Assembly: GCF_006228325.1 (NCBI RefSeq)
Contig: NZ_CP040231.1
Location: 1,623,001-1,687,000 of the forward strand
DNA: 64,000 bases
Direction of reading: 5' to 3'
Source: Streptococcus sp. 1643
GTDB taxonomy: Bacteria; Bacillota; Bacilli; Lactobacillales; Streptococcaceae
The position numbers were made by a program, and so were the translations under genes. Shown here in pieces: positions 1 through 64,000 of this stretch. How positions within the stretch are numbered: position 1 is the stretch's first letter; each line of letters begins with the position of its first letter. The notes below the pieces were generated by a model, which did no database searches, was not told the DNA's origin, and saw nothing but the letters and a program-made list of their open reading frames with translations.

Positions 1-1520
1 ATTCTTATCTACGCGTTTGACTGTGACTGGAGCTGGGTTCCCAACAAACTGCTTATCTGGAGTGAAAGTTACAGTTCCGTCTGGCGCAATCGTGTAAGTT
101 CCTTGACCTGGAATAGATTTCTCTTTGCTGCCATCTTCGAAGGCTGGCTCAACTGTTTCATCGATTGGAACCAGTGGATCACCACCTTGGAAGCTTGGAG
201 TGCCTGTTTGTGGAACACCCTGAGGGCCTGTGCTGGTTGCACCGGTTCCAGTTGGGGTTACTTTCGTAAACTCTGGACTGTAAGTCGCAGTAACTGGGGT
301 GCCATTCTTATCTACGCGTTTGACTGTGACTGGAGCTGGATTTCCAACAAACTGTTTGTCTGGAGTGAAAGTTACAGTTCCGTCTGGCGCAATCGTGTAA
401 GTTCCTTGACCTGGAATAGATTTCTCTTTGCTGCCATCTTCGAAGGTTGGCTCGACTGTTTCATCGATTGGAACAAGTGGGTCACCACCTTGGAAGCTTG
501 GAGTGCCTGTTTGTGGAAGTCCTTGAGGACCTGTGCTCGTTGCACCGGTTCCAGTTGGAGTCACCTTAGTAAACTCTGGGCTGTAAGTCGCAGTCACTGG
601 GGTGCCATTCTTATCTACGCGTTTGACTGTTACTGGATCTGGTTTGCCGACAAACTGTTTGTCTGGGATAAATGTTACTGTCCCATCTGGCGCAATTGTG
701 TAAGTTCCTTGACCTGGAATAGACTTCTCTTTGCTTCCATCTTCGAAGGTTGGCTCGACTGTTTCATCAATTGGAACCAATGGGTCGCCACCTTGGAAGC
801 TTGGAGTTCCTGTTTGTGGAACACCCTGAGGACCTGTGCTGGTTGCGTTAGTGCTGGTTGGAACTACTTCTTTCACCACCGCTTGGTACTTGACAGTAAC
901 AGGAGTTCCGTTGGCATCCACACGAGTCAATTCAAGCTCTGGCGTTTCACCCTTGAACTGTTTGTCAGGAGTAAAGGTCACCTTACCGTCCGCGTCCACT
1001 TCGAATTTACCAACATTTGGCACTTCTTTCACAGCTGTACCATTGTCAAATAGTGGAGTCGAATCAGCTGGGAATGGAACTGAGTCATGGCCTGGGGTGA
1101 AGGTCACTTTACCTTCTTGCACTTGACCTTGAAGTCCTTCTGTCTTATCACCTGAACCTGTTGGTGTTATTCTTTCAACAACTGGGGTATAGGTCGTTAC
1201 AGCCGACTCTCCATTTTTATCCACCACTCCAACTTGAACTGGAGTTGCCGGACCATAGAAGGTTTTCAGTGGAGTAAAGACAATTGTTTTATTTACAAGA
1301 TCTAAATCGTACGTCCCTTGGTCGGCAATGGTTAGCGAAGTTACCTTTTGTCCATTCTCATCATAAAGAAAGACACTACTTTGGACTAGTTCAACGGATT
1401 TCTTTGCTCCATTAATGGTTGTTGTCCCTTTTGTAAAGTGAACCTCACTCTCGCTTGCTCTATCCTCATCAAAGTGAATCGTCGCTGCCTGCTTCTGCCC
1501 TTGAAGGCCTTTAGATTTCG
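1..1520 (-). repeat. Five tandem CshA-type repeats, 303-bp period
   Basis: The same site, encoding KRVDKNG or a variant, recurs at about 1, 304, 607, 910 and 1213, an exact 303-bp (101-codon) period. The three copies nearest the left edge are almost identical in DNA. The two nearer the gene's 5' end have diverged. Each unit reads roughly GPQG ... FEDGS..K.IPGQG.Y.I..DG.VTFTPDKQF.G ... VDKNG ... Y.P ... PTGTG. The array continues past the edge. Confidence 0.9.
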
Positions 1521-4500
1521 CTGCACTTGCTGAAGGTACAACTGGAATCCGAATATAATACACCACCCGATACCAGGTAAATTCTTTTTCCAACTCTTCA
1601 TCTCTAGGATCATCCGCGGTCAATAAATATTCATCGAGAGCTCCTTCTCCCGACATTGTGTTTGCGTCAATATCCTCTCTTGGATAATAGCCAGGAATTT
1701 CAGGAGAAATCACTTGAGACCAAGTTTGGTCTGCAGACCAGGCTGAGTTTGTCACACCTGCTGTCGCATCATTTGGTTGCCGTTTCGCCAAAACCTGATC
1801 AATTCTCTTGGTTCGAGTAAACGAATGAGTCTCAACATGTTTTGGAGGGAGGAGTGATAAATCAGAATGGTTTGTTTTTTTGAGATATTCAAAATCAACC
1901 TCGCGAGTTCCACGAACAGTTTCGGTTAGTTCTGTAATCTTGTGTCTAAACTGAAACTTGAATTGTTTTGGACTAGCCGAGTCACCAAAGGTATGATCTG
2001 TAAAATCGTTACTGATCAGTTCATATCCTGCATCTTCCAATTCCTTAATTCGATCAGCAGGATCATAAGAAATTGGTCCATTAGGTTTTCCTACAACTGT
2101 GTCTACCTGTCCTAGTTGTACTTCCTTAGATGGATTGTTTACATCCACAAAGGTAAAACTTGCAGATGACAGTTTGGTAGACATTTGGATTGAAACATTA
2201 TTGGACTCAGTGTACTTGGAACTGCCATTTGCCAGTGCCGAAGAAAGATAAGCCATAGCACCTGGGGCAGTATCTTGCCCGATAACTGCTCCATCGATAG
2301 GAAACTGAACCCTACTTCCAGCAGCAACCGGAGCAGTCGAATGCCAGCGAACTGCACGAATCTCTGACCAATCCGACACTTGGTCTGCTATGAGCCATTG
2401 TGAAGCATTAATTTCTGCAGCAGTGCCCGCAGTACGACTATATTGAACTTCCCAGCCTGAAGGTGGTGTTAGAGCTTTTGTCAAACTCATTGTAAATTCA
2501 GAGCCACGATTTCTGGATTCTAGCTGTTTATCACCTTTCATCGGCAGGGATGATAAAACATAGACATCTGAAACCGCCTGTTTCGCTGCGTTTTTATAGG
2601 TCACTCTGAAATCAATCTCATCGCCAGGATAGTGCTCTTGGGTATTGTAGGCAAAGTGTTGATCTGCAGCTCTCTTCACTTCAGAGTAGACACCACTCGC
2701 TTCAGAAGCCTGTACGATCACATCGAAGTCATAAGAAACCGAATTTTTCGAGGTAACTGTAATCCCATCTAGCTCCCCCAAGTCATAACCATTCTGAGCT
2801 TGAACGTCAGGAAGTTCCTCGTCCCAAAAAGCAATCGCTTTATAGGTGTAGGTCCCATTTGGAATCGTCTTGTTTTCTAACTTCAAAAGTGTTGCAGGCA
2901 TAGGGGAGTCTGGAGTCCCCTTTACTTGGGCATAGTAGAGAGTTTTCCCAGTATCTTTGTAATTATAATAAACCTTAAAATTAGGGTTTCCACTAAAGTT
3001 TAATTGTGGGTCAGCCAAATAAGCCAGATGGTAAACTCCTGTCAAGTTTGCGAAGTTCTGAGTAGGGGTGTCTTTACCCGCAGTCCTTGTGATAAAATCT
3101 TGCTTAAAACCAGAAGCATCTGTATGTCGATTGAAAACATCTGTTCGGGCTCGCCCAATCATTGAAATTTGCTGGACAACACGCGTCAATTCGGCTGAGG
3201 CCGTTTGAGAGAAGGAAACAGTGTTTCCAGTATTCTTAAAAGTGAAATCCGTTCTAGAATCCAACTTACTAATCGTCGAATCTTTATAGAGACTTTCCCA
3301 ATTATTAAAACGTGTTTTTGTCTGGAAAAAAAATGCCGAAGTATCATTGGTTGAGGACTTCCTCATCTTGATATTTTTAAACTTGTACTCCAGTTCCTTC
3401 ACATCTTGCTCTTCCGTCAATCGTAGACTACGGGTGTTACTATTAAAAGTCCCTAATAACTCACCTGTAGCTTTATTGTATACTTCTACGGATGCATCCG
3501 GTGAAGAGAAAAATTCATTCCAATAACGCTCCTCAATCGCATTGACTTCCCGATAAGACTCTCGTGAATCCTGTATCTTATGGGTGACCGTGTAGTCATT
3601 GATAGGATAATCTTTTTCAACCTCTGCGACTGATGAAAGTCGAACATTAGAACGGTATTCTGTTTCACCATAAGAACGAATCATCTCCGAGTCAGACTGA
3701 TTATAGTGTCTATATTCAAAGAGAGAAGACTCTGGCTGATCTGTTTTTTGAACAAAAAGAGCATAGGGAAGAACAGCCGTATTTTGATAACTAGTCCCAT
3801 CTGCTTTTGTATAGATACCCGTCACAGTTAGCTTTTGCGCTTTTCCATTGATATCTGCTACTTTGGCATTCTTTAACTTGAAAGAAATTGGAATAAGCTT
3901 ATTTTTATTGTTATTAATATCTTGAAGCGGATTGTTAGCTCTGTTAATGGTCAGATGGTAACCCGTTGCATCGGCAGTCCATCCCAAAGCTTTGGCTTCA
4001 TCTGTCAACTCATAACCTTCTTTTAACTCTATATTATAGGTATAAGAAGTGACAGGATCAATGATATGCCCCCCGACATCACTAATCCCCATACCATTGA
4101 TCATACGACCATCAAAAACACCATTTCCATAGTTGAAGTAATCATTGCGAGCCGTATTATTCTTAAGATCTTTCGCACCGTTAAATAGATAGAAGGACAC
4201 GACCGATGAATCATCATCGACAATACCATCGTTATTTCGATCGTAGCCAATGACCTGATTGTTAGACATTGGTGTCAGACCCCCTACACCGTTTTCTAAG
4301 ACTTTCCACGTGTGTTCAATACTTCCAAGTTCTTTGAGGACATTGCCATTTTTGTCATAGAGCTTAGCAGTTGCGGTCACCTTATGATCTGGCCCAATGG
4401 CTTGGACAGCACCTCCCCAGTTATGCGTCAGAGGATCTATCTGAAAAGTATAGACGAAGTTATAGTTTGCTCCACCTCTCAGATTCGCAGGTTCTATCTT

Positions 4501-5193
4501 TAAATCAAGGTCCCCATTCGTTTTTTCTTGGCTGAACTTTACACCACCAACTGGAGAAGGGGTCAACTTAATAGCCTTCCCATTTTGGAAATGAATTTTA
4601 ATATACCCACCAGAATAGTCTGCTTCGTGTCCAGTAATACTAAAGGTCAAGGATTCACGGACACTATCTACCGCATGGATATCCTTGATTGGCGAATGAG
4701 TTTTAAATTCTGCATTGACTTCATCTAGCGATCTCTTGCGCCTAGAAGAAGTTTTCCCGCTAGAGCCACTTTCTTCCTTGCTTTTCTGCTCAGTTGGAGT
4801 TGATTCTAGAGATTGCTTTTTCTCCTCATCTAAAGAAGGCTGACTCGCTTCCTTCGTATTGTCAACTTGAGAAACTGGTTGGCTCTGAGCGACTGGTGCA
4901 GATACTTCTGTTTTGGGCGGTTCAGTTTTATTCTCCAGCTCCTTAACCGCTTCGTTCTGTGTTACCACTTTTTGAGGCTCAGAAATGACTTCCTGTCCAT
5001 TCTCAGCACTTTTTTCCTTCTGTTGAATTTCCGCCTGCGTTTGTTGTTCCTTATTGTTGACTTGAGCTTCATCCGCTTGCACTGGAGAAGTAGCCATCAC
5101 CATAAAGGTTCCTAACAATACCGAGCAAGTCCCAACACTTAACTTTCTAATTGAAAAGCGGGAAAAAGATTGATTAAAAATTTTTTTCTTCAT
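1..5193 (-). CDS. CshA/Mub-like fibrillar surface adhesin (3' part lies beyond the window)
   Basis: Secreted, probably sortase-anchored adhesin. The frame is open from the ATG at 5193 to base 1 without a stop, about 1,731 residues, and the C-terminus is off the left edge. A YSIRK-type signal (FSIRKLSVGTCSVLLG, residues 13-28) is followed by a Glu/Gln/Ser/Thr/Pro-rich stretch and a basic RRKRS near residue 151. A long non-repetitive region follows. Around residues 1010-1165 are segments resembling MucBP and Mub B2-like domains (start FTFVDV; later a PGYYPRE turn). From about residue 1228 there are five CshA-type fibril repeats. Tandem ATGs occur at 5196 and 5193; the second has better spacing (5 nt) from AAAGGAG. 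CshA-type proteins form fibrils that bind host matrix or other bacteria; the exact ligand here is unknown. An LPXTG motif is expected but not visible. Confidence 0.85.
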   Translation of the reverse strand, partial: MKKKIFNQSFSRFSIRKLSVGTCSVLLGTFMVMATSPVQADEAQVNNKEQQTQAEIQQKEKSAENGQEVISEPQKVVTQNEAVKELENKTEPPKTEVSAPVAQSQPVSQVDNTKEASQPSLDEEKKQSLESTPTEQKSKEESGSSGKTSSRRKRSLDEVNAEFKTHSPIKDIHAVDSVRESLTFSITGHEADYSGGYIKIHFQNGKAIKLTPSPVGGVKFSQEKTNGDLDLKIEPANLRGGANYNFVYTFQIDPLTHNWGGAVQAIGPDHKVTATAKLYDKNGNVLKELGSIEHTWKVLENGVGGLTPMSNNQVIGYDRNNDGIVDDDSSVVSFYLFNGAKDLKNNTARNDYFNYGNGVFDGRMINGMGISDVGGHIIDPVTSYTYNIELKEGYELTDEAKALGWTADATGYHLTINRANNPLQDINNNKNKLIPISFKLKNAKVADINGKAQKLTVTGIYTKADGTSYQNTAVLPYALFVQKTDQPESSLFEYRHYNQSDSEMIRSYGETEYRSNVRLSSVAEVEKDYPINDYTVTHKIQDSRESYREVNAIEERYWNEFFSSPDASVEVYNKATGELLGTFNSNTRSLRLTEEQDVKELEYKFKNIKMRKSSTNDTSAFFFQTKTRFNNWESLYKDSTISKLDSRTDFTFKNTGNTVSFSQTASAELTRVVQQISMIGRARTDVFNRHTDASGFKQDFITRTAGKDTPTQNFANLTGVYHLAYLADPQLNFSGNPNFKVYYNYKDTGKTLYYAQVKGTPDSPMPATLLKLENKTIPNGTYTYKAIAFWDEELPDVQAQNGYDLGELDGITVTSKNSVSYDFDVIVQASEASGVYSEVKRAADQHFAYNTQEHYPGDEIDFRVTYKNAAKQAVSDVYVLSSLPMKGDKQLESRNRGSEFTMSLTKALTPPSGWEVQYSRTAGTAAEINASQWLIADQVSDWSEIRAVRWHSTAPVAAGSRVQFPIDGAVIGQDTAPGAMAYLSSALANGSSKYTESNNVSIQMSTKLSSASFTFVDVNNPSKEVQLGQVDTVVGKPNGPISYDPADRIKELEDAGYELISNDFTDHTFGDSASPKQFKFQFRHKITELTETVRGTREVDFEYLKKTNHSDLSLLPPKHVETHSFTRTKRIDQVLAKRQPNDATAGVTNSAWSADQTWSQVISPEIPGYYPREDIDANTMSGEGALDEYLLTADDPRDEELEKEFTWYRVVYYIRIPVVPSASAAKSKGLQGQKQAATIHFDEDRASESEVHFTKGTTTINGAKKSVELVQSSVFLYDENGQKVTSLTIADQGTYDLDLVNKTIVFTPLKTFYGPATPVQVGVVDKNGESAVTTYTPVVERITPTGSGDKTEGLQGQVQEGKVTFTPGHDSVPFPADSTPLFDNGTAVKEVPNVGKFEVDADGKVTFTPDKQFKGETPELELTRVDANGTPVTVKYQAVVKEVVPTSTNATSTGPQGVPQTGTPSFQGGDPLVPIDETVEPTFEDGSKEKSIPGQGTYTIAPDGTVTFIPDKQFVGKPDPVTVKRVDKNGTPVTATYSPEFTKVTPTGTGATSTGPQGLPQTGTPSFQGGDPLVPIDETVEPTFEDGSKEKSIPGQGTYTIAPDGTVTFTPDKQFVGNPAPVTVKRVDKNGTPVTATYSPEFTKVTPTGTGATSTGPQGVPQTGTPSFQGGDPLVPIDETVEPAFEDGSKEKSIPGQGTYTIAPDGTVTFTPDKQFVGNPAPVTVKRVDKN

Positions 5194-5239
5194 CATTTCT
5201 CCTTTATATTCATACTTAATCTAATATAACAGCTTTATC

Positions 5240-5269
5240 ATTATAACTTATAGTAAATAGAATTTCCAA
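5240..5269 (-). promoter_or_regulatory. Candidate promoter of the adhesin gene
   Basis: On the minus strand TATAAT (5240-5245) lies 18 nt from TTGGAA (5264-5269), about 45 nt upstream of the adhesin start codon. The insertion sequence ends about 90 bp further upstream, so any distal regulatory DNA has been displaced. Confidence 0.55.
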
Positions 5270-5320
5270 TAGAATGTTCATTTCTACATAAATTTCTTTA
5301 TAACTCCGTTTGCATAGAAA

Positions 5321-5346
5321 AAGGAAGCTGTAAAACCAGCTTCCTT
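5321..5346. terminator. Bidirectional terminator-like hairpin between adhesin promoter and IS
   Basis: Perfect 10-bp arms AAGGAAGCTG/CAGCTTCCTT around a 6-nt loop. On the minus strand the stem is followed by TTTTTCTA, on the plus strand by CTGTTGTTTT. It could stop minus-strand transcripts arriving from the fakA/lipoprotein side, which the IS now separates from it. Confidence 0.6.
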
Positions 5347-5479
5347 CTGTTGTTTTCGGCTCTATAATATTTGTAGTGGGTAAATCCCCTATGGATATCA
5401 TGGAGCCTATTTTGTTGTAGAAAAAAGTCCCATAAGATCTATAATGAAAAGCAACCAAACCATCATTAGAAAGAATCAT

Positions 5480-6810
5480 ATGGAACAATTACATTTTATC
5501 ACAAAACTACTCGATATTAAAGACCCTAACATCAAGATTGTAGATATCATCAATATGGATATACACAAGGAAATCATCGCTAAACTGGACTACGATGTGC
5601 CAGATTGCCCTGATTGCGGAAGCCAAATGAAGAAATATGATTTTCAAAAACCGTCTAAAATCCCTTACCTTGAAACGACTGGTATGCCTACTAGAATTCT
5701 TCTGGAAAAACGTCGATTCAAGTGCTATCAATGGTCAAAAATGGCGGTCGCTGAGACTTCCCTCGTCAAGAAGAATCACCAAATACCTCGTATCATCAAC
5801 CAAAAGATTGCTCAGAAGCTGATTGAAAAGACTTCTATGACCGATATTGCCCATCAACTGTCCATTTCAACGTCAACTGTCATACGTAAACTTAATAACT
5901 TTCACTTTAAGAATGATTTTAGCCGACTTCCTGAGATTATGTCCTGGGATGAGTATGCCTTCACTAAGGGAAAGATGAGTTTCATTGCGCAAGATTTTGA
6001 CAAGCTTAATATCATCACTGTTCTTGAAGGCAGGACACAAGCTGTCATCCGAAATCACTTTCTTCGCTACAATAGAGCTGTTCGTTGTCAGGTGAAAATC
6101 ATTACGATGGATATGTTTAGTCCCTACTATGATTTAGCTAAACAGCTTCGCTTTCAAATTTCTAGGCTCAGGCTGAAACAGTCTCCCAGACTGTTTCACT
6201 CCCATGTGCTAAAATCGTTCTAGATCGCTTTCACATTGTGCAACATCTTAGCCGTGCTATGAGTCGTGTCCGTATCCAAATAATGAATCAGTTTCATCGA
6301 AAGTCTCATGAATATAAGGCTATCAAGCGATACTGGAAACTCATCCAACAGGATAGTCGTAAACTCAGCGATAAGCGATTTTATCGCCCTACTTTTCGTA
6401 TGCACTTAACAAATAAAGAGATTCTAGACAAGCTTTTGAACTATTCAGAAGACTTGAAACACCAATACAATGTCTATCAGCTCCTGCTTTTTCACTTCCA
6501 GAATAAAGAGCCTGACAAATTTTTCGGACTCATTGAGGACAATCTTAAGCTGGTTCATCCTCTTTTTCAGACTGTCTTTAAAACCTTTCTCAAGGATAAA
6601 GAGAAAATTGTCAACGCCCTTCAATTGCCTTATTCCAACGCCAAATTAGAAGCGACCAATAATCTCATCAAACTTATCAAGCGAAATGCCTTTGGGTTTC
6701 GGAACTTTGAAAACTTCAAAAAACGGATTTTTATCGCTCTCAACATCAAAAAAGAAAGGACGAATTTCATCCTTTCTAGATCTAGCTTTTCTTCAACCCA
6801 CTACAGTTGA
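5480..6810 (+). pseudogene. ISL3-family transposase, frameshifted by a ~50-bp insertion
   Basis: The N-terminal half (start MEQLHF, 5480) has a CPDCG zinc-finger half, an HTH region, and acidic residues in SWDEYAF and ITMDMFSPYYD. The C-terminal half resumes in another frame at AKIVLDRFHIVQHL and has NAKLEATNN, which carries the expected catalytic Glu, ending near SSTHYS. The frame is lost after AKQL (6148): about 53 nt separate this codon from the CCA-TGT-GCT-AAA that resumes the family sequence (6202), where one codon is expected. The second Cys pair that ISL3 proteins normally have reads CYQW. The enzyme is very likely dead. Confidence 0.85.
6149..6201. repeat. ~50-bp insertion with an 11-bp perfect palindrome inside the transposase
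   Basis: Extra DNA relative to the expected transposase frame. It contains TGAAACAGTCT (6174-6184), CCC, then AGACTGTTTCA (6188-6198), a perfect hairpin with a 3-nt loop. Net insertion is about 50 nt, which accounts exactly for the frame change. It may be a very small mobile repeat or a piece of one. I do not recognise the family. Confidence 0.6.
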
Positions 6811-6860
6811 CAAAGAACATTTTTTTGGAGATAAGGGACTATTGTCCCAGCCTCTTTCGT

Positions 6861-7412
6861 TTATTCTTCTCTAAATCCTTGTAACTTTAAACCAGCAATC
6901 AGAGTATTTGGTTTCTTAAAGTCTTCTACACTATCCTTAAGTGATTCAAAGAAATAAGTCTTTTTAATTCTATCCATATCTGCTTTCTCAAGGTCAAGAT
7001 CAATAACTATTCTCATCTTTTTATTATCGGTGATAAAATATTCAACTTTAACACCTGGCTCGTCCTTGATTTCAATATACTCTGGAGAGCTTTCCACTGC
7101 TTCGCGAAAGACTTCTTGAAATTCTTCCGGAGTAATTTCTGCAGGAATTTCCTCTCCAAATTCTCCCAACATATCCATCTTGAATTGTTTTACAACATCC
7201 GTGTAAACAAAAGTCATAGTGACATCAAATTCTTCCATCTTCCCTTTGAGAACTTTGGTCGTTTCCTTGATTTCTTCTTTCACCTGACTTGACTTTGTGG
7301 ATGAATCAACCGAACTCGCTGTGCCACTTGACTCTGTTGTTGCAGTATTGGTTTGACCACAGCCAGAAAGAACAAGTAACGATGCAAAAACTAATCCTAA
7401 AACTTTCTTCAT
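6861..7412 (-). CDS. DUF1307/YehR-like lipoprotein
   Basis: A 183-residue exported lipoprotein. The signal peptide ends in lipobox LSGC (Cys18), followed by a Ser/Thr-rich linker to about residue 48. A compact C-terminal domain begins KGKMEEFDVTMTFVYT and has VKVEYFITDNKKMRIVIDLDLEKAD, a pattern typical of the YehR-like DUF1307 lipoproteins. Function is unknown for the family. It starts 10 nt after the fakA stop on the same strand and so is probably co-transcribed with it. Confidence 0.75.
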   Translation of the reverse strand: MKKVLGLVFASLLVLSGCGQTNTATTESSGTASSVDSSTKSSQVKEEIKETTKVLKGKMEEFDVTMTFVYTDVVKQFKMDMLGEFGEEIPAEITPEEFQEVFREAVESSPEYIEIKDEPGVKVEYFITDNKKMRIVIDLDLEKADMDRIKKTYFFESLKDSVEDFKKPNTLIAGLKLQGFREE

Positions 7413-7422
7413 TCAAAGTCTC

Positions 7423-9090
7423 CTATTCCACACTGAAAAGATATGGATATACAGGTTGTTGACCTTGGTGAATCTCTACTTCAACATCTTCAAATTCTTC
7501 TGCGATTTCTTGGGCAATTTCATTGGCAAGTTCTTCGCTTCCGTCTTCTCCGACATAGAAAGTCACGATTTCACTGTCTTCGTCCAACATATGCTTCAAA
7601 GTTTCAGTCAAGGTTTGGTGCATGTCAGGATTTGACACGAGGATTTTCCCATCTACCATACCAAGATTGTCATTTTCATGAATTGCTAATCCATCGATAG
7701 TTGTATCACGAACGGCAGTTGTTACACTACCGCTGATGACATCACCAAGGGCTGCAGTCATGCGTTCTTTGTTTTCTTCGATTGATTTGCTTGGATCAAA
7801 GGCAAGAAGACTGGTCAATCCTTGAGGAATTGTACGTGCTTCTACCACAACAGCTGGTTGTTCAAGCACTTCAGCCGCAGACTGAGCTGCCATAAAGATA
7901 TTTTTGTTGTTTGGCAAGAAGATAATGTTGCGAGCATTGACCTGTTCAACAGCCTTGATAAAGTCTTCTGTTGAAGGGTTCATCGTCTGACCACCTTCGA
8001 TGACATAATCCACACCTTGGGCACGGAAGATATCTGCTAAACCTTGACCAGCTACTACTGCGATAAGGGCATACTCTTTTGTTTCAGCAGGCTTGTTGCC
8101 TTGACTTGCTTCTTTTTCAACTTGCGCCTCGTGTTGGTTACGCATGTTGTCCACTTTTACCTTGATCAAGCTACCATATTTGAGACCTTCTTGCATGACA
8201 AGACCTGGATCTTCTGTATGGACGTGAACTTTGACGATCTCATCATCGTTGACAACAAGGAGTGAGTCGCCTAAGTCATTCAAGTAGTTACGGAATTCAT
8301 CATAGTCAAAGTCCTTAGAATAAGTTGGACCTTGTTTGAGGGCTACCATGATCTCTGTACAGTAACCGAAGGTAATATCCTCAGTTGCCACATGCCCTGC
8401 TACAGACTTGTGGTGCTCTGCATTGATCATTTCACTCATGTTAGCAGGAGTCGCTACAAAGTCTTCAGAAGCACTGTATTCACCAGTAAGAGCTGAAAGG
8501 AATCCTTCGTAGATGAAGACCAAACCTTGACCACCTGAGTCTACCACACCAACTTCCTTAAGGACTGGAAGCATTTCTGGTGTCTTAGCCAAAGCTGCTT
8601 TCGCGCCTTCCAAGGCTGCACGCATGACCTCAACAGCATCATCTGTCTCCTCGGCTTTTTTCTTAGCCCCAATAGCCGCTCCACGAGAAACAGTCAAAAT
8701 GGTCCCTTCAACTGGTTTCATAACCGCTTTATAAGCTACTTCGACACCGGATTGGAAGGCAAGAGCCAAGTCTTGACCTGTTAATTCATCTTTTTCCTTG
8801 ATAGCCTGAGAGAAGCCACGGAAGAGCTGAGAAGTGATAACCCCTGAGTTCCCACGCGCACCCATCAAGAGACCTTTAGCAAGAATGCTCGCTACTTCTC
8901 CAACAGTAGAAGCAGGCTTGTCTGCTACTTCTTTGGCACCATTTTCAATGGTCATTCCCATGTTTGTCCCAGTATCTCCATCTGGAACTGGAAAGACGTT
9001 CAATGAATTGACATATTCTGCTTGCTTATTCAAACGAGTTGATGCAGCCTGCACCATCTCTTGGAATAAACTGGTAGTAATTTTTGACAC
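7423..9090 (-). CDS. fakA: Fatty acid kinase subunit FakA (DAK2/DegV-associated, YloV)
   Basis: 555-residue kinase that phosphorylates fatty acids bound to FakB proteins so that exogenous fatty acids enter phospholipid synthesis. The N-terminal DhaL/DAK2 domain (about residues 8-200) carries the metal/ATP motif NVFPVPDGDTGTNMG (residues 31-45), and MGARGNSGVITSQ follows at about 97-109. The middle and C-terminal FakA-type domains include VHVHTEDPG and NNKNI segments. It is 2 nt downstream of the Asp23-family gene, the arrangement usual in streptococci (rpmB, Asp23, fakA). Length and motifs are normal. Confidence 0.93.
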   Translation of the reverse strand: MSKITTSLFQEMVQAASTRLNKQAEYVNSLNVFPVPDGDTGTNMGMTIENGAKEVADKPASTVGEVASILAKGLLMGARGNSGVITSQLFRGFSQAIKEKDELTGQDLALAFQSGVEVAYKAVMKPVEGTILTVSRGAAIGAKKKAEETDDAVEVMRAALEGAKAALAKTPEMLPVLKEVGVVDSGGQGLVFIYEGFLSALTGEYSASEDFVATPANMSEMINAEHHKSVAGHVATEDITFGYCTEIMVALKQGPTYSKDFDYDEFRNYLNDLGDSLLVVNDDEIVKVHVHTEDPGLVMQEGLKYGSLIKVKVDNMRNQHEAQVEKEASQGNKPAETKEYALIAVVAGQGLADIFRAQGVDYVIEGGQTMNPSTEDFIKAVEQVNARNIIFLPNNKNIFMAAQSAAEVLEQPAVVVEARTIPQGLTSLLAFDPSKSIEENKERMTAALGDVISGSVTTAVRDTTIDGLAIHENDNLGMVDGKILVSNPDMHQTLTETLKHMLDEDSEIVTFYVGEDGSEELANEIAQEIAEEFEDVEVEIHQGQQPVYPYLFSVE

Positions 9091-9092
9091 GA

Positions 9093-9458
9093 TTATTCTC
9101 CTACAACTTTGATATTTTGAATGTAGACATTCACAGTCTGAGCAGTAATTCCTAGTTGATTTTCTAAACTAAAACGAACACGCTCTTGAATGTTTTTTGA
9201 CACTTCGCTTATCTTTACTCCGTAGCTCAATACGGTATAAACATCAACTGCAATGCTACCATCTTCGGCTGCTTTTATAACAACACCCTTAGAATAATTT
9301 TCCTTACCAAGAAGGGCTTGGAAATTGTCTTTGAGGGCATTTTTACTAGCCATACCGACCACACCAAAAATCTCAGTTGCGGCACCACCTACTACGGTTG
9401 CAATCACTTCATCTGTCAGTTCGATTTGACCATCTTTTGTATTAATTTTTACAGTCAT
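9093..9458 (-). CDS. Asp23/Gls24-family envelope stress protein (YloU-like)
   Basis: 121-residue cytoplasmic protein of the Asp23 family, which is associated with the membrane and cell-envelope homeostasis. It opens MTVKINTKDGQIELTDEVIATVVGGAA and has the family's GVVIKAAEDGSIAVDVYTVLSYG core and a C-terminal VNVYIQNI. It is immediately upstream of fakA (2-nt gap) and has its own promoter, so the pair forms a unit with fakA. Confidence 0.88.
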   Translation of the reverse strand: MTVKINTKDGQIELTDEVIATVVGGAATEIFGVVGMASKNALKDNFQALLGKENYSKGVVIKAAEDGSIAVDVYTVLSYGVKISEVSKNIQERVRFSLENQLGITAQTVNVYIQNIKVVGE

Positions 9459-9486
9459 TTTTTTTACCTCAACTAGTTGATACTCT

Positions 9487-9515
9487 ATTTTATCATATTT
9501 CAGCCCAAGTGTAAA
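9487..9515 (-). promoter_or_regulatory. Promoter of the Asp23-fakA-lipoprotein unit
   Basis: Minus-strand TTTACA (9510-9515), 17-nt spacer, TAAAAT (9487-9492), about 30 nt upstream of the Asp23-family start codon. Confidence 0.65.
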
Positions 9516-9581
9516 AGCAGAATGCTGTATCGGCGGATATTTACTCTATTTTTCAAATGATTTTATCCTTAGAGCAAAAGA

Positions 9582-9602
9582 AAAAGACCTAAGCGGTCTT
9601 TT
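9582..9602 (-). terminator. Terminator of rpmB
   Basis: AAAAGACC/GGTCTTTT hairpin with a 5-nt loop, followed on the minus strand by TTCTTTTG. It sits 9 nt past the rpmB stop and separates rpmB from the Asp23-fakA unit. Confidence 0.75.
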
Positions 9603-9610
9603 CATTTTTA

Positions 9611-9799
9611 TTAAACGCGTTCAACTTTACCTGATTTCAAAGCACGAGCTGAAGCCCAAACTTTTTTAGGTTTACCATCGATAAGAACCGTAACTTTTTG
9701 AAGGTTTGGTTTTACGGCACGTTTTGTTTGGTTCATCGCGTGTGAACGGTTGTTTCCTGATACAGTCTTACGACCTGTAAAGTAACATACTTTAGCCAT
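9611..9799 (-). CDS. rpmB: 50S ribosomal protein L28
   Basis: 62-residue large-subunit protein. Family sequence is clear from [20 protein letters not shown] to the basic C-terminus [15 protein letters not shown]. No zinc-binding CxxC pairs are present, so this is the C-minus form of L28. An AGGAGG-type ribosome site precedes the ATG. It is monocistronic between its own promoter and terminator. Confidence 0.95.
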
Positions 9800-9857
9800 T
9801 GTGTTTTCCTCCTATTAGATCTAATATAGCGGATGTGCTAGCACCACATACCGTACT

Positions 9858-9886
9858 ATGTTATCACACTTTCTTGAATTTATCAA
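9858..9886 (-). promoter_or_regulatory. Promoter of rpmB
   Basis: Minus-strand TTGATA (9881-9886), 17-nt spacer, TAACAT (9858-9863), leaving a leader of about 50 nt before rpmB. Confidence 0.6.
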
Positions 9887-9903
9887 GGGCCTAAACTATT
9901 TTT

Positions 9904-10578
9904 TTATTTAACGTAAACAACTCCAAGTTTACCAAAAGCGACTTCTCCACGGATAATCAAGGTTTTGTTTGTTGGTGCTACAGGAGCGTCTGCCTTAGCT
10001 GCACCAAAGGATGTTTCTACTTTCAAATCGACACGCCAGTGTTGTGGAACATAGACGGTTGCATTCCCGAAAGCCACTTCAATATTTAAAGTCGCAAAAT
10101 CACCTAACATCTCTGCATTATCATAGTAGATTTTAGCATCCCCAAAAGCGACTTCCACTTGGTCATCTACGAGATCTTGATCCTGTTTATAGAAGGTCCC
10201 GCTACCAAAAGCGACTTCCTTATCCGTGACGACTGTTTTTTTCCCATTGTACCACCATTTTTTTTCATTCCAGAACTTACTTGAGTGAGTAAGATAACCG
10301 ACACCTAGAACTGCTAAGATACTAGCCCAAAACAAAGACTGGTTTGGAATAGGAAAAATGTTATAAAAATGATTCGCAATCATTAAGGCTACTAGAGCGG
10401 TAAAAACTGCTGATGTTAGATGACGACGAAGCAAAGCTTCAACTGATTGGTAAGCAAAAAAAACAATACCTAGTAAAGGCCATATCTTGCCATCCAAAGA
10501 AGGAATTCCAAAATTCCCTTGCAGCAAGATCCAAGCTGCTAAAACCAATAAAACAATACCAAATGCTTTCTTTTTCAT
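9904..10578 (-). CDS. LiaF-like membrane protein, probable partner of the LytTR regulator
   Basis: 224 residues. Four hydrophobic segments in the first ~105 residues (KKKAFGIVLLVLAAWILLQ; WPLLGIVFFAYQ; HLTSAVFTALVALMIA; SLFWASILAVLGVGYL) are followed by a soluble domain with five copies of an EVAFG-type beta repeat (EVAFGSGTFY, EVAFGDAKIYY, EVAFGNATVYV, ETSFGAAK, EVAFGKLGVVYV). This is the layout of LiaF/YvqF cell-wall-stress proteins. It starts 5 nt after the LytTR gene. By analogy with streptococcal LytTR regulatory systems (HdrRM, BrsRM of S. mutans) it would hold the regulator inactive at the membrane; that role is inferred. Confidence 0.8.
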   Translation of the reverse strand: MKKKAFGIVLLVLAAWILLQGNFGIPSLDGKIWPLLGIVFFAYQSVEALLRRHLTSAVFTALVALMIANHFYNIFPIPNQSLFWASILAVLGVGYLTHSSKFWNEKKWWYNGKKTVVTDKEVAFGSGTFYKQDQDLVDDQVEVAFGDAKIYYDNAEMLGDFATLNIEVAFGNATVYVPQHWRVDLKVETSFGAAKADAPVAPTNKTLIIRGEVAFGKLGVVYVK

Positions 10579-10583
10579 GTCTG

Positions 10584-11030
10584 TTACCTCATATTTCTTA
10601 GATTTTCTTTTAGGAGGGATTGGTAATGCCGTGAGACATGAACCTCCTTGTGCGTCTGATAAAAGGAAATGGTCCCCGTTCCTGAAAAGGACTTGTCCAC
10701 TGAGTAAATCTGACGGATGTTTGCGATCGTTGACTTGGAAACTCGACTAAAATAGCGAGGCAAGATAGACTCCAACTCATAAAGTTTGAGACGAACTTCA
10801 TAGGCTTCCTTCTGGTTATGAGCGTAGATCTTGCTCCCTTCTGTTTCAAAGAAGAGAATTTCTGACAGGTCTAGATAATATTCACCTGTCCCCTTGTAAA
10901 AAGTCAACCTCGGAGCCTTTGACTCTTGCAAAAGTCGTTGCAAGTCTGCAATTTCATCTGTCAAAGTGGGGGTCTTGATGACAATTTCAGTCTCCTCTAA
11001 ATTGCCGTCAATCTCAATTCGTAACTTCAT
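10584..11030 (-). CDS. LytTR-domain transcription regulator (LytTR regulatory system type)
   Basis: 148 residues with no receiver domain. A short N-terminal region is followed by a LytTR DNA-binding domain (about residues 55-145) with FFETEGSKIYAHN, RLKLYELE, RYFSRVSKSTIANIRQI and a C-terminal VSRHYQSLLKENL. Stand-alone LytTR proteins paired with a membrane protein are known in streptococci and lactic acid bacteria as regulators of bacteriocin, competence and stress genes. ATG 11030 is preferred over GTG 11033 because AGGAG lies 5 nt away. Its promoter contains a 21-bp-spaced direct repeat, which suggests autoregulation. Confidence 0.85.
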   Translation of the reverse strand: MKLRIEIDGNLEETEIVIKTPTLTDEIADLQRLLQESKAPRLTFYKGTGEYYLDLSEILFFETEGSKIYAHNQKEAYEVRLKLYELESILPRYFSRVSKSTIANIRQIYSVDKSFSGTGTISFYQTHKEVHVSRHYQSLLKENLRNMR

Positions 11031-11050
11031 CACATCTCCTTTCTGACTCT

Positions 11051-11119
11051 ACTATATCAAAGCTAAGTTAGGAATACAAGGGCAAAAAAGCAAGTGGTCA
11101 TTTTGAAGCAGTAAGTGGT
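11051..11119 (-). promoter_or_regulatory. Promoter and LytTR direct repeats of the LytTR regulator operon
   Basis: Minus strand: TTGTAT (11074-11079), 17-nt spacer, TATAGT (11051-11056). Upstream are two copies of ACCACTT (plus-strand AAGTGGT at 11092-11098 and 11113-11119) with start-to-start spacing of exactly 21 bp, two helical turns, as is usual for LytTR dimer sites. The near repeat ends 12 nt before the -35 element. Confidence 0.7.
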
Positions 11120-11143
11120 TGTAGGACTAGCTTAACTTACATG

Positions 11144-11647
11144 TCAAAATAAGAAGAAAAGGAGCCCCCACATGAGACCACAAGCATAGCCAACCAAGAC
11201 ATCCTTGGGATAATGAACACCACCTAGTACTCGGACCAAGGCTAAGAGTCCTGAGCAAATAAGAAAGATCATTCCGATCAAAGTCCAAGCATGGAAACAG
11301 GCCATGGAGATGATAGTTGCTGAAAAGACATGGCGACTAGGCATCGACTGTCCCGAACTATCTTTTTCAAGCAGGGGACGGATATCCCAAGTTTCGTAGG
11401 GACGCGGATGATTGATTTTCTTACGAAAAAGGGACAAGATCACAAAACCTGTAGCGGGGACAAGCAAATAGACCACAACTTGCTTCCCAAGTCCTAGCTG
11501 CAGATAAGTAGTGACTAGCAAGGTCAAATAGACCAGAGGCATGGCGACTGTCATCAAACGATTGAAACTGCGTAACAGAAATAGAAGGGTGGGATGGCTG
11601 GTGAGCCTAGAGCTGATATTTCGATACCATTCTTGATAATTTTTCAT
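11144..11647 (-). CDS. PAP2-family membrane phosphatase
   Basis: 167-residue integral membrane phosphatase, probably acting on undecaprenyl pyrophosphate or another lipid phosphate. All three acid-phosphatase motifs are visible: KINHPRP (RP at 82-83), PSRH (103-106), and R139 ... HYPKD (His145, Asp149). There are about five hydrophobic segments. Substrate is not determinable from sequence. It lies upstream of the LytTR regulator on the same strand, but the regulator's own promoter is in the gap. Confidence 0.88.
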   Translation of the reverse strand: MKNYQEWYRNISSRLTSHPTLLFLLRSFNRLMTVAMPLVYLTLLVTTYLQLGLGKQVVVYLLVPATGFVILSLFRKKINHPRPYETWDIRPLLEKDSSGQSMPSRHVFSATIISMACFHAWTLIGMIFLICSGLLALVRVLGGVHYPKDVLVGYACGLMWGLLFFLF

Positions 11648-11717
11648 TTATACTTCTCATTCATTACTTTGTTTTCGTCTACAGGTGAGACGTTTGTCTT
11701 CTAGTATAGTGCAGAAA

Positions 11718-11739
11718 AAGAAGGCCGTCAAGCCTTCTT
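11718..11739 (-). terminator. Terminator of the ABC exporter operon
   Basis: AAGAAGGC/GCCTTCTT arms with a 6-nt loop, followed on the minus strand by TTTTTCTGC. It lies 6 nt past the exporter stop codon. Confidence 0.75.
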
Positions 11740-11744
11740 TTGAT

Positions 11745-13505
11745 TTATTCTTCTGCTTCGTCTTCTGTAAACTGACTATTATAGAGATCCGCATAGAAAC
11801 CACCTTGAGCCATGAGTTCTTCATGATTGCCTTGTTCGATGATATTTCCATCTTTCATGACCAAGATCAAGTCTGCATTTCGGATGGTTGACAAGCGGTG
11901 GGCGATGACAAAGGAAGTTCGACCTTCCATCAAACGGTCCATGGCTTTTTGAATCAACTCCTCTGTACGTGTGTCGACTGAGGATGTCGCTTCATCCAAA
12001 ATCAAGAGTGGTGCATCTTTGATAAGGGCACGAGCAATGGTTAAGAGCTGTCTCTGTCCGACTGACAAGGTCACTGTATCATCTAAAATAGTATCGTATC
12101 CATCTGGTAGGGTCATGATAAAGTGGTGGATTCCTACTGCTTTTGCTGCTTCAATCATTCGTTCATCACTAATCCCTGTTTGGTTGTAGATGAGATTATC
12201 ACGAATGGTTCCTTCAAAGAGCCAAGTATCCTGCAAGACCATTGAAAAGGCATCGTGCACTTCAGAGCGCTTCATGTCCTTGGTATCCACACCATCGATA
12301 CGGATACTTCCCTTATCTATCTCATAGAACTTCATCAAAAGATTGACAATGGTTGTCTTCCCAGCCCCAGTCGGTCCAACGATAGCAACCTTCTGACCTG
12401 CATGAGCTGTCGCAGAAAAGTCATGGATAATGGTGCGCTCTGGTGTATAGCCAAAGGACACGTGATCAAAGACTACTTCCCCTTTCATGTCGCTCAATTG
12501 TCTCTCCTTATGAGATTCATCCTGCATCTCTGCTTCAGCTAGAAATTCTAATACACGAGTCATGGCTGCACTCGCTTGTTGCAAGCTCGTAATCCCTTGG
12601 GCAATCTGTGACAGAGGTTGGGAGAAGGTCCGTACGTAAACCATAAAGGCTACAATAATCCCTATTGTGATATGCCCTTCTAACGCCAGCGCAGCTCCAA
12701 CGATGATGACTAAGACATAACTAAAGTTCCCAACAAAGAACATGGCTGGCATCATGATACCAGAGATAAACTGAGATTTCCAGATACTATCATGCAAGTC
12801 TTGGTTTAAGCCTGCAAATCTCGCTTTGGAGGTGTCCACTGCGTTGTAGCTGGTCACTACATTGTGTCCAGAGTACATCTCTTCCACATAACCATTGACG
12901 GCTGCTAGATTATTTTGTTGGGCTTTAAAATAACCCTGTGACTTAGCCATGATTACGGAAACCGCCGCAAAACCAACAAGAGTTGATACAACGGTTACCA
13001 ATGCCAAAATCCAGTTCATCCCAAACATGGTCACCAAGACAGCAATCAACAAGAAACTAGCTGAAAGAACTGTCCCTAGACTTTGGTTGAGAGATTGCGC
13101 TGCTGTATCCACATCATTGGTCACGCGCGAAAGGGTATCTCCTTGTGAATGACGGTCAAAATAGCCAAGTGGCAAACGATTGATTTTTTCAGCGATAGCC
13201 GTCCGCAAGCGTTTTGAAAAATGTTGGATACTCGTTGAAAATATATAGGCCTGTGTATAGTTAAGGATGGCGCCAAATACATAGAGAATCACTAAAAAGC
13301 TAGCAATGTTTGACACAGCTACCAAGTCGATTTCTGTAGCCAAACCATCTGAAATCAAGTTAGTAATTTCTTTAATCTTAGTTGGACCATAAACGGTAAT
13401 GATACTTGAAATGACTGCAGCCACAACTGCTATTAGGAGAGGGAGTTGGAGGCCTGCCATATAAGGTTTGCACTGTTTCCAGACCGAAACTTTTTTATTT
13501 TCCAT
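11745..13505 (-). CDS. ABC exporter half-transporter B (ATPase plus permease)
   Basis: 586-residue ABC exporter subunit. Six TM helices form the N-terminal type-1 domain (about residues 15-310), and the nucleotide-binding domain follows. Walker A is GPTGAGKTT, the Walker B end LILDEATSS has the catalytic Glu, and the H-loop is IAHRLS. The signature is unusual, LSVGQ instead of LSGGQ. With its partner it should form a heterodimeric drug or lipid exporter of the BmrCD/LmrCD/TM287-288 kind. ATG 13505 is chosen over an upstream start because AAGGAGG lies 9 nt away. It overlaps the partner's 3' end by 11 nt. Confidence 0.9.
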   Translation of the reverse strand: MENKKVSVWKQCKPYMAGLQLPLLIAVVAAVISSIITVYGPTKIKEITNLISDGLATEIDLVAVSNIASFLVILYVFGAILNYTQAYIFSTSIQHFSKRLRTAIAEKINRLPLGYFDRHSQGDTLSRVTNDVDTAAQSLNQSLGTVLSASFLLIAVLVTMFGMNWILALVTVVSTLVGFAAVSVIMAKSQGYFKAQQNNLAAVNGYVEEMYSGHNVVTSYNAVDTSKARFAGLNQDLHDSIWKSQFISGIMMPAMFFVGNFSYVLVIIVGAALALEGHITIGIIVAFMVYVRTFSQPLSQIAQGITSLQQASAAMTRVLEFLAEAEMQDESHKERQLSDMKGEVVFDHVSFGYTPERTIIHDFSATAHAGQKVAIVGPTGAGKTTIVNLLMKFYEIDKGSIRIDGVDTKDMKRSEVHDAFSMVLQDTWLFEGTIRDNLIYNQTGISDERMIEAAKAVGIHHFIMTLPDGYDTILDDTVTLSVGQRQLLTIARALIKDAPLLILDEATSSVDTRTEELIQKAMDRLMEGRTSFVIAHRLSTIRNADLILVMKDGNIIEQGNHEELMAQGGFYADLYNSQFTEDEAEE

Positions 13506-15264
13506 GTTCCAATTCCTCCTTCGATAGTTGTGAGTAGGCAATTTCTTGGTAGACTTCGTTGGTAGCTAGAAGTTCCTTGTGGGTGCCTTGTCCCACGACT
13601 TTACCTTGATCCAAAACTAAGATCAGGTCGGCGTCCATAATGGTAGAAATCCGTTGCGCTACGATGAGCTTGGTCATGGATTTTGTTTTCTCAGCTAGCT
13701 CTTGGCGAAGGACACGATCTGTCTTGTAGTCCAAGGCTGAGAAAGAGTCATCAAAGATGAGAATCTCTAGTTTACGAGCCAAGGCACGCGCAATGGCCAA
13801 ACGCTGTCTTTGACCTCCTGAGAAGTTGGTTCCACCTTGGGCTACTTCTGATGCAAGACCTGCTTCCTTGTCCTCGATGAAGCTTTTAGACTGGGCCAAT
13901 TCCAAGGCTTGCCACATAGCAGCTTCGCTTAGAGGACTTTCTTTGCTCTTACCAAAGTCCAAGTTCCCCTTGACATTTCCTGAGAAGAGGACTGCTTTTT
14001 GAGGGATATAGCCGACCTTATTGCGCAAATCTTCCAAATTGTAATCTTGTACATTGACACCATCCACTAGGATTTGTCCATCTGAAACGTCGTAAAAACG
14101 AGGCAAGAGGTTGACTAGGGTGGACTTTCCTGATCCAGTCGATCCGATGAAGGCTACGGTTTGACCCGCTTCTGCCTTGAAAGTGACATGTTCCACGACT
14201 GCTTCTGAGTTTTTAGAGTAGCGGAAAGTCACATCACGGAATTCCACTTGTCCTTGAACTGAAGGATCCGCTGTCTGTGCATGACTAGGATTTTCAATAG
14301 AAGAATGCAGATCCAATACTTGATTGATACGTCCTGCCGAAACCAAGGTACGAGGAAGAACAATAAAGAGTGCTCCCATGAGAAGAAATCCCATTACGAC
14401 CTGCATAGCATAGGACATGAAGACTACCATATCACTAAAGAGTGGCAGACGTTCTGTCAAACTTGCATCGTTGATGATATAGGCACCAATCCAGTAAATG
14501 GCTAAACTCAATCCACTGGAAATCGCCATCATGATCGGGTTCATAATGGCCATCAATCGATTGACAAAGAGATTGAGACGTGTTACCTCATCGTTGGCTG
14601 CTTCAAATTTCTTATCTTGGTAATCTTCCGCATTGTATGCGCGAACAACTCGAATCCCAGTCAAACTTTCACGAGTGATACTATTGAGTTTATCTGTTAA
14701 TTTTTGGATGACCGATTGTTTTGGAAAAGCCAGAGTCATAAGAACGGTGGTCATCAAGACATTCACAATAACAGCCACAACGACCGCCCAGAGCCAGTAT
14801 TCCGATTTCCCAAGGATTTTTCCAATGGCCCAGATAGCCATAATCGGCCCACGAGTCACTACCTGTAATCCCATGGTAAAGAGCATCTGTACCTGGGTAA
14901 TATCATTGGTCGTCCGAGTCAAGAGACTTGGGATTGAAAAGCGCTTGATCTCTGTCTGCGAAAAATCTAAAACACGATGAAATACGTCAGTGCGTAGATG
15001 GGTTGTATAGGATGCTGCAACACGAGCGGCAAAGAAACCAACCATAACAGATGAAAAGAAAGCCAATAAAGACAAACCAATCATCTTCGCAGCTGGTGAC
15101 CAGAGTTCACCCAACTGCGTTCCAGACGTTCCCAGTAATTCTGTAATTTGCGAAATGTAAGTCGGCACCTCTAACTCGAGATAGACCGAGAAACAAGTAA
15201 ACAGAATCGTAAGGACGATCATTCCCCACTCTTTTCCTGTAATACGTTTAGCGAGTTTCTTCAT
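13495..15264 (-). CDS. ABC exporter half-transporter A (degenerate ATP site)
   Basis: 589 residues: six TM helices then a nucleotide-binding domain with Walker A GSTGSGKST, a normal FSGGQRQR signature, and Walker B ILIFDDSFS. The residue after the Walker B Asp is Asp rather than the catalytic Glu, and the H-loop region reads VAQRIS with Gln in place of His. This half therefore carries the degenerate ATP site of a heterodimer, complementary to its downstream partner. It overlaps the MarR gene by 17 nt and partner B by 11 nt, so all three are translated as a coupled operon. Confidence 0.9.
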   Translation of the reverse strand: MKKLAKRITGKEWGMIVLTILFTCFSVYLELEVPTYISQITELLGTSGTQLGELWSPAAKMIGLSLLAFFSSVMVGFFAARVAASYTTHLRTDVFHRVLDFSQTEIKRFSIPSLLTRTTNDITQVQMLFTMGLQVVTRGPIMAIWAIGKILGKSEYWLWAVVVAVIVNVLMTTVLMTLAFPKQSVIQKLTDKLNSITRESLTGIRVVRAYNAEDYQDKKFEAANDEVTRLNLFVNRLMAIMNPIMMAISSGLSLAIYWIGAYIINDASLTERLPLFSDMVVFMSYAMQVVMGFLLMGALFIVLPRTLVSAGRINQVLDLHSSIENPSHAQTADPSVQGQVEFRDVTFRYSKNSEAVVEHVTFKAEAGQTVAFIGSTGSGKSTLVNLLPRFYDVSDGQILVDGVNVQDYNLEDLRNKVGYIPQKAVLFSGNVKGNLDFGKSKESPLSEAAMWQALELAQSKSFIEDKEAGLASEVAQGGTNFSGGQRQRLAIARALARKLEILIFDDSFSALDYKTDRVLRQELAEKTKSMTKLIVAQRISTIMDADLILVLDQGKVVGQGTHKELLATNEVYQEIAYSQLSKEELEHGK

Positions 15265-15709
15265 TCTCTCCTCCTATTTTTTCTACATTTGCTTGCAATT
15301 GCCCGAGTACCTTTTCAAAGATTGCTAAGTCTGACTTTGAAACCCCCTCTAGCAGACTCTGATCAATCCGATCAAAAAATTCCTTAACTTTTTGCATCTG
15401 CGAATGCGATTTCTCCGTCAGGCGAACAAATTTTGCCCGCTTATCGCTCGGGCTGGCCTCTAACTCAACCAAACCATTTTGCACCATACGCTTGACTAGA
15501 TTACTCGCCACAGATTTGGTAATATTGAGTTCCTGCTCGATATCCTTAATCAAGACCAGTTCCTCTTTTTGTTCACAATGATCTAAAAAACGCAGAACCT
15601 GCCCTTGCGGTCCACCCATAAATTCAATGCCACATCGCTTGGCTTCTTTCTGTACCATCAGATGAACCTGGTGTCCAAAACGTTTGAACATTAACATCGG
15701 CTTGTCCAT
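15248..15709 (-). CDS. MarR-family repressor of the ABC exporter operon
   Basis: 153-residue winged-helix regulator. The HTH is around residues 50-80 (LVLIKDIEQELNITKSVASN) with the wing at ELEASPSDKRAKFVRLTEKS. MarR proteins are dimers that release DNA on binding small ligands. It is first in an operon with the two exporter halves (17-nt overlap), and the promoter has several inverted repeats matching AGTTCT-N-AGAACT. Autorepression relieved by an exporter substrate is the likely logic. Confidence 0.9.
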   Translation of the reverse strand: MDKPMLMFKRFGHQVHLMVQKEAKRCGIEFMGGPQGQVLRFLDHCEQKEELVLIKDIEQELNITKSVASNLVKRMVQNGLVELEASPSDKRAKFVRLTEKSHSQMQKVKEFFDRIDQSLLEGVSKSDLAIFEKVLGQLQANVEKIGGENEETR

Positions 15710-15731
15710 GATTGCTCCTTTCTTACGATAA

Positions 15732-15826
15732 ATATAGTTCTCACAAGAACTATATAAGTTTCCATGAGAACTATTTTATCATTTTCAGAAAAGATGTCAA
15801 GAAAAAAGTTTCCAAGAGAACTATTT
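15732..15826. promoter_or_regulatory. MarR operators: one perfect and two imperfect sites
   Basis: A perfect inverted repeat ATATAGTTCT-CACA-AGAACTATAT occupies 15732-15755. Two further copies share the form AGTTTCCA(T/A)GAGAACTATTTTA, at about 15758-15778 and 15808-15828. The first and second cover the start site and -10 region, and the third lies upstream of the -35 element. The spacing suggests cooperative repression. Confidence 0.75.
15773..15800 (-). promoter_or_regulatory. Promoter of the MarR-ABC exporter operon
   Basis: Minus-strand TTGACA (15795-15800), 16-nt spacer, TAAAAT (15773-15778). The -10 overlaps the middle operator. Confidence 0.7.
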
Positions 15827-15835
15827 TAGTTTAAA

Positions 15836-15864
15836 TTGACATTAGGCAATATTTTTTCTATAAT
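15836..15864 (+). promoter_or_regulatory. Consensus promoter of the DUF4190-like membrane protein
   Basis: TTGACA (15836-15841), 17-nt spacer, TATAAT (15859-15864). Both hexamers match consensus exactly. It is divergent from the MarR promoter, and the distal MarR site ends only about 8 nt upstream of this -35, so shared control is possible. Confidence 0.75.
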
Positions 15865-15922
15865 AAGCACTAACTACTGTGGATAGAAATCCATTCACTC
15901 GATGAAGGGAGAAAACGTTCAA

Positions 15923-16606
15923 ATGAAACCAGAAGAACAACGAGTTTTAGGAATCTTAGCAACCATTTTTGGAGCCATCGCACTTTTAGGGTCCTGGATT
16001 CCATTTATTAACTATCTATCATTTTTCATCGCCATTGTCGCATTTATCTTGGGGATTATCGGCCTTATCGTCAATCTCAAAAAACGGAAAACCATGGCCA
16101 TTATCGGAACATCCCTCGCAGTTGCTTCTTTTGTACTTTTCTTTACGACCCAAGTACTGTACGCTAATGTCTACAAAGAGTTTGTCAGGGAGTTTAACCG
16201 TTCCTACAGCGAGGCAAGTGCCTCAATGGAGCGCGAAGAAGAAAGCGACTTGACAGATGATAGCGCCTATTCCATCCCAGAGGAGGAAGAAGACGATACC
16301 TTCACCTGGACCCAAAAAGAGTTTGACGCCTTAATCGAAGGTGACCTTGATAACAAAGGAAAAGGTGGTACCAACTACAAGGATATTATCAAAAAACACG
16401 GACTACCAGACTCCGAATTTGACTCCACTATCGGAGGCTATGATACGAGAAAAATCACCTATATCTCCATTGGAGACAAGATCAAGACCGTTACCTTAAC
16501 TTTTGCAAAACAAGACAATGGACAGCTCTTGCTCGTCCAAAAACATGCAGTCGGTCTAGGTCTAGAAAAAAGCAAGAAACAAAACGATTCTGAAACCAGA
16601 GTTTAA
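15923..16606 (+). CDS. Membrane protein with N-terminal DUF4190-like helices and C-terminal soluble domain
   Basis: 227 residues from ATG 15923, chosen because AAGGGAG lies 10-11 nt upstream; the ATG at 15902 has no ribosome site. Three hydrophobic segments lie within residues 8-90 (LGILATIFGAIALLGSW; FFIAIVAFILGIIGLIV; AIIGTSLAVASFVLFF). An acidic linker (EEEEDD, near 125) leads to a soluble domain with YKDIIKKHGLPDSEF and VTLTF, like the SmpA/BLIP-type folds of streptococcal surface proteins. Function is unknown. It faces away from the MarR operon and ends in a shared terminator. Confidence 0.7.
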   Translation: MKPEEQRVLGILATIFGAIALLGSWIPFINYLSFFIAIVAFILGIIGLIVNLKKRKTMAIIGTSLAVASFVLFFTTQVLYANVYKEFVREFNRSYSEASASMEREEESDLTDDSAYSIPEEEEDDTFTWTQKEFDALIEGDLDNKGKGGTNYKDIIKKHGLPDSEFDSTIGGYDTRKITYISIGDKIKTVTLTFAKQDNGQLLLVQKHAVGLGLEKSKKQNDSETRV

Positions 16607-16620
16607 GTTCAAATATCAAA

Positions 16621-16651
16621 AAAACGAACAGCTAGTAAAACTGTTCGTTTT
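16621..16651. terminator. Bidirectional terminator between convergent genes
   Basis: AAAACGAACAG/CTGTTCGTTTT arms, 9-nt loop, with A-run before and T-run after. It lies between the plus-strand membrane protein stop (16606) and the YebC stop (16656, minus), so it can serve both. Confidence 0.85.
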
Positions 16652-16655
16652 TCTA

Positions 16656-17372
16656 TTAGAATCCATCTACGTTTGTGTAGATCTTTTGTACGTCTTCGTC
16701 GTCCTCAAGAACACTGTAAAGTTTTTCAAAGGTTTCAAGGTCTTCACCTGACAATTCCACTTCTGACTGAGGAATCATTTCCAATTCAGTCACTTGGAAT
16801 TCTTCGATGCCAGACTCACGAAGGGCAACGATAGCCTTGTGGAGGTCTGTTGGAGCAGTGTAAACCGTGATTGTTCCTTCTTCTGCTTCTACATCGTCCA
16901 CATCCACATCTGCTTCGAGCAATTGCTCAAAGACCGCATCAGCGTCCTCACCTGCAAATACGATCACACCCTTGTTATCAAAGAGGTATGAAACTGAACC
17001 AGAAGCACCCATGTTTCCACCGTTCTTACCAAAGGCTGCACGGACATTGGCTGCCGTACGGTTGACGTTTGAAGTCAAGGTATCAACGATCAGCATAGAA
17101 CCATTTGGTCCAAATCCTTCGTAACGTCCTTCTGTAAAGGTTTCGTCTGTGTTTCCTTTGGCTTTATCAATCGCTTTATCGATAACGTGTTTCGGCACTT
17201 GGGCTTGTTTCGCACGGTCGATAACGAATTTCAAAGCAGTGTTTGATTCTGGGTCTGGATCACCTTTTTTTGCTGCTACATAGATCTCTACACCAAATTT
17301 TGCATATACTTTAGAGTTAGCTCCATCTTTAGCCGTTTTCTTGGCTACGATATTGGCCCATTTACGTCCCAT
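16656..17372 (-). CDS. YebC/PmpR-family protein
   Basis: 238-residue member of the YebC/TACO1 family, DNA-binding regulators and translation factors that relieve ribosome stalling. Recognisable are the basic N-terminus [40 protein letters not shown], the [25 protein letters not shown] core and [15 protein letters not shown]. Full length is typical. The assignment to regulator or translation factor cannot be settled from sequence. Confidence 0.92.
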
Positions 17373-17468
17373 TAGGAATCTCCTTTTTTCACATTTTAAT
17401 CTTTCTTATTATAACACAAGTTTTTTCGATTTTCACTAGAGGAAATGGATTTTATTCAGCAAATCCAG

Positions 17469-18839
17469 CTAGGATTGTCCTTTTGTTGCCAAGATTGCCT
17501 TGCCTTCTTTTATCAGGGGATGGCGGAAAAGTGAAAAGTACAGTTGGGTAGTCATGGCAACCCAGATAAGGGGTTCGCAGAGAATAACTCCCCTATACCC
17601 TGCCCAAGGGATAATCAAGACCACAAAAGCAATTTTACCGATTAGCTCGATAAAACTAGATACCAAAGGCAGGATTTTTTGGCCCAAGCCCTGCAAGCAA
17701 TTGCGATAAATCAACAAGAGACTCAAAATCGGATAAAAGACTGAACTGATCTGCAAGTAGAGGCTACCATTTTCAATCAAGTAACCATCCGTTGAACTGG
17801 CCAAGAAGGAAATCAAGGTCGGACTAGCAAAAAAGAGAAAGATACAGACAAAGCCTGCCCACGACATGCTCAGGCGACTACCGATTCGAAGTCCTTGAAC
17901 AATGCGGTCTGGTCGCTTGGCCCCAAGATTCTGAGAAGCAAAGGTTGTCATGGCAGAAGAAATAGCCGTCATCGGAAGCAAAGCAAAGGCCATAATGCGT
18001 CGAGCCGCTGTTTGCGCACTTATAATCACGGCTCCAAAAGTATTGACAGAAGACTGTAAAATCACACTACCAATAGACACAATCGAACTCATCAAGCCCA
18101 TAGCTAAACCTTGCTCCAAGAGATCCGCATACAAGCTCTTGTCCCATTTGAAATGTTTAAACTGTGGCAAGAGTTCTGGAACGCTTTTGCGGATATAATA
18201 AAAGCAAAGAACCGCTGATAACCCTTGTGAAATGATGGTAGCAAGCCCCGCAGATTGAACTCCCAGATGCAGTTGCGTAATAAAATACAAATCCAGAACC
18301 ACATTAACCAAAGCAGAAAAAATCAGGAAGCCAAGAGCTGCTAGACTGTCTCCAATGGACCGCAACAAACCCGCAAAGAGATTATAAGCGAAACTGACGC
18401 CTACACAAGTCACAATCATAGAAATATATTGATAGGATTGGGGAAGAATTTCTGCAGGGGTATCTAAATATTGCAAGAGTGGATACAGACCGACAAAGCC
18501 CATCAGCATGACCAAAATACTGAGAAGCCCTCCTAAAATCCAGGTTGCTGCTACTGCTTCTTTAATTTTAGTGAAATTACGAGCCCCATAATAGCGGGCA
18601 ATGACAATCCCCATGCCATTTCCAACACCAAGCGTAAAGCCTATAATCAAGTCAAAAATGGCCGTTGTTGCTCCTACTGCTGCCAAGGATTCTTGGCCAA
18701 GAAAACGCCCAACAATCAAGACGTCAGCCGTATTATAAAGCTGTTGAAAGATATTAGACAGCAAGATTGGAAAGGCAAAGCTTAAAAGCGAAGGAAGAAT
18801 AGGACCATGTATCAAGTCCACGGATTGTTTCTTATTCAT
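17469..18839 (-). CDS. MATE-family multidrug efflux transporter
   Basis: 456 residues, about 12 TM helices in two homologous bundles. The start MNKKQSVDLIHGPILPSLLSFAFPILLSNIFQQLYNTADVL is typical of MATE proteins, with GRFLGQESLAAVGAT and GNGMGIVIARYYGA in the first half and MTAISSAMTTFASQNLGA in the second. It probably exports cationic compounds with Na+ or H+. In S. pneumoniae a different MATE gene, dinF, follows recA; this gene lies upstream of a GNAT gene and is not adjacent to recA, so I leave the symbol open. Confidence 0.88.
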   Translation of the reverse strand: MNKKQSVDLIHGPILPSLLSFAFPILLSNIFQQLYNTADVLIVGRFLGQESLAAVGATTAIFDLIIGFTLGVGNGMGIVIARYYGARNFTKIKEAVAATWILGGLLSILVMLMGFVGLYPLLQYLDTPAEILPQSYQYISMIVTCVGVSFAYNLFAGLLRSIGDSLAALGFLIFSALVNVVLDLYFITQLHLGVQSAGLATIISQGLSAVLCFYYIRKSVPELLPQFKHFKWDKSLYADLLEQGLAMGLMSSIVSIGSVILQSSVNTFGAVIISAQTAARRIMAFALLPMTAISSAMTTFASQNLGAKRPDRIVQGLRIGSRLSMSWAGFVCIFLFFASPTLISFLASSTDGYLIENGSLYLQISSVFYPILSLLLIYRNCLQGLGQKILPLVSSFIELIGKIAFVVLIIPWAGYRGVILCEPLIWVAMTTQLYFSLFRHPLIKEGKAILATKGQS

Positions 18840-18900
18840 AAAGCTATTATATCAGCTTTCTAGAGGAGCGACAAGGCTCTGTCACTAAGTTTGGAATCAA

Positions 18901-18929
18901 TTGCTTACAGAGAGACAATTTGCTATAAT
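18901..18929 (+). promoter_or_regulatory. Promoter of the GNAT gene at 18949
   Basis: TTGCTT (18901-18906), 17-nt spacer, TATAAT (18924-18929). Only about 20 nt lie between the -10 and the start codon, so the leader is very short but includes AAGGAGG. Confidence 0.7.
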
Positions 18930-18948
18930 CAAGAAAAGGAGGTCATTT

Positions 18949-19503
18949 ATGAGTTTGACTAGTCAATTAATAACGGATGTATTTCCTGATCTGGATAAGG
19001 TTGAAAAGCTAAACAAGGAAGCATTCCCTGAGGAAGAACGAGTTCCTCTGTCAGAATTTTTACGCTATCAAGACCGAGAAGACGCTCACTTTTTTGCCTT
19101 TTATAACCAAGAAGAGTTTGTCGGCTTTGCTTTTGCCATCTCCAATCCAAAGGCCTTCTATATCAGTTTTTTTGCCATCATGCCCCACTTGAGAAGCCAC
19201 GGATATGGAAAAGAAATCATCGAAAAGCTGACTGATTTTTACCAGCGAACCATGTTACTAGAAGTCGAGCGATTGGACGAAGAATGCGATAACTTGGAGC
19301 AGAGAAAGGCCCGCATGGATTTCTATCGCCAAAATGGTTTCAAAACAGCCAACGCTTTTCTAGAGTACGATGGTTTGAGTTTTGAAATTCTCTACCGTGG
19401 CGACTATTTTGACGAAGAGGCCTATCGCGACATCTTCCAAAAGTTACAAAATGAACATTATTTTGACTTTCATATAGAGTATCGTCGTTTTAGTGACCAT
19501 TAA
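18949..19503 (+). CDS. GNAT-family N-acetyltransferase
   Basis: 184 residues starting MSLTSQLITDVFPDLDK; AAGGAGG lies 6 nt upstream, which rules out the longer frame from 18901. The GNAT core is FVGFAFAISN, then the acetyl-CoA loop AIMPHLRSHGYGKEIIEKL (about residues 77-95), then LEVERLDEECDNLEQRKARMDFYRQNGF. The last part (FYRQNGF followed by a mixed C-terminus) is common in this subfamily of streptococcal acetyltransferases. The substrate is unknown. Confidence 0.85.
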   Translation: MSLTSQLITDVFPDLDKVEKLNKEAFPEEERVPLSEFLRYQDREDAHFFAFYNQEEFVGFAFAISNPKAFYISFFAIMPHLRSHGYGKEIIEKLTDFYQRTMLLEVERLDEECDNLEQRKARMDFYRQNGFKTANAFLEYDGLSFEILYRGDYFDEEAYRDIFQKLQNEHYFDFHIEYRRFSDH

Positions 19504-19557
19504 ACAGGACTTATCCATCTAGTGAAGAACCTCTCTTTTTCGATAGAAGCTACATAT

Positions 19558-19592
19558 AAAAATGCATGTAATCTACGATTACATGCATTTTT
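19558..19592. terminator. Bidirectional terminator after the GNAT gene
   Basis: AATGCATGTAATC/GATTACATGCATT arms (13 bp, plus flanking A/T pairs) with a 3-nt loop, followed by TTTTTTATTTT. It separates the GNAT gene from the convergent pspC gene. Confidence 0.85.
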
Positions 19593-19634
19593 TATTTTCA
19601 ACTGATCAGAATAAACTTTTATTCTCTCTATGGC

Positions 19635-19829
19635 TTAAGCTTCTGCATTGCCTTCTGGAAGAAGGAAGTAGAGAACAGCATAAGCTAAGATTCCAGAACC
19701 ACCAAGTAGGGTGAAGATGATCCAAAGTGCACGAACAAGTGTGTGGTCCATGTTAAAGTAGTCACCGATACCTGCACAAACACCAGCAATCTTTTTGTCT
19801 TGTACGTTACGAACAAGGCGTTTTTCCAT
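19635..19829 (-). CDS. PspC-domain membrane protein
   Basis: 64 residues with the canonical PspC start (KRLVRNVQDKKIAGVCAGIGDYFNMDHTLVRALWIIFTL) and one or two TM helices ending in YAVLYFLLPEG. PspC proteins sense or buffer membrane stress, in Gram-positives often together with LiaFSR-type pathways. It is monocistronic, with its own promoter immediately upstream. Confidence 0.92.
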   Translation of the reverse strand: MEKRLVRNVQDKKIAGVCAGIGDYFNMDHTLVRALWIIFTLLGGSGILAYAVLYFLLPEGNAEA

Positions 19830-19860
19830 TATAGTAGTCTCCTTTTTATAGAATGTTTTA

Positions 19861-19889
19861 ATTTTATCATCAAATTAAAAAAATTGCAA
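19861..19889 (-). promoter_or_regulatory. Promoter of the pspC-domain gene
   Basis: Minus-strand TTGCAA (19884-19889), 17-nt spacer, TAAAAT (19861-19866), about 30 nt upstream of the start codon. Confidence 0.6.
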
Positions 19890-19966
19890 CAGTTTTTTTA
19901 ATTTTTTTGATTAAATACTCTTTTATTACGCTTTTGAAGCCTATGGAGACTTAATAATTAAACATA

Positions 19967-19994
19967 AAAAGCAGAGAAAGACTTCTCCGCTTTT
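19967..19994 (-). terminator. Terminator of recA
   Basis: AAAAGCAGAGAA/TTCTCCGCTTTT arms with one wobble pair and a 4-nt loop; the minus-strand side runs into TTATGTTT. It overlaps the end of recA. In pneumococcus transcription continues into dinF-lytA; here it appears to stop. Confidence 0.75.
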
Positions 19995-19998
19995 ATTT

Positions 19999-21150
<1,152 letters not shown>

Positions 21151-21204
21151 TTTGTTCTCCTATATTCTACTGGTCCTTAGACCTATCTTTCATTATACCA
21201 AAAT

Positions 21205-22461
21205 TTAGTCACTTAATAAAGCTTTGCGAACTAGGTTAAAGGCATGCATGACTGCAATATGTCGAACATCTGCTCGACTCCGTCCTGCAATATTAGCCTT
21301 GATCACCTCTGTCCCTTTTGCATGTGCCAGTCCAATAAAAACTGTACCAGCTGGATGCCCCTCTAGGCTATCTGGCCCTGCCACACCCGTCAAACTAACT
21401 CCGTAGTCAGACTGAGTCTTAATCCGTGCCTGCTCTGCCATTTTTCGAGCCGTAAACTCAGAAACGACCCCGTATTCTTTTAGCTCTTGCTCAGAAATAT
21501 CCAACATCTTAGACTTTTCTTCTAGGCTGTAAGTGACAAAGCCGCCATTAAAGATGGCTGAAACGCCCGAAAAGTCTGCTAATGTCGCTTGAAAGAGACC
21601 TGCCGTCAAGCTTTCTGCCGCAGTAATGCTTTTCTGTCTCTTCTTTAGCTCTTCTACAACGACACTTGCTAGACTGGTTTCTTCCCCGTATCCATAACAG
21701 ATGTCTCGTAAAGAAATTCCCTCGAAAGTTTGGCGACTCAAGATTTGATTTTCTAAGATATCCAGCGCTTGATCAGCCTTTTCTTGACTGACTGCTTTTG
21801 TAGACAAGCGCAAGGTCACTTCTCCCGTCTTGGCATACGGCGCCAAAGTCGGATCGGTTTGATGGTCAATCAAATCCGCCAAAATGGTCACCAACTGACT
21901 CTCCCCAATTCCAAAGAAACGGAGCACTCGTGAGTATAACTTGGTGCCTGTCATCAGCTTGGGCAAGAGTTGATTTAAGACCATAGGTTTCAATTCACTA
22001 GGTGGTCCTGGAAGGACCACGTAGGTCACGCCATCCACTTCCGAAACCCCTCCTACTGCTAAACCTGTCTCATTTGGCAGTGGAGTCGCCCCTTCTACAA
22101 TTTGGGCTTGACGCTCATTATTCGGTGTCCGAGCATAGTCAGGTCTATGAGCAAAGAAAATATCCAGTTTCTCTTGTGCTTGAGGGTCAAACACTAGATT
22201 TTTTCCTAAAAATTTTGCCAGAGTTTGTTTGGTCAAATCATCCTCAGTTGGTCCCAAGCCCCCTGTCAAAATCACAAGATTACTACGTTGACTCGCAATC
22301 TCAAGCAAGGACAAAAGACGAGCTTCATTATCTCCAACAGCTGTTTGGAAGTAGACATCTACCCCGATTTCGGCTAGTTTCTCTGATAAAAACTGAGCAT
22401 TGGTATTGACAATCTGCCCTGTTAAAATTTCTGTTCCGACAGCAATAATTTCTGCTTTCAT
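21205..22461 (-). CDS. cinA: Competence/damage-inducible protein CinA
   Basis: 418 residues with the N-terminal molybdopterin-binding-like domain ([40 protein letters not shown]) and a C-terminal nicotinamide-mononucleotide deamidase-like domain ([42 protein letters not shown]). CinA in pneumococcus is a late competence protein that brings RecA to the membrane. Its start is preceded by AGGAGG and by a cin-box-like site. Confidence 0.96.
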
Positions 22462-22478
22462 GTTTCCTCCTACTTATC

Positions 22479-22486
22479 TATTCGAA
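22479..22486 (-). promoter_or_regulatory. cin-box (ComX/sigma-X) candidate upstream of cinA
   Basis: Minus-strand TTCGAATA, one base from the pneumococcal cin-box TACGAATA, preceded by a T/A-rich stretch. It lies 17 nt upstream of the cinA ATG, so the leader would contain little beyond AGGAGG. It would make cinA-recA a late competence operon. Confidence 0.6.
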
Positions 22487-22497
22487 TTTTTTTGAAA

Positions 22498-22523
22498 AAA
22501 TCGCAGGAAATTTCCCACGATTT
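22498..22523 (-). terminator. Terminator of the tsaE-GNAT-LCP operon
   Basis: Near-perfect hairpin with arms around AAATCG...CGATTT and a GGAA/TTCC core, 2-nt centre, with two G-U pairs on the minus strand, followed by TTTTTTTC. It ends only about 12 nt before the cin-box. Confidence 0.75.
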
Positions 22524-22533
22524 GATTCTTTTC

Positions 22534-23586
22534 TTATTCTGCTTCTTCGTTTGAAGTGTTAGTACTGGTTGAAGGTGCTGTCCGACCAAAGGCTGTTTCG
22601 TACAGTACCGCATTGGTTTCCAATTCTGTCACTGGCTCTTTACCTAGTGAACGACGCAAGAGATTTTGCATCTCGAGCATATGTTCTGAAGTGACAATCT
22701 GATAAGAAATTCCCTGTAGCTCAGCATCTTCCCCACGCAATTGATGCGTTTCGATATTCTTGAAAGAATCTTGATAGCCGAGCAATTGTGGAATGCTCTT
22801 AGCTGATAAGTCCACATTGGTCTGCATGTTATCACTCAAAGCTTTGAGGATGCCTTGATAATGACTCACACTGTTTAGGCTCAAAACCTTCTCAACGATC
22901 TTTTGAATGACTTCACGCTGACGTTTTTGACGACCATAGTCTCCTTCTGGGTCTTGGTAACGCATTCGTGAATACACCAGAGCTTCCTCACCATTCAAGG
23001 TTTGTTCTCCAACACCGATAGAAATCTTATTAAACTCTTCTTGGTCAGCAATCGAAATCGGGAAACCAAGTGTATTGTTGACGGTAATTCCACCAACTGC
23101 ATCCACCAATTGTTGAAGCCCCTGCATGTTAACCATCACATAGCGGTCAATGTGGATATTCATCATCTTTTGAATAGTAGAAATTGCAAGTTCCGCACCA
23201 CCATTAGCATAGGCCGCATTGAGTTTAGCTTCCTGAACTTGACCGTTTCCAGTCTCAATCTTGGTCAAAATATCCCGTTCCAAACTCATCATTGTGGTTT
23301 TCTTTGTTTTGGGATTAACCGTCAGGAGAATCATGGAATCACTATTCCCCGCCCACGGGTCTGTACGTTCCACATTTCCCGTATCTACCCCCATCAAGAG
23401 GATAGTCAGAGGCTCAGTCGCTTCGATAACGTTGGTTTCTTCCCCGATTTTTTTGTAAGTCTTTTTACTTAGGGTTTCTGTTCCCTGTTGGTAGATGGTA
23501 TAGCCATAAACCGCTACACCTACAACTGTCACTGCTAGGAAACCTAGCACCATTCCAATTAATTTTTTAATCATCTCGTTATTCAT
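22534..23586 (-). CDS. LytR-CpsA-Psr (LCP) family protein
   Basis: 350 residues. One N-terminal TM helix (about residues 7-30) anchors an extracellular LCP domain, which joins teichoic acid or capsule polymers to peptidoglycan. LCP motifs visible are LLMGVDTGNVERTDPWAGNSDSMILLTVNPKTKKTTMMSLERD, with its Asp and Arg residues, GGAELAISTIQ and YSRMRYQDPEGDYGRQKRQR. It overlaps the GNAT stop by 8 nt and is the last gene of the tsaE operon. The order matches that upstream of cinA-recA in pneumococcus, where the gene is called lytR. Confidence 0.92.
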   Translation of the reverse strand: MNNEMIKKLIGMVLGFLAVTVVGVAVYGYTIYQQGTETLSKKTYKKIGEETNVIEATEPLTILLMGVDTGNVERTDPWAGNSDSMILLTVNPKTKKTTMMSLERDILTKIETGNGQVQEAKLNAAYANGGAELAISTIQKMMNIHIDRYVMVNMQGLQQLVDAVGGITVNNTLGFPISIADQEEFNKISIGVGEQTLNGEEALVYSRMRYQDPEGDYGRQKRQREVIQKIVEKVLSLNSVSHYQGILKALSDNMQTNVDLSAKSIPQLLGYQDSFKNIETHQLRGEDAELQGISYQIVTSEHMLEMQNLLRRSLGKEPVTELETNAVLYETAFGRTAPSTSTNTSNEEAE

Positions 23587-24100
23587 TTATCAGCTTGCCC
23601 ATAAGACAAACATCTAAAAATATCCCTTCTGCTAAATAGGCTCCTCTTTCTTGTAAGCCTTCTGTGATAAATCCCATTTTTGAGTAGAGGTGGATAGCGG
23701 CCTCGTTTCGTTTTTGTACACTGAGTTGCAAACGGCGCAAGACACCACTGGATTTAGCCCACTCGATGCCTTCTTCTAGAAGTATAGTCGCCAAGCCTTG
23801 GTTCCAGAATTTCTTGCGAACTGCTAGAAAAACATCACCGATATGTCGAACTCTTAAATGTTGGTCTGCTGTGATATTTAAGACTCCTGCAATCTCATCA
23901 TTCAGTAAGGCGAGGAGAGTAATTTGATTCTCTGATGTAGCTTGTTTTTCGATAAAAAGAGCCATTTCAGAAGCTGTCATCATGATACCATTTTCATCCA
24001 AGCTGGTAAAATCTGTCTCTTGACCAACACAATCTAAAAATGCAATTAAGGCTGTAGCATCTGAAATCTCTGCCTCACGAATACACAACTCATACTCCAT
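23579..24100 (-). CDS. GNAT-family N-acetyltransferase
   Basis: 173 residues starting MEYELCIREAEISDATALI. ATG 24100 is chosen because AAGGAGC lies 7 nt upstream and because it overlaps the tsaE stop by 11 nt; the longer frame lacks a ribosome site. The GNAT motifs are EIAGVLNITA, HIGDVFLAVRKKFWNQGLATILLEEGIEWAKSSG and VQKRNEAAIHLYSKMGF. The gene lies between tsaE and the LCP gene, with translational coupling on both sides. Substrate is unknown; peptide or aminoglycoside acetylation would be a guess. Confidence 0.86.
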   Translation of the reverse strand: MEYELCIREAEISDATALIAFLDCVGQETDFTSLDENGIMMTASEMALFIEKQATSENQITLLALLNDEIAGVLNITADQHLRVRHIGDVFLAVRKKFWNQGLATILLEEGIEWAKSSGVLRRLQLSVQKRNEAAIHLYSKMGFITEGLQERGAYLAEGIFLDVCLMGKLINE

Positions 24101-24533
24101 CTTGAAGCTCCTTGATGAGTTGTTCAGCCCGAGAGCCATGAGCCGTAAAATGAAGACAACGACCCTCAGCTTCTTTCAAAATTTCCAACTCCAAGTAAGA
24201 ATCTGGTAAATCTTCACCCAAAAGATACCCCCACTCAATAACAGTCACACCACCTCCAAAGAGAAACTCATCCAAGTCAATAGAATCAGCATCACCTTCG
24301 ATACGGTAGACATCCAAGTGGTAAAGTGGCAAACGCCCTTCGTACTCTCTGACAATGGTATAGGTTGGACTTTTAATCATCTGACGGATACCCAAGCCCT
24401 TGGCAAGACCTTTTGTAAAGGTTGTTTTACCCACACCCAACTCTCCAGTCAAGATCAGAACATCGTCTTTTTGAAGCAAATGACCTAATCTTTCTCCGAG
24501 AGCTAGAAGCTCTTCTTCATTTTTTGTGTGCAT
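24090..24533 (-). CDS. tsaE: tRNA t6A modification ATPase TsaE
   Basis: 147 residues, the usual length. Walker A is GELGVGKTTFTKGLAKGLG (about residues 33-51), followed by KSPTYTIVREYEG, YHLDVYRI and VIEWGYLLGEDLPDSYLEL. TsaE hydrolyses ATP in the TsaB-TsaD-TsaE complex that makes N6-threonylcarbamoyladenosine on tRNAs reading ANN codons. It heads the three-gene operon with GNAT and LCP genes. Confidence 0.95.
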   Translation of the reverse strand: MHTKNEEELLALGERLGHLLQKDDVLILTGELGVGKTTFTKGLAKGLGIRQMIKSPTYTIVREYEGRLPLYHLDVYRIEGDADSIDLDEFLFGGGVTVIEWGYLLGEDLPDSYLELEILKEAEGRCLHFTAHGSRAEQLIKELQDGV

Positions 24534-24616
24534 GCTACTATTATACCAAAAAGTTTTCTTTTGTGTGAATTTTCTTTATGGACTTACTATAATAATTTTG
24601 AAAATTTTTCCTCCAC

Positions 24617-25240
24617 TTAAAAGAATACAACTATTGAAAAAACAAACAGGATATCCCGAATCAGGTGTCCATAAAAGGAGATTTCCCTTTGGATACATTT
24701 GGGAAAAAGGAAACGTGCACATAGAAAACCGACACTGATATAAAGGAGAATCGAGGAAATCACTAAGGGATTCCTCAAGAAAACCATCGTAGCTAGAACG
24801 GAAATGACGACTGTTTTCTTTTTATTTAGGTGATTTTCTATATCGCGAAAAATTTTATCAAAAGGTAAGAAAATCAATAGATCTACTCCTAGCAAGAAAA
24901 AAAAGGAGGGCAAAAAGAGGTCAACCAATTCCTGCTGCAATTTGCTAGTGGTCTGGATGCTTTCTGAGAGAACCAGACAGGTTGCCAGAAGATTGACTAC
25001 TAAAAGGAGGCAATAAACAAGACTCACTTTCTTTTGAACATGCAAAATACTATATCTAGACTGGTCTGCTGTATGGAAATAATTTATCCCAGCGCACAAA
25101 ACAGAAATTCCTACTATCAAAATCAAAAAATAAGCATTGGTCTGTTTTAAAGATAAAAAGGATTCTTTCCATAATAGGCAACTACTAAAACTAATCTGGA
25201 TGACTGCAATCAACAACAATAGGCGAATTGATTTTACCAT
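24617..25240 (-). CDS. Multi-pass membrane protein of unknown function
   Basis: 207 residues from ATG 25240, where GGGAGGGAG precedes the start; the longer frame to 25354 would overlap the ndk terminator. About six to seven TM helices with few charged loops (LLLLIAVIQISFSSCLL; YFLILIVGISVLCAGI; YCLLLVVNLLATCLVL; LFLPSFFFLLGVDLLIFL; VVISVLATMVFL; ISVGFLCARFLF). No family is recognised. It is the only gene between tsaE and ndk on this strand and has low-GC, Leu/Ile/Val/Phe-rich composition. Confidence 0.65.
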   Translation of the reverse strand: MVKSIRLLLLIAVIQISFSSCLLWKESFLSLKQTNAYFLILIVGISVLCAGINYFHTADQSRYSILHVQKKVSLVYCLLLVVNLLATCLVLSESIQTTSKLQQELVDLFLPSFFFLLGVDLLIFLPFDKIFRDIENHLNKKKTVVISVLATMVFLRNPLVISSILLYISVGFLCARFLFPKCIQREISFYGHLIRDILFVFSIVVFF

Positions 25241-25334
25241 TTCTTCTCCCTCCCTATATGGGATTATACCTTGTGAGGAGTTTGAAATGATTGTTTCCGC
25301 CTCAAGTGTCCATTTTTTGTGCTCAACTGACCAA

Positions 25335-25365
25335 AAAACAGTTCTGTTGTACACAGAACTGTTTT
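25335..25365 (-). terminator. Terminator of ndk
   Basis: AAAACAGTTCTG/CAGAACTGTTTT arms (12 bp) with a 7-nt loop. On the minus strand it ends in TTTTTTGG. It lies 10 nt past the ndk stop. Confidence 0.85.
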
Positions 25366-25374
25366 TTTACCAGT

Positions 25375-25794
25375 CTAATCCTTAAACCAGAGAGCAATTT
25401 CACGTTTTGCAGAAGCTTCCGAATCGGAGCCGTGAACTACATTTTGAATGGCTTGATTGTCTCCTGCAGCCTTGGCAAAATCTCCTCGGATAGTTCCTGG
25501 CAGAGCTTCTTCTGGACGAGTAGCCCCCATCATGGTCCGCCAAGTTTCAATCACTTTCGGACCTGATAGAATGCCCACTACTACTGGTCCTGAAGTCATA
25601 AACTGACGGATAGGAGGATAAAAACTTTTTTCAACCAAGTCTTGATAGTGTTGGTCAATCAAAGCTTCTGAAACTGCTGAACGTAACTCTAATTTTTCGA
25701 GTTTGAAACCTCGTTGCTCCATTCTTTGCAGAATTTCGCCCACCAGCCCTCTTTTCACACCATCTGGCTTAATGATAAAGAATGTTTGTTCCAT
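25375..25794 (-). CDS. ndk: Nucleoside diphosphate kinase
   Basis: 139 residues from [23 protein letters not shown] precedes ATG 25794. It transfers the terminal phosphate of ATP to nucleoside diphosphates through phospho-His121 in NVVHGSDS (residues 118-125). Also conserved are [22 protein letters not shown]. It stands alone between the rpoC terminator and its own terminator. Confidence 0.97.
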
Positions 25795-25872
25795 ACGGAC
25801 ACCTCCTTGGCATTTTAGTTCTTCTATTCTACCATACTTTATGAAAAAGTAGGAAAATTTTTCTGAAATAAA

Positions 25873-25899
25873 ACAAAGAGAACCCAAAGGTTCTCTTGT
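25873..25899 (-). terminator. Terminator of rpoBC
   Basis: ACAAAGAGAACC/GGTTCTCTTGT hairpin with a 4-nt loop, followed on the minus strand by TTTTATTTC. It lies 7 nt after the rpoC stop. Confidence 0.85.
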
Positions 25900-25905
25900 T
25901 TGCTT

Positions 25906-28900
25906 TTATTCTACTGTTTCTTCAACTTGGATTTCCACAACTTCCTCTACAGGAGCAAGTTCTGCCTCTTCTTGTTCTGGAGCCAGATATTCTGCTTCAT
26001 TGATAGCTTGTGGTTCAAGGTTACGGTAGCGAGCCATACCAGTACCAGCTGGGATGATCTTACCGATGATAACATTTTCCTTGAGTCCAAGGAGATGATC
26101 TTTCTTACCACGGATGGCCGCATCAGTAAGGACACGAGTTGTTTCCTGGAAGGAAGCCGCTGACAAGAAACTATTTGTTTCAAGTGAGGCTTTGGTGATT
26201 CCCATAAGAACTGGGCGACCAGTCGCTGGAACTCCACCTGCGATAAGAACATCCTTGTTGGCATCTGTAAAGTCGTTGATGTCCATGAGAGTACCCATAA
26301 GAAGGTCTGTGTCACCTGGATCCATGACACGAACTTTACGGATCATTTGACGAACCATTACCTCGATGTGTTTGTCACCGATTTCTACCCCTTGGCTACG
26401 GTAAACTTTTTGTACTTCACCGAGAAGGTAAGTTTCAACTGACAAGACATCACGAACAGCAAGGAGACGTTTTGGTTGGATAGAACCTTCTGTCAATGCT
26501 GCACCGCGAGAGACTTGGTCTCCAACTTCGACACGCATACGTGCTGTAAATGGAACCACGTACTCACCTTCGCCAGTTTCACCCTTAACGAAGACTTTCT
26601 TAGTACGAGTTGAAGCATCTTCTTCGATAGCAGTAACTTGCCCTTTGACCTCTGTGATGACCGCTTCCCCTTTAGGATTGCGGGCTTCAAAGATTTCTTG
26701 GACACGAGGAAGACCCTGAGTGATATCGGTATTTGAGGCAACCCCACCCGTGTGGAAGGTACGCATTGTAAGCTGTGTACCAGGTTCCCCGATAGATTGG
26801 GCAGCGATTGTACCAACTGCTTCACCAACTTCAACCGCATCACCTGTCGCCAAGTTGATACCGTAACAGTGACGGCAGACACCATGACGAGTGTTACATG
26901 TAAATACAGAGCGGATAGTCACTTCTTCCACACCAGCATTGACAATTTCACGCGCCTTGTCTTCTGTAATCAACTCATTTGGACCGATGATTACCGCACC
27001 AGTTTCTGGATGTTTAACAGTTTTCTTAGTGTAACGACCATTGAGACGCTCTTCGAGAGACTCGATCATCTCTTTTCCTTCTGCGATAGAACGGATCAAG
27101 AGACCACGGTCAGTTCCACAGTCGTCCTCACGGATGATAACGTCTTGGGCAACGTCAACCAAACGACGAGTCAAGTAACCTGAGTCAGCTGTTTTAAGGG
27201 CTGTATCGGTCATACCTTTACGAGCACCGTGAGTTGAGAAGAACATTTCAAGTACTGACAAACCTTCGCGGAAGTTTGAAAGGATTGGCAATTCCATGAT
27301 ACGTCCGTTAGGAGCAGCCATCAGACCACGCATACCAGCAAGCTGTGAGAAGTTTGAGATGTTACCACGGGCTCCAGAATCCATCATCATAACGATTGGG
27401 TTCTTAGGATCTTGGTTGGCAACCAAACGTTTCTCCAATTTTTCACGAGCAGCACGCCATTCAGCTGTAACAGCATTGTAGCGCTCGTCATCTGTGATCA
27501 TACCACGACGGAATTGTTTGGTGATTTGTTCTACACGTTTGTGTGATTCTTCGATGATTTCAGCCTTGTCTTCAACGACTGGGATATCGGCAATACCCAC
27601 TGTCAAACCTGCAAGAGTTGAGTGGTGGTATCCGAGGTTCTTCATGCGGTCAAGTAGGGCAGAAGTTTCTGTCGTACGGAAACGTTTGAAGATTTCAGCG
27701 ATGATATTCCCAAGATTTTTCTTCTTGAATGGAGGGTTGAGTTCAAGATTGCTGATTGCTTCCTTGATATCTCCACCTAGTGGCAAGAAGTATTTAGCTG
27801 GAACACCTTCTGTTAAGTTGGCATTTGTTGGTTCTTGCAAGTAAGGTAGACCCTCTGGCATGATGTCATTGAAGAGGATTTTACCAACTGTTGTCAGCAA
27901 GACCTTGTGTTTTTGTTCTTCTGTCCATGGTTTGTTGAGGCTATCTGTTGCAATACCAACACGTGAGTGAAGGTGAACATAGCCATTGCGGTAAGCCATA
28001 ACAGCTTCGTCACGGTCCTTGAAGACCATTCCTTCACCCTCACGACCAGCTTCTTCCATAGTCAAGTAGTAGTTACCCAAAACCATGTCCTGAGATGGAG
28101 TAACAACTGGTTTACCATCTTTCGGGTTCAAGATATGCTCAGCAGCCAACATCAAGATACGAGCTTCTGCTTGGGCTTCTTCCGAAAGCGGTACGTGGAT
28201 GGCCATTTGGTCACCGTCAAAGTCGGCATTATAGGCTTCACAGACAAGTGGGTGCAAGCGAAGAGCCTTACCATCAATCAAGACTGGCTCGAAGGCTTGG
28301 ATCCCCAAACGGTGAAGGGTCGGTGCGCGGTTCAAAAGTACTGGGTGTTCTTTGATTACTTCTTCAAGAATATCCCAGATACGTTCGTCTCCGCGTTCTA
28401 CCAAGCGTTTAGCTGCCTTAACGTTTTGCACAATGTCACGAGCGACGATTTCACGCATAACGAATGGTTTAAAGAGCTCGATCGCCATTTCACGTGGCAC
28501 ACCACATTGGTACATCTTAAGAGTTGGACCAACGGCGATAACAGAACGTCCTGAGAAGTCGACACGTTTACCGAGCAAGTTTTGACGGAAGCGTCCTTGT
28601 TTCCCTTTAAGCATGTGGCTCAATGATTTCAATGGACGGCTACCTGGTCCTGTAATTGGGCGACCACGACGACCATTGTCAATCAAAGCGTCAACCGCTT
28701 CTTGAAGCATACGCTTCTCATTTTGAACGATGATACCTGGTGCATTCAACTCAAGCAAACGAGCCAAACGGTTGTTACGGTTAATAACACGGCGGTAAAG
28801 GTCGTTCAAGTCAGATGAGGCAAAACGGCCACCATCCAACTGCAACATTGGACGAAGATCTGGTGGAATAACTGGGAGGATGTTGAGAATCATCCATTCA

Positions 28901-29571
28901 GGTTTGTTTCCAGACTTGTAAAAGGCATCCAAAACATCCAAACGTCGGATGGCTTTGACACGTTTTTGTCCAGTAGCTGTTTTCAACTCTTCTTTGAGTT
29001 CGGCAATTTCTTTTTCAAGATCTACTTGTTTCAAGAGGTCTTGGATAGCTTCGGCACCCATCTTGGCAACGAATGATCCATAACCGTACTCACGCAAGCG
29101 CTCACGGTATTCGCGCTCTGTCATGATAGACTTGTGCTCAAGTGGTGTATCCTTAGGATCAATCACCACATAAGCCGCAAAGTAGATAACTTCCTCGAGG
29201 GCACGAGGGCTCATATCAAGAGTCAAGCCCATACGGCTTGGAATCCCCTTGAAGTACCAGATGTGAGATACAGGAGCTTTCAACTCGATGTGCCCCATAC
29301 GCTCACGACGAACTTTTGTACGCGTTACTTCAACCCCACAGCGGTCACAAACAATCCCTCTGTAACGAATGCGTTTGTACTTACCACAAGCACATTCCCA
29401 GTCCTTTGTAGGACCAAAGATGACTTCGTCAAAGAGTCCTTCACGTTCTGGTTTCAACGTACGGTAATTGATTGTTTCAGGTTTTTTGACTTCTCCATAA
29501 GACCATGAACGGACTTTGCTTGGAGAAGCTAGGGTGATTTGCATACTTTTAAAACGATTTACATCAACCAC
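25906..29571 (-). CDS. rpoC: RNA polymerase subunit beta-prime
   Basis: 1,221 residues. The N-terminal zinc-binding motif (ACGKYKR...CDRCGVEV), the catalytic NADFDGDQM near residue 450, and the zinc site CGTDRG...[13 protein letters not shown] are all present. The active-site Asp triad is intact. The C-terminus is a Glu-rich tail ([13 protein letters not shown]). It follows rpoB by 32 nt and is read from the rpoB promoter, with a strong terminator after it. Confidence 0.98.
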
Positions 29572-29603
29572 TATTTCTTCCCTTTCTATTCTAAGTGAAC
29601 TGC

Positions 29604-33215
<3,612 letters not shown>

Positions 33216-33463
33216 GATGATTCTCCTTTGTAAATAAATTCCAAGCCTTGTCAATCAGGCTTTTCTAATCGTCATATGGTTTTTAAAACCCCTATCACCG
33301 TGTCCCTTTGATGAATTTTCAGAATCTTTAAATCTTTGTTACAAGCACTCAAAAACCTGAAAAAAAGCACAAAAAGAGCAGCTAAATCTGACTTTTTCAG
33401 AAGATTTAACTGCTGTGAGCCTTGTCTGGACAATATTTCAGACAAAACCTACGACAAATGATT
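33216..33463 (-). promoter_or_regulatory. rpoBC 5' leader with terminator-like hairpin
   Basis: Leader of about 248 nt. A small hairpin (TTGTCTG/CAGACAA, 33422-33445) comes first. Then a 13-bp stem AGCAGTTAAATCT/AGATTTAGCTGCT with a 12-nt loop (33377-33414) runs into CTTTTTGTGCTTTTTT (33361-33376), which looks like an intrinsic terminator. A third hairpin, AAGCCT/AGGCTT, lies at about 33244-33263 close to the ribosome site. This suggests attenuation of rpoBC, but no anti-terminator partner is obvious. Confidence 0.6.
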
Positions 33464-33469
33464 ATTTAC

Positions 33470-33498
33470 ATTATACCTTATTTAGCTAGATTTTTCAA
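33470..33498 (-). promoter_or_regulatory. Promoter of rpoBC
   Basis: Minus-strand TTGAAA (33493-33498), 17-nt spacer, TATAAT (33470-33475). It gives a start near 33463 and a long leader. It diverges from the pullulanase promoter 120 bp away. Confidence 0.75.
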
Positions 33499-33587
33499 GG
33501 TTTTTTACTATTTTTTAAACAATCTTCTCCTATATATTATTTTAAAATTTCAAGAGAATGAAGCATTCTATTTTCTCTCAAAAATTA

Positions 33588-33625
33588 GGAAAACGCTTGC
33601 ACTAATGTTTACCTCGTGCTATACT
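33588..33625 (+). promoter_or_regulatory. Promoter of the pullulanase gene with overlapping cre-like site
   Basis: TTGCAC (33597-33602), 17-nt spacer, TATACT (33620-33625). The sequence GGAAAACGCTTGCA (33588-33601) matches the catabolite-responsive-element pattern TGWAANCGNTNNCA apart from the first base, and it covers the -35 element. CcpA bound there would block the promoter when glucose is available. Confidence 0.7.
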
Positions 33626-33687
33626 GATAGGAAACAACTACACAAGGAGAATTGTGATAAAAAAATCCTATCTCAAACTGAGAAAAA

Positions 33688-36600
33688 ATGATTTACGGTA
33701 TTCGTTCCTTAAAAAATGGAACAGGATCTGTCCTTATCGGTGCTAGCGTTGTCCTGCTTTCAGCTACAATGCCAACCATTTCGGCTAACGAAAACCTCCC
33801 TCAAGTTCAGGAAAATACTAGCGCTGTGGCCAAGGACCCTACTGAGACTGAAACGAGTCAAACTCAAAAGGAAACGCCTATTTCTGAACAAAAGAATGCA
33901 AGCGCTTCCCTTGATTCTAAAAAGGAAGCTCCAGCTGCGGAAACTACTACAGCGCCAGAAACACCTAAAACAGAAGATGCTACTACAAGCCAGGCTGACA
34001 GCAAGGAAGAGAAAGTAAATGCCAGCACTTCGACGCCAACTTCAGATCAAAAACCACAAGCTGATACATCCTCTGAAGAACCCATCGCAGATAACCACTT
34101 CCGCATCCATGTAAAAAAACTCCCTGAAGAAAACAAAGATTCTCAAGGTCTTTGGACTTGGGACGATGTTGAAAAACCGTCTGAAAACTGGCCCAATGGA
34201 GCCAAGTCCTTTAAGGATGCCAAGCAAGATGACTACGGCTATTATCTAGATATCAAACTCAAAAATGAGCAAGCCAAGAAAGTCAGCTTCCTCATCAACA
34301 ATACCAAAGGGGATAACCTGACGGGAGACCGTTCGGTAGAGCGCCTCTCTCCAAAAATGAATGAGGCCTGGCTAGATGAAAACTACAAGGTATACAACTA
34401 CCGCCCTCAACCAGCAGGAACTATTCGTGTCAACTACTACCGCACCGATGGCAACTATGACAAAAAATCTCTCTGGTATTGGGGCGATGTTAAAAACCCA
34501 AGCAGTGGAGAATGGCCTGACGGTACTGACTTTACCGCAACTGGAAAATATGGACGCTACATTGATATCCCACTCAATGAAGCTGCAAGAGAATTTGGAT
34601 TTTTATTACTAGACGAAAGCAAGAAAGGCGATGATGTGAAAATCAGAAAAGAAGATTATAAATTCACTGATCTAAAAAATCACAGTCAGATTTTCCTCAA
34701 AGATGATGACGAAACCATCTACACTAACCCCTACTATGTGCACGATATCCGCATGACTGGTGCCCAACACGTGGCTAAATCTCGTATCGAAAGCAGTTTT
34801 TCTACCCTCGTTGGAGCTAAGAAAGACGATATCCTCAAACACTCCAGCATCACTGATTACCAAGGGAATAAAGTAGCTATCACAGACGTGGAAGTGGATG
34901 AGGCAGGTAAAAAAGTGACCTACATCGGCGACTTCTCTGACACTCAACACCCGTACACTGTCAGCTACAATTCAGACAGCTTTACCACACGTTCAAGCTG
35001 GCGCCTCAAGGATGAGTCCTACAGTTACGATGGTCCACTCGGCGCAACTCTAAAAGAAGATGGCAAGCGTGTTGACCTCACCCTCTGGTCTCCAAGTGCT
35101 GATAAGGTTTCCGTTGTTGTCTATGACAAGAAAGACCCTGAAAAGGTAGTTGGAACTGTCGCCCTTGAAAAAGGAGAAAAAGGAACCTGGAAACAAACTC
35201 TGGATGCAAACTCTGGTCTCGGTATCAGCAACTACACTGGCTATTACTACCACTACCAGATCGAGCGCCAAGGTAAAACTGTCCTCGTTCTTGACCCTTA
35301 TGCCAAATCATTAGCGGCTTGGAACAGTGACCTAGCAAAAACAGATGCCGCTCATAAGGTCGCTAAAGCTGCCTTTGTCGATCCAGCGAAGTTAGGTCCG
35401 CAAGACTTGACCTATGGAAAGATTCGTAACTTCAAATCGCGTGAAGATGCCGTTATCTACGAAGCTCATGTACGTGACTTCACTTCGGATCCTGCCATCG
35501 CAAAAGACTTGACCAAACCATTTGGTACCTTTGAAGCCTTTATCGAAAAACTAGACTATCTTAAAGACTTGGGTGTGACTCATATCCAACTCCTTCCTGT
35601 CTTGTCCTACTACTTTGTCAATGAATTGAAGAACCAAGAACGTTTGTCTGCCTACGCTTCAAGCAACAGCAACTATAACTGGGGATATGACCCTCAAAAC
35701 TACTTCTCCTTGACTGGTATGTACTCAAGCGATCCTAAGGATCCAGAAAAACGTATTGCCGAATTCAAAAACCTCATCAACGAAATCCACAAACGTGGCA
35801 TGGGTGCTATCCTGGACGTGGTCTACAACCATACTGCCAATGTTGATATTTTTGAGGATATTGAGCCAAACTACTACCACTTTATGAACGCAGACGGAAC
35901 TCCACGTACTAGCTTCGGAGGCGGCCGTTTGGGAACTACCCACTACATGTCTAAACGTGTCTTGGTAGACTCTATCAAGTATCTGGTTGAAACCTACAAA
36001 GTAGATGGTTTCCGCTTTGATATGATGGGTGACCACGATGCGGCTTCTATCGAAGAAGCGTACAAAGCTGCACGCGCCCTCAATCCAAATCTTATCATGC
36101 TAGGCGAAGGTTGGAGAACCTATGCTGGTGATGAAAATACGCCTGTACAACCTGCCGACCAAGATTGGATGAAGAAAACAGATACTGTCGCTGTCTTTTC
36201 AGACGACATCCGCAACAACCTCAAGTCTGGCTATCCAAACGAAGGTCAACCTGCCTTTATCACAGGTGGCAAACGCGATATCAATACCATCTTTAAAAAT
36301 CTCATTGCCCAACCAACCAACTTTGAAGCAGACAACCCTGGAGATGTTATCCAGTATATCGCAGCCCATGATAACTTGACCCTCTTTGACATTATTGCTC
36401 AGTCGATCAAAAAAGACCCAAGCAAGGCTGAAAACTACGCTGAGATCCATCGTCGTTTGCGACTTGGAAACCTCATGGTCTTGACCGCTCAAGGAACTCC
36501 GTTTATCCACTCTGGTCAGGAATACGGACGTACCAAACAATTCCTTGATCCAGCCTATAAGAATCCTGTCTCAGAGGATAAGGTTCCAAACAAGTCTCAC

Positions 36601-37371
36601 TTGTTGCGCGACAAGGACGGCAAGCCATTTGTCTATCCTTACTTTATCCATGACTCTTACGACTCTAGCGATGCTGTCAACAAGTTTGATTGGACCAAAG
36701 CAACTGATGGCAAAGCATATCCTGAAAATGTCAAGAGCCGTGACTACATGAAAGGATTGATCGCTCTTCGTCAATCTACAGACGCTTTCCGACTCAAGAG
36801 TCTGCAAGATATCAAGGAGCGCGTCCAACTCATTACTGTCCCAGGACAAAATGGCGTTGAAAAAGAAGATGTGACCATCGGCTACCAAATCACTGCTCCA
36901 AACGGTGATGTCTACGCTGTCTTTGTCAATGCGGATGATAAGGCTCGTGAATTTACTCTAGGAACTGCATTTGCTCACTTGAGAAAGGCTGAAGTCCTGG
37001 CAGATGAAAATCAAGCCGGACCAGTAGGAATCGCTAAACCTCAAGGTCTCGAATGGACTGAAAAAGGCTTGAAATTGAACGCTCTCACTGCCGTTGTTCT
37101 CCGCTTGTCTCAAGGTGGTGCTATTGTCGCCCCAGCCGTGGAAGAAAAACCAGAATTTGATCTTTCTAGCTTGGAAGTTGAATCAGAACAAGACCTAGCC
37201 CAAAACCTAGTAGCAAATCCTGACTCTCAAGAAACTGCTACAGAGACTCTTTCTCAGAAAGTCCTTCCAAACACAGGTACTGAGAACAAATCCCTTCTTG
37301 CCCTTGCTGGATTCAGCATCCTTGCCCTTCTCGGACTTGGATGGTTGATAAAAAACAAGAAAAAGAAATAA
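33688..37371 (+). CDS. pulA: Cell-wall-anchored pullulanase (GH13, CBM41), SpuA/PulA type
   Basis: 1,227 residues. Wall-anchored type I pullulanase for glycogen and starch breakdown. YGIRSLKNGTGSVLIGA is a YSIRK-type signal. After a long Ser/Thr/Glu linker come two CBM41 modules (each with LWTWDDVEKPS- or LWYWGDVKNPS-type cores, about residues 140-360), then the GH13_14 domain: YNWGYDPQNYF (about 662), DVVYNHT (709), VDGFRFDMMG with the nucleophile Asp (about 770), LGEGW with the acid Glu (about 805), and AAHDN (about 891). LPNTG precedes a TM helix and KKKK tail. AAGGAG lies about 38 nt upstream of this ATG with a GTG near it in another frame, so N-terminal translation is unusual. Confidence 0.93.
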   Translation: MIYGIRSLKNGTGSVLIGASVVLLSATMPTISANENLPQVQENTSAVAKDPTETETSQTQKETPISEQKNASASLDSKKEAPAAETTTAPETPKTEDATTSQADSKEEKVNASTSTPTSDQKPQADTSSEEPIADNHFRIHVKKLPEENKDSQGLWTWDDVEKPSENWPNGAKSFKDAKQDDYGYYLDIKLKNEQAKKVSFLINNTKGDNLTGDRSVERLSPKMNEAWLDENYKVYNYRPQPAGTIRVNYYRTDGNYDKKSLWYWGDVKNPSSGEWPDGTDFTATGKYGRYIDIPLNEAAREFGFLLLDESKKGDDVKIRKEDYKFTDLKNHSQIFLKDDDETIYTNPYYVHDIRMTGAQHVAKSRIESSFSTLVGAKKDDILKHSSITDYQGNKVAITDVEVDEAGKKVTYIGDFSDTQHPYTVSYNSDSFTTRSSWRLKDESYSYDGPLGATLKEDGKRVDLTLWSPSADKVSVVVYDKKDPEKVVGTVALEKGEKGTWKQTLDANSGLGISNYTGYYYHYQIERQGKTVLVLDPYAKSLAAWNSDLAKTDAAHKVAKAAFVDPAKLGPQDLTYGKIRNFKSREDAVIYEAHVRDFTSDPAIAKDLTKPFGTFEAFIEKLDYLKDLGVTHIQLLPVLSYYFVNELKNQERLSAYASSNSNYNWGYDPQNYFSLTGMYSSDPKDPEKRIAEFKNLINEIHKRGMGAILDVVYNHTANVDIFEDIEPNYYHFMNADGTPRTSFGGGRLGTTHYMSKRVLVDSIKYLVETYKVDGFRFDMMGDHDAASIEEAYKAARALNPNLIMLGEGWRTYAGDENTPVQPADQDWMKKTDTVAVFSDDIRNNLKSGYPNEGQPAFITGGKRDINTIFKNLIAQPTNFEADNPGDVIQYIAAHDNLTLFDIIAQSIKKDPSKAENYAEIHRRLRLGNLMVLTAQGTPFIHSGQEYGRTKQFLDPAYKNPVSEDKVPNKSHLLRDKDGKPFVYPYFIHDSYDSSDAVNKFDWTKATDGKAYPENVKSRDYMKGLIALRQSTDAFRLKSLQDIKERVQLITVPGQNGVEKEDVTIGYQITAPNGDVYAVFVNADDKAREFTLGTAFAHLRKAEVLADENQAGPVGIAKPQGLEWTEKGLKLNALTAVVLRLSQGGAIVAPAVEEKPEFDLSSLEVESEQDLAQNLVANPDSQETATETLSQKVLPNTGTENKSLLALAGFSILALLGLGWLIKNKKKK

Positions 37372-37524
37372 CACTCAATGAAAATCAAAGGGTAAACTAG
37401 GAAGCTAGCCGCAGGCTGCTCAAAACACTGGTTTGAGGTCGTGGATAGAACTGATTGAGTCAGCGTCATATACCTACGGCAAGGCGAAGCTGACGAGGTT
37501 TAAAGAGATTTTCGAAGAGTATAA
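37372..37524 (-). repeat. BOX element downstream of pulA
   Basis: Begins ACTCAATGAAAATCAAAGGG and ends with GAGATTTTCGAAGAGTATA, the hallmarks of the two ends of a pneumococcal BOX. The middle contains a boxB-like hairpin segment (CAAAACACTGGTTTGAG) and a TACCTACGGCAAGGCGAAGCTGACG block. The boxA side lies to the right, so A-to-C direction is on the minus strand. It begins right at the pulA stop codon, so pulA mRNA can include it. Confidence 0.85.
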
Positions 37525-37543
37525 ACTAGCCCTCCTATAGAAA

Positions 37544-37584
37544 AACACCCCATGATTAGAAGAATCTTCTAGTCATGGGGTGTT
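37544..37584. terminator. Bidirectional terminator between pulA and the MetQ gene
   Basis: AACACCCCATGATTAGAAGA pairs with TCTTCTAGTCATGGGGTGTT, about 18-20 bp arms with one wobble and almost no loop, followed by GTTTTTATTTTTT. The two genes are convergent. Confidence 0.88.
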
Positions 37585-37607
37585 GTTTTTATTTTTTATC
37601 TATAAAA

Positions 37608-38441
37608 TCAATCATTCGGTACAAACCACAAGCCCTTATTATTTTTTTCTAAATAGTCTTTAAATTCTTTTGAATGGTAAGCATCTCTGATTGCCTTTGC
37701 CCAGTCACTATCTTTATTTTTCTCTTTAACGACCACTTGTAAAATCAAATGTTCCAAGATATCCTCTTGCAACAGAGCTGTTGAAGCATCAATTCCTGCA
37801 CTGTAAACAATACTTCCTGTTATAACTGCGAAATCAAAATCATCCAAAGATCTAGGGATATTAGCTGAATCCATTTCCGTAATCTCAAGTTGATAAGGAT
37901 TTTCAACAATGTCGTCTTTCGTCAATTTCGAAACAGATGCATTTGGATCTAGTTTTAGCCAATCTGCTTTTTCAAGTAACTTGTAAGCACGAGCTGTATT
38001 TGAAGCATCGCTTGGAATGGCAATTTTTGCTCCTTTAGTGATAGCTTTTAAATCTTTATTCTTAGATGAGAAAATACCTGCTGGAATTGTTGGAATTTTA
38101 CTAATAGCAACAAGATCTCCATTTTGCGTTTTATTGAAATTTTCCATATAAGCAGTATGTTGTTCAACATTGACATCAATCTCACCTTCATTTAGAGCTG
38201 TATCATTCTGTAGTAAGTCTGAAAATTCCACTACCTTAAATTGATACCCTTCCTTTTCTAAGATGGGAATAATAGCATCTTCAAATAAAACTGTATAAGG
38301 ACCTGCAGCCTTCCCATACTTGATAACTTTCTTATCAGAGGATTGTTCTTTTGCAGATTCTGTACTTCCACCATTTGTTGAACAGGCTACTAAAAACAGT
38401 AGTCCTACTAAAAATAGAATCACACTTGTTAGTTTTTTCAT
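37608..38441 (-). CDS. MetQ/NlpA-family ABC substrate-binding lipoprotein
   Basis: 277 residues with lipobox LVAC (Cys20) and a Gly/Ser linker. The domain begins IKYGKAAGPYTVLFEDAIIPILEKEGY and has NEGEIDVNVEQHTAYMENFNK, AIPSDASNTARAYKLLEKADWLKLD and TEMDSANIPRSLDDFDFAVI, as in MetQ/NlpA proteins that bind methionine or related amino acids. It is the last of four genes with a matching permease and ATPase. The specificity may differ from methionine, since the operon contains an amidohydrolase. Confidence 0.87.
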   Translation of the reverse strand: MKKLTSVILFLVGLLFLVACSTNGGSTESAKEQSSDKKVIKYGKAAGPYTVLFEDAIIPILEKEGYQFKVVEFSDLLQNDTALNEGEIDVNVEQHTAYMENFNKTQNGDLVAISKIPTIPAGIFSSKNKDLKAITKGAKIAIPSDASNTARAYKLLEKADWLKLDPNASVSKLTKDDIVENPYQLEITEMDSANIPRSLDDFDFAVITGSIVYSAGIDASTALLQEDILEHLILQVVVKEKNKDSDWAKAIRDAYHSKEFKDYLEKNNKGLWFVPND

Positions 38442-38458
38442 TGATTTTTTCTTTCCTT

Positions 38459-39118
38459 CTATCTAAATTTATGAGATAAATAATTTCCAATTGCTTGAAT
38501 CAGTTGAACAATCACAATTAAAATCACGACAGTAGCAAACATCAGGGGTGTATTAAAGCGTTGGTAACCGTAAGTTAAGGCCAAATCTCCAACTCCCCCT
38601 CCTCCAATCGTACCTGCCATAGCCGTCGCGCCAAGCAAACCTATTGTTCCTGTTGTCAAAGCTAAAATAAGCGAAGCTTTTGCCTCTGGTAATAGAAAAT
38701 GCCAGATAATCTGCAATGTACTGGCTCCCATTGCCTGAGCTGCCTCCAATACACTAGATTTCACTTCCAATAAAGAAGCCTCTATTAAGCGAGCTAAGTA
38801 GGGTGCAATATACAAAACCAAGGGAACAATAGCTGCAGTAGTTCCAATCCGAGTCCCCACAACAATTTTTGTTATTGGTGCTATAAACACCAATAGAATA
38901 ACAAATGGAACTGAACGAACGATATTTACAATACCATTGATAATCCAAAATACAACTAAATTTTCCTTTAGGCCACCTTTTCTACATAAAGTCATTGCTA
39001 ATCCCAAGGGAATCGCCAGTAACATTCCAAAAAATAAGGACCAACCAATCATATATATGGTCTGATTCGCTGATTCAACTAATTTATCACTACTAATTTG
39101 TAACCAATCCTTCACCAT
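38459..39118 (-). CDS. MetI-type ABC permease
   Basis: 219 residues with about five TM helices and the coupling segment EAAQAMGASTLQIIWHFLLPEAKASL. It resembles MetI: TIYMIGWSLFFGMLLAIPLGLAMTLCRKGG near the start and GAGGGGVGDLALTYGYQRF-like near the end. ATG 39118 overlaps the ATPase 3' end by 26 nt; a TTG two codons earlier is the alternative. It forms the importer with the adjacent MetN- and MetQ-like proteins. Confidence 0.88.
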   Translation of the reverse strand: MVKDWLQISSDKLVESANQTIYMIGWSLFFGMLLAIPLGLAMTLCRKGGLKENLVVFWIINGIVNIVRSVPFVILLVFIAPITKIVVGTRIGTTAAIVPLVLYIAPYLARLIEASLLEVKSSVLEAAQAMGASTLQIIWHFLLPEAKASLILALTTGTIGLLGATAMAGTIGGGGVGDLALTYGYQRFNTPLMFATVVILIVIVQLIQAIGNYLSHKFR

Positions 39119-40127
39119 ACTCAACCCTCTCTATTGAAACTTGATTTTTACGAACATACTCCTCAACCTCTTTGAGTAAATTTTCTTCTCCTTCAATTTG
39201 GATAAACAAAATTCCTAAAACAGTTTCCCCTACTTCATTTACAGAAGCAGATAAAATCCGAGTCGAAACCTTATATTCTTTATTGATTCTTGATAGAAGA
39301 TCCTGTTCTGAATTCTCACCTAAAAAAGTCAATCTATAGATAGGAAATCGTTGATCAAGTCTTTTTAAAATACTTCGTGGAATATTGTGATTCACAATGG
39401 TATGAATAAAACTTCTTGTCAAGTCATTTTTTGGAGAAGTAAACAAATCTACAACACTACCTTGTTCTACGATTTCCCCATGTTCCATGACAGCCATTTT
39501 ATTGCAAATTTCCTTTACAACTTCCATTTCATGAGTAATCAACAAGATCGTAATCCCAAAGTTTTGATTGATTTTTTTTAATAATTTCAAGATAGATTGT
39601 GTTGTTTTGGGATCTAAAGCGCTTGTCGCCTCATCACAGAGTAGAATCTCTGGATTTGTGGCTAAAGCCCTAGCGATACCTACACGTTGTTTTTGTCCTC
39701 CTGACAATTTATTTACTGGAACATCCTTTTTATCCTTTAAGTCCACAAAATCAAGTAGTTCTTCTACTCTTTGAGCGATATCACTCTTATTCTTTCTTAA
39801 CAATACCAAAGGAAGTGCAATATTTTGAAATACTGTTCTTGTTTCTAACAAACTAAACTGTTGAAACACCATTCCAATTTTTTTCCGAAGTTGATTGAGT
39901 TCATTTTCTGTCAAATCTTTGATTAACTTACCTGCGACAATAACATCGCCCTCATTCGGCTTCTCTAATCCATTTACCATTCTTAGCAATGTCGACTTCC
40001 CAGCACCTGAATAACCAATAATTCCAAAGATATCACCCTTTTCAATTTTTAGGGAAACTTTATCTAAGGCAGTAACCGTGTGCTGTTTGGTTTGAAACTG
40101 TTTCGTAACGTCTCTTAATTCAATCAT
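39093..40127 (-). CDS. MetN-type ABC ATPase with C-terminal NIL domain
   Basis: 344 residues. Walker A GYSGAGKST (about residues 36-44), signature LSGGQKQR, Walker B LLCDEATSALD and switch His ITHE are intact. Residues from about 265 form the NIL regulatory domain seen in MetN (LTFLGENSEQDLLSRINKEYKV...GETVLGILFIQIEGEE), which inhibits transport when substrate is abundant inside. It starts directly after the M20 peptidase stop (adjacent bases). Confidence 0.92.
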   Translation of the reverse strand: MIELRDVTKQFQTKQHTVTALDKVSLKIEKGDIFGIIGYSGAGKSTLLRMVNGLEKPNEGDVIVAGKLIKDLTENELNQLRKKIGMVFQQFSLLETRTVFQNIALPLVLLRKNKSDIAQRVEELLDFVDLKDKKDVPVNKLSGGQKQRVGIARALATNPEILLCDEATSALDPKTTQSILKLLKKINQNFGITILLITHEMEVVKEICNKMAVMEHGEIVEQGSVVDLFTSPKNDLTRSFIHTIVNHNIPRSILKRLDQRFPIYRLTFLGENSEQDLLSRINKEYKVSTRILSASVNEVGETVLGILFIQIEGEENLLKEVEEYVRKNQVSIERVEYGEGLVTN

Positions 40128-41273
40128 TTACTCCCCTTTCTCAACAAGTTTCTCTAAATATTCTTTCCCAATTCTTGCTAGCAAGTTCGAAGTGGCAAGA
40201 AGAGCTCCTGGATTCACTTGAAACTCTGGATGATGTAAAGGATAAGATTCGCCTGTTCCTACCAGAATAAACATTCCTTTAATCTTTTGTTGATAGAAGG
40301 CAAAATCCTCTCCACCTAAACTATCTGCCGGCTGGACAACTTCCAATCCACTTTTTTGAGCAATTTCTGTGGCAAACTCAGCTAATTTTCCGTCATTCTT
40401 GGTTGCCGGAGGTCCTGCAATCCAATTAATCTCCGATTTTAGATTAAAGGCTTGTGCAATATTTTCTGTTAGTTCATAAATCCTCTTTTTAATAAATTTC
40501 CTATCCACCATATCTAAAGTCCTTACAGTCCCTTCAACAAAAGTATCTTCTGGTATCACATTCCAAGTTGCTCCAGCTTTTATATGAGTTACACTAATTA
40601 AGTTTGTTGAAAAAGGATTGACATTTCTACTGATGATTGACTGTAGAGCTGTCACTAATTGGGTTGTCCCAATGATGGGATCAATTCCCTGATCCGGGTG
40701 AGCTGCATGAGTTCCCACTCCTCGTAGAGTGATTTGAAAACGATCCACGGCTGCTGTAACACTACCTGCTTTAATAGCAACAGTTCCTACAGGCAAAGAG
40801 GGATTGACATGTAAACCAAATATAGCATCGACATCATCCAAAACGCCCGCTTCCATCACATGAACAGCTCCTGAAAAAATTTCCTCAGCTGGTTGAAAAA
40901 TAATTTTTATAGTACCTTTTAAGTCTTTTCTTAGCGCATGCAACTGGAGTGTTGCTCCATATACAGAAGTTAGATGAAAATCATGACCACATGCATGCAT
41001 CACATTTGAATGGGTAGAACGATAGTCTAGAGATGTGTTTTCTTGGATAGGAAGGGCATCAATATCTGTTCTGATGGCAATTGTTGGCCCACTCTTATTA
41101 CCTCTAATAATTGCTACTAGGCCCGTTCTTAAGGGTAAATCTAGAATCTCAATGCCAGTTTTTTCTAATAACTGTCTTACTCGTTTCGTTGTCTCGAATT
41201 CTTCAAATGACAATTCAGGGTGACTATGAAACCATTTAAATTCTTCTTCTAAATGAGATTGACTAATACTCAT
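40128..41273 (-). CDS. M20-family amidohydrolase/peptidase (MetNIQ-operon type)
   Basis: 381 residues from MSISQSHLEEEFKWFHSHPELSFEE; ATG 41273 follows GGAGG with 8-nt spacing, while earlier ATGs have no site. It is an M20D aminoacylase-like metallohydrolase with the metal ligands in MHACGHDFH, the catalytic/metal Glu pair in FQPAEE, a second HAAHPD, and ESYPLHHPEF near the end. It starts the operon with MetN-MetI-MetQ-like genes. It probably deacylates imported N-acyl or dipeptide-like compounds, so the importer may carry amidated amino acids; this is inferred. Confidence 0.85.
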   Translation of the reverse strand: MSISQSHLEEEFKWFHSHPELSFEEFETTKRVRQLLEKTGIEILDLPLRTGLVAIIRGNKSGPTIAIRTDIDALPIQENTSLDYRSTHSNVMHACGHDFHLTSVYGATLQLHALRKDLKGTIKIIFQPAEEIFSGAVHVMEAGVLDDVDAIFGLHVNPSLPVGTVAIKAGSVTAAVDRFQITLRGVGTHAAHPDQGIDPIIGTTQLVTALQSIISRNVNPFSTNLISVTHIKAGATWNVIPEDTFVEGTVRTLDMVDRKFIKKRIYELTENIAQAFNLKSEINWIAGPPATKNDGKLAEFATEIAQKSGLEVVQPADSLGGEDFAFYQQKIKGMFILVGTGESYPLHHPEFQVNPGALLATSNLLARIGKEYLEKLVEKGE

Positions 41274-41387
41274 TTTAATCTCCTCCATTCCTTCCATCTG
41301 GAATGAAACCATCTTACCACTCCTTTTCCCCTTTTCCCAATATATATTGACTATCAACTCGATTGGAAATTTTTATATCTGTAAAGA

Positions 41388-41425
41388 AAAAAATCCCTGA
41401 AAAGCTTGATGTTACTAGCCTTTCA
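41388..41425 (-). terminator. Terminator of the luciferase-like oxidoreductase gene
   Basis: Minus-strand TGAAAGGCT/AGCTTTTCA arms with one wobble and a 10-nt loop, followed by GGGATTTTTTTCTTT. It separates this gene from the M20-MetNIQ operon, whose promoter must lie in the remaining 110 bp. I see only weak -10 candidates there (TATATT at 41339-41344). Confidence 0.7.
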
Positions 41426-41499
41426 AAGATTCACTTTATTTTCATCTATTTTTCAAAAAGGAGTTGATATAGATTTTCTATCAAGCCGATTGAATTTTT

Positions 41500-42552
41500 T
41501 TATAACTCCTCTTTCATGGCAAAGTAAGCACGTACTTTGGGCGCCACTTGCGTGCCAAAGAGCTCAATAGCTCTCAAAACTTGATCATGTGGCATAGAAC
41601 CAAGCGGTAGATGGAGCATGAAACGGTCCAAGTCTAAATCCTCAATCATGCGAATCAATTTTTCTGCCACCTGGTCTGGATTTCCCACAAACATGGCTCC
41701 ATTTGGACCAACTTGCTCCAAATATTGCTCATAGGTCAACTCCTGCCAGTGTGGACGGTCCTTGGAAATCGCATCCACCACTTGCTTGGTCGGATGGAAA
41801 TAATCTTTGACAGCCTGCTCGCCATCTTCAGCAATCCAGCCCCAAGAATGAGCGCCCACTTTCAGGTCTTTATCCGCATAACCAGCCTTCCTTCCAATCT
41901 CACGATAAGCTTGAATCAGCTTTTTAAAATAATGCGGATTGCCACCGATAATGGCATAGACAATCGGCAACCCCGCCTGAGCAATCTTCACTGTTGATTC
42001 GACATGACCACCTGTCGCCACCCACAATGGCAATTTGTCCTGAACTGGACGAGGATAAACATCTTTTCCAGCAATGCTTTGGGTCAATTGCCCCTGCCAA
42101 TTCACTTTGGTGCTTTCATTTGCCAGCTGAAGCAGGTCTAACTTTTCATCAAAGAGAGCTTCATAGTCTTTCAAGTCATAGCCAAACAGAGGGAAGGATT
42201 CGGTAAATGAACCACGCCCAGCCATAATCTCCGCACGGCCATTTGACAAGGCATCGATGGTGGCATATTGTTGGAACAAGCGAATCGGATCCATACTCGA
42301 GAGAATGCTGACTGCACTAGTCAAACGAATCTTCTTGGTATTGACTGCCCCAGCTGCAAGAACAATCTCTGGCGCCGATACCGCAAAGTCCTCCCGATGA
42401 TGCTCCCCAATCCCGTACACACCCAAACCAACCTTATCAGCCAGCTCAATTTCTGCCACCAACTGACGAATGCGTTCATCATGACTGTAAATCTGCCCAG
42501 TCGCTTCCAGAGCTGTTGTTTCACCAAATGTTGAAATTCCTAATTCCACCAT
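41500..42552 (-). CDS. Luciferase-like (LLM class) flavin-dependent oxidoreductase
   Basis: 350 residues of the bacterial luciferase TIM-barrel family. Conserved are ELADKVGLGVYGIGEHHREDFAVSAPEIVLAAGA and TSAVSILSSMDPIRLFQQYATIDALSNGRAEIMAGRGSF near the N-terminus, which shape the flavin site. It probably uses FMNH2 or F420-like cofactor; real substrate unknown. It is monocistronic between flanking terminators and does not appear to join either neighbouring operon. Confidence 0.88.
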   Translation of the reverse strand: MVELGISTFGETTALEATGQIYSHDERIRQLVAEIELADKVGLGVYGIGEHHREDFAVSAPEIVLAAGAVNTKKIRLTSAVSILSSMDPIRLFQQYATIDALSNGRAEIMAGRGSFTESFPLFGYDLKDYEALFDEKLDLLQLANESTKVNWQGQLTQSIAGKDVYPRPVQDKLPLWVATGGHVESTVKIAQAGLPIVYAIIGGNPHYFKKLIQAYREIGRKAGYADKDLKVGAHSWGWIAEDGEQAVKDYFHPTKQVVDAISKDRPHWQELTYEQYLEQVGPNGAMFVGNPDQVAEKLIRMIEDLDLDRFMLHLPLGSMPHDQVLRAIELFGTQVAPKVRAYFAMKEEL

Positions 42553-42631
42553 CCTGTTTCCTCGCTATCTCTTTTAGTTTTAGGGTATTTTATCACTAAT
42601 TAGTTTTATTTTCAATAAATTTGCTCATTAG

Positions 42632-42671
42632 AAAAAGCCTAGATGAACTAGACTTTCTTAGTTTATTCTAC
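42632..42671 (-). repeat. Copy of the glmS 3' end and terminator
   Basis: Forty bases matching 43266-43305 with two differences. They include the codons for VE-stop of the preceding gene and the stem CTAGATGAACTAG with a following T-run. The stem has a one-base defect here. See the matching copy at 43266. Confidence 0.8.
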
Positions 42672-43196
42672 CTGTAGTTTATTGTCTTTCAAAGTTAACT
42701 TCGAGTTTTCTGTCAATTCTGTTTGTTCAAAAGTGTAAATCGTCTCACCCTTTGTATCAATCATGTACCAGACTTGGTCTTTACGGACAACCAGGGCAAG
42801 CTCCGTACTATTTGTGTCCTCATTTTTGACAGACAATGGAAAGGCCTTGTCCACACCTTCCAGAGCTACTTTATTCCCTGTTTTTAATTCTACTAGGTAG
42901 TGTACTCCATCCTTGGTACCAAAACTGTAGTCCGCATTAATCTTTGTGTGGCTATCGTAGTCTTTCATTTGAATGGAAATTCTATCTATACCTTCAAATG
43001 CTTTTTTAAAGTGTTCTTTCTGCTCTTCAGCTTTCTTTTGATCTTGAGACTGAACCGTCTCTTGCACCGCAGCAATCCGTTCCAGGTTTTGCTTTTTCGC
43101 TTGTCTCTGCTGATGGATCAAGATTGTACGTATCAAGAAAGAACTAGACAAGACGATACCAATCAGCATAGCAATAATATTTTTTTTCTTCTTCAT
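42663..43196 (-). CDS. Membrane-anchored extracytoplasmic protein of unknown function
   Basis: 177 residues starting MKKKKNIIAMLIGIV; AAGGAG lies 6 nt before ATG 43196. A single TM helix (about residues 6-24) is followed by a charged, coiled-coil-like stretch (QRQAKKQNLERIAAVQETVQ...KAEEQKEHFKKAFEG, to about residue 75) and a soluble C-terminal domain with regular beta-like patterns (VHYLVELKTGNKV; WYMIDTKGETIYTFE). No family is recognised. The gene is bracketed by two copies of the glmS tail and terminator and so looks like a cassette placed after glmS. It ends in VE-stop, as glmS does. Confidence 0.7.
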   Translation of the reverse strand: MKKKKNIIAMLIGIVLSSSFLIRTILIHQQRQAKKQNLERIAAVQETVQSQDQKKAEEQKEHFKKAFEGIDRISIQMKDYDSHTKINADYSFGTKDGVHYLVELKTGNKVALEGVDKAFPLSVKNEDTNSTELALVVRKDQVWYMIDTKGETIYTFEQTELTENSKLTLKDNKLQVE

Positions 43197-43265
43197 TTTC
43201 TTCTCCTTATAAAAAATTAGAGCCGAGCAAAAATACTCCTCACCCAAGTATACCAAGAGAGAGCA

Positions 43266-43305
43266 AAAAAGTCTAGATGAACTAGACTTTCTTAGCTTAT
43301 TCTAC
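43266..43305 (-). repeat. glmS 3' end and terminator (original copy)
   Basis: Contains the glmS VE-stop and hairpin AGTCTAG/CTAGACT followed by TTTTTTGC on the minus strand. It is matched 38/40 by 42632-42671, 634 bp away on the same strand. Confidence 0.8.
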
Positions 43306-45102
43306 TGTTACTGACTTAGCAAGGTTACGTGGTTTGTCCACATCGAGTCCACGGTGTAGAGTTGCAAAGTAAGCGACCAATTGCGTTGGTACGACCATTG
43401 AGATTGGTGAAAGGTATGGGTGTACAGTCGTAAGGACGATATCGTCTGTGTCTTTAGCAACATTTTCCTCTGCGATAGTGAGAACCTTGGCACCACGGGC
43501 TGCGACCTCTTGGATATTTCCACGAGTGTGGTTAGCAAGGACTGGATCTGACAAGAGGGCCAAGACAGGCGTTCCTTCTTCAATCAAGGCAATGGTTCCA
43601 TGCTTGAGTTCTCCTGCCGCAAAACCTTCACACTGGATGTAAGAAATCTCTTTGAGCTTAAGACTGGCCTCCATGGCTACGTAGTAGTCTTGACCACGTC
43701 CAATGTAAAAGGCATTGCGAGTGGTTTCAAGAAGGTCACGAACCTTGGCATCAATGGTTTCTTTTTCTGAAAGGGTTGATTCGATAGACTGAGCTACGAT
43801 TGACAACTCATGAACCAGGTCAAAGGCTTGCGCTTTGGCATTCCCGTTTGCTTCTCCGACTGCTTTTGCAAGGAAGGCAAGTGCTGCAATTTGTGCTGTA
43901 TAGGCCTTGGTTGATGCCACAGCAATTTCAGGGCCCGCGTGAAGAAGCATAGTATGGTTGGCTTCACGAGAAAGAGTTGAACCTGGTACGTTTGTCACTG
44001 TCAAGCTTGGAATGCCCATTTCATTAGCCTTGACTAAAACCTGACGGCTGTCAGCTGTTTCACCAGACTGGCTGATAAAGATAAAGAGTGGTTTCTTGCC
44101 GAGAAGTGGCATACCGTAGCCCCACTCAGATGAAATTCCAAGTTCAACTGGTGTATCTGTCAACTCTTCCAGCATCTTCTTAGAAGCAAATCCTGCATGG
44201 TAAGATGTTCCAGCTGCAAGGATGTAGATGCGGTCTGCATCTTGAACAGCCTTGATGATAGCTGGATCTACCACAACTTGACCAGCCTCATCTGTGTAGG
44301 CTTGGATGAGTTTACGCATAACCGTTGGTTGCTCGTCGATTTCCTTGAGCATGTAGTAAGGATAAGTCCCCTTACCGATATCTGACAAGTCTAGCTCCGC
44401 AGTATAGCTAGCACGTTCACGGCGATTGCCATCATAGTCTTGAACTTCGACACTATCAGCCTTGACGATTACCAACTCTTGGTCATGAATTTCCATGTAT
44501 TGGTTGGTCTCACGAATCATGGCCATAGCATCGGAGCAGACCATGTTATAGCCTTCTCCAAGACCAATCAAAAGTGGAGATTTGTTCTTAGCGACATAGA
44601 TGATATCTGGATTTTCAGAGTCAATCAAGGCAAAGGCATAAGAACCACGGATGATGTGAAGAGCTTTTTTGAAGGCTTCAAGAACTGAGAGACCTTCTTC
44701 TGCAAATTTCCCAATCAAGTGAACAGCGATTTCCGTATCGGTTTGCCCCTTGAAGTGGTGACCTGCAAGGTATTCTTCCTTGATTTCAAGGTAGTTTTCA
44801 ATCACTCCATTGTGCACCAAGACAAAACGTCCTGTCTCAGAGCGGTGTGGGTGAGCATTATCTTCCGTTGGTTTCCCGTGAGTCGCCCAACGAGTATGTC
44901 CAATACCTGTTGTTCCCTCAACACCAGCTGTCTTGGCAGATAATTCTGCGATACGACCGACAGCCTTGACTAGATGATTTTCAGCACCACCTAGGACAAA
45001 AATTCCCGCAGAATCATAGCCACGGTATTCAAGCTTTTCAAGCCCTTGAATCAAAATATCAGTTGCATTTGTGTTTCCAACAACACCAACAATTCCACAC
45101 AT
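43297..45102 (-). CDS. glmS: Glutamine-fructose-6-phosphate aminotransferase (isomerising)
   Basis: 601 residues. It makes glucosamine-6-phosphate, the first step to cell-wall amino sugars. The start is fixed by MCGIVG: Cys2 is the catalytic nucleophile of the glutaminase and must become N-terminal. HTRWATHG and the two SIS sugar isomerase domains (about residues 280-600, e.g. [22 protein letters not shown]) are intact. No Shine-Dalgarno lies next to this ATG; AAGGAG is 30 nt upstream. NagR-like sites and a 5' hairpin lie in the leader and promoter. Confidence 0.96.
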
Positions 45103-45176
45103 AGTATATACGACACAGACCAGCTGTGCTTTCTCCTTAAATTGGTATAGTCTGATTCTCACTTTACAGAATCAGC
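45103..45176 (-). promoter_or_regulatory. glmS 5' leader with hairpin and distant Shine-Dalgarno
   Basis: CTGATTCT/AGAATCAG (8-bp arms, 8-nt loop) at 45152-45175 is at the very start of the predicted mRNA. AAGGAG is at 45133-45138, with 30 nt before the ATG. No glmS ribozyme core is visible. The leader may fold to bring the AAGGAG near the start codon; this is an inference. Confidence 0.5.
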
Positions 45177-45229
45177 AAAAACAGTATATAATTGTTTTTC
45201 TCACTTGTCAAGAATAAAAATTGGTATAG
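45140..45229. promoter_or_regulatory. glmS promoter flanked by NagR (dre)-like sites
   Basis: Minus-strand TTGACA (45207-45212) and TATACT (45183-45188) are 18 nt apart; a shifted TATATA at 45185-45190 gives a 16-nt spacer. AATTGGTATAG occurs at 45140-45150, in the leader, and at 45219-45229, just upstream of the -35. This is the left half of the NagR/GntR operator TTGGTATAGACCAA; the right halves are poor. The pair brackets the promoter. Confidence 0.6.
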
Positions 45230-45317
45230 TTTTTCTATCTGGTATTTTATCAAAATTTCACTTGATACCTGACAAGTCAGCGTCAATTACTTATAATAAA
45301 AAGAGGAGGTATTTGCC

Positions 45318-45731
45318 ATGTGGTTTTTCTTCGCACTTTTATCAGCTGTCTTTGCAGCCTTAACGTCAATTTTAGCCAAGATTGGGATTGAGGGAGTTCC
45401 ATCTAATCTAGCAACCGCCATTCGTACAGTCGTCGTCATTCTTATGGCCTGGGCCATGGTTTTCTTGACCAATAGTCAGACCGAAATTGTCAACATCAGT
45501 AGAAAAAGTTGGCTCTTTCTCATCTTATCTGGCTTGGCCACTGGCGCCTCCTGGCTCTGCTACTACAAGGCACTACAGATGGGCAATGCGACTGAGGTAT
45601 CTGCTGTCGATAAATTCAGTCTCGTCATTACCCTCGTTCTAGCCTTTTTCTTCCTACAAGATGTCCTGACGTTTAAAACAATTATTGGCTGTATCCTGAT
45701 TACGATCGGGACCTTGGTGATGATATTGTAA
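45318..45731 (+). CDS. EamA-family small membrane transporter
   Basis: 137 residues with four or five TM helices, one EamA unit as in EmrE/YdcZ-like half-size transporters (FFALLSAVFAALTSILAKIGIEGVPSNLATAIRTVVVILMAW; GLATGASWLCYYKALQMGNATEVSAVDKFSLVITLVLAFFFL). It likely acts as a dimer to export metabolites. AGAGGAGG precedes the ATG. TATAAT (45292-45297) lies upstream with a poorly placed -35. Confidence 0.85.
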   Translation: MWFFFALLSAVFAALTSILAKIGIEGVPSNLATAIRTVVVILMAWAMVFLTNSQTEIVNISRKSWLFLILSGLATGASWLCYYKALQMGNATEVSAVDKFSLVITLVLAFFFLQDVLTFKTIIGCILITIGTLVMIL

Positions 45732-45736
45732 TAGAA

Positions 45737-45759
45737 AGTGAGATGAACGCCATCTCACT
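45737..45759 (+). terminator. Terminator of the EamA gene
   Basis: AGTGAGATG/CATCTCACT arms (9 bp) with a 5-nt loop, then CTTTTTATTCTT. It lies between convergent genes; the GH1 stop is 10 nt further on. Confidence 0.8.
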
Positions 45760-45769
45760 CTTTTTATTC

Positions 45770-47149
45770 TTAAAATCCATTATGGTCGCTGAGTTCCTTG
45801 AACCAATGGCCTGATTTTTTTAGACGACGTTCCTGTGTTTCCAAGTCAAGCTCAACCAAACCGTAACGATTTTTATAGCTGTTGAGCCATGACCAGCAGT
45901 CAATAAAGGTCCATATTAAGTATCCTTTACAGTTGGCTCCATCTTCAATCGCACGGTGAAGTTCACGAAGATGCCCCTTTACAAAGTCAATACGGTAATC
46001 ATCTTGAATCATCCCATCTTGACGGAATTTTTCTTCCCCTTCAACACCCATACCATTCTCTGTCAGCATCCACTCGATATTGCCATAGTTTTCCTTGATG
46101 TTTTGGGCAATATGGAAAATCCCTTGCTCGTAGATTTCCCAACCACGGTGTGGATTGATTTTACGTCCTGGCATGACGTAAGGCTCATAGAAATGTTCTG
46201 GCAAGAGGGGACTGTCTGGATGTTTAGCAAAACGTGGCGCCATAACGCGCAAAGGTTGGTAGTAGTTGACTCCTAGGAAATCAACTGTATTCTCACGAAT
46301 GAGTTCTAACTCTTCAACAGTGTACTCTGGCAGCAAATCATGCTCAGACAAGATTTCTACTAATTCTTCTGGATAAGCTCCTAAAACAGACGGATCTAGG
46401 AAAGATTGAGCTTGGAAGAGATCGGCAATGCGAGCGGCCTTGACATCTGCGGGGTGCTGACTACGTGGATAGGCCGGTGTCAAGTTGAGGACAATCCCAA
46501 TCTTGGAATCAGGCAAAACTTCATGACAGGCCTTAACCGCAAGACTACTAGCCAGTTGTGTGTGATAGGCAACCTTAACCGCCGCTTTGGCATCTACCTT
46601 GTGAGGATAGTGAGCATCATAGAAATAGCCAAACTCTACAGGAACGATGGGCTCGTTAAAGGTAATCCATTGGTCTACCAAGTCACCGTAAGTCTCAAAA
46701 CAAAAACGAGCATAGTCTTCATAAGCCTTGACAGTTTCCTTATTTTCCCAACCATCGCCGTCTTCTTGGAGGACAAATGGCAGGTCGAAGTGATAGAGAT
46801 TGACTAAGAGACGAATCCCCTTGGCCTTAATCGCTTCAAAAACCTGACGGTAGAAAGTCACCCCTTGAGGATTGAATTCTCCACGACCTTGCGGGAAAAT
46901 ACGAGACCACTGAATAGAAGTTCGGAAGGCTGTATGCCCAGTCTCTACCAAAAGCTCAATATCCTTTTTCCAGTTTTCATAGAAGGTAGATGTTTTGTCA
47001 GGTCCAATTCCATTGTAATAACGGTTTGGCTCCACCTGATACCAATAATCCCAGAGATTATCTCCCTTACCATCACCAAGAACTCGTCCTTCTGTCTGTG
47101 GTCCAGAAGTGGAGGAACCCCAAACAAAATCCTTTGGAAATTTTAGCAT
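45770..47149 (-). CDS. GH1 family beta-glycosidase (6-phospho type by context of the motif)
   Basis: 459 residues, an intact (beta/alpha)8 GH1 enzyme. The acid/base Glu is in TFNEP (about residue 165) and the nucleophile in TENG (about 364). In the aglycone/phosphate region the line CWSWLNSYKNRYGLVEL has Ser and Tyr where 6-phospho-beta-galactosidases have theirs, but the phosphate-binding Lys of LacG is Asn here, with a Lys one residue earlier. The DCWSW Ser rather than Glu favours the phospho branch. The substrate is a beta-glycoside, phosphorylated or not. It is followed by a terminator, not linked to a PTS gene in the window. Confidence 0.87.
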   Translation of the reverse strand: MLKFPKDFVWGSSTSGPQTEGRVLGDGKGDNLWDYWYQVEPNRYYNGIGPDKTSTFYENWKKDIELLVETGHTAFRTSIQWSRIFPQGRGEFNPQGVTFYRQVFEAIKAKGIRLLVNLYHFDLPFVLQEDGDGWENKETVKAYEDYARFCFETYGDLVDQWITFNEPIVPVEFGYFYDAHYPHKVDAKAAVKVAYHTQLASSLAVKACHEVLPDSKIGIVLNLTPAYPRSQHPADVKAARIADLFQAQSFLDPSVLGAYPEELVEILSEHDLLPEYTVEELELIRENTVDFLGVNYYQPLRVMAPRFAKHPDSPLLPEHFYEPYVMPGRKINPHRGWEIYEQGIFHIAQNIKENYGNIEWMLTENGMGVEGEEKFRQDGMIQDDYRIDFVKGHLRELHRAIEDGANCKGYLIWTFIDCWSWLNSYKNRYGLVELDLETQERRLKKSGHWFKELSDHNGF

Positions 47150-47190
47150 TGTTATACCTCTTCATTTACTCATTTTCCCCATTATATAGA

Positions 47191-47231
47191 AAAAACAAGG
47201 TAAAAACTAGTTACATTTTTGCCTTGTTTTT
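47191..47231 (-). terminator. Terminator of the uppS-cdsA-rseP-proS cluster
   Basis: AAAAACAAGG/CCTTGTTTTT arms with a partly paired interior, followed on the minus strand by TTTTTTC. It lies 17 nt after the proS stop and 42 nt before the GH1 start. Confidence 0.75.
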
Positions 47232-47247
47232 CTTCTGATTATAGTTT

Positions 47248-49113
<1,866 letters not shown>

Positions 49114-49117
49114 TTAT

Positions 49118-50374
49118 CTAAAAGAAGAGTCGCATAATGTCATTCCAGGTCACAGCTAGCATCAAAACAACCATGATAACTACACCAGCCATGGTGACAT
49201 AGGTTTCAATTTCTTGTTTAAGGGGTTTCCGGCGGATAGCCTCTAGGATATTGAGCACAATCTTTCCACCATCCAAAGCCGGGATAGGAATCAAGTTAAA
49301 AATCCCGATATTGATGGAAATCATAGCTAGGAAATAGAGGACATTCTCAAGACCATTTTTAGCAGCATCGCTACTTGCCTTAAAAATGGCAACGGGACCA
49401 CCGAGTTTGTTCAAATCTGGATGGAAAATCAAGTTTTTCAGAGCCGAAAGGATACGGAGCCCTGAGTCAGCAGCAGTTGTAAATCCACCAACAAACATGG
49501 ATAGAAGGTCTGATTTGACTCCCGGTTGAACCCCAAGAATATAGCGTCCTTGATTTTCTTCTGGAGTCACAGTGACTTGTTTTTCACTACCATTTTCAGA
49601 AATGGTCACATCCAAGGTCGGGGCTGTCTTGTCCTTGGTATCTGCTTCCACAGCCTGAGTCAAGTCTTGCCAATTCTTAACCTCATGCGAGCCGACCTTG
49701 GTAATTTGAGCGGTCTCAGCTACGCCTACCTTAGACAATGCTCCCTCTGGCATGACATGAAAGAGATTGGTCTGAGTATCTCTAACACCACCCTGCAAAA
49801 AGATCAAGATCCAAAAAACAACAACACCTAAGATAAAGTTATTCATAGGACCTGCAAAGTTGGTGATGAGCTTGCCCCAGATAGAAGCATTTTGATACTG
49901 TACATCCAAAGGAGCGATGCGCACTTCGGTTCCGTCTTCTTCAACAACTGTTGCATCGTGATCTACTGTAAAAGTCTTTTCTTCTTCCAAGACCAACCCC
50001 TTGATAAAGAGCTTGTCTTCAAAGTCAAACTGGGTTGCCTGCATAGGAAGAGCCGTTTGATCCAGTTTCTTCCCTGAGAGGTTGATCCGTTTGACCTTAC
50101 CATCATCAGCAAGTGTTAAACTGACTGGAGTTCCTGTCTTGATTTCTGTCGCATCATCACCCCAGCCTGCCATACGAACATAGCCTCCTAGAGGAAGGAT
50201 TCGAATGGTATAAGCAGTGCCATCCTTACCGATATGGGAAAAAATCTTGGGCCCCATACCAATGGCAAATTCACGAACTAGAATGCCTGATTTCTTGGCA
50301 AAATAAAAATGTCCAAACTCATGCACCACCACAATAATCCCAAAAACGAGGATAAAGGTTAGCAATCCAATCAT
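49118..50374 (-). CDS. rseP: Intramembrane metalloprotease RseP (Eep)
   Basis: 418 residues. HEFGH (residues 18-22) in the first TM helix binds zinc; the second motif is LDGG near residue 358. A PDZ domain lies between (about residues 175-280). Site-2 proteases cut signal peptides and anti-sigma factors in the membrane; in streptococci Eep also trims pheromone precursors. It lies between cdsA and proS, the order usual in the genus. Confidence 0.95.
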
Positions 50375-50389
50375 TCAATATTCCTTTCT

Positions 50390-51193
50390 TTAAAACAGGC
50401 CGAATAAGTGCATCATTGGAAACACAATCAGCATGCTGTCAAAGCGATCCAATACACCACCATGTCCAGGGATAAATTTTCCAGAATCCTTGACACCGAA
50501 ATGGCGTTTCATGGCACTCTCAATCAAGTCACCAAACTGACCTGCCACACTGAAGAAGGCAGCAAAGAGACTCATTCTATAAATCCCATAAGGAAGAGCA
50601 ACTGTGCTGTCCACTAACATGAAAATCACTGTTATCAGTACCGCACCTAGAATACCCCCGACAAAGCCCTCAATACTCTTATTAGGAGAAACTCTCGGAG
50701 CCAACCTATGTTTACCAAAATTCATCCCTGTCAGGTAGGCTGCGCTATCTGTCGCCCAAACGATAAAAAGGGCCAAAAGTACCTTGTCAAAACCTGCCAC
50801 CCGAGCATCTAGTAAGGCATTGAAGCCAAAACCAACATAAAAGCTCACAGCAATTGGGAAAGCGGCATCTTCAATCGTATAGTTTTTACTGAAAACGGTT
50901 GTCCCTAGCATTATGGTAATCAGAACACTATAGGCAACTACATTCCCATCAACAGGCAAAAATGTTAGGTAATTTTCCAAAGGAACTGTGAGAGCGAAGG
51001 TCGCAAAGAGAGTCAATGCACCCTCAATGGTCATAGTCTTTAGCCCCTTCATGTGCAAGAGTTCATGGACGCCTAACATGGCTAACAAGCCAATCCCTAT
51101 CTGCAACAAGAGCCCTCCTGCAAACAAGACTGGAAGGAAAATTGCCAGGGCCAATACCGCAAACAATGTTCTCTTTTGTAAATCCTTGGTCAT
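50390..51193 (-). CDS. cdsA: Phosphatidate cytidylyltransferase
   Basis: 267 residues with about eight TM helices and the CDP-diglyceride synthase signature near the C-terminus (SPNKSIEGFVGG; ESAMKRHFGVKDSGKFIPGHGGVLDRFDS). It makes CDP-diacylglycerol from phosphatidic acid and CTP. It lies 8 nt after uppS and 15 nt before rseP. Confidence 0.95.
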   Translation of the reverse strand: MTKDLQKRTLFAVLALAIFLPVLFAGGLLLQIGIGLLAMLGVHELLHMKGLKTMTIEGALTLFATFALTVPLENYLTFLPVDGNVVAYSVLITIMLGTTVFSKNYTIEDAAFPIAVSFYVGFGFNALLDARVAGFDKVLLALFIVWATDSAAYLTGMNFGKHRLAPRVSPNKSIEGFVGGILGAVLITVIFMLVDSTVALPYGIYRMSLFAAFFSVAGQFGDLIESAMKRHFGVKDSGKFIPGHGGVLDRFDSMLIVFPMMHLFGLF

Positions 51194-51201
51194 ATCTTCT
51201 C

Positions 51202-51960
51202 CTAAACTCCTCCAAAACGGCGATTGCGATGGTTAAAAGCAGCAATAGCTTCCTGCAAGGCGGCTTCATCAAAATCAGGCCACAAGGTATCCGTAAAGTA
51301 AAGCTCACTATAGGCTGCTTGCCATGGCAAGAAATTACTTAAACGCAACTCACCACTCGTACGGATAATCAAATCAGGATCCCGCAAATCCTTTGGCAGG
51401 TGTTGCGTAAAAAGATAGTCCCCAATCATATCTTCTGTGATGTCACCAGGGTTTATTTTAGCATCTAGAACATCTTGAGCCAAGCCCTTAAGAGCTTGCG
51501 TAATTTCAGCACGACCACCATAGTTAAGCGCAAAATTGAGAATCAAGCCCGTATTGTTCTTGGTCAATTCCTCTGCTTTTTTCAAAGCTTCAAAAGTCTG
51601 CTTAGGCAAACGGTCTGTCTCCCCAATCATCTGAATCTTAACATTATTTGCATGCAATTCAGGGACATAGTTATCATAAAACTCAACGGGCAAGTTCATG
51701 ATAAACTTGACTTCTTGATCTGGGCGCGTCCAATTTTCCGTTGAAAAGGCATAAACCGTGATGACCTTGACTCCCATCTTGTTAGCTGCCTTGGTCACCT
51801 TTTGGAGGGCTTCCATTCCTGCCTTATGACCAAAAACCCGTGGTTGCATCCGTTTTTTAGCCCAACGACCATTCCCATCCATGATGATGCCAATATGAGC
51901 AGGAACCTGTGTTGGAACCTCGACTTCTACAGCTTTATCTTTCTTAAAAAATCCAAACAT
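51202..51960 (-). CDS. uppS: Isoprenyl transferase (undecaprenyl pyrophosphate synthase)
   Basis: 252 residues from MFGFFKKDKAVEVEVPTQVP; AGGAA precedes ATG 51960 by 9 nt. An earlier ATG in frame lacks a site. IIMDGNGRWAKKR (about residues 29-41), FSTENWTRP, and the C-terminal RTSGELRLSNFLPWQAAYSELYF contain the conserved Asp, Arg and Glu residues of cis-prenyltransferases. It makes the C55 lipid carrier for wall polymers. It heads the cdsA-rseP-proS cluster. Confidence 0.96.
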   Translation of the reverse strand: MFGFFKKDKAVEVEVPTQVPAHIGIIMDGNGRWAKKRMQPRVFGHKAGMEALQKVTKAANKMGVKVITVYAFSTENWTRPDQEVKFIMNLPVEFYDNYVPELHANNVKIQMIGETDRLPKQTFEALKKAEELTKNNTGLILNFALNYGGRAEITQALKGLAQDVLDAKINPGDITEDMIGDYLFTQHLPKDLRDPDLIIRTSGELRLSNFLPWQAAYSELYFTDTLWPDFDEAALQEAIAAFNHRNRRFGGV

Positions 51961-52049
51961 GATCTTATTCCTATTCAAAAATCTATCGTTTCATTATACC
52001 ATATTTCCCTATTTTCTTCTATTGCTAAGTTATTAGCTCTCCGTAAAGA

Positions 52050-52143
52050 CAAAAAATAAGCCGCCTAATTGGGCGACTTAGTTTTATAGGGAGATTATTA
52101 TGAAAAAGTTTTAGGAGTTTAAGTTAAGTTCCTCTTAACTTAT
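52050..52143 (-). ncRNA. CiaR-dependent small RNA (csRNA/ccn type), copy 1
   Basis: About 94 nt from a start near 52143. A 5' hairpin AAGUUAAG/CUUAACUU has loop AGGAA. The middle is single-stranded and contains ACUCCUAAAACUUUUUCAUAAU and CUCCCU, which are complementary to Shine-Dalgarno and AUG start regions. The 3' end is a terminator, AAGTCGCC/GGCGGCTT, then ATTTTTTG. This is the layout of the csRNAs of S. pneumoniae, which inhibit translation initiation of target mRNAs. Target not assigned. Confidence 0.8.
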
Positions 52144-52149
52144 GAACCT

Positions 52150-52182
52150 AGTATACCGTCCCTAACTTAAATTTTTCTTAAG
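52150..52182 (-). promoter_or_regulatory. CiaR-box promoter of csRNA copy 1
   Basis: Minus-strand CTTAAG (52177-52182), AAAAA, TTTAAG (52166-52171), then exactly 10 nt to TATACT (52150-52155). This is the CiaR rule: a TTTAAG-N5-TTTAAG direct repeat in place of a -35 element. The repeat overlaps the last codons of the upstream nucleotidyltransferase gene. Confidence 0.8.
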
Positions 52183-52751
52183 TTTTTTGAGAAAGTCAGA
52201 TTTTCCCATTTTTCTTTCCAATTTTTCTTGGACAAGCGTTCTTGATAGAGCTTCATTCGGTCCTCATTCTCTAAAAAATGAGGAGTTGGGGAAATTTGAA
52301 ACTTTAAAATATCCTCTAGACCATAGGGCGCAAAGGGCTCTAAAGTTGCATCGGCATGCAAGCGGAGTCCTATCGCCGTACATCGTTCTGGATACTTACT
52401 CATGGCATCACGGGAACTCGTGTAAGGCACAGTGTGGGGACTGTGCAGATGCATATAGACCTGATTTTTCAACTCCCACTGATACTGAGGAAAATCCTCT
52501 CTCAGTTTTTTCTCTAGGGACACTGTTTCCTCATAAGAAACATCTGGATCAAAGAAAATCACATCCACATCCGTCTCACTATCAAAAGGCGATTTGTCAG
52601 ACAAGAGATTCCAGATGAAATTCCTGACAGAACCTGCCGCCAACCACGAATCTTTCAGACCAAGGTCACGAATGATGGTCAGAATGGTCATCATATCTGG
52701 ATTTTCTCTGAAAGCATCTAGAATTTCTTGCTCATTTTTCACTGTATTCAT
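52167..52751 (-). CDS. Nucleotidyltransferase-fold protein (DUF925/NTP_transf_6 type)
   Basis: 194 residues. The N-terminal core [34 protein letters not shown] (about residues 37-70) has the GS and DxD residues of the polymerase-beta/NTase fold, as in the DUF925 group. The biochemical role is not known. Its start overlaps the end of ruvB by 20 nt, so it is translationally linked to ruvB. The last codons contain the CiaR direct repeat of csRNA copy 1. Confidence 0.85.
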
Positions 52752-53730
52752 AACCTAAATGCTCATATGCCTTAGCCGTTGCAACCCGTCCAGAACGAGT
52801 TCGCATGATAAAGCCTTTTTGTATAAGGTAAGGTTCGTACATATCTTCGACTGTCTCACGCTCCTCGGCAATATTAACAGAAAGAGTTCCTAAACCAACT
52901 GGACCACCACCGTACATCTCAATCATGGTACGAAGGATTTTTTGGTCTACATAGTCCAAACCTTCATGGTCTACATCTAGCATGGTCAAAGCCTTATCGG
53001 TAATAACATCATCGATAACCCCATTTCCCATAATCTGGGCAAAGTCGCGCACGCGCTTGAGGAGACGATTGGCAATACGAGGAGTTCCTCGACTGCGTAA
53101 GGCCAGCTCAGCAGCTGCCTCATGGGTGATTTCCATCTCAAAAATATCTGCTGTCCGCTCAACAATCTCTGTCAAGTCAGCGTGGGCATAGTATTCCATA
53201 TGACCTGTAATCCCAAAACGTGCCCGTAGAGGATTTGAGAGCATCCCCGCACGTGTCGTTGCACCAATCAAGGTAAAAGGTGGCAAGTCCAAATGAACAC
53301 TGCGACTGCCCTCTCCAGCCCCAATCATGATATCAATGTAGAAGTCCTCCATGGCACTATAGAGCACCTCTTCCACCGACATGGGTAAGCGATGAATCTC
53401 GTCAATAAAGAGAACGTCTCCAGGCTCCAAATCATTCAAAATCGCTACCAGATCACCCGCTTTTTCGATAACAGGACCAGACGTTTGCTTGAGATTGACT
53501 CCCAGTTCATTGGCAATAACAAAGGCCATGGTTGTTTTCCCGAGACCTGGAGGACCAAATAAAAGAACATGGTCCAGTGCCTCATCCCGCATTTTTGCTG
53601 CCTCAATAAAGATTTGAAGCTGATCCTTGACCTTATCCTGACCGATATATTCACGTAAATATTGGGGACGGAGGGTACGTTCTACTAACTCCTCATCCCC
53701 CATGATCTCATTGTCTAAAATTCTACTCAT
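52732..53730 (-). CDS. ruvB: Holliday junction branch migration ATPase RuvB
   Basis: 332 residues with Walker [10 protein letters not shown] (about residues 60-68), Walker [10 protein letters not shown], sensor/arginine-finger region [20 protein letters not shown] and the C-terminal winged helix ([18 protein letters not shown]). RuvB hexamers drive branch migration with RuvA during recombination repair. No ruvA is present nearby, as is usual for the genus. Confidence 0.97.
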
Positions 53731-53761
53731 GGCTCTATTATATCAAAAATCCAAGCCACAA

Positions 53762-53861
53762 ACAAAAAAGCCACCTGATTGGGTGGCCTCTTTAGGGAGA
53801 TTATTATGAAAAAGAAAAGTTTAGGATTTCATTAAATAAAGTTAGGAGGTCTTTATTTAAT
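53762..53861 (-). ncRNA. CiaR-dependent small RNA (csRNA/ccn type), copy 2
   Basis: About 100 nt. The 5' hairpin UUAAAUAAAG/CUUUAUUUAA carries loop ACCUCCUAA, which exposes an anti-Shine-Dalgarno. A single-stranded stretch CUUUUUCAUAAUAAUCUCCCU provides a CAU complementary to AUG and a second C-rich site. The terminator is GCCACC/GGTGGC then TTTTTTG. It is the clearest of the three copies. Confidence 0.85.
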
Positions 53862-53867
53862 ATCCAT

Positions 53868-53900
53868 ATGATACAAGAGAAGACTTAAAGTTAGCTTAAC
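53868..53900 (-). promoter_or_regulatory. CiaR-box promoter of csRNA copy 2
   Basis: Minus-strand GTTAAG (53895-53900), CTAAC, TTTAAG (53884-53889), 10 nt, TATCAT (53868-53873). The first half-repeat starts with G rather than T. Spacing identical to the other two copies. Confidence 0.8.
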
Positions 53901-54750
53901 CTATAAATTTTATTTTTTTGCTAGAGATTTTAACTACTACCAGCCAAAGCAGAAAAGTTAGGAGGCAGATACTCACCACTATTAAGTATGTTTCTTCCTT
54001 TGTTAAAAGGTTCTGCCAATTAAGCTGGATTCCTAATTTTTCTTGAAACTCTTCTAATAAGCTACTATTCCCCATAAATGTAGTTTCTAATTGCTCCTTC
54101 ATTAAGACCTGTCTATAGAGAGAAGCAAGATAGGTAGCCGGTGTGCACTTCATGAGAACTTGAGCGAAATTAGGAAGAATTCCCATTGGTACATAAGTTC
54201 CTACTAAAAACCCTGAAGCTGTACCTACAATGGTAGCCAATTTACCTAGACTATCTACTGACTGGAAATGATAAATCAAGAGTACATTTACCAATGTTGA
54301 AAGGAGACTACTTAGCAGCATGATTAAACTTATTTCAAATAGCTTATTCATAGCTGGAATTTCTTGAAAATAAAGGCTCATAACAATAAGCATAAATACT
54401 TGCATAACAAAGGAAATGATAAGGCTACTAATAAGATAAGACAGTTGCAAGCCCCAGCTCCCTAAGTCTGTCAAAAAGAGATCATGATCCACTTGATTTT
54501 CACGGTCTTGTACCATCTGGGTCAAAGCTGTAAAACTGGTTGTAATCCCAGTAACAGCCAAGGTTCCACCCATCAGCCAGTTATTTAATAGACTCTTATT
54601 ATCAGGAAGTTGGGACCAGGCATCCATCAAATTTTTCTGCAAAAAAATGATATAGAGTAGAAAGGAAATCAAAGCTCCTAGTAATGAGAAAAAGACTCCT
54701 GAACGATTACGAAAATACAACAAAAAATCACGTTTTAATAAGGCTAACAT
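53896..54750 (-). CDS. ABC-2 type transporter permease
   Basis: 284 residues with six TM helices: an N-terminal FLLYFRNRSGVFFSLLGALISFLLYIIFL segment, then a long hydrophilic loop and a GTASGFLVGTYVPMGILPNFAQVLMKCTPATYLASL core typical of ABC-2 export permeases. It pairs with the ATPase whose stop overlaps its start. Substrate unknown; peptide, bacteriocin or antibiotic export are the usual possibilities. The CiaR box of csRNA copy 2 lies at its stop codon. Confidence 0.85.
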   Translation of the reverse strand: MLALLKRDFLLYFRNRSGVFFSLLGALISFLLYIIFLQKNLMDAWSQLPDNKSLLNNWLMGGTLAVTGITTSFTALTQMVQDRENQVDHDLFLTDLGSWGLQLSYLISSLIISFVMQVFMLIVMSLYFQEIPAMNKLFEISLIMLLSSLLSTLVNVLLIYHFQSVDSLGKLATIVGTASGFLVGTYVPMGILPNFAQVLMKCTPATYLASLYRQVLMKEQLETTFMGNSSLLEEFQEKLGIQLNWQNLLTKEETYLIVVSICLLTFLLWLVVVKISSKKIKFIG

Positions 54751-55613
54751 TAGCGCACCTCTCTTCCTGTAAGAGCTATGAAGGCATCATCCATAGTTCC
54801 TGGACGAAATTCAAAGCCAGCAATCTTCTCACGAACTTGGGTCAAATAATCAATCGCTTCCAATTGGCTCTTAGGATAAAGACTATACTCAAACTCATTT
54901 TCCTTTTCCACAGGCATATTCTTAGGTAAGAATTTCTCCACCTGCTTATCTTTAAAACAAATTTTTAAAAGATTGGAAGCGTACTCACTTTTAATCTCAG
55001 TAGCAGAATCTTGAGCAATAACCTTTCCATGATCTATAATATAAAGTTGATCTGCCTCATCTGCTTCATCCAGATAATGAGTCGTTAAGATAATAGTCAT
55101 CCCTTCATCTCTTTGTAGACGATACAATAAATCCCAAATGGATTTGCGAGTCTGAATATCTAGTCCAGTCGTAGGCTCATCTAGAAATAAAATATCGGGA
55201 TTGGATAGGAGAGCCCGAGCAATGTCAACTCGACGTTTCTGTCCTCCTGATAAAGTTCCATAAAGTTGTTTCTGAAAAGCAGTCAACCCTAGTTGATTGA
55301 TTAAATCTTCCACACGACCACCTTTAATCCCCTTATACTGCTGGGCTCGAATGGTTAGGTTTTCTTTGACTGTCAACTTTCCATCCAATACACTTGCTTG
55401 AAAAACAACTCCAATCCTAGTATTGGGCGCATAGATGATTTGACCATTAGTAGCTCGTTTAAGTCCGATTAACATTGAAATCGTGGTCGATTTACCAGCC
55501 CCATTAGGTCCTAAGATTGCATTAAAACTCCCTTTTTTAAACTCTAAATTTATATTTCTAACTGCTATATGGTCTCCATACTTCTTAGTGATGTCTTTTG
55601 CTTGTAAAATCAT
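54750..55613 (-). CDS. ABC transporter ATPase, ABC-2 export type
   Basis: 287 residues. Walker A GPNGAGKST (about 37-45), signature LSGGQKRRVDIARALL, Walker B ILFLDEPTTGLD and the switch region LTTHYLDEADEAD are intact. The C-terminal extension (to DDAFIALTGREVR) is usual for drug-type export ATPases. It sits next to the permease (stop-start overlap of 1 nt) and its promoter has a perfect 21-bp-spaced direct repeat. Confidence 0.9.
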   Translation of the reverse strand: MILQAKDITKKYGDHIAVRNINLEFKKGSFNAILGPNGAGKSTTISMLIGLKRATNGQIIYAPNTRIGVVFQASVLDGKLTVKENLTIRAQQYKGIKGGRVEDLINQLGLTAFQKQLYGTLSGGQKRRVDIARALLSNPDILFLDEPTTGLDIQTRKSIWDLLYRLQRDEGMTIILTTHYLDEADEADQLYIIDHGKVIAQDSATEIKSEYASNLLKICFKDKQVEKFLPKNMPVEKENEFEYSLYPKSQLEAIDYLTQVREKIAGFEFRPGTMDDAFIALTGREVR

Positions 55614-55678
55614 ATTTCTTTCCTCCTTTTCACACCCTCAGTTTAACAAAAAGGAAAAAGAAAAAATATAGTTTGGTG

Positions 55679-55709
55679 TTATGTGGTCGAAATGGATGAT
55701 TATGTGGTC
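55679..55709 (-). promoter_or_regulatory. 21-bp direct repeat (LytTR-type) upstream of the ABC-2 transporter
   Basis: Plus-strand TTATGTGGTC occurs at 55679-55688 and again at 55700-55709, identical, with exact 21-bp spacing. On the gene strand this is GACCACATAA. The core ACCAC(A/T)T is shared with the repeats in front of the LytTR regulator at 11092-11119. A possible -10 (TAAACT, 55640-55645) is 33 nt downstream; TATATT at 55665-55670 is closer. Confidence 0.7.
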
Positions 55710-55740
55710 AATTTTATTTTAAAATTTCTACAGGTGAACA

Positions 55741-55942
55741 TAAAAAAAGCCACCTGATTGGGTGACTTCTTTAGGAGATTATGATGAAAAAGAAAAGTTT
55801 GGGATTTCATTAAATAAAGGGTACTCAATGAAAATCGAAATCAGACTAGGCAGATAGGCGCAAGCATAACTATAGTTAGCTAAGTCGACTCTAACGAAGG
55901 TTGATGAGATTTTCGAAGAGTATTAGGAGGTCTTTATCTAAT
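55741..55942 (-). ncRNA. CiaR-dependent small RNA (csRNA/ccn type), copy 3, interrupted by BOX
   Basis: Same organisation as copy 2, but about 200 nt long because a BOX element sits in it. The 5' arm UUAGAUAAAG and anti-SD ACCUCCUAA precede the BOX; the matching arm CUUUAUUUAA, then CUUUUUCAUCAUAAUCUCC and the GTCACC/GGTGGC terminator follow it. The promoter and terminator are intact, so an enlarged RNA may still be made. Whether it works is unknown. Confidence 0.7.
55819..55922 (-). repeat. BOX element inside csRNA copy 3
   Basis: About 104 bp, from GGTACTCAATGAAAATCG (boxC-like end) to GAGATTTTCGAAGAGTA (boxA end), lacking a clear boxB. It replaces the junction between AAAG and TTAGGAGG of copy 2, with the flanks otherwise continuous. 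Confidence 0.8.
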
Positions 55943-55948
55943 AACTAT

Positions 55949-55981
55949 ATAATACACGAGGAGACTTAAACTTTACTTAAG
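55949..55981 (-). promoter_or_regulatory. CiaR-box promoter of csRNA copy 3
   Basis: Minus-strand CTTAAG (55976-55981), TAAAG, TTTAAG (55965-55970), 10 nt, TATTAT (55949-55954). Confidence 0.8.
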
Positions 55982-55994
55982 AAAAATAATTTTT

Positions 55995-56411
55995 TTATCT
56001 TTTTCGATCCACCCAAATCATTCCTGTACAATCATAAGTAGATAAGGTTTCAAATCCCAGAGATCGATAGAATCCCAAGTTTTTTTCTGTCTGTTCGGTC
56101 ACTAGTTGGACTTGATAGGTATCTTTGAAGTCACCTAAAGCCTCTTTCATCAAGTTGCTACCAATCCCTTGGCGCTGATAGCTAGGCAAAACGATCAAAT
56201 CCTGGACAAAAATTGATGAAAAACCATCTCCGACCAAACGGACCAAGCCCACCACGGCATCACCATCAAGTGCCAGATAAATCGCTAAGGAGTGAGACAA
56301 GGCCTTCTCCAGCATCTGAGGTTGATGGGTATAATTTGTCCATCCAACTGCCTGATAGAGATGCAAAACATCCTCTAGCTTGACAATTTCTTGCCTTCTA
56401 ATAGTCATCAT
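55995..56411 (-). CDS. GNAT-family N-acetyltransferase (small)
   Basis: 138 residues. The acetyl-CoA motif IVLPSYQRQGIGSNLMKEALGDF is around residues 74-96, followed by VQLVTEQTEKNLGFYRSLGFETLS. Upstream, YLALDGDAVVGLVRLVGDGFSSIFVQDL fits the GNAT beta strands. The substrate is not known. It lies 11 nt after a second, larger GNAT gene, so the two are probably co-transcribed. Confidence 0.87.
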   Translation of the reverse strand: MMTIRRQEIVKLEDVLHLYQAVGWTNYTHQPQMLEKALSHSLAIYLALDGDAVVGLVRLVGDGFSSIFVQDLIVLPSYQRQGIGSNLMKEALGDFKDTYQVQLVTEQTEKNLGFYRSLGFETLSTYDCTGMIWVDRKR

Positions 56412-56422
56412 CTCAATACTTC

Positions 56423-57118
56423 TCAGAATTCTCTTAAGCTCTTGTACTGCCGTCCATTTTTATCAAAATTTTCAGTAGCCATCCATGCTTCCAAACGAGC
56501 TTTGACTTGAGCCCAGTCCTTATCAATCATAGATAACCAATCCGTATCTCTTGTACGCTCCTTATATACGACTGCCTGGCGGAATGTCCCTTCATAGACA
56601 AAGCCCAAACGTTCCGCAGCTCGTCTGGATGGCAGATTTAGAGCATCACATTTCCACTCATAGCGACGATAGTTGAGCTCCTCAAAAACATAGCGAGCTA
56701 GGAGATATTGAGCCTCTGTCCCTATACGTGTTCCCCTGAGTTCTGGAGAAAAAGTGACAGCTCCCACTTCTATTACTCGGTTATTCTGGTCAATACGCAT
56801 GAGAGAAAAAGTTCCCAAAGCCTTACCAGTTGCCTTGTCTATAATCACGTAGTAAAAACGGTCCTTACGAGCCAACATCTGATTTAAGACGGTAACCAGT
56901 TCCTCCATATCTGCCACTGGTTCCTGAAAGAGGTAGGTCCACATCTCCCGAGGAGTACCTGGACCATAAACAGCTAATAAATCCTCCGCATGCTTTTCCA
57001 CCGAAAGAGCCTCTATCCGAGCGTAGCGCCCTTCTAAGAAATCAATGGAAGGCAATTCTCCTGGAGTATAACCTTCCATTGACTCACCAATTATCTGACC
57101 ATATTCATTTACTGGCAT
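56423..57118 (-). CDS. GNAT-family N-acetyltransferase (RimJ/RimL-like)
   Basis: 231 residues. GNAT core: YVIIDKATGKALGTFSLMRIDQNNRVIEVGAVTFSPELRGTRIGTEAQYLLARYVFEELNYRRYEWKCDALNLPSRRAAERLGFVYEGTFRQ spans about residues 91-185, with the RGTRIG acetyl-CoA loop. This resembles RimJ/RimL acetyltransferases acting on ribosomal protein or tRNA-linked amino groups; the substrate here is not known. It is just upstream of the smaller GNAT gene. Confidence 0.87.
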   Translation of the reverse strand: MPVNEYGQIIGESMEGYTPGELPSIDFLEGRYARIEALSVEKHAEDLLAVYGPGTPREMWTYLFQEPVADMEELVTVLNQMLARKDRFYYVIIDKATGKALGTFSLMRIDQNNRVIEVGAVTFSPELRGTRIGTEAQYLLARYVFEELNYRRYEWKCDALNLPSRRAAERLGFVYEGTFRQAVVYKERTRDTDWLSMIDKDWAQVKARLEAWMATENFDKNGRQYKSLREF

Positions 57119-57227
57119 TGTTTTCTCCTTGATTCACTTTTCAAACTTTATAATTGCACATAGTATATCATACTTTCATGAAAAAATTCAAAAAATCCTC
57201 CAGATTCTACTCTGAAGGATTCCTATC

Positions 57228-59729
57228 TTATTTCACAACGATATTTACCAGCTTGTTAGGTACTGCAATCACTTTCACGATTTCCTTGCCGTCAATTTCT
57301 GCTCTAACTTTTTCATCAGCCAGAGCGATTTCTTGCAATTCTTCGCGTGATAGGTCTTTAGCAACCATCAATTTGGCACGGACTTTTCCTTTGATTTGAA
57401 CGACGATTTCGATTTCGTCTTCAACCAATTTGCTTTCGTCCCATGTTGGCCAAGCCACGTAAGAGATGGACTCACCTGTTGCAGCAACAGTTTGCCAGAG
57501 TTCTTCTGCCAAGTGAGGCGCAAATGGGGCAATCAATTGGATAAAGCCTTTGGCGTAGTCCACATAGAGTTTGTCTTCCTTATTAGCAGCGTTGACAAAG
57601 ACCATAAGTTGGGCAATGGCTGTGTTGAATTTCATGGACTCAATTTGCTCAGTGACAGATTTAACGGTTTCGTTATAAACCTTGTCAAGAGCACCATTAT
57701 TTTCCGCAGCAATTTCTTTACTTGTAATCAAACGGTAAACACGGTCAAGGAATTTACGGCTTCCTTCCAGACCTTCTTCTGACCAAGCGATGGAAGCATC
57801 GAGTGGCCCCATGAACATTTCATAAACACGAAGGGTATCAGCACCATATTGTTCCACCACATCGTCTGGGTTGACAACGTTCTTGAGCGATTTAGACATC
57901 TTGGCTGGTGCTTGCTCCAACTCTTCTCCTGTTTCCACATGGAAGAAAGAACCGTCACGTTTTTCAACCCTATCAGTCGCTACAAGAGCTCCACGGTGGT
58001 CACGGTAGCTTGTTCCCAAAATCATTCCTTGGTTAAAGAGTTTTTGGAATGGTTCCTTAGTCGGAACAACACCGAGGTCATAGAGGAATTTGTGCCAGAA
58101 ACGAGCATAAAGCAAGTGAAGAACAGCATGCTCTGCCCCACCCACGTAGATGTCTACTGGCAACCATTGTTTGAGAAGGTCCTCATCAGCCAATTTCTCA
58201 GTATTGTGTGGGTCAATATAACGGAGGTAGTACCAGCTTGAACCAGCCCACTGTGGCATAGTGTTGGTTTCACGACGACCTTTGACGCCATCTTCACGCG
58301 TCACTTCCAGCCAATCTGTCAAGTTAGCCAACGGGCTTTCACCAGTACCTGAAGGACGGATGTCCTTGGTTACTGGCAAGACAAGTGGCAATTCACTTTC
58401 TGGAACAGCTGTTGAAGTTCCATCTTCCCAATGAATGATTGGAATTGGCTCACCCCAGTAACGTTGACGGCTAAAGAGCCAGTCACGGAGACGGTAGGTG
58501 ACTTTTTCTTGACCGCAGCCTTTTTCTTCCAACCAAGCCACAATTTTAGCAATAGCGTCTTCTTTGTTAAGGCCATCTAGGAAGTCTGAATTGACATGAA
58601 GACCATCTTCTGTGTAGGCAGCTTCTGTTACGTTTCCACCTTCTAGCACTTCTACGATTGGAAGGTCAAATTGTTTGGCAAATTCCCAGTCACGTTGGTC
58701 ATGGGCAGGAACAGCCATTACCGCACCTGTTCCATAGCTAGCAAGAACATAGTCCGCAATCCAGATTGGAATTTCCTTGCCATTGACAGGGTTGATAGCA
58801 TAAGCACCAGTCCAAACACCAGTTTTTTCCTTGGCAAGGTCGGTACGAGCCAAGTCAGACTTGAGACTAGCTTGGTGTTTGTAGTCAGCTACTGCATCAG
58901 CTTGCTCTGGACTTGTGATAGCGTCAACCAAGTCATGCTCAGGAGCCAAGACTGTGAAGGTCGCACCGAAAAGAGTATCAGGACGAGTAGTAAAGACGGT
59001 GAATTCCTTGTCAGTCCCTTTCACTTTGAAAGTTACATTGGCACCAGTTGATTTCCCAATCCAGTTGCGTTGCATATCCTTGATAGACTCTGGCCAATCC
59101 AACTCATCCAAGTCATTAAGCAAGCGCTCTGCATAGGCCGTGATTTTAAGCATCCATTGGCGCATTGGTTTGCGGACAACGGGATAGCCACCACGTTCAG
59201 AAGTTCCGTCAGGAAGGACTTCTTCATTAGCGATGGCTGTTCCCAACTCTTCAACCCAGTTTACTGGCACTTCCGCTTCATAGGCCAAGCCTTTTTCGTA
59301 AAGCTTAGTGAAAATCCATTGTGTCCACTTATAGTAGTTTGGATCTGTTGTGTTAACCTCACGATCCCAGTCGTAAGAGAATCCAAGCGCGTTGATTTGA
59401 CGTTTGAAGTTGGCAATGTTTTCCGCTGTAAATTCTGCTGGGTCATTCCCCGTATCCATAGCGTATTGCTCAGCTGGCAAACCAAAGGCATCCCATCCCA
59501 TTGGGTGAAGGACATTGTAGCCTTGCGCACGTTTGTAACGGCTGAGGATATCGGTTGCAGTGTAGCCTTCTGGGTGTCCTACGTGCAGACCCGCTCCAGA
59601 CGGATATGGGAACATATCGAGAGCATAAAACTTCGGTTTTGATGCATCTGTTCCTGTCTTAAATGTATGATGTTTCGCCCAGTAGCCCTGCCACTTAGGC
59701 TCAATTTCTTTATGATTGTAAAAACTCAT
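57228..59729 (-). CDS. leuS: Leucine-tRNA ligase
   Basis: 833 residues, full length. HIGH-like LHVGHPEGY (about residues 48-56), KMSKSLKNV motif (about 615), and the CP1 editing domain between. The DALNKEDA and ESGTAS-type segments are intact. Its own promoter is just upstream (-10 TATAAT at 59758-59763), and no T-box leader is visible. Confidence 0.97.
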
Positions 59730-59757
59730 GGTCTCTCTCCAATTTTATGATGTTACT

Positions 59758-59763
59758 ATTATA
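59758..59763 (-). promoter_or_regulatory. -10 element of the leuS promoter
   Basis: Minus-strand TATAAT preceded, 16 nt upstream, by TTTCAA, about 30 nt before the leuS ATG. The short leader leaves no room for a T-box riboswitch. Confidence 0.5.
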
Positions 59764-59849
59764 CCATTTTTGGGGGAATTTGAAAGACGAGAAATGTTCT
59801 TTTAGACTTGGATAACAAGAAATACTGAGTCGCAAATCCAACTTATTTA

Positions 59850-59961
59850 ACAGGAAAAAAATTAGCTCCCACTTGGAGCTAACTTCTATTGATTATTTGT
59901 CTCTTGTAGCTACTTCCCCTAACTTCTTTAACTCATATTTCTCGTTTTAGATTTCTTTAAG
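59850..59961 (-). ncRNA. Candidate small RNA between leuS and the ferric ABC operon
   Basis: A strong terminator hairpin TTAGCTCC/GGAGCTAA (59862-59882) is followed on the minus strand by TTTTTTTCC, yet no minus-strand gene ends here: the genes to the right are all plus strand. A minus-strand TATAAT (59968-59973) lies about 110 bp upstream, with a poor -35 (TTTCAA or TTCAAT). The simplest explanation is a short RNA of about 110 nt. No homology recognised. Confidence 0.4.
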
Positions 59962-60046
59962 GTTTTTATTATATGATGTAGAACTCTGTAATTGAAAACA
60001 TTAGGTAAACTAACAGAGAATAATGTTCGTAAAAAGGAGAAAAATT

Positions 60047-61087
60047 ATGAAAAAAACACTATCACTTCTCTATTTCAGCTGGATATTTCTACTTTTGTCA
60101 GGATGTTCTTCAACAACAGAAGCTGAAACTAGCATTGAAAATGATACGGATAAGACTTTAGTTGTTTATTCGCCTAACCCTGAAGATCTTATTGAAGAAA
60201 CAATCCCAGCTTTCGAAGAAAAATATGGTATCAAGGTTGATTTAGTCCAAGCTAGTACTGGTGAATTATTCAAGAAAGCTGAGGCTGAGAAAGAAGCTCC
60301 TGAAGCCGATGTCATTTTCGGAGGTTCCTACGCACTCTTCTCTTCTAACGAAAAGCTCTTTGAGCCGTATACTTCCCAAGAAAACGACCAAATTATCCCC
60401 GAATATCAAAATAAAACCGGATTCTACACCCCTTATACACTTGACGTCAGTGTCATCATTGCCAATTCAGCTCTTACAAAAGACATTAAAATTGAAGGCT
60501 ACAATGATTTACTCAATCCCAAATTAAAAGGAAAAATCGCTACTGCTGATCCAAGTAATTCTTCTAGTGCCTTTGCTCAATTAACAAACATTCTTGTGGA
60601 TCAGGGGGGCTATGAAAATGAGCAAGCTTGGACATATGTAAAAAATCTATTTAGCTTAGTAGACGGGAAAATTGCTTCTAGTTCTTCAAATGTCTACAAA
60701 TCTGTCGCTGACGGAGAAATGGCTGTAGGACTCACCTATGAAGATCCTGCATTGAAACTCTTAAACGATGGCGTTGATGTAAAAGTCATTTATCCAAAAG
60801 AAGGAACGGTCTTTTTGCCTGGTAACGCAGCTATTATCAAAAATGCCAAACACATGGAAAACGCTAAAAAATTTATCGATTTCCTTCTTTCTCAAGACAT
60901 TCAGGATAAACTAGGAACTGAAACAACCATTAGACCCATTCGAAAAAATGCTAAAATCAATAAAAATATGAAAGCAATGACAGAAATCAATATCGCTACT
61001 GAAGATTCAGATTATGTCATCCAAAATAAATCAGCTATTCTTAAAAAGTACAATGATATTTTCACTAATATTCAATCGAAACAGTAA
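60047..61087 (+). CDS. Ferric-type ABC transporter substrate-binding lipoprotein
   Basis: 346 residues from MKKTLSLLYFSWIFLLLSGCSS; AAGGAG precedes ATG 60047, and lipobox LSGC puts the lipid Cys at 20. The mature protein begins VVYSPNPEDLIEETIPAFEEKYGIKVDLVQASTGELFKKAEAEK and has EADVIFGG, TADPSNSSSAFAQL and FLPGNAAIIK. It is of the FbpA/AfuA-like periplasmic-type family for Fe3+ and related ligands. The ligand cannot be fixed from sequence. It is first in a three-gene operon. Confidence 0.86.
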   Translation: MKKTLSLLYFSWIFLLLSGCSSTTEAETSIENDTDKTLVVYSPNPEDLIEETIPAFEEKYGIKVDLVQASTGELFKKAEAEKEAPEADVIFGGSYALFSSNEKLFEPYTSQENDQIIPEYQNKTGFYTPYTLDVSVIIANSALTKDIKIEGYNDLLNPKLKGKIATADPSNSSSAFAQLTNILVDQGGYENEQAWTYVKNLFSLVDGKIASSSSNVYKSVADGEMAVGLTYEDPALKLLNDGVDVKVIYPKEGTVFLPGNAAIIKNAKHMENAKKFIDFLLSQDIQDKLGTETTIRPIRKNAKINKNMKAMTEINIATEDSDYVIQNKSAILKKYNDIFTNIQSKQ

Positions 61088-61099
61088 AAGAGGTTCACT

Positions 61100-62191
61100 A
61101 TGAGTGAGATCAAAATTATTAACGCAAAAAAAATCTACCACGACATTCCTGTCATTGAGAATTTAAACGTTACGATTCCAAAAGGAAGTCTTTTCACCAT
61201 TCTTGGACCTTCAGGTTGTGGAAAAACGACCCTTCTTCGAATGATTGCAGGCTTCAACAGTATTGAAGGCGGAGAATTTTACTTCGATGATACTAAAATA
61301 AATAATATAGAACCCAGCAAACGCAACATCGGCATGGTTTTCCAAAACTACGCTATTTTCCCACATTTGACTGTCCGAGATAATGTTGCTTTTGGTCTTA
61401 AACAAAAAAAGGTTCCAAAAGATGAATTAGTTCAACAAACTAATAAATATCTGGAACTAATGCAAATTGATCAATACGCAGATCGAAAGCCCGATAAGCT
61501 CAGTGGTGGACAACAACAACGTGTCGCCTTAGCACGTGCATTAGCTGTTAATCCAAGTGTTCTCCTCATGGACGAGCCACTTAGTAACCTGGATGCGAAA
61601 CTTCGCTTAGATATGCGCCAAGTTATTCGAGAAATTCAACACGAAGTGGGAATTACAACTGTATATGTGACCCACGATCAAGAAGAAGCGATGGCTATTT
61701 CAGACCAGATTGCCGTTATGAAAGATGGGATCATCCAACAAGTCGGACGACCAAAAGAACTCTATCATAAACCAGCTAATGAGTTTGTGGCAACCTTTAT
61801 TGGACGCACAAATCTCATCCCAGCCAAACTACAAAAAAAGAGCGACAGTGCTTATATCGTCTTCTCAGATGACTATGCCCTCCCTATGCCAGCTCTTGAT
61901 CAAGCTAAGGAACAAGCTGTTCTTGTGAGTATCCGTCCCGAAGAGTTTATCAAAGATGAATCTGGAGATATTGAAGGAATCATTTCCGATAGTGTTTATC
62001 TTGGACTCACCACTGAATATTTTGTAAAGACTGCATTTTCTTTAAAAATACAGGTCAGCGAAGAATCAACTTTTGAAGAAGATCTTCAAAAAGGGGATCG
62101 AATTCGTCTACGAATCAATACTCAAAAGTTAAATGTCTTTTCTGCAGATGGTTCGCGTAATCTTATTACAGGAGTTGGCTATGAAAGGTAA
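61100..62191 (+). CDS. Ferric-type ABC transporter ATPase (FbpC-like)
   Basis: 363 residues with Walker A GPSGCGKTT (about 37-45), LSGGQQQRVALARAL, Walker B LLMDEPLSNLDAKLR and VTHDQEEAM, followed by a C-terminal TOBE-like domain (from about residue 245). It belongs to the group that energises Fe3+/spermidine/phosphonate importers. It is 12 nt after the binding protein gene, and its end overlaps the permease start. Confidence 0.9.
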   Translation: MSEIKIINAKKIYHDIPVIENLNVTIPKGSLFTILGPSGCGKTTLLRMIAGFNSIEGGEFYFDDTKINNIEPSKRNIGMVFQNYAIFPHLTVRDNVAFGLKQKKVPKDELVQQTNKYLELMQIDQYADRKPDKLSGGQQQRVALARALAVNPSVLLMDEPLSNLDAKLRLDMRQVIREIQHEVGITTVYVTHDQEEAMAISDQIAVMKDGIIQQVGRPKELYHKPANEFVATFIGRTNLIPAKLQKKSDSAYIVFSDDYALPMPALDQAKEQAVLVSIRPEEFIKDESGDIEGIISDSVYLGLTTEYFVKTAFSLKIQVSEESTFEEDLQKGDRIRLRINTQKLNVFSADGSRNLITGVGYER

Positions 62192-63839
62192 AAAACTAAA
62201 TATTTGGACAGCCTCCTCATTCTTCATCTTTCTTACCTATCTTATTTTTCTTGTTTATCCAATTATTATTGTACTCAAGCAAGCACTCATACATGAAGGT
62301 CAATTCTCACTAGCTAATTTCGAGGATTTCTTTAGTAAATCCTATTACTCTGAGACACTGGTAAACAGTTTTAACGTCTCCATTACTTCTACTGTAACTT
62401 CCCTAGTTTTAGGGACCTTATTAGCTTACCTCTTTTCTATATATGACTTCAAAGGAAAGAAATTTTTACAGATATTGATTATTATCGCTTCCATGTCAGC
62501 TCCTTTCGTAGGGGCATACTCTTGGATTCTCTTGTTGGGACGAAATGGTGTCATCACTAAATTCTTGACAAATGCCCTTCATCTTCCAGCTATTGATATT
62601 TATGGCTTCAAAGGAATTGTACTTGTGTTTACACTCCAGCTATTCCCATTAGTTTTTCTATACGTGGCTGGAGCCATGAAAAGAATTGACCATTCTCTTC
62701 TTGAAGCCGCTGAAAATATGGGGGTATTTGGATTCAAACGTATGATAACAGTTATTTTGCCCCTTTTAGTTCCAACTTTACTTGCTGCTGCCCTACTCGT
62801 ATTTATGAGAGCATTCTCCGACTTCGGAACTCCTATGTTAATTGGTGAAGGATATCGAACTTTCCCTGTTTTAATTTATAATCAATTCATTAGTGAGGTT
62901 GGCGGAAATTCTGCTTTTGCATCTGCTTTAGCAATCATGGCGATTATAATTGCTTTAACAATCTTTCTTATTCAAAAATATATTTCCAATCGCTATAGTT
63001 TCAGCATGAATTCTCTCCATCCAATTGAGCCGAAAAAAATTACAAAAGGAAAAATGGTAGCAATTTATGCAACAGTTTACGGAATTGTCTTATTTTCTGT
63101 TCTACCTCAATTATTTTTGATTTATACCTCTTTCCTAAAAACATCAGGTATGGTATTTGTCAAAGGCTATTCTCTAAACAGTTACAAGATTGCCTTCAAT
63201 CGCATGGGAGCTACTATTTTTAATACGATTCGCATTCCTTTGATTGCTTTGATTCTAGTTGTTTTATTTGCATCATTTATCTCCTACCTAGCTGTTAGAA
63301 AACGAAATTTGTTTACAAACTTAATTGATAGCCTTAGTATGGTACCTTATATCGTACCAGGAACAGTTCTCGGCATTGCCTTTATCTCTTCATTCAATAC
63401 AGGTATCTTCGGAAGTGGCTTCCTTATGATTACAGGAACAGCCTTCATCTTGATTATCTCCTTATCTGTAAGAAGACTCCCTTATACAATCCGCTCATCT
63501 GTTGCTAGCTTACAACAAATAGCACCTAGTATTGAAGAAGCAGCTGAGAGTTTAGGAAGTAGCCGTCTCAATACTTTCAGTAAAATCACTGTTCCAATGA
63601 TGTTACCCGGTATTATTTCTGGATCTATTCTATCATGGGTAACAATGATTTCAGAACTATCTACTTCTATCCTGCTATATAATGCCAAAACAAAAACTAT
63701 GACCGTAGCTATCTACACTGAAGTACTTCGTGGAAATTATGGCGTAGCAGCTGCTTTGTCAACTATCCTCACTGTCTTGACAGTTACTTCATTATTACTA
63801 TTTATGAAAATTTCTAAAAACAGTAGCATTACCCTCTAG
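62181..63839 (+). CDS. Ferric-type ABC transporter permease, fused dimer (FbpB-like)
   Basis: 552 residues from MKGKKLNIW, chosen because AGGAG lies 6 nt before ATG 62181, which overlaps the ATPase stop by 11 nt. Two permease domains are fused, each with an EAA loop: LLEAAENMGVFGFKRMITVILPLL (about residue 172) and EAAESLGSSRLNTFSKITVPMML (about 455). This fused form is usual in FbpB-type iron importers. About 12 TM helices. It completes the three-gene operon. Confidence 0.9.
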   Translation: MKGKKLNIWTASSFFIFLTYLIFLVYPIIIVLKQALIHEGQFSLANFEDFFSKSYYSETLVNSFNVSITSTVTSLVLGTLLAYLFSIYDFKGKKFLQILIIIASMSAPFVGAYSWILLLGRNGVITKFLTNALHLPAIDIYGFKGIVLVFTLQLFPLVFLYVAGAMKRIDHSLLEAAENMGVFGFKRMITVILPLLVPTLLAAALLVFMRAFSDFGTPMLIGEGYRTFPVLIYNQFISEVGGNSAFASALAIMAIIIALTIFLIQKYISNRYSFSMNSLHPIEPKKITKGKMVAIYATVYGIVLFSVLPQLFLIYTSFLKTSGMVFVKGYSLNSYKIAFNRMGATIFNTIRIPLIALILVVLFASFISYLAVRKRNLFTNLIDSLSMVPYIVPGTVLGIAFISSFNTGIFGSGFLMITGTAFILIISLSVRRLPYTIRSSVASLQQIAPSIEEAAESLGSSRLNTFSKITVPMMLPGIISGSILSWVTMISELSTSILLYNAKTKTMTVAIYTEVLRGNYGVAAALSTILTVLTVTSLLLFMKISKNSSITL

Positions 63840-63852
63840 TTTTCCCCTATCA

Positions 63853-63885
63853 AAAACAGCCAAAAGGATATCCCTTGGCTGTTTT
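63853..63885 (+). terminator. Terminator of the ferric ABC operon
   Basis: AAAACAGCCAA/TTGGCTGTTTT arms (11 bp) with an 11-nt loop, followed by TTCTTATTTTG. It lies 14 nt after the permease stop. Confidence 0.82.
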
Positions 63886-63933
63886 TTCTTATTTTGATAT
63901 GGTTATCAAATCTCTAGTTTATCGCAAGCAGTT

Positions 63934-63999
63934 CTATTTTGACTGAATAGAGGGCTCTTCCATCTTCTCACGTCCCAGTTCCCGATAACGACGGTCACC
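63934..63999 (-). CDS. C-terminal fragment of a minus-strand gene (rest off the right edge)
   Basis: From base 63999 to the TAG at 63934-63936 the frame reads GDRRYRELGREKMEEPSIQSK-stop. Only 21 residues are visible, so no family is assigned. It is convergent with the ferric ABC operon. Partial, low confidence. Confidence 0.4.
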   Translation of the reverse strand, partial: GDRRYRELGREKMEEPSIQSK

Positions 64000-64000
64000 G

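Follow-up and report, generated by a model that had tools for sequence, protein, structure and literature searches.

A BOX-type repeat in the first hairpin of the small RNA csRNA6 of Streptococcus sp. 1643 and related streptococci

Why does one csRNA gene of Streptococcus sp. 1643 carry a long stretch of additional sequence inside its first hairpin, and can an RNA of this kind still act on its targets? These questions are raised by a locus in the window analysed here, which is the whole stretch of 64,000 nucleotides from position 1,623,001 to 1,687,000 of contig NZ_CP040231.1. The reading that we consider fairly probable is that the loop of csRNA6 took up a BOX element, likely long ago, and that the BOX, which is predicted to be self-folding, leaves an RNA that would still pair with mRNA start regions and block their translation.

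The features of the gene are given in Table 1. The Rfam csRNA model RF02379 matches positions 55829–55743 on the minus strand with 65.3 bits (gathering threshold 57), and the first hairpin is interrupted. A CiaR-type promoter is present at 55981–55949, in which a repeat of the consensus form NTTAAG-N5-TTTAAG (PMC3091779, discussion) lies 10 nt ahead of the −10 region. The promoter, both hairpin arms and the terminator, all of which the original prediction held to be kept, were read on the minus strand. Between the arms TTAGATAAAG and CTTTATTTAA are ACCTCCTAA, then 101 bp bounded by TACTC...GAGTA, and then CC. The insert (55922–55820, minus strand) directly follows CCTCCTAA and adds 103 bp net, i.e., 101 bp plus 2 nt, so that the 104 bp first proposed was roughly right in size. 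The nonamer [A/C]UCCUAAA[A/C] after the first stem-loop is matched at eight of nine bases in the window (AUCCCAAAC), and several other BOX-bearing copies read AUCCUAAAC. Two more csRNA paralogues are located outside the window in the same genome.

Table 1. Features of the csRNA6 gene and of neighbouring csRNA genes (positions are those of the window).
Feature	Position	Strand	Basis or remark
CiaR binding repeat CTTAAG-TAAAG-TTTAAG (CTTAAG-N5-TTTAAG)	55965–55981	minus	read directly
−10 region TATTAT, 10 nt past the CiaR repeat	55949–55954	minus	read directly
csRNA6 transcription unit of about 200 nt, start at about 55942	55742–55942	minus	start rule of PMC3091779; Rfam match; place and span of csRNA6 (Uo5) in G127
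First hairpin, 5' arm TTAGATAAAG	55932–55940	minus	fold; pairs kept in 35/35 sequences
Anti-Shine-Dalgarno ACCUCCUAA; internal loop in the window, apical loop in the empty allele	55923–55931	minus	predicted
BOX-type repeat of 101 bp with TACTC...GAGTA terminal inverted repeats, TACTCTTCG end transcribed first	55822–55922	minus	empty-site comparison; own-genome copies; tree
CC, two bases at the place of the expected 3-bp target duplication	55820–55821	minus	AC, TC or AT in other copies
First hairpin, 3' arm CTTTATTTAA	55811–55819	minus	fold; pairs kept in 35/35 sequences
Linker CAUCAUAAUCUCC, complementary to Shine-Dalgarno and start codon	55774–55786	minus	predicted comC pairing
Terminator hairpin and T run	55743–55772	minus	Rfam match; fold
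csRNA2, ordinary short paralogue downstream of csRNA6	53764–53861	minus	Rfam, 102.4 bits
csRNA4, ordinary short paralogue downstream of csRNA6	52054–52144	minus	Rfam, 71.1 bits; order as in Uo5

A csRNA of this length has been described before. In S. oralis Uo5, csRNA6 was placed at 1714673–1714474 beside csRNA2, with a predicted length of 200 nt (Marx 2010, PMC3091779). By sequence, the BOX-bearing csRNA of genome G127 starts at 1714672 and ends at 1714474, which matches the published end and is one base off the published start; the other four Uo5 csRNAs (table 2 of Marx 2010) agree with G127 positions within 3 bases at each end. On this agreement of coordinates, we take G127 to be Uo5. The long RNA of the window is csRNA6: like its Uo5 counterpart it has csRNA2 and csRNA4 as neighbours and a predicted length of 200 nt (PMC3091779), and the two are identical at 96 of 101 positions of the BOX part and at 96/96 of the remaining transcript. 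Northern blots of Uo5 were reported to show every predicted csRNA at its expected size and to lose all of these signals in a ciaR mutant, i.e., the csRNAs are CiaR-dependent (PMC3091779). A transcript across the BOX has therefore already been reported. The doubt that no transcript might cross the element thus falls away for Uo5, and the expectation of an RNA about twice as long agrees with the approximately 200 nt of csRNA6.

The word BOX does not occur in the main text of Marx 2010 (PMC3091779) or of another paper that names csRNA6, according to a word search, Denapaite 2016 (PMC4863584) mentions BOX at other loci, and a naming of the csRNA6 middle as BOX was not found in the open-licence literature searched. 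Within that literature, the BOX origin of the csRNA6 middle appears to be unreported. The novelty originally claimed for the locus holds to this extent, although the 200-nt csRNA6 itself was published in 2010 (PMC3091779).

The identity of the insert was assessed against other BOX copies. Eight further copies in the same genome extend across the full 101 bp with 73–77% identity to the csRNA insert, which shares their TACTC...GAGTA terminal inverted repeats; together with the empty-site comparison below, these copies bear out the proposal that a BOX occupies the apical loop of a csRNA. The BOX typing primer, which we take to be BOXA1R, matches two of the eight (L066 and L067) at 21 of its 22 bases, and no site for this primer within 3 mismatches is present in the csRNA copy. 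The boxA/boxC module structure of the csRNA insert is presumably A–C. In published papers, the primer string occurs together with the word BOX. A further BOX is located at 37373–37521 of the window (matched in two pieces), with a one-mismatch typing-primer site at 37474–37495.

Mobile copies were represented by 28 loci from the own and related genomes, 26 of which could be parsed. TNA precedes the element in 26/26 of them, and an exact 3-bp target duplication is present in 22. No target site duplication was found at the csRNA BOX, which has TAA on its left and CC on its right. The TAA fits the BOX target, and the replacement of the right-hand duplicate by CC may be read as erosion. Because an intact target duplication is absent, the insert is, judged by its sequence, BOX-derived and no current mobile BOX. 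In S. infantis SK970 (L030/L036), the right arm of the csRNA BOX contains a 12-nt insertion made of tandem ATTTTG-type repeats.

Empty alleles show the form of the gene lacking the element. With the 261-bp locus as query against 284 Streptococcus genomes, G113 matches positions 5–68 and G114 positions 1–68, and both then continue at 172–248 on directly adjacent bases, so the BOX insert is no accident of alignment. The RNA gene of G113 and G114 equals that of the window minus 103 bp, the window having one extra T in the final T run. Short csRNA6 alleles occur in eight relatives (G113, G114, G225, G202, G132, G126, G170 and G242), and the BOX of the G207 csRNA6 (L023) is 26 nt shorter; the full BOX is therefore dispensable in those genomes. 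The comparison across relatives proposed with the original prediction thus yields both BOX-bearing and empty alleles, the latter exact in G113 and G114, and the long form as the sole form is ruled out. Near 2040688 on C1 of G207 (L054), not far from where the sequence record ends, a csRNA arm and most of a BOX occur but lack the csRNA promoter, possibly as a result of rearrangement or assembly.

Searches with the BOX insert returned at least 38 csRNA-type matches spanning at least 96 of 103 bases, 87–100% identical, in at least 27 of the 284 genomes; two or three candidates were scored per genome in this search and in that with the 261-bp locus, and counts are accordingly lower bounds. G207, a 28th genome, gave three fragments at 97–99%, and apart from these the next best match among the matches listed is 79% identical. 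All 38 csRNA-type loci checked (38/38) sit in a csRNA frame at the same loop position. In the tree, csRNA BOX sequences (34 rows) and mobile BOX sequences (26 rows) are split by one branch at 100/100, from a bootstrap that had not settled, and the csRNA BOX of the window is 67–77% identical to the 26 mobile copies. That the element transposed recently out of the pool of mobile BOX copies was rejected, as identity is at most 79% among the matches listed. A separate insertion in each species is unlikely, given the single loop position of 38/38 copies and the single branch of the copies in the tree. For carriage by phages, no match was found among 50,697 phage records.

How the RNA may work was approached by folding. 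The predicted folding energy is −41 kcal/mol for the whole RNA (z −4.0) and −21.5 kcal/mol for the insert alone (z −2.3), the latter being equalled by 6 of 200 shuffles. In the predicted fold, the BOX forms a closed rod atop the csRNA stem, and ACCUCCUAA, the apical loop of the empty allele, comes to form one strand of an internal loop. The mean unpaired value of ACCUCCUAA is 0.82–1.00 in 35/35 distinct long sequences. In the window, it is 0.98 for the loop and 0.84 for the linker, the lowest linker base being at 0.18, and the anti-Shine-Dalgarno and anti-start segments are thus unpaired, as in a csRNA, by folding. Net pairing of the csRNA6 linker with the start region of comC from the same genome is predicted at −13.5 kcal/mol with the BOX and −13.6 without it, and that of the loop at −7.6 in both cases; the csRNA2 linker is predicted to do better than that of csRNA6 (net −17.2). 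In S. pneumoniae, csRNA–comC pairing has been placed around the start region (PMC4507080).

The original prediction had considered that the insertion may disable the antisense loop. With both anti-Shine-Dalgarno segments predicted to be free and comC pairing predicted to be unchanged, a disabled csRNA6 is unlikely. That the insertion broke csRNA6 and that the gene is now decaying is a very improbable reading, although the RNA is doubled in length, its anti-Shine-Dalgarno is no more an apical loop, and G215, G216 and G141 (L225, L226 and L227) have a first CiaR half-site off consensus (TCTAAG or TCTTAG), at positions that have been called slightly variable (Marx 2010, PMC3091779). None of promoter, arms, linker and terminator is damaged in the window, csRNA6 of Uo5 was reported on northern blots (PMC3091779), and the linker is nearly invariant. 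All pairs of stem 1 are likewise kept in 35/35 sequences, with an A-U pair replaced by G-C in three; L225, L226 and L227 have such a double change.

We predict from these models that csRNA6 would exert ordinary repression by a longer RNA. The first hairpin would become a long rod, in which the anti-Shine-Dalgarno, no longer at the apex, would lie in an internal loop and still be single-stranded, and the linker, which is predicted to do most of the pairing, would remain untouched by the BOX. The free anti-Shine-Dalgarno segments could then pair with mRNA start regions, e.g., that of comC, and block translation. The BOX may be retained as part of the RNA body, where it would most likely set stability or turnover. 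Effects of BOX on RNA half-life have been mentioned (PMC3395615), and the longer csRNA6 would probably be more stable than the short form.

The free loop is not specific to this BOX. Among 300 shuffled inserts, the loop has a mean value of 0.82, with 112/300 at 0.9 or above and 6/300 reaching the 0.98 of the window; stem 1 pairing is 0.84 in the window against a shuffle mean of 0.86, and 233/300 shuffles equal or exceed the window. When seven mobile BOX copies and a reversed BOX were placed there computationally, the loop was predicted to be even freer. Loop accessibility with any BOX tested follows from the self-folding of BOX and, as mobile and reversed BOX sequences and many shuffles also leave the loop free, it does not prove selection.

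Age and constraint were considered from sequence divergence. The csRNA BOX is common to S. infantis-type genomes at the syntenic ruvB–GNAT locus. At the island-free S. infantis-type loci L025, L026 and L030, the BOX is identical to that of the window at 93, 93 and 90 of 101 positions (89–92%), compared with fourfold-site identities of 0.42–0.63 in GNAT1/GNAT2 and 0.54–0.60 in ruvB (Fisher p 2e-5 to 5e-15, six comparisons). Fewer BOX columns vary where pairing is predicted (14/60) than where it is not (22/41; p 0.003). Variable columns number 36/101 in the BOX, 5/38 in the linker and 4/18 in stem 1, and no two-sided change (covariation) was found in BOX pairs across 35 sequences. Three control BOX loci (L065, L067 and L069) were followed in 36 genomes (own included), with full-length matches in at least 8, at least 7 and at least 11 genomes. 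In S. infantis-type G068, G112, G154, G171, G172 and G240, L065 and L069 match on one flank only and stop at most about 11 bases from the BOX edge; these six genomes could not be judged at L067.

The insertion into the csRNA is likely old, and these sequence data point to likely selection on the csRNA BOX. We grade selection only as likely because the linker is far more conserved, two-sided change is absent from the BOX, some relatives have short alleles and the BOX of G207 is shorter by 26 nt. Another possible cause of low BOX divergence is exchange between species. Copies in G141, G215 and G216 had been considered as evidence of deep conservation and were dropped, since each adjoins a redox island at udk–dnaX, with which the BOX csRNA may have travelled.

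A stronger form of the favoured reading is domestication, in which a single BOX inserted into a csRNA loop, left the mobile pool, formed its own branch and became an RNA domain held by selection, giving csRNA6 a stability or a partner distinct from those of its short paralogues; we put this forward tentatively, at somewhat less than even probability. A neutral passenger, i.e., a self-folding BOX that is tolerated and whose low divergence between species reflects repeated exchange of short csRNA tracts by transformation without selection, appears less probable still and rather unlikely. It would fit the loop left free by every BOX tested, the eight relatives with short alleles, the island-linked copies in 11 genomes described below and, further, the csRNA2-type genes of G236, G121 and G119 that have the same BOX in the same place, which is best explained by conversion through shared arms. 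It fits less well with the separate branch of the S. infantis-type copies (96/96; support for the S. oralis csRNA6 group is 81/94) and with the lower variation in paired BOX columns. Moreover, GNAT1, with only about 55 nt between its end and the downstream RNA start, is strongly diverged, and exchanged tracts would consequently have to end at the csRNA.

Homologous csRNA arms could account for several movements, namely transfer of the BOX to csRNA2 copies, its loss where a short allele takes over and its spread along with a metabolic island. An island of redox genes between csRNA copies has been described, and csRNA genes have been proposed as entry sites (Denapaite 2016, PMC4863584). In our reading, its content comprises an FRD-like flavoprotein, an FMN reductase and an OFA-type transporter. 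In 11 genomes, a BOX csRNA is found approximately 60 nt from the end of the island, including S. oralis DD15 (L039) and S. infantis DD18 (L040), and in G141 (L227), G215 (L225) and G216 (L226) island and BOX csRNA are located at udk–dnaX, outside ruvB. Such proximity in 11 genomes, G141, G215 and G216 among them, and the proposal of csRNA genes as entry sites (PMC4863584) would agree with a role at the DNA level, in which the BOX csRNA would be retained chiefly as a site of recombination or as an island border, its RNA being secondary. We regard this as improbable, as the csRNA at the island border of G172 (L042, L230) is short, and BOX csRNA6 loci without the island exist in the window (L006), in Uo5 (L231) and at L030.

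Similar to BOX elements of S. pneumoniae and S. mitis (Croucher 2011, PMC3049150), the csRNA copy has terminal inverted repeats and self-folding RNA, and a BOX between two T-box riboswitches in that study provides an earlier example of a composite RNA. Different from the elements described there, the csRNA copy is on a separate branch, without intact target duplication and inside the hairpin of a small RNA. In S. pneumoniae TIGR4, 17 or 18 small RNAs hold BOX sequence, and many of these predicted RNAs consist mostly of BOX (Mann 2012, PMC3395615), whereas the BOX of csRNA6 interrupts an established regulator that has a known promoter and paralogues. In QMITE-derived small RNAs, MITE sequence likewise contributes to a bacterial small RNA (PMC5896051); there the MITE makes the small RNA or a promoter part, and in csRNA6 it lengthens a hairpin within a family that already exists.

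The BOX insertion explains why csRNA6 is twice the length of its paralogues. It has also split one gene into two types in the csRNA type lists, which use 80% identity without long gaps (PMC3091779). Long and short alleles of one small RNA in close relatives, with mobile BOX copies as outgroup, form a natural experiment, and make it directly testable whether a parasitic repeat can turn into a functional component of a bacterial small RNA.

Two further observations concern the surroundings of the gene. Antisense to the csRNA linker, positions 55770–55813 of the plus strand contain a start-region-like TTTAGGAGATTATGATGAAAAAG followed by a 10-codon frame, which is probably a mirror of the predicted anti-Shine-Dalgarno design. 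Different from Uo5, the window has an ABC-2 transporter pair (PF01061, PF00005) at 53896–55613 on the minus strand that separates csRNA6 from csRNA2. The pair in Uo5 (L231) is 77.5% identical and is located between the GNAT genes and leuS; owing to this different placement, the pair in the window appears to be a further insertion between copies of csRNA genes.
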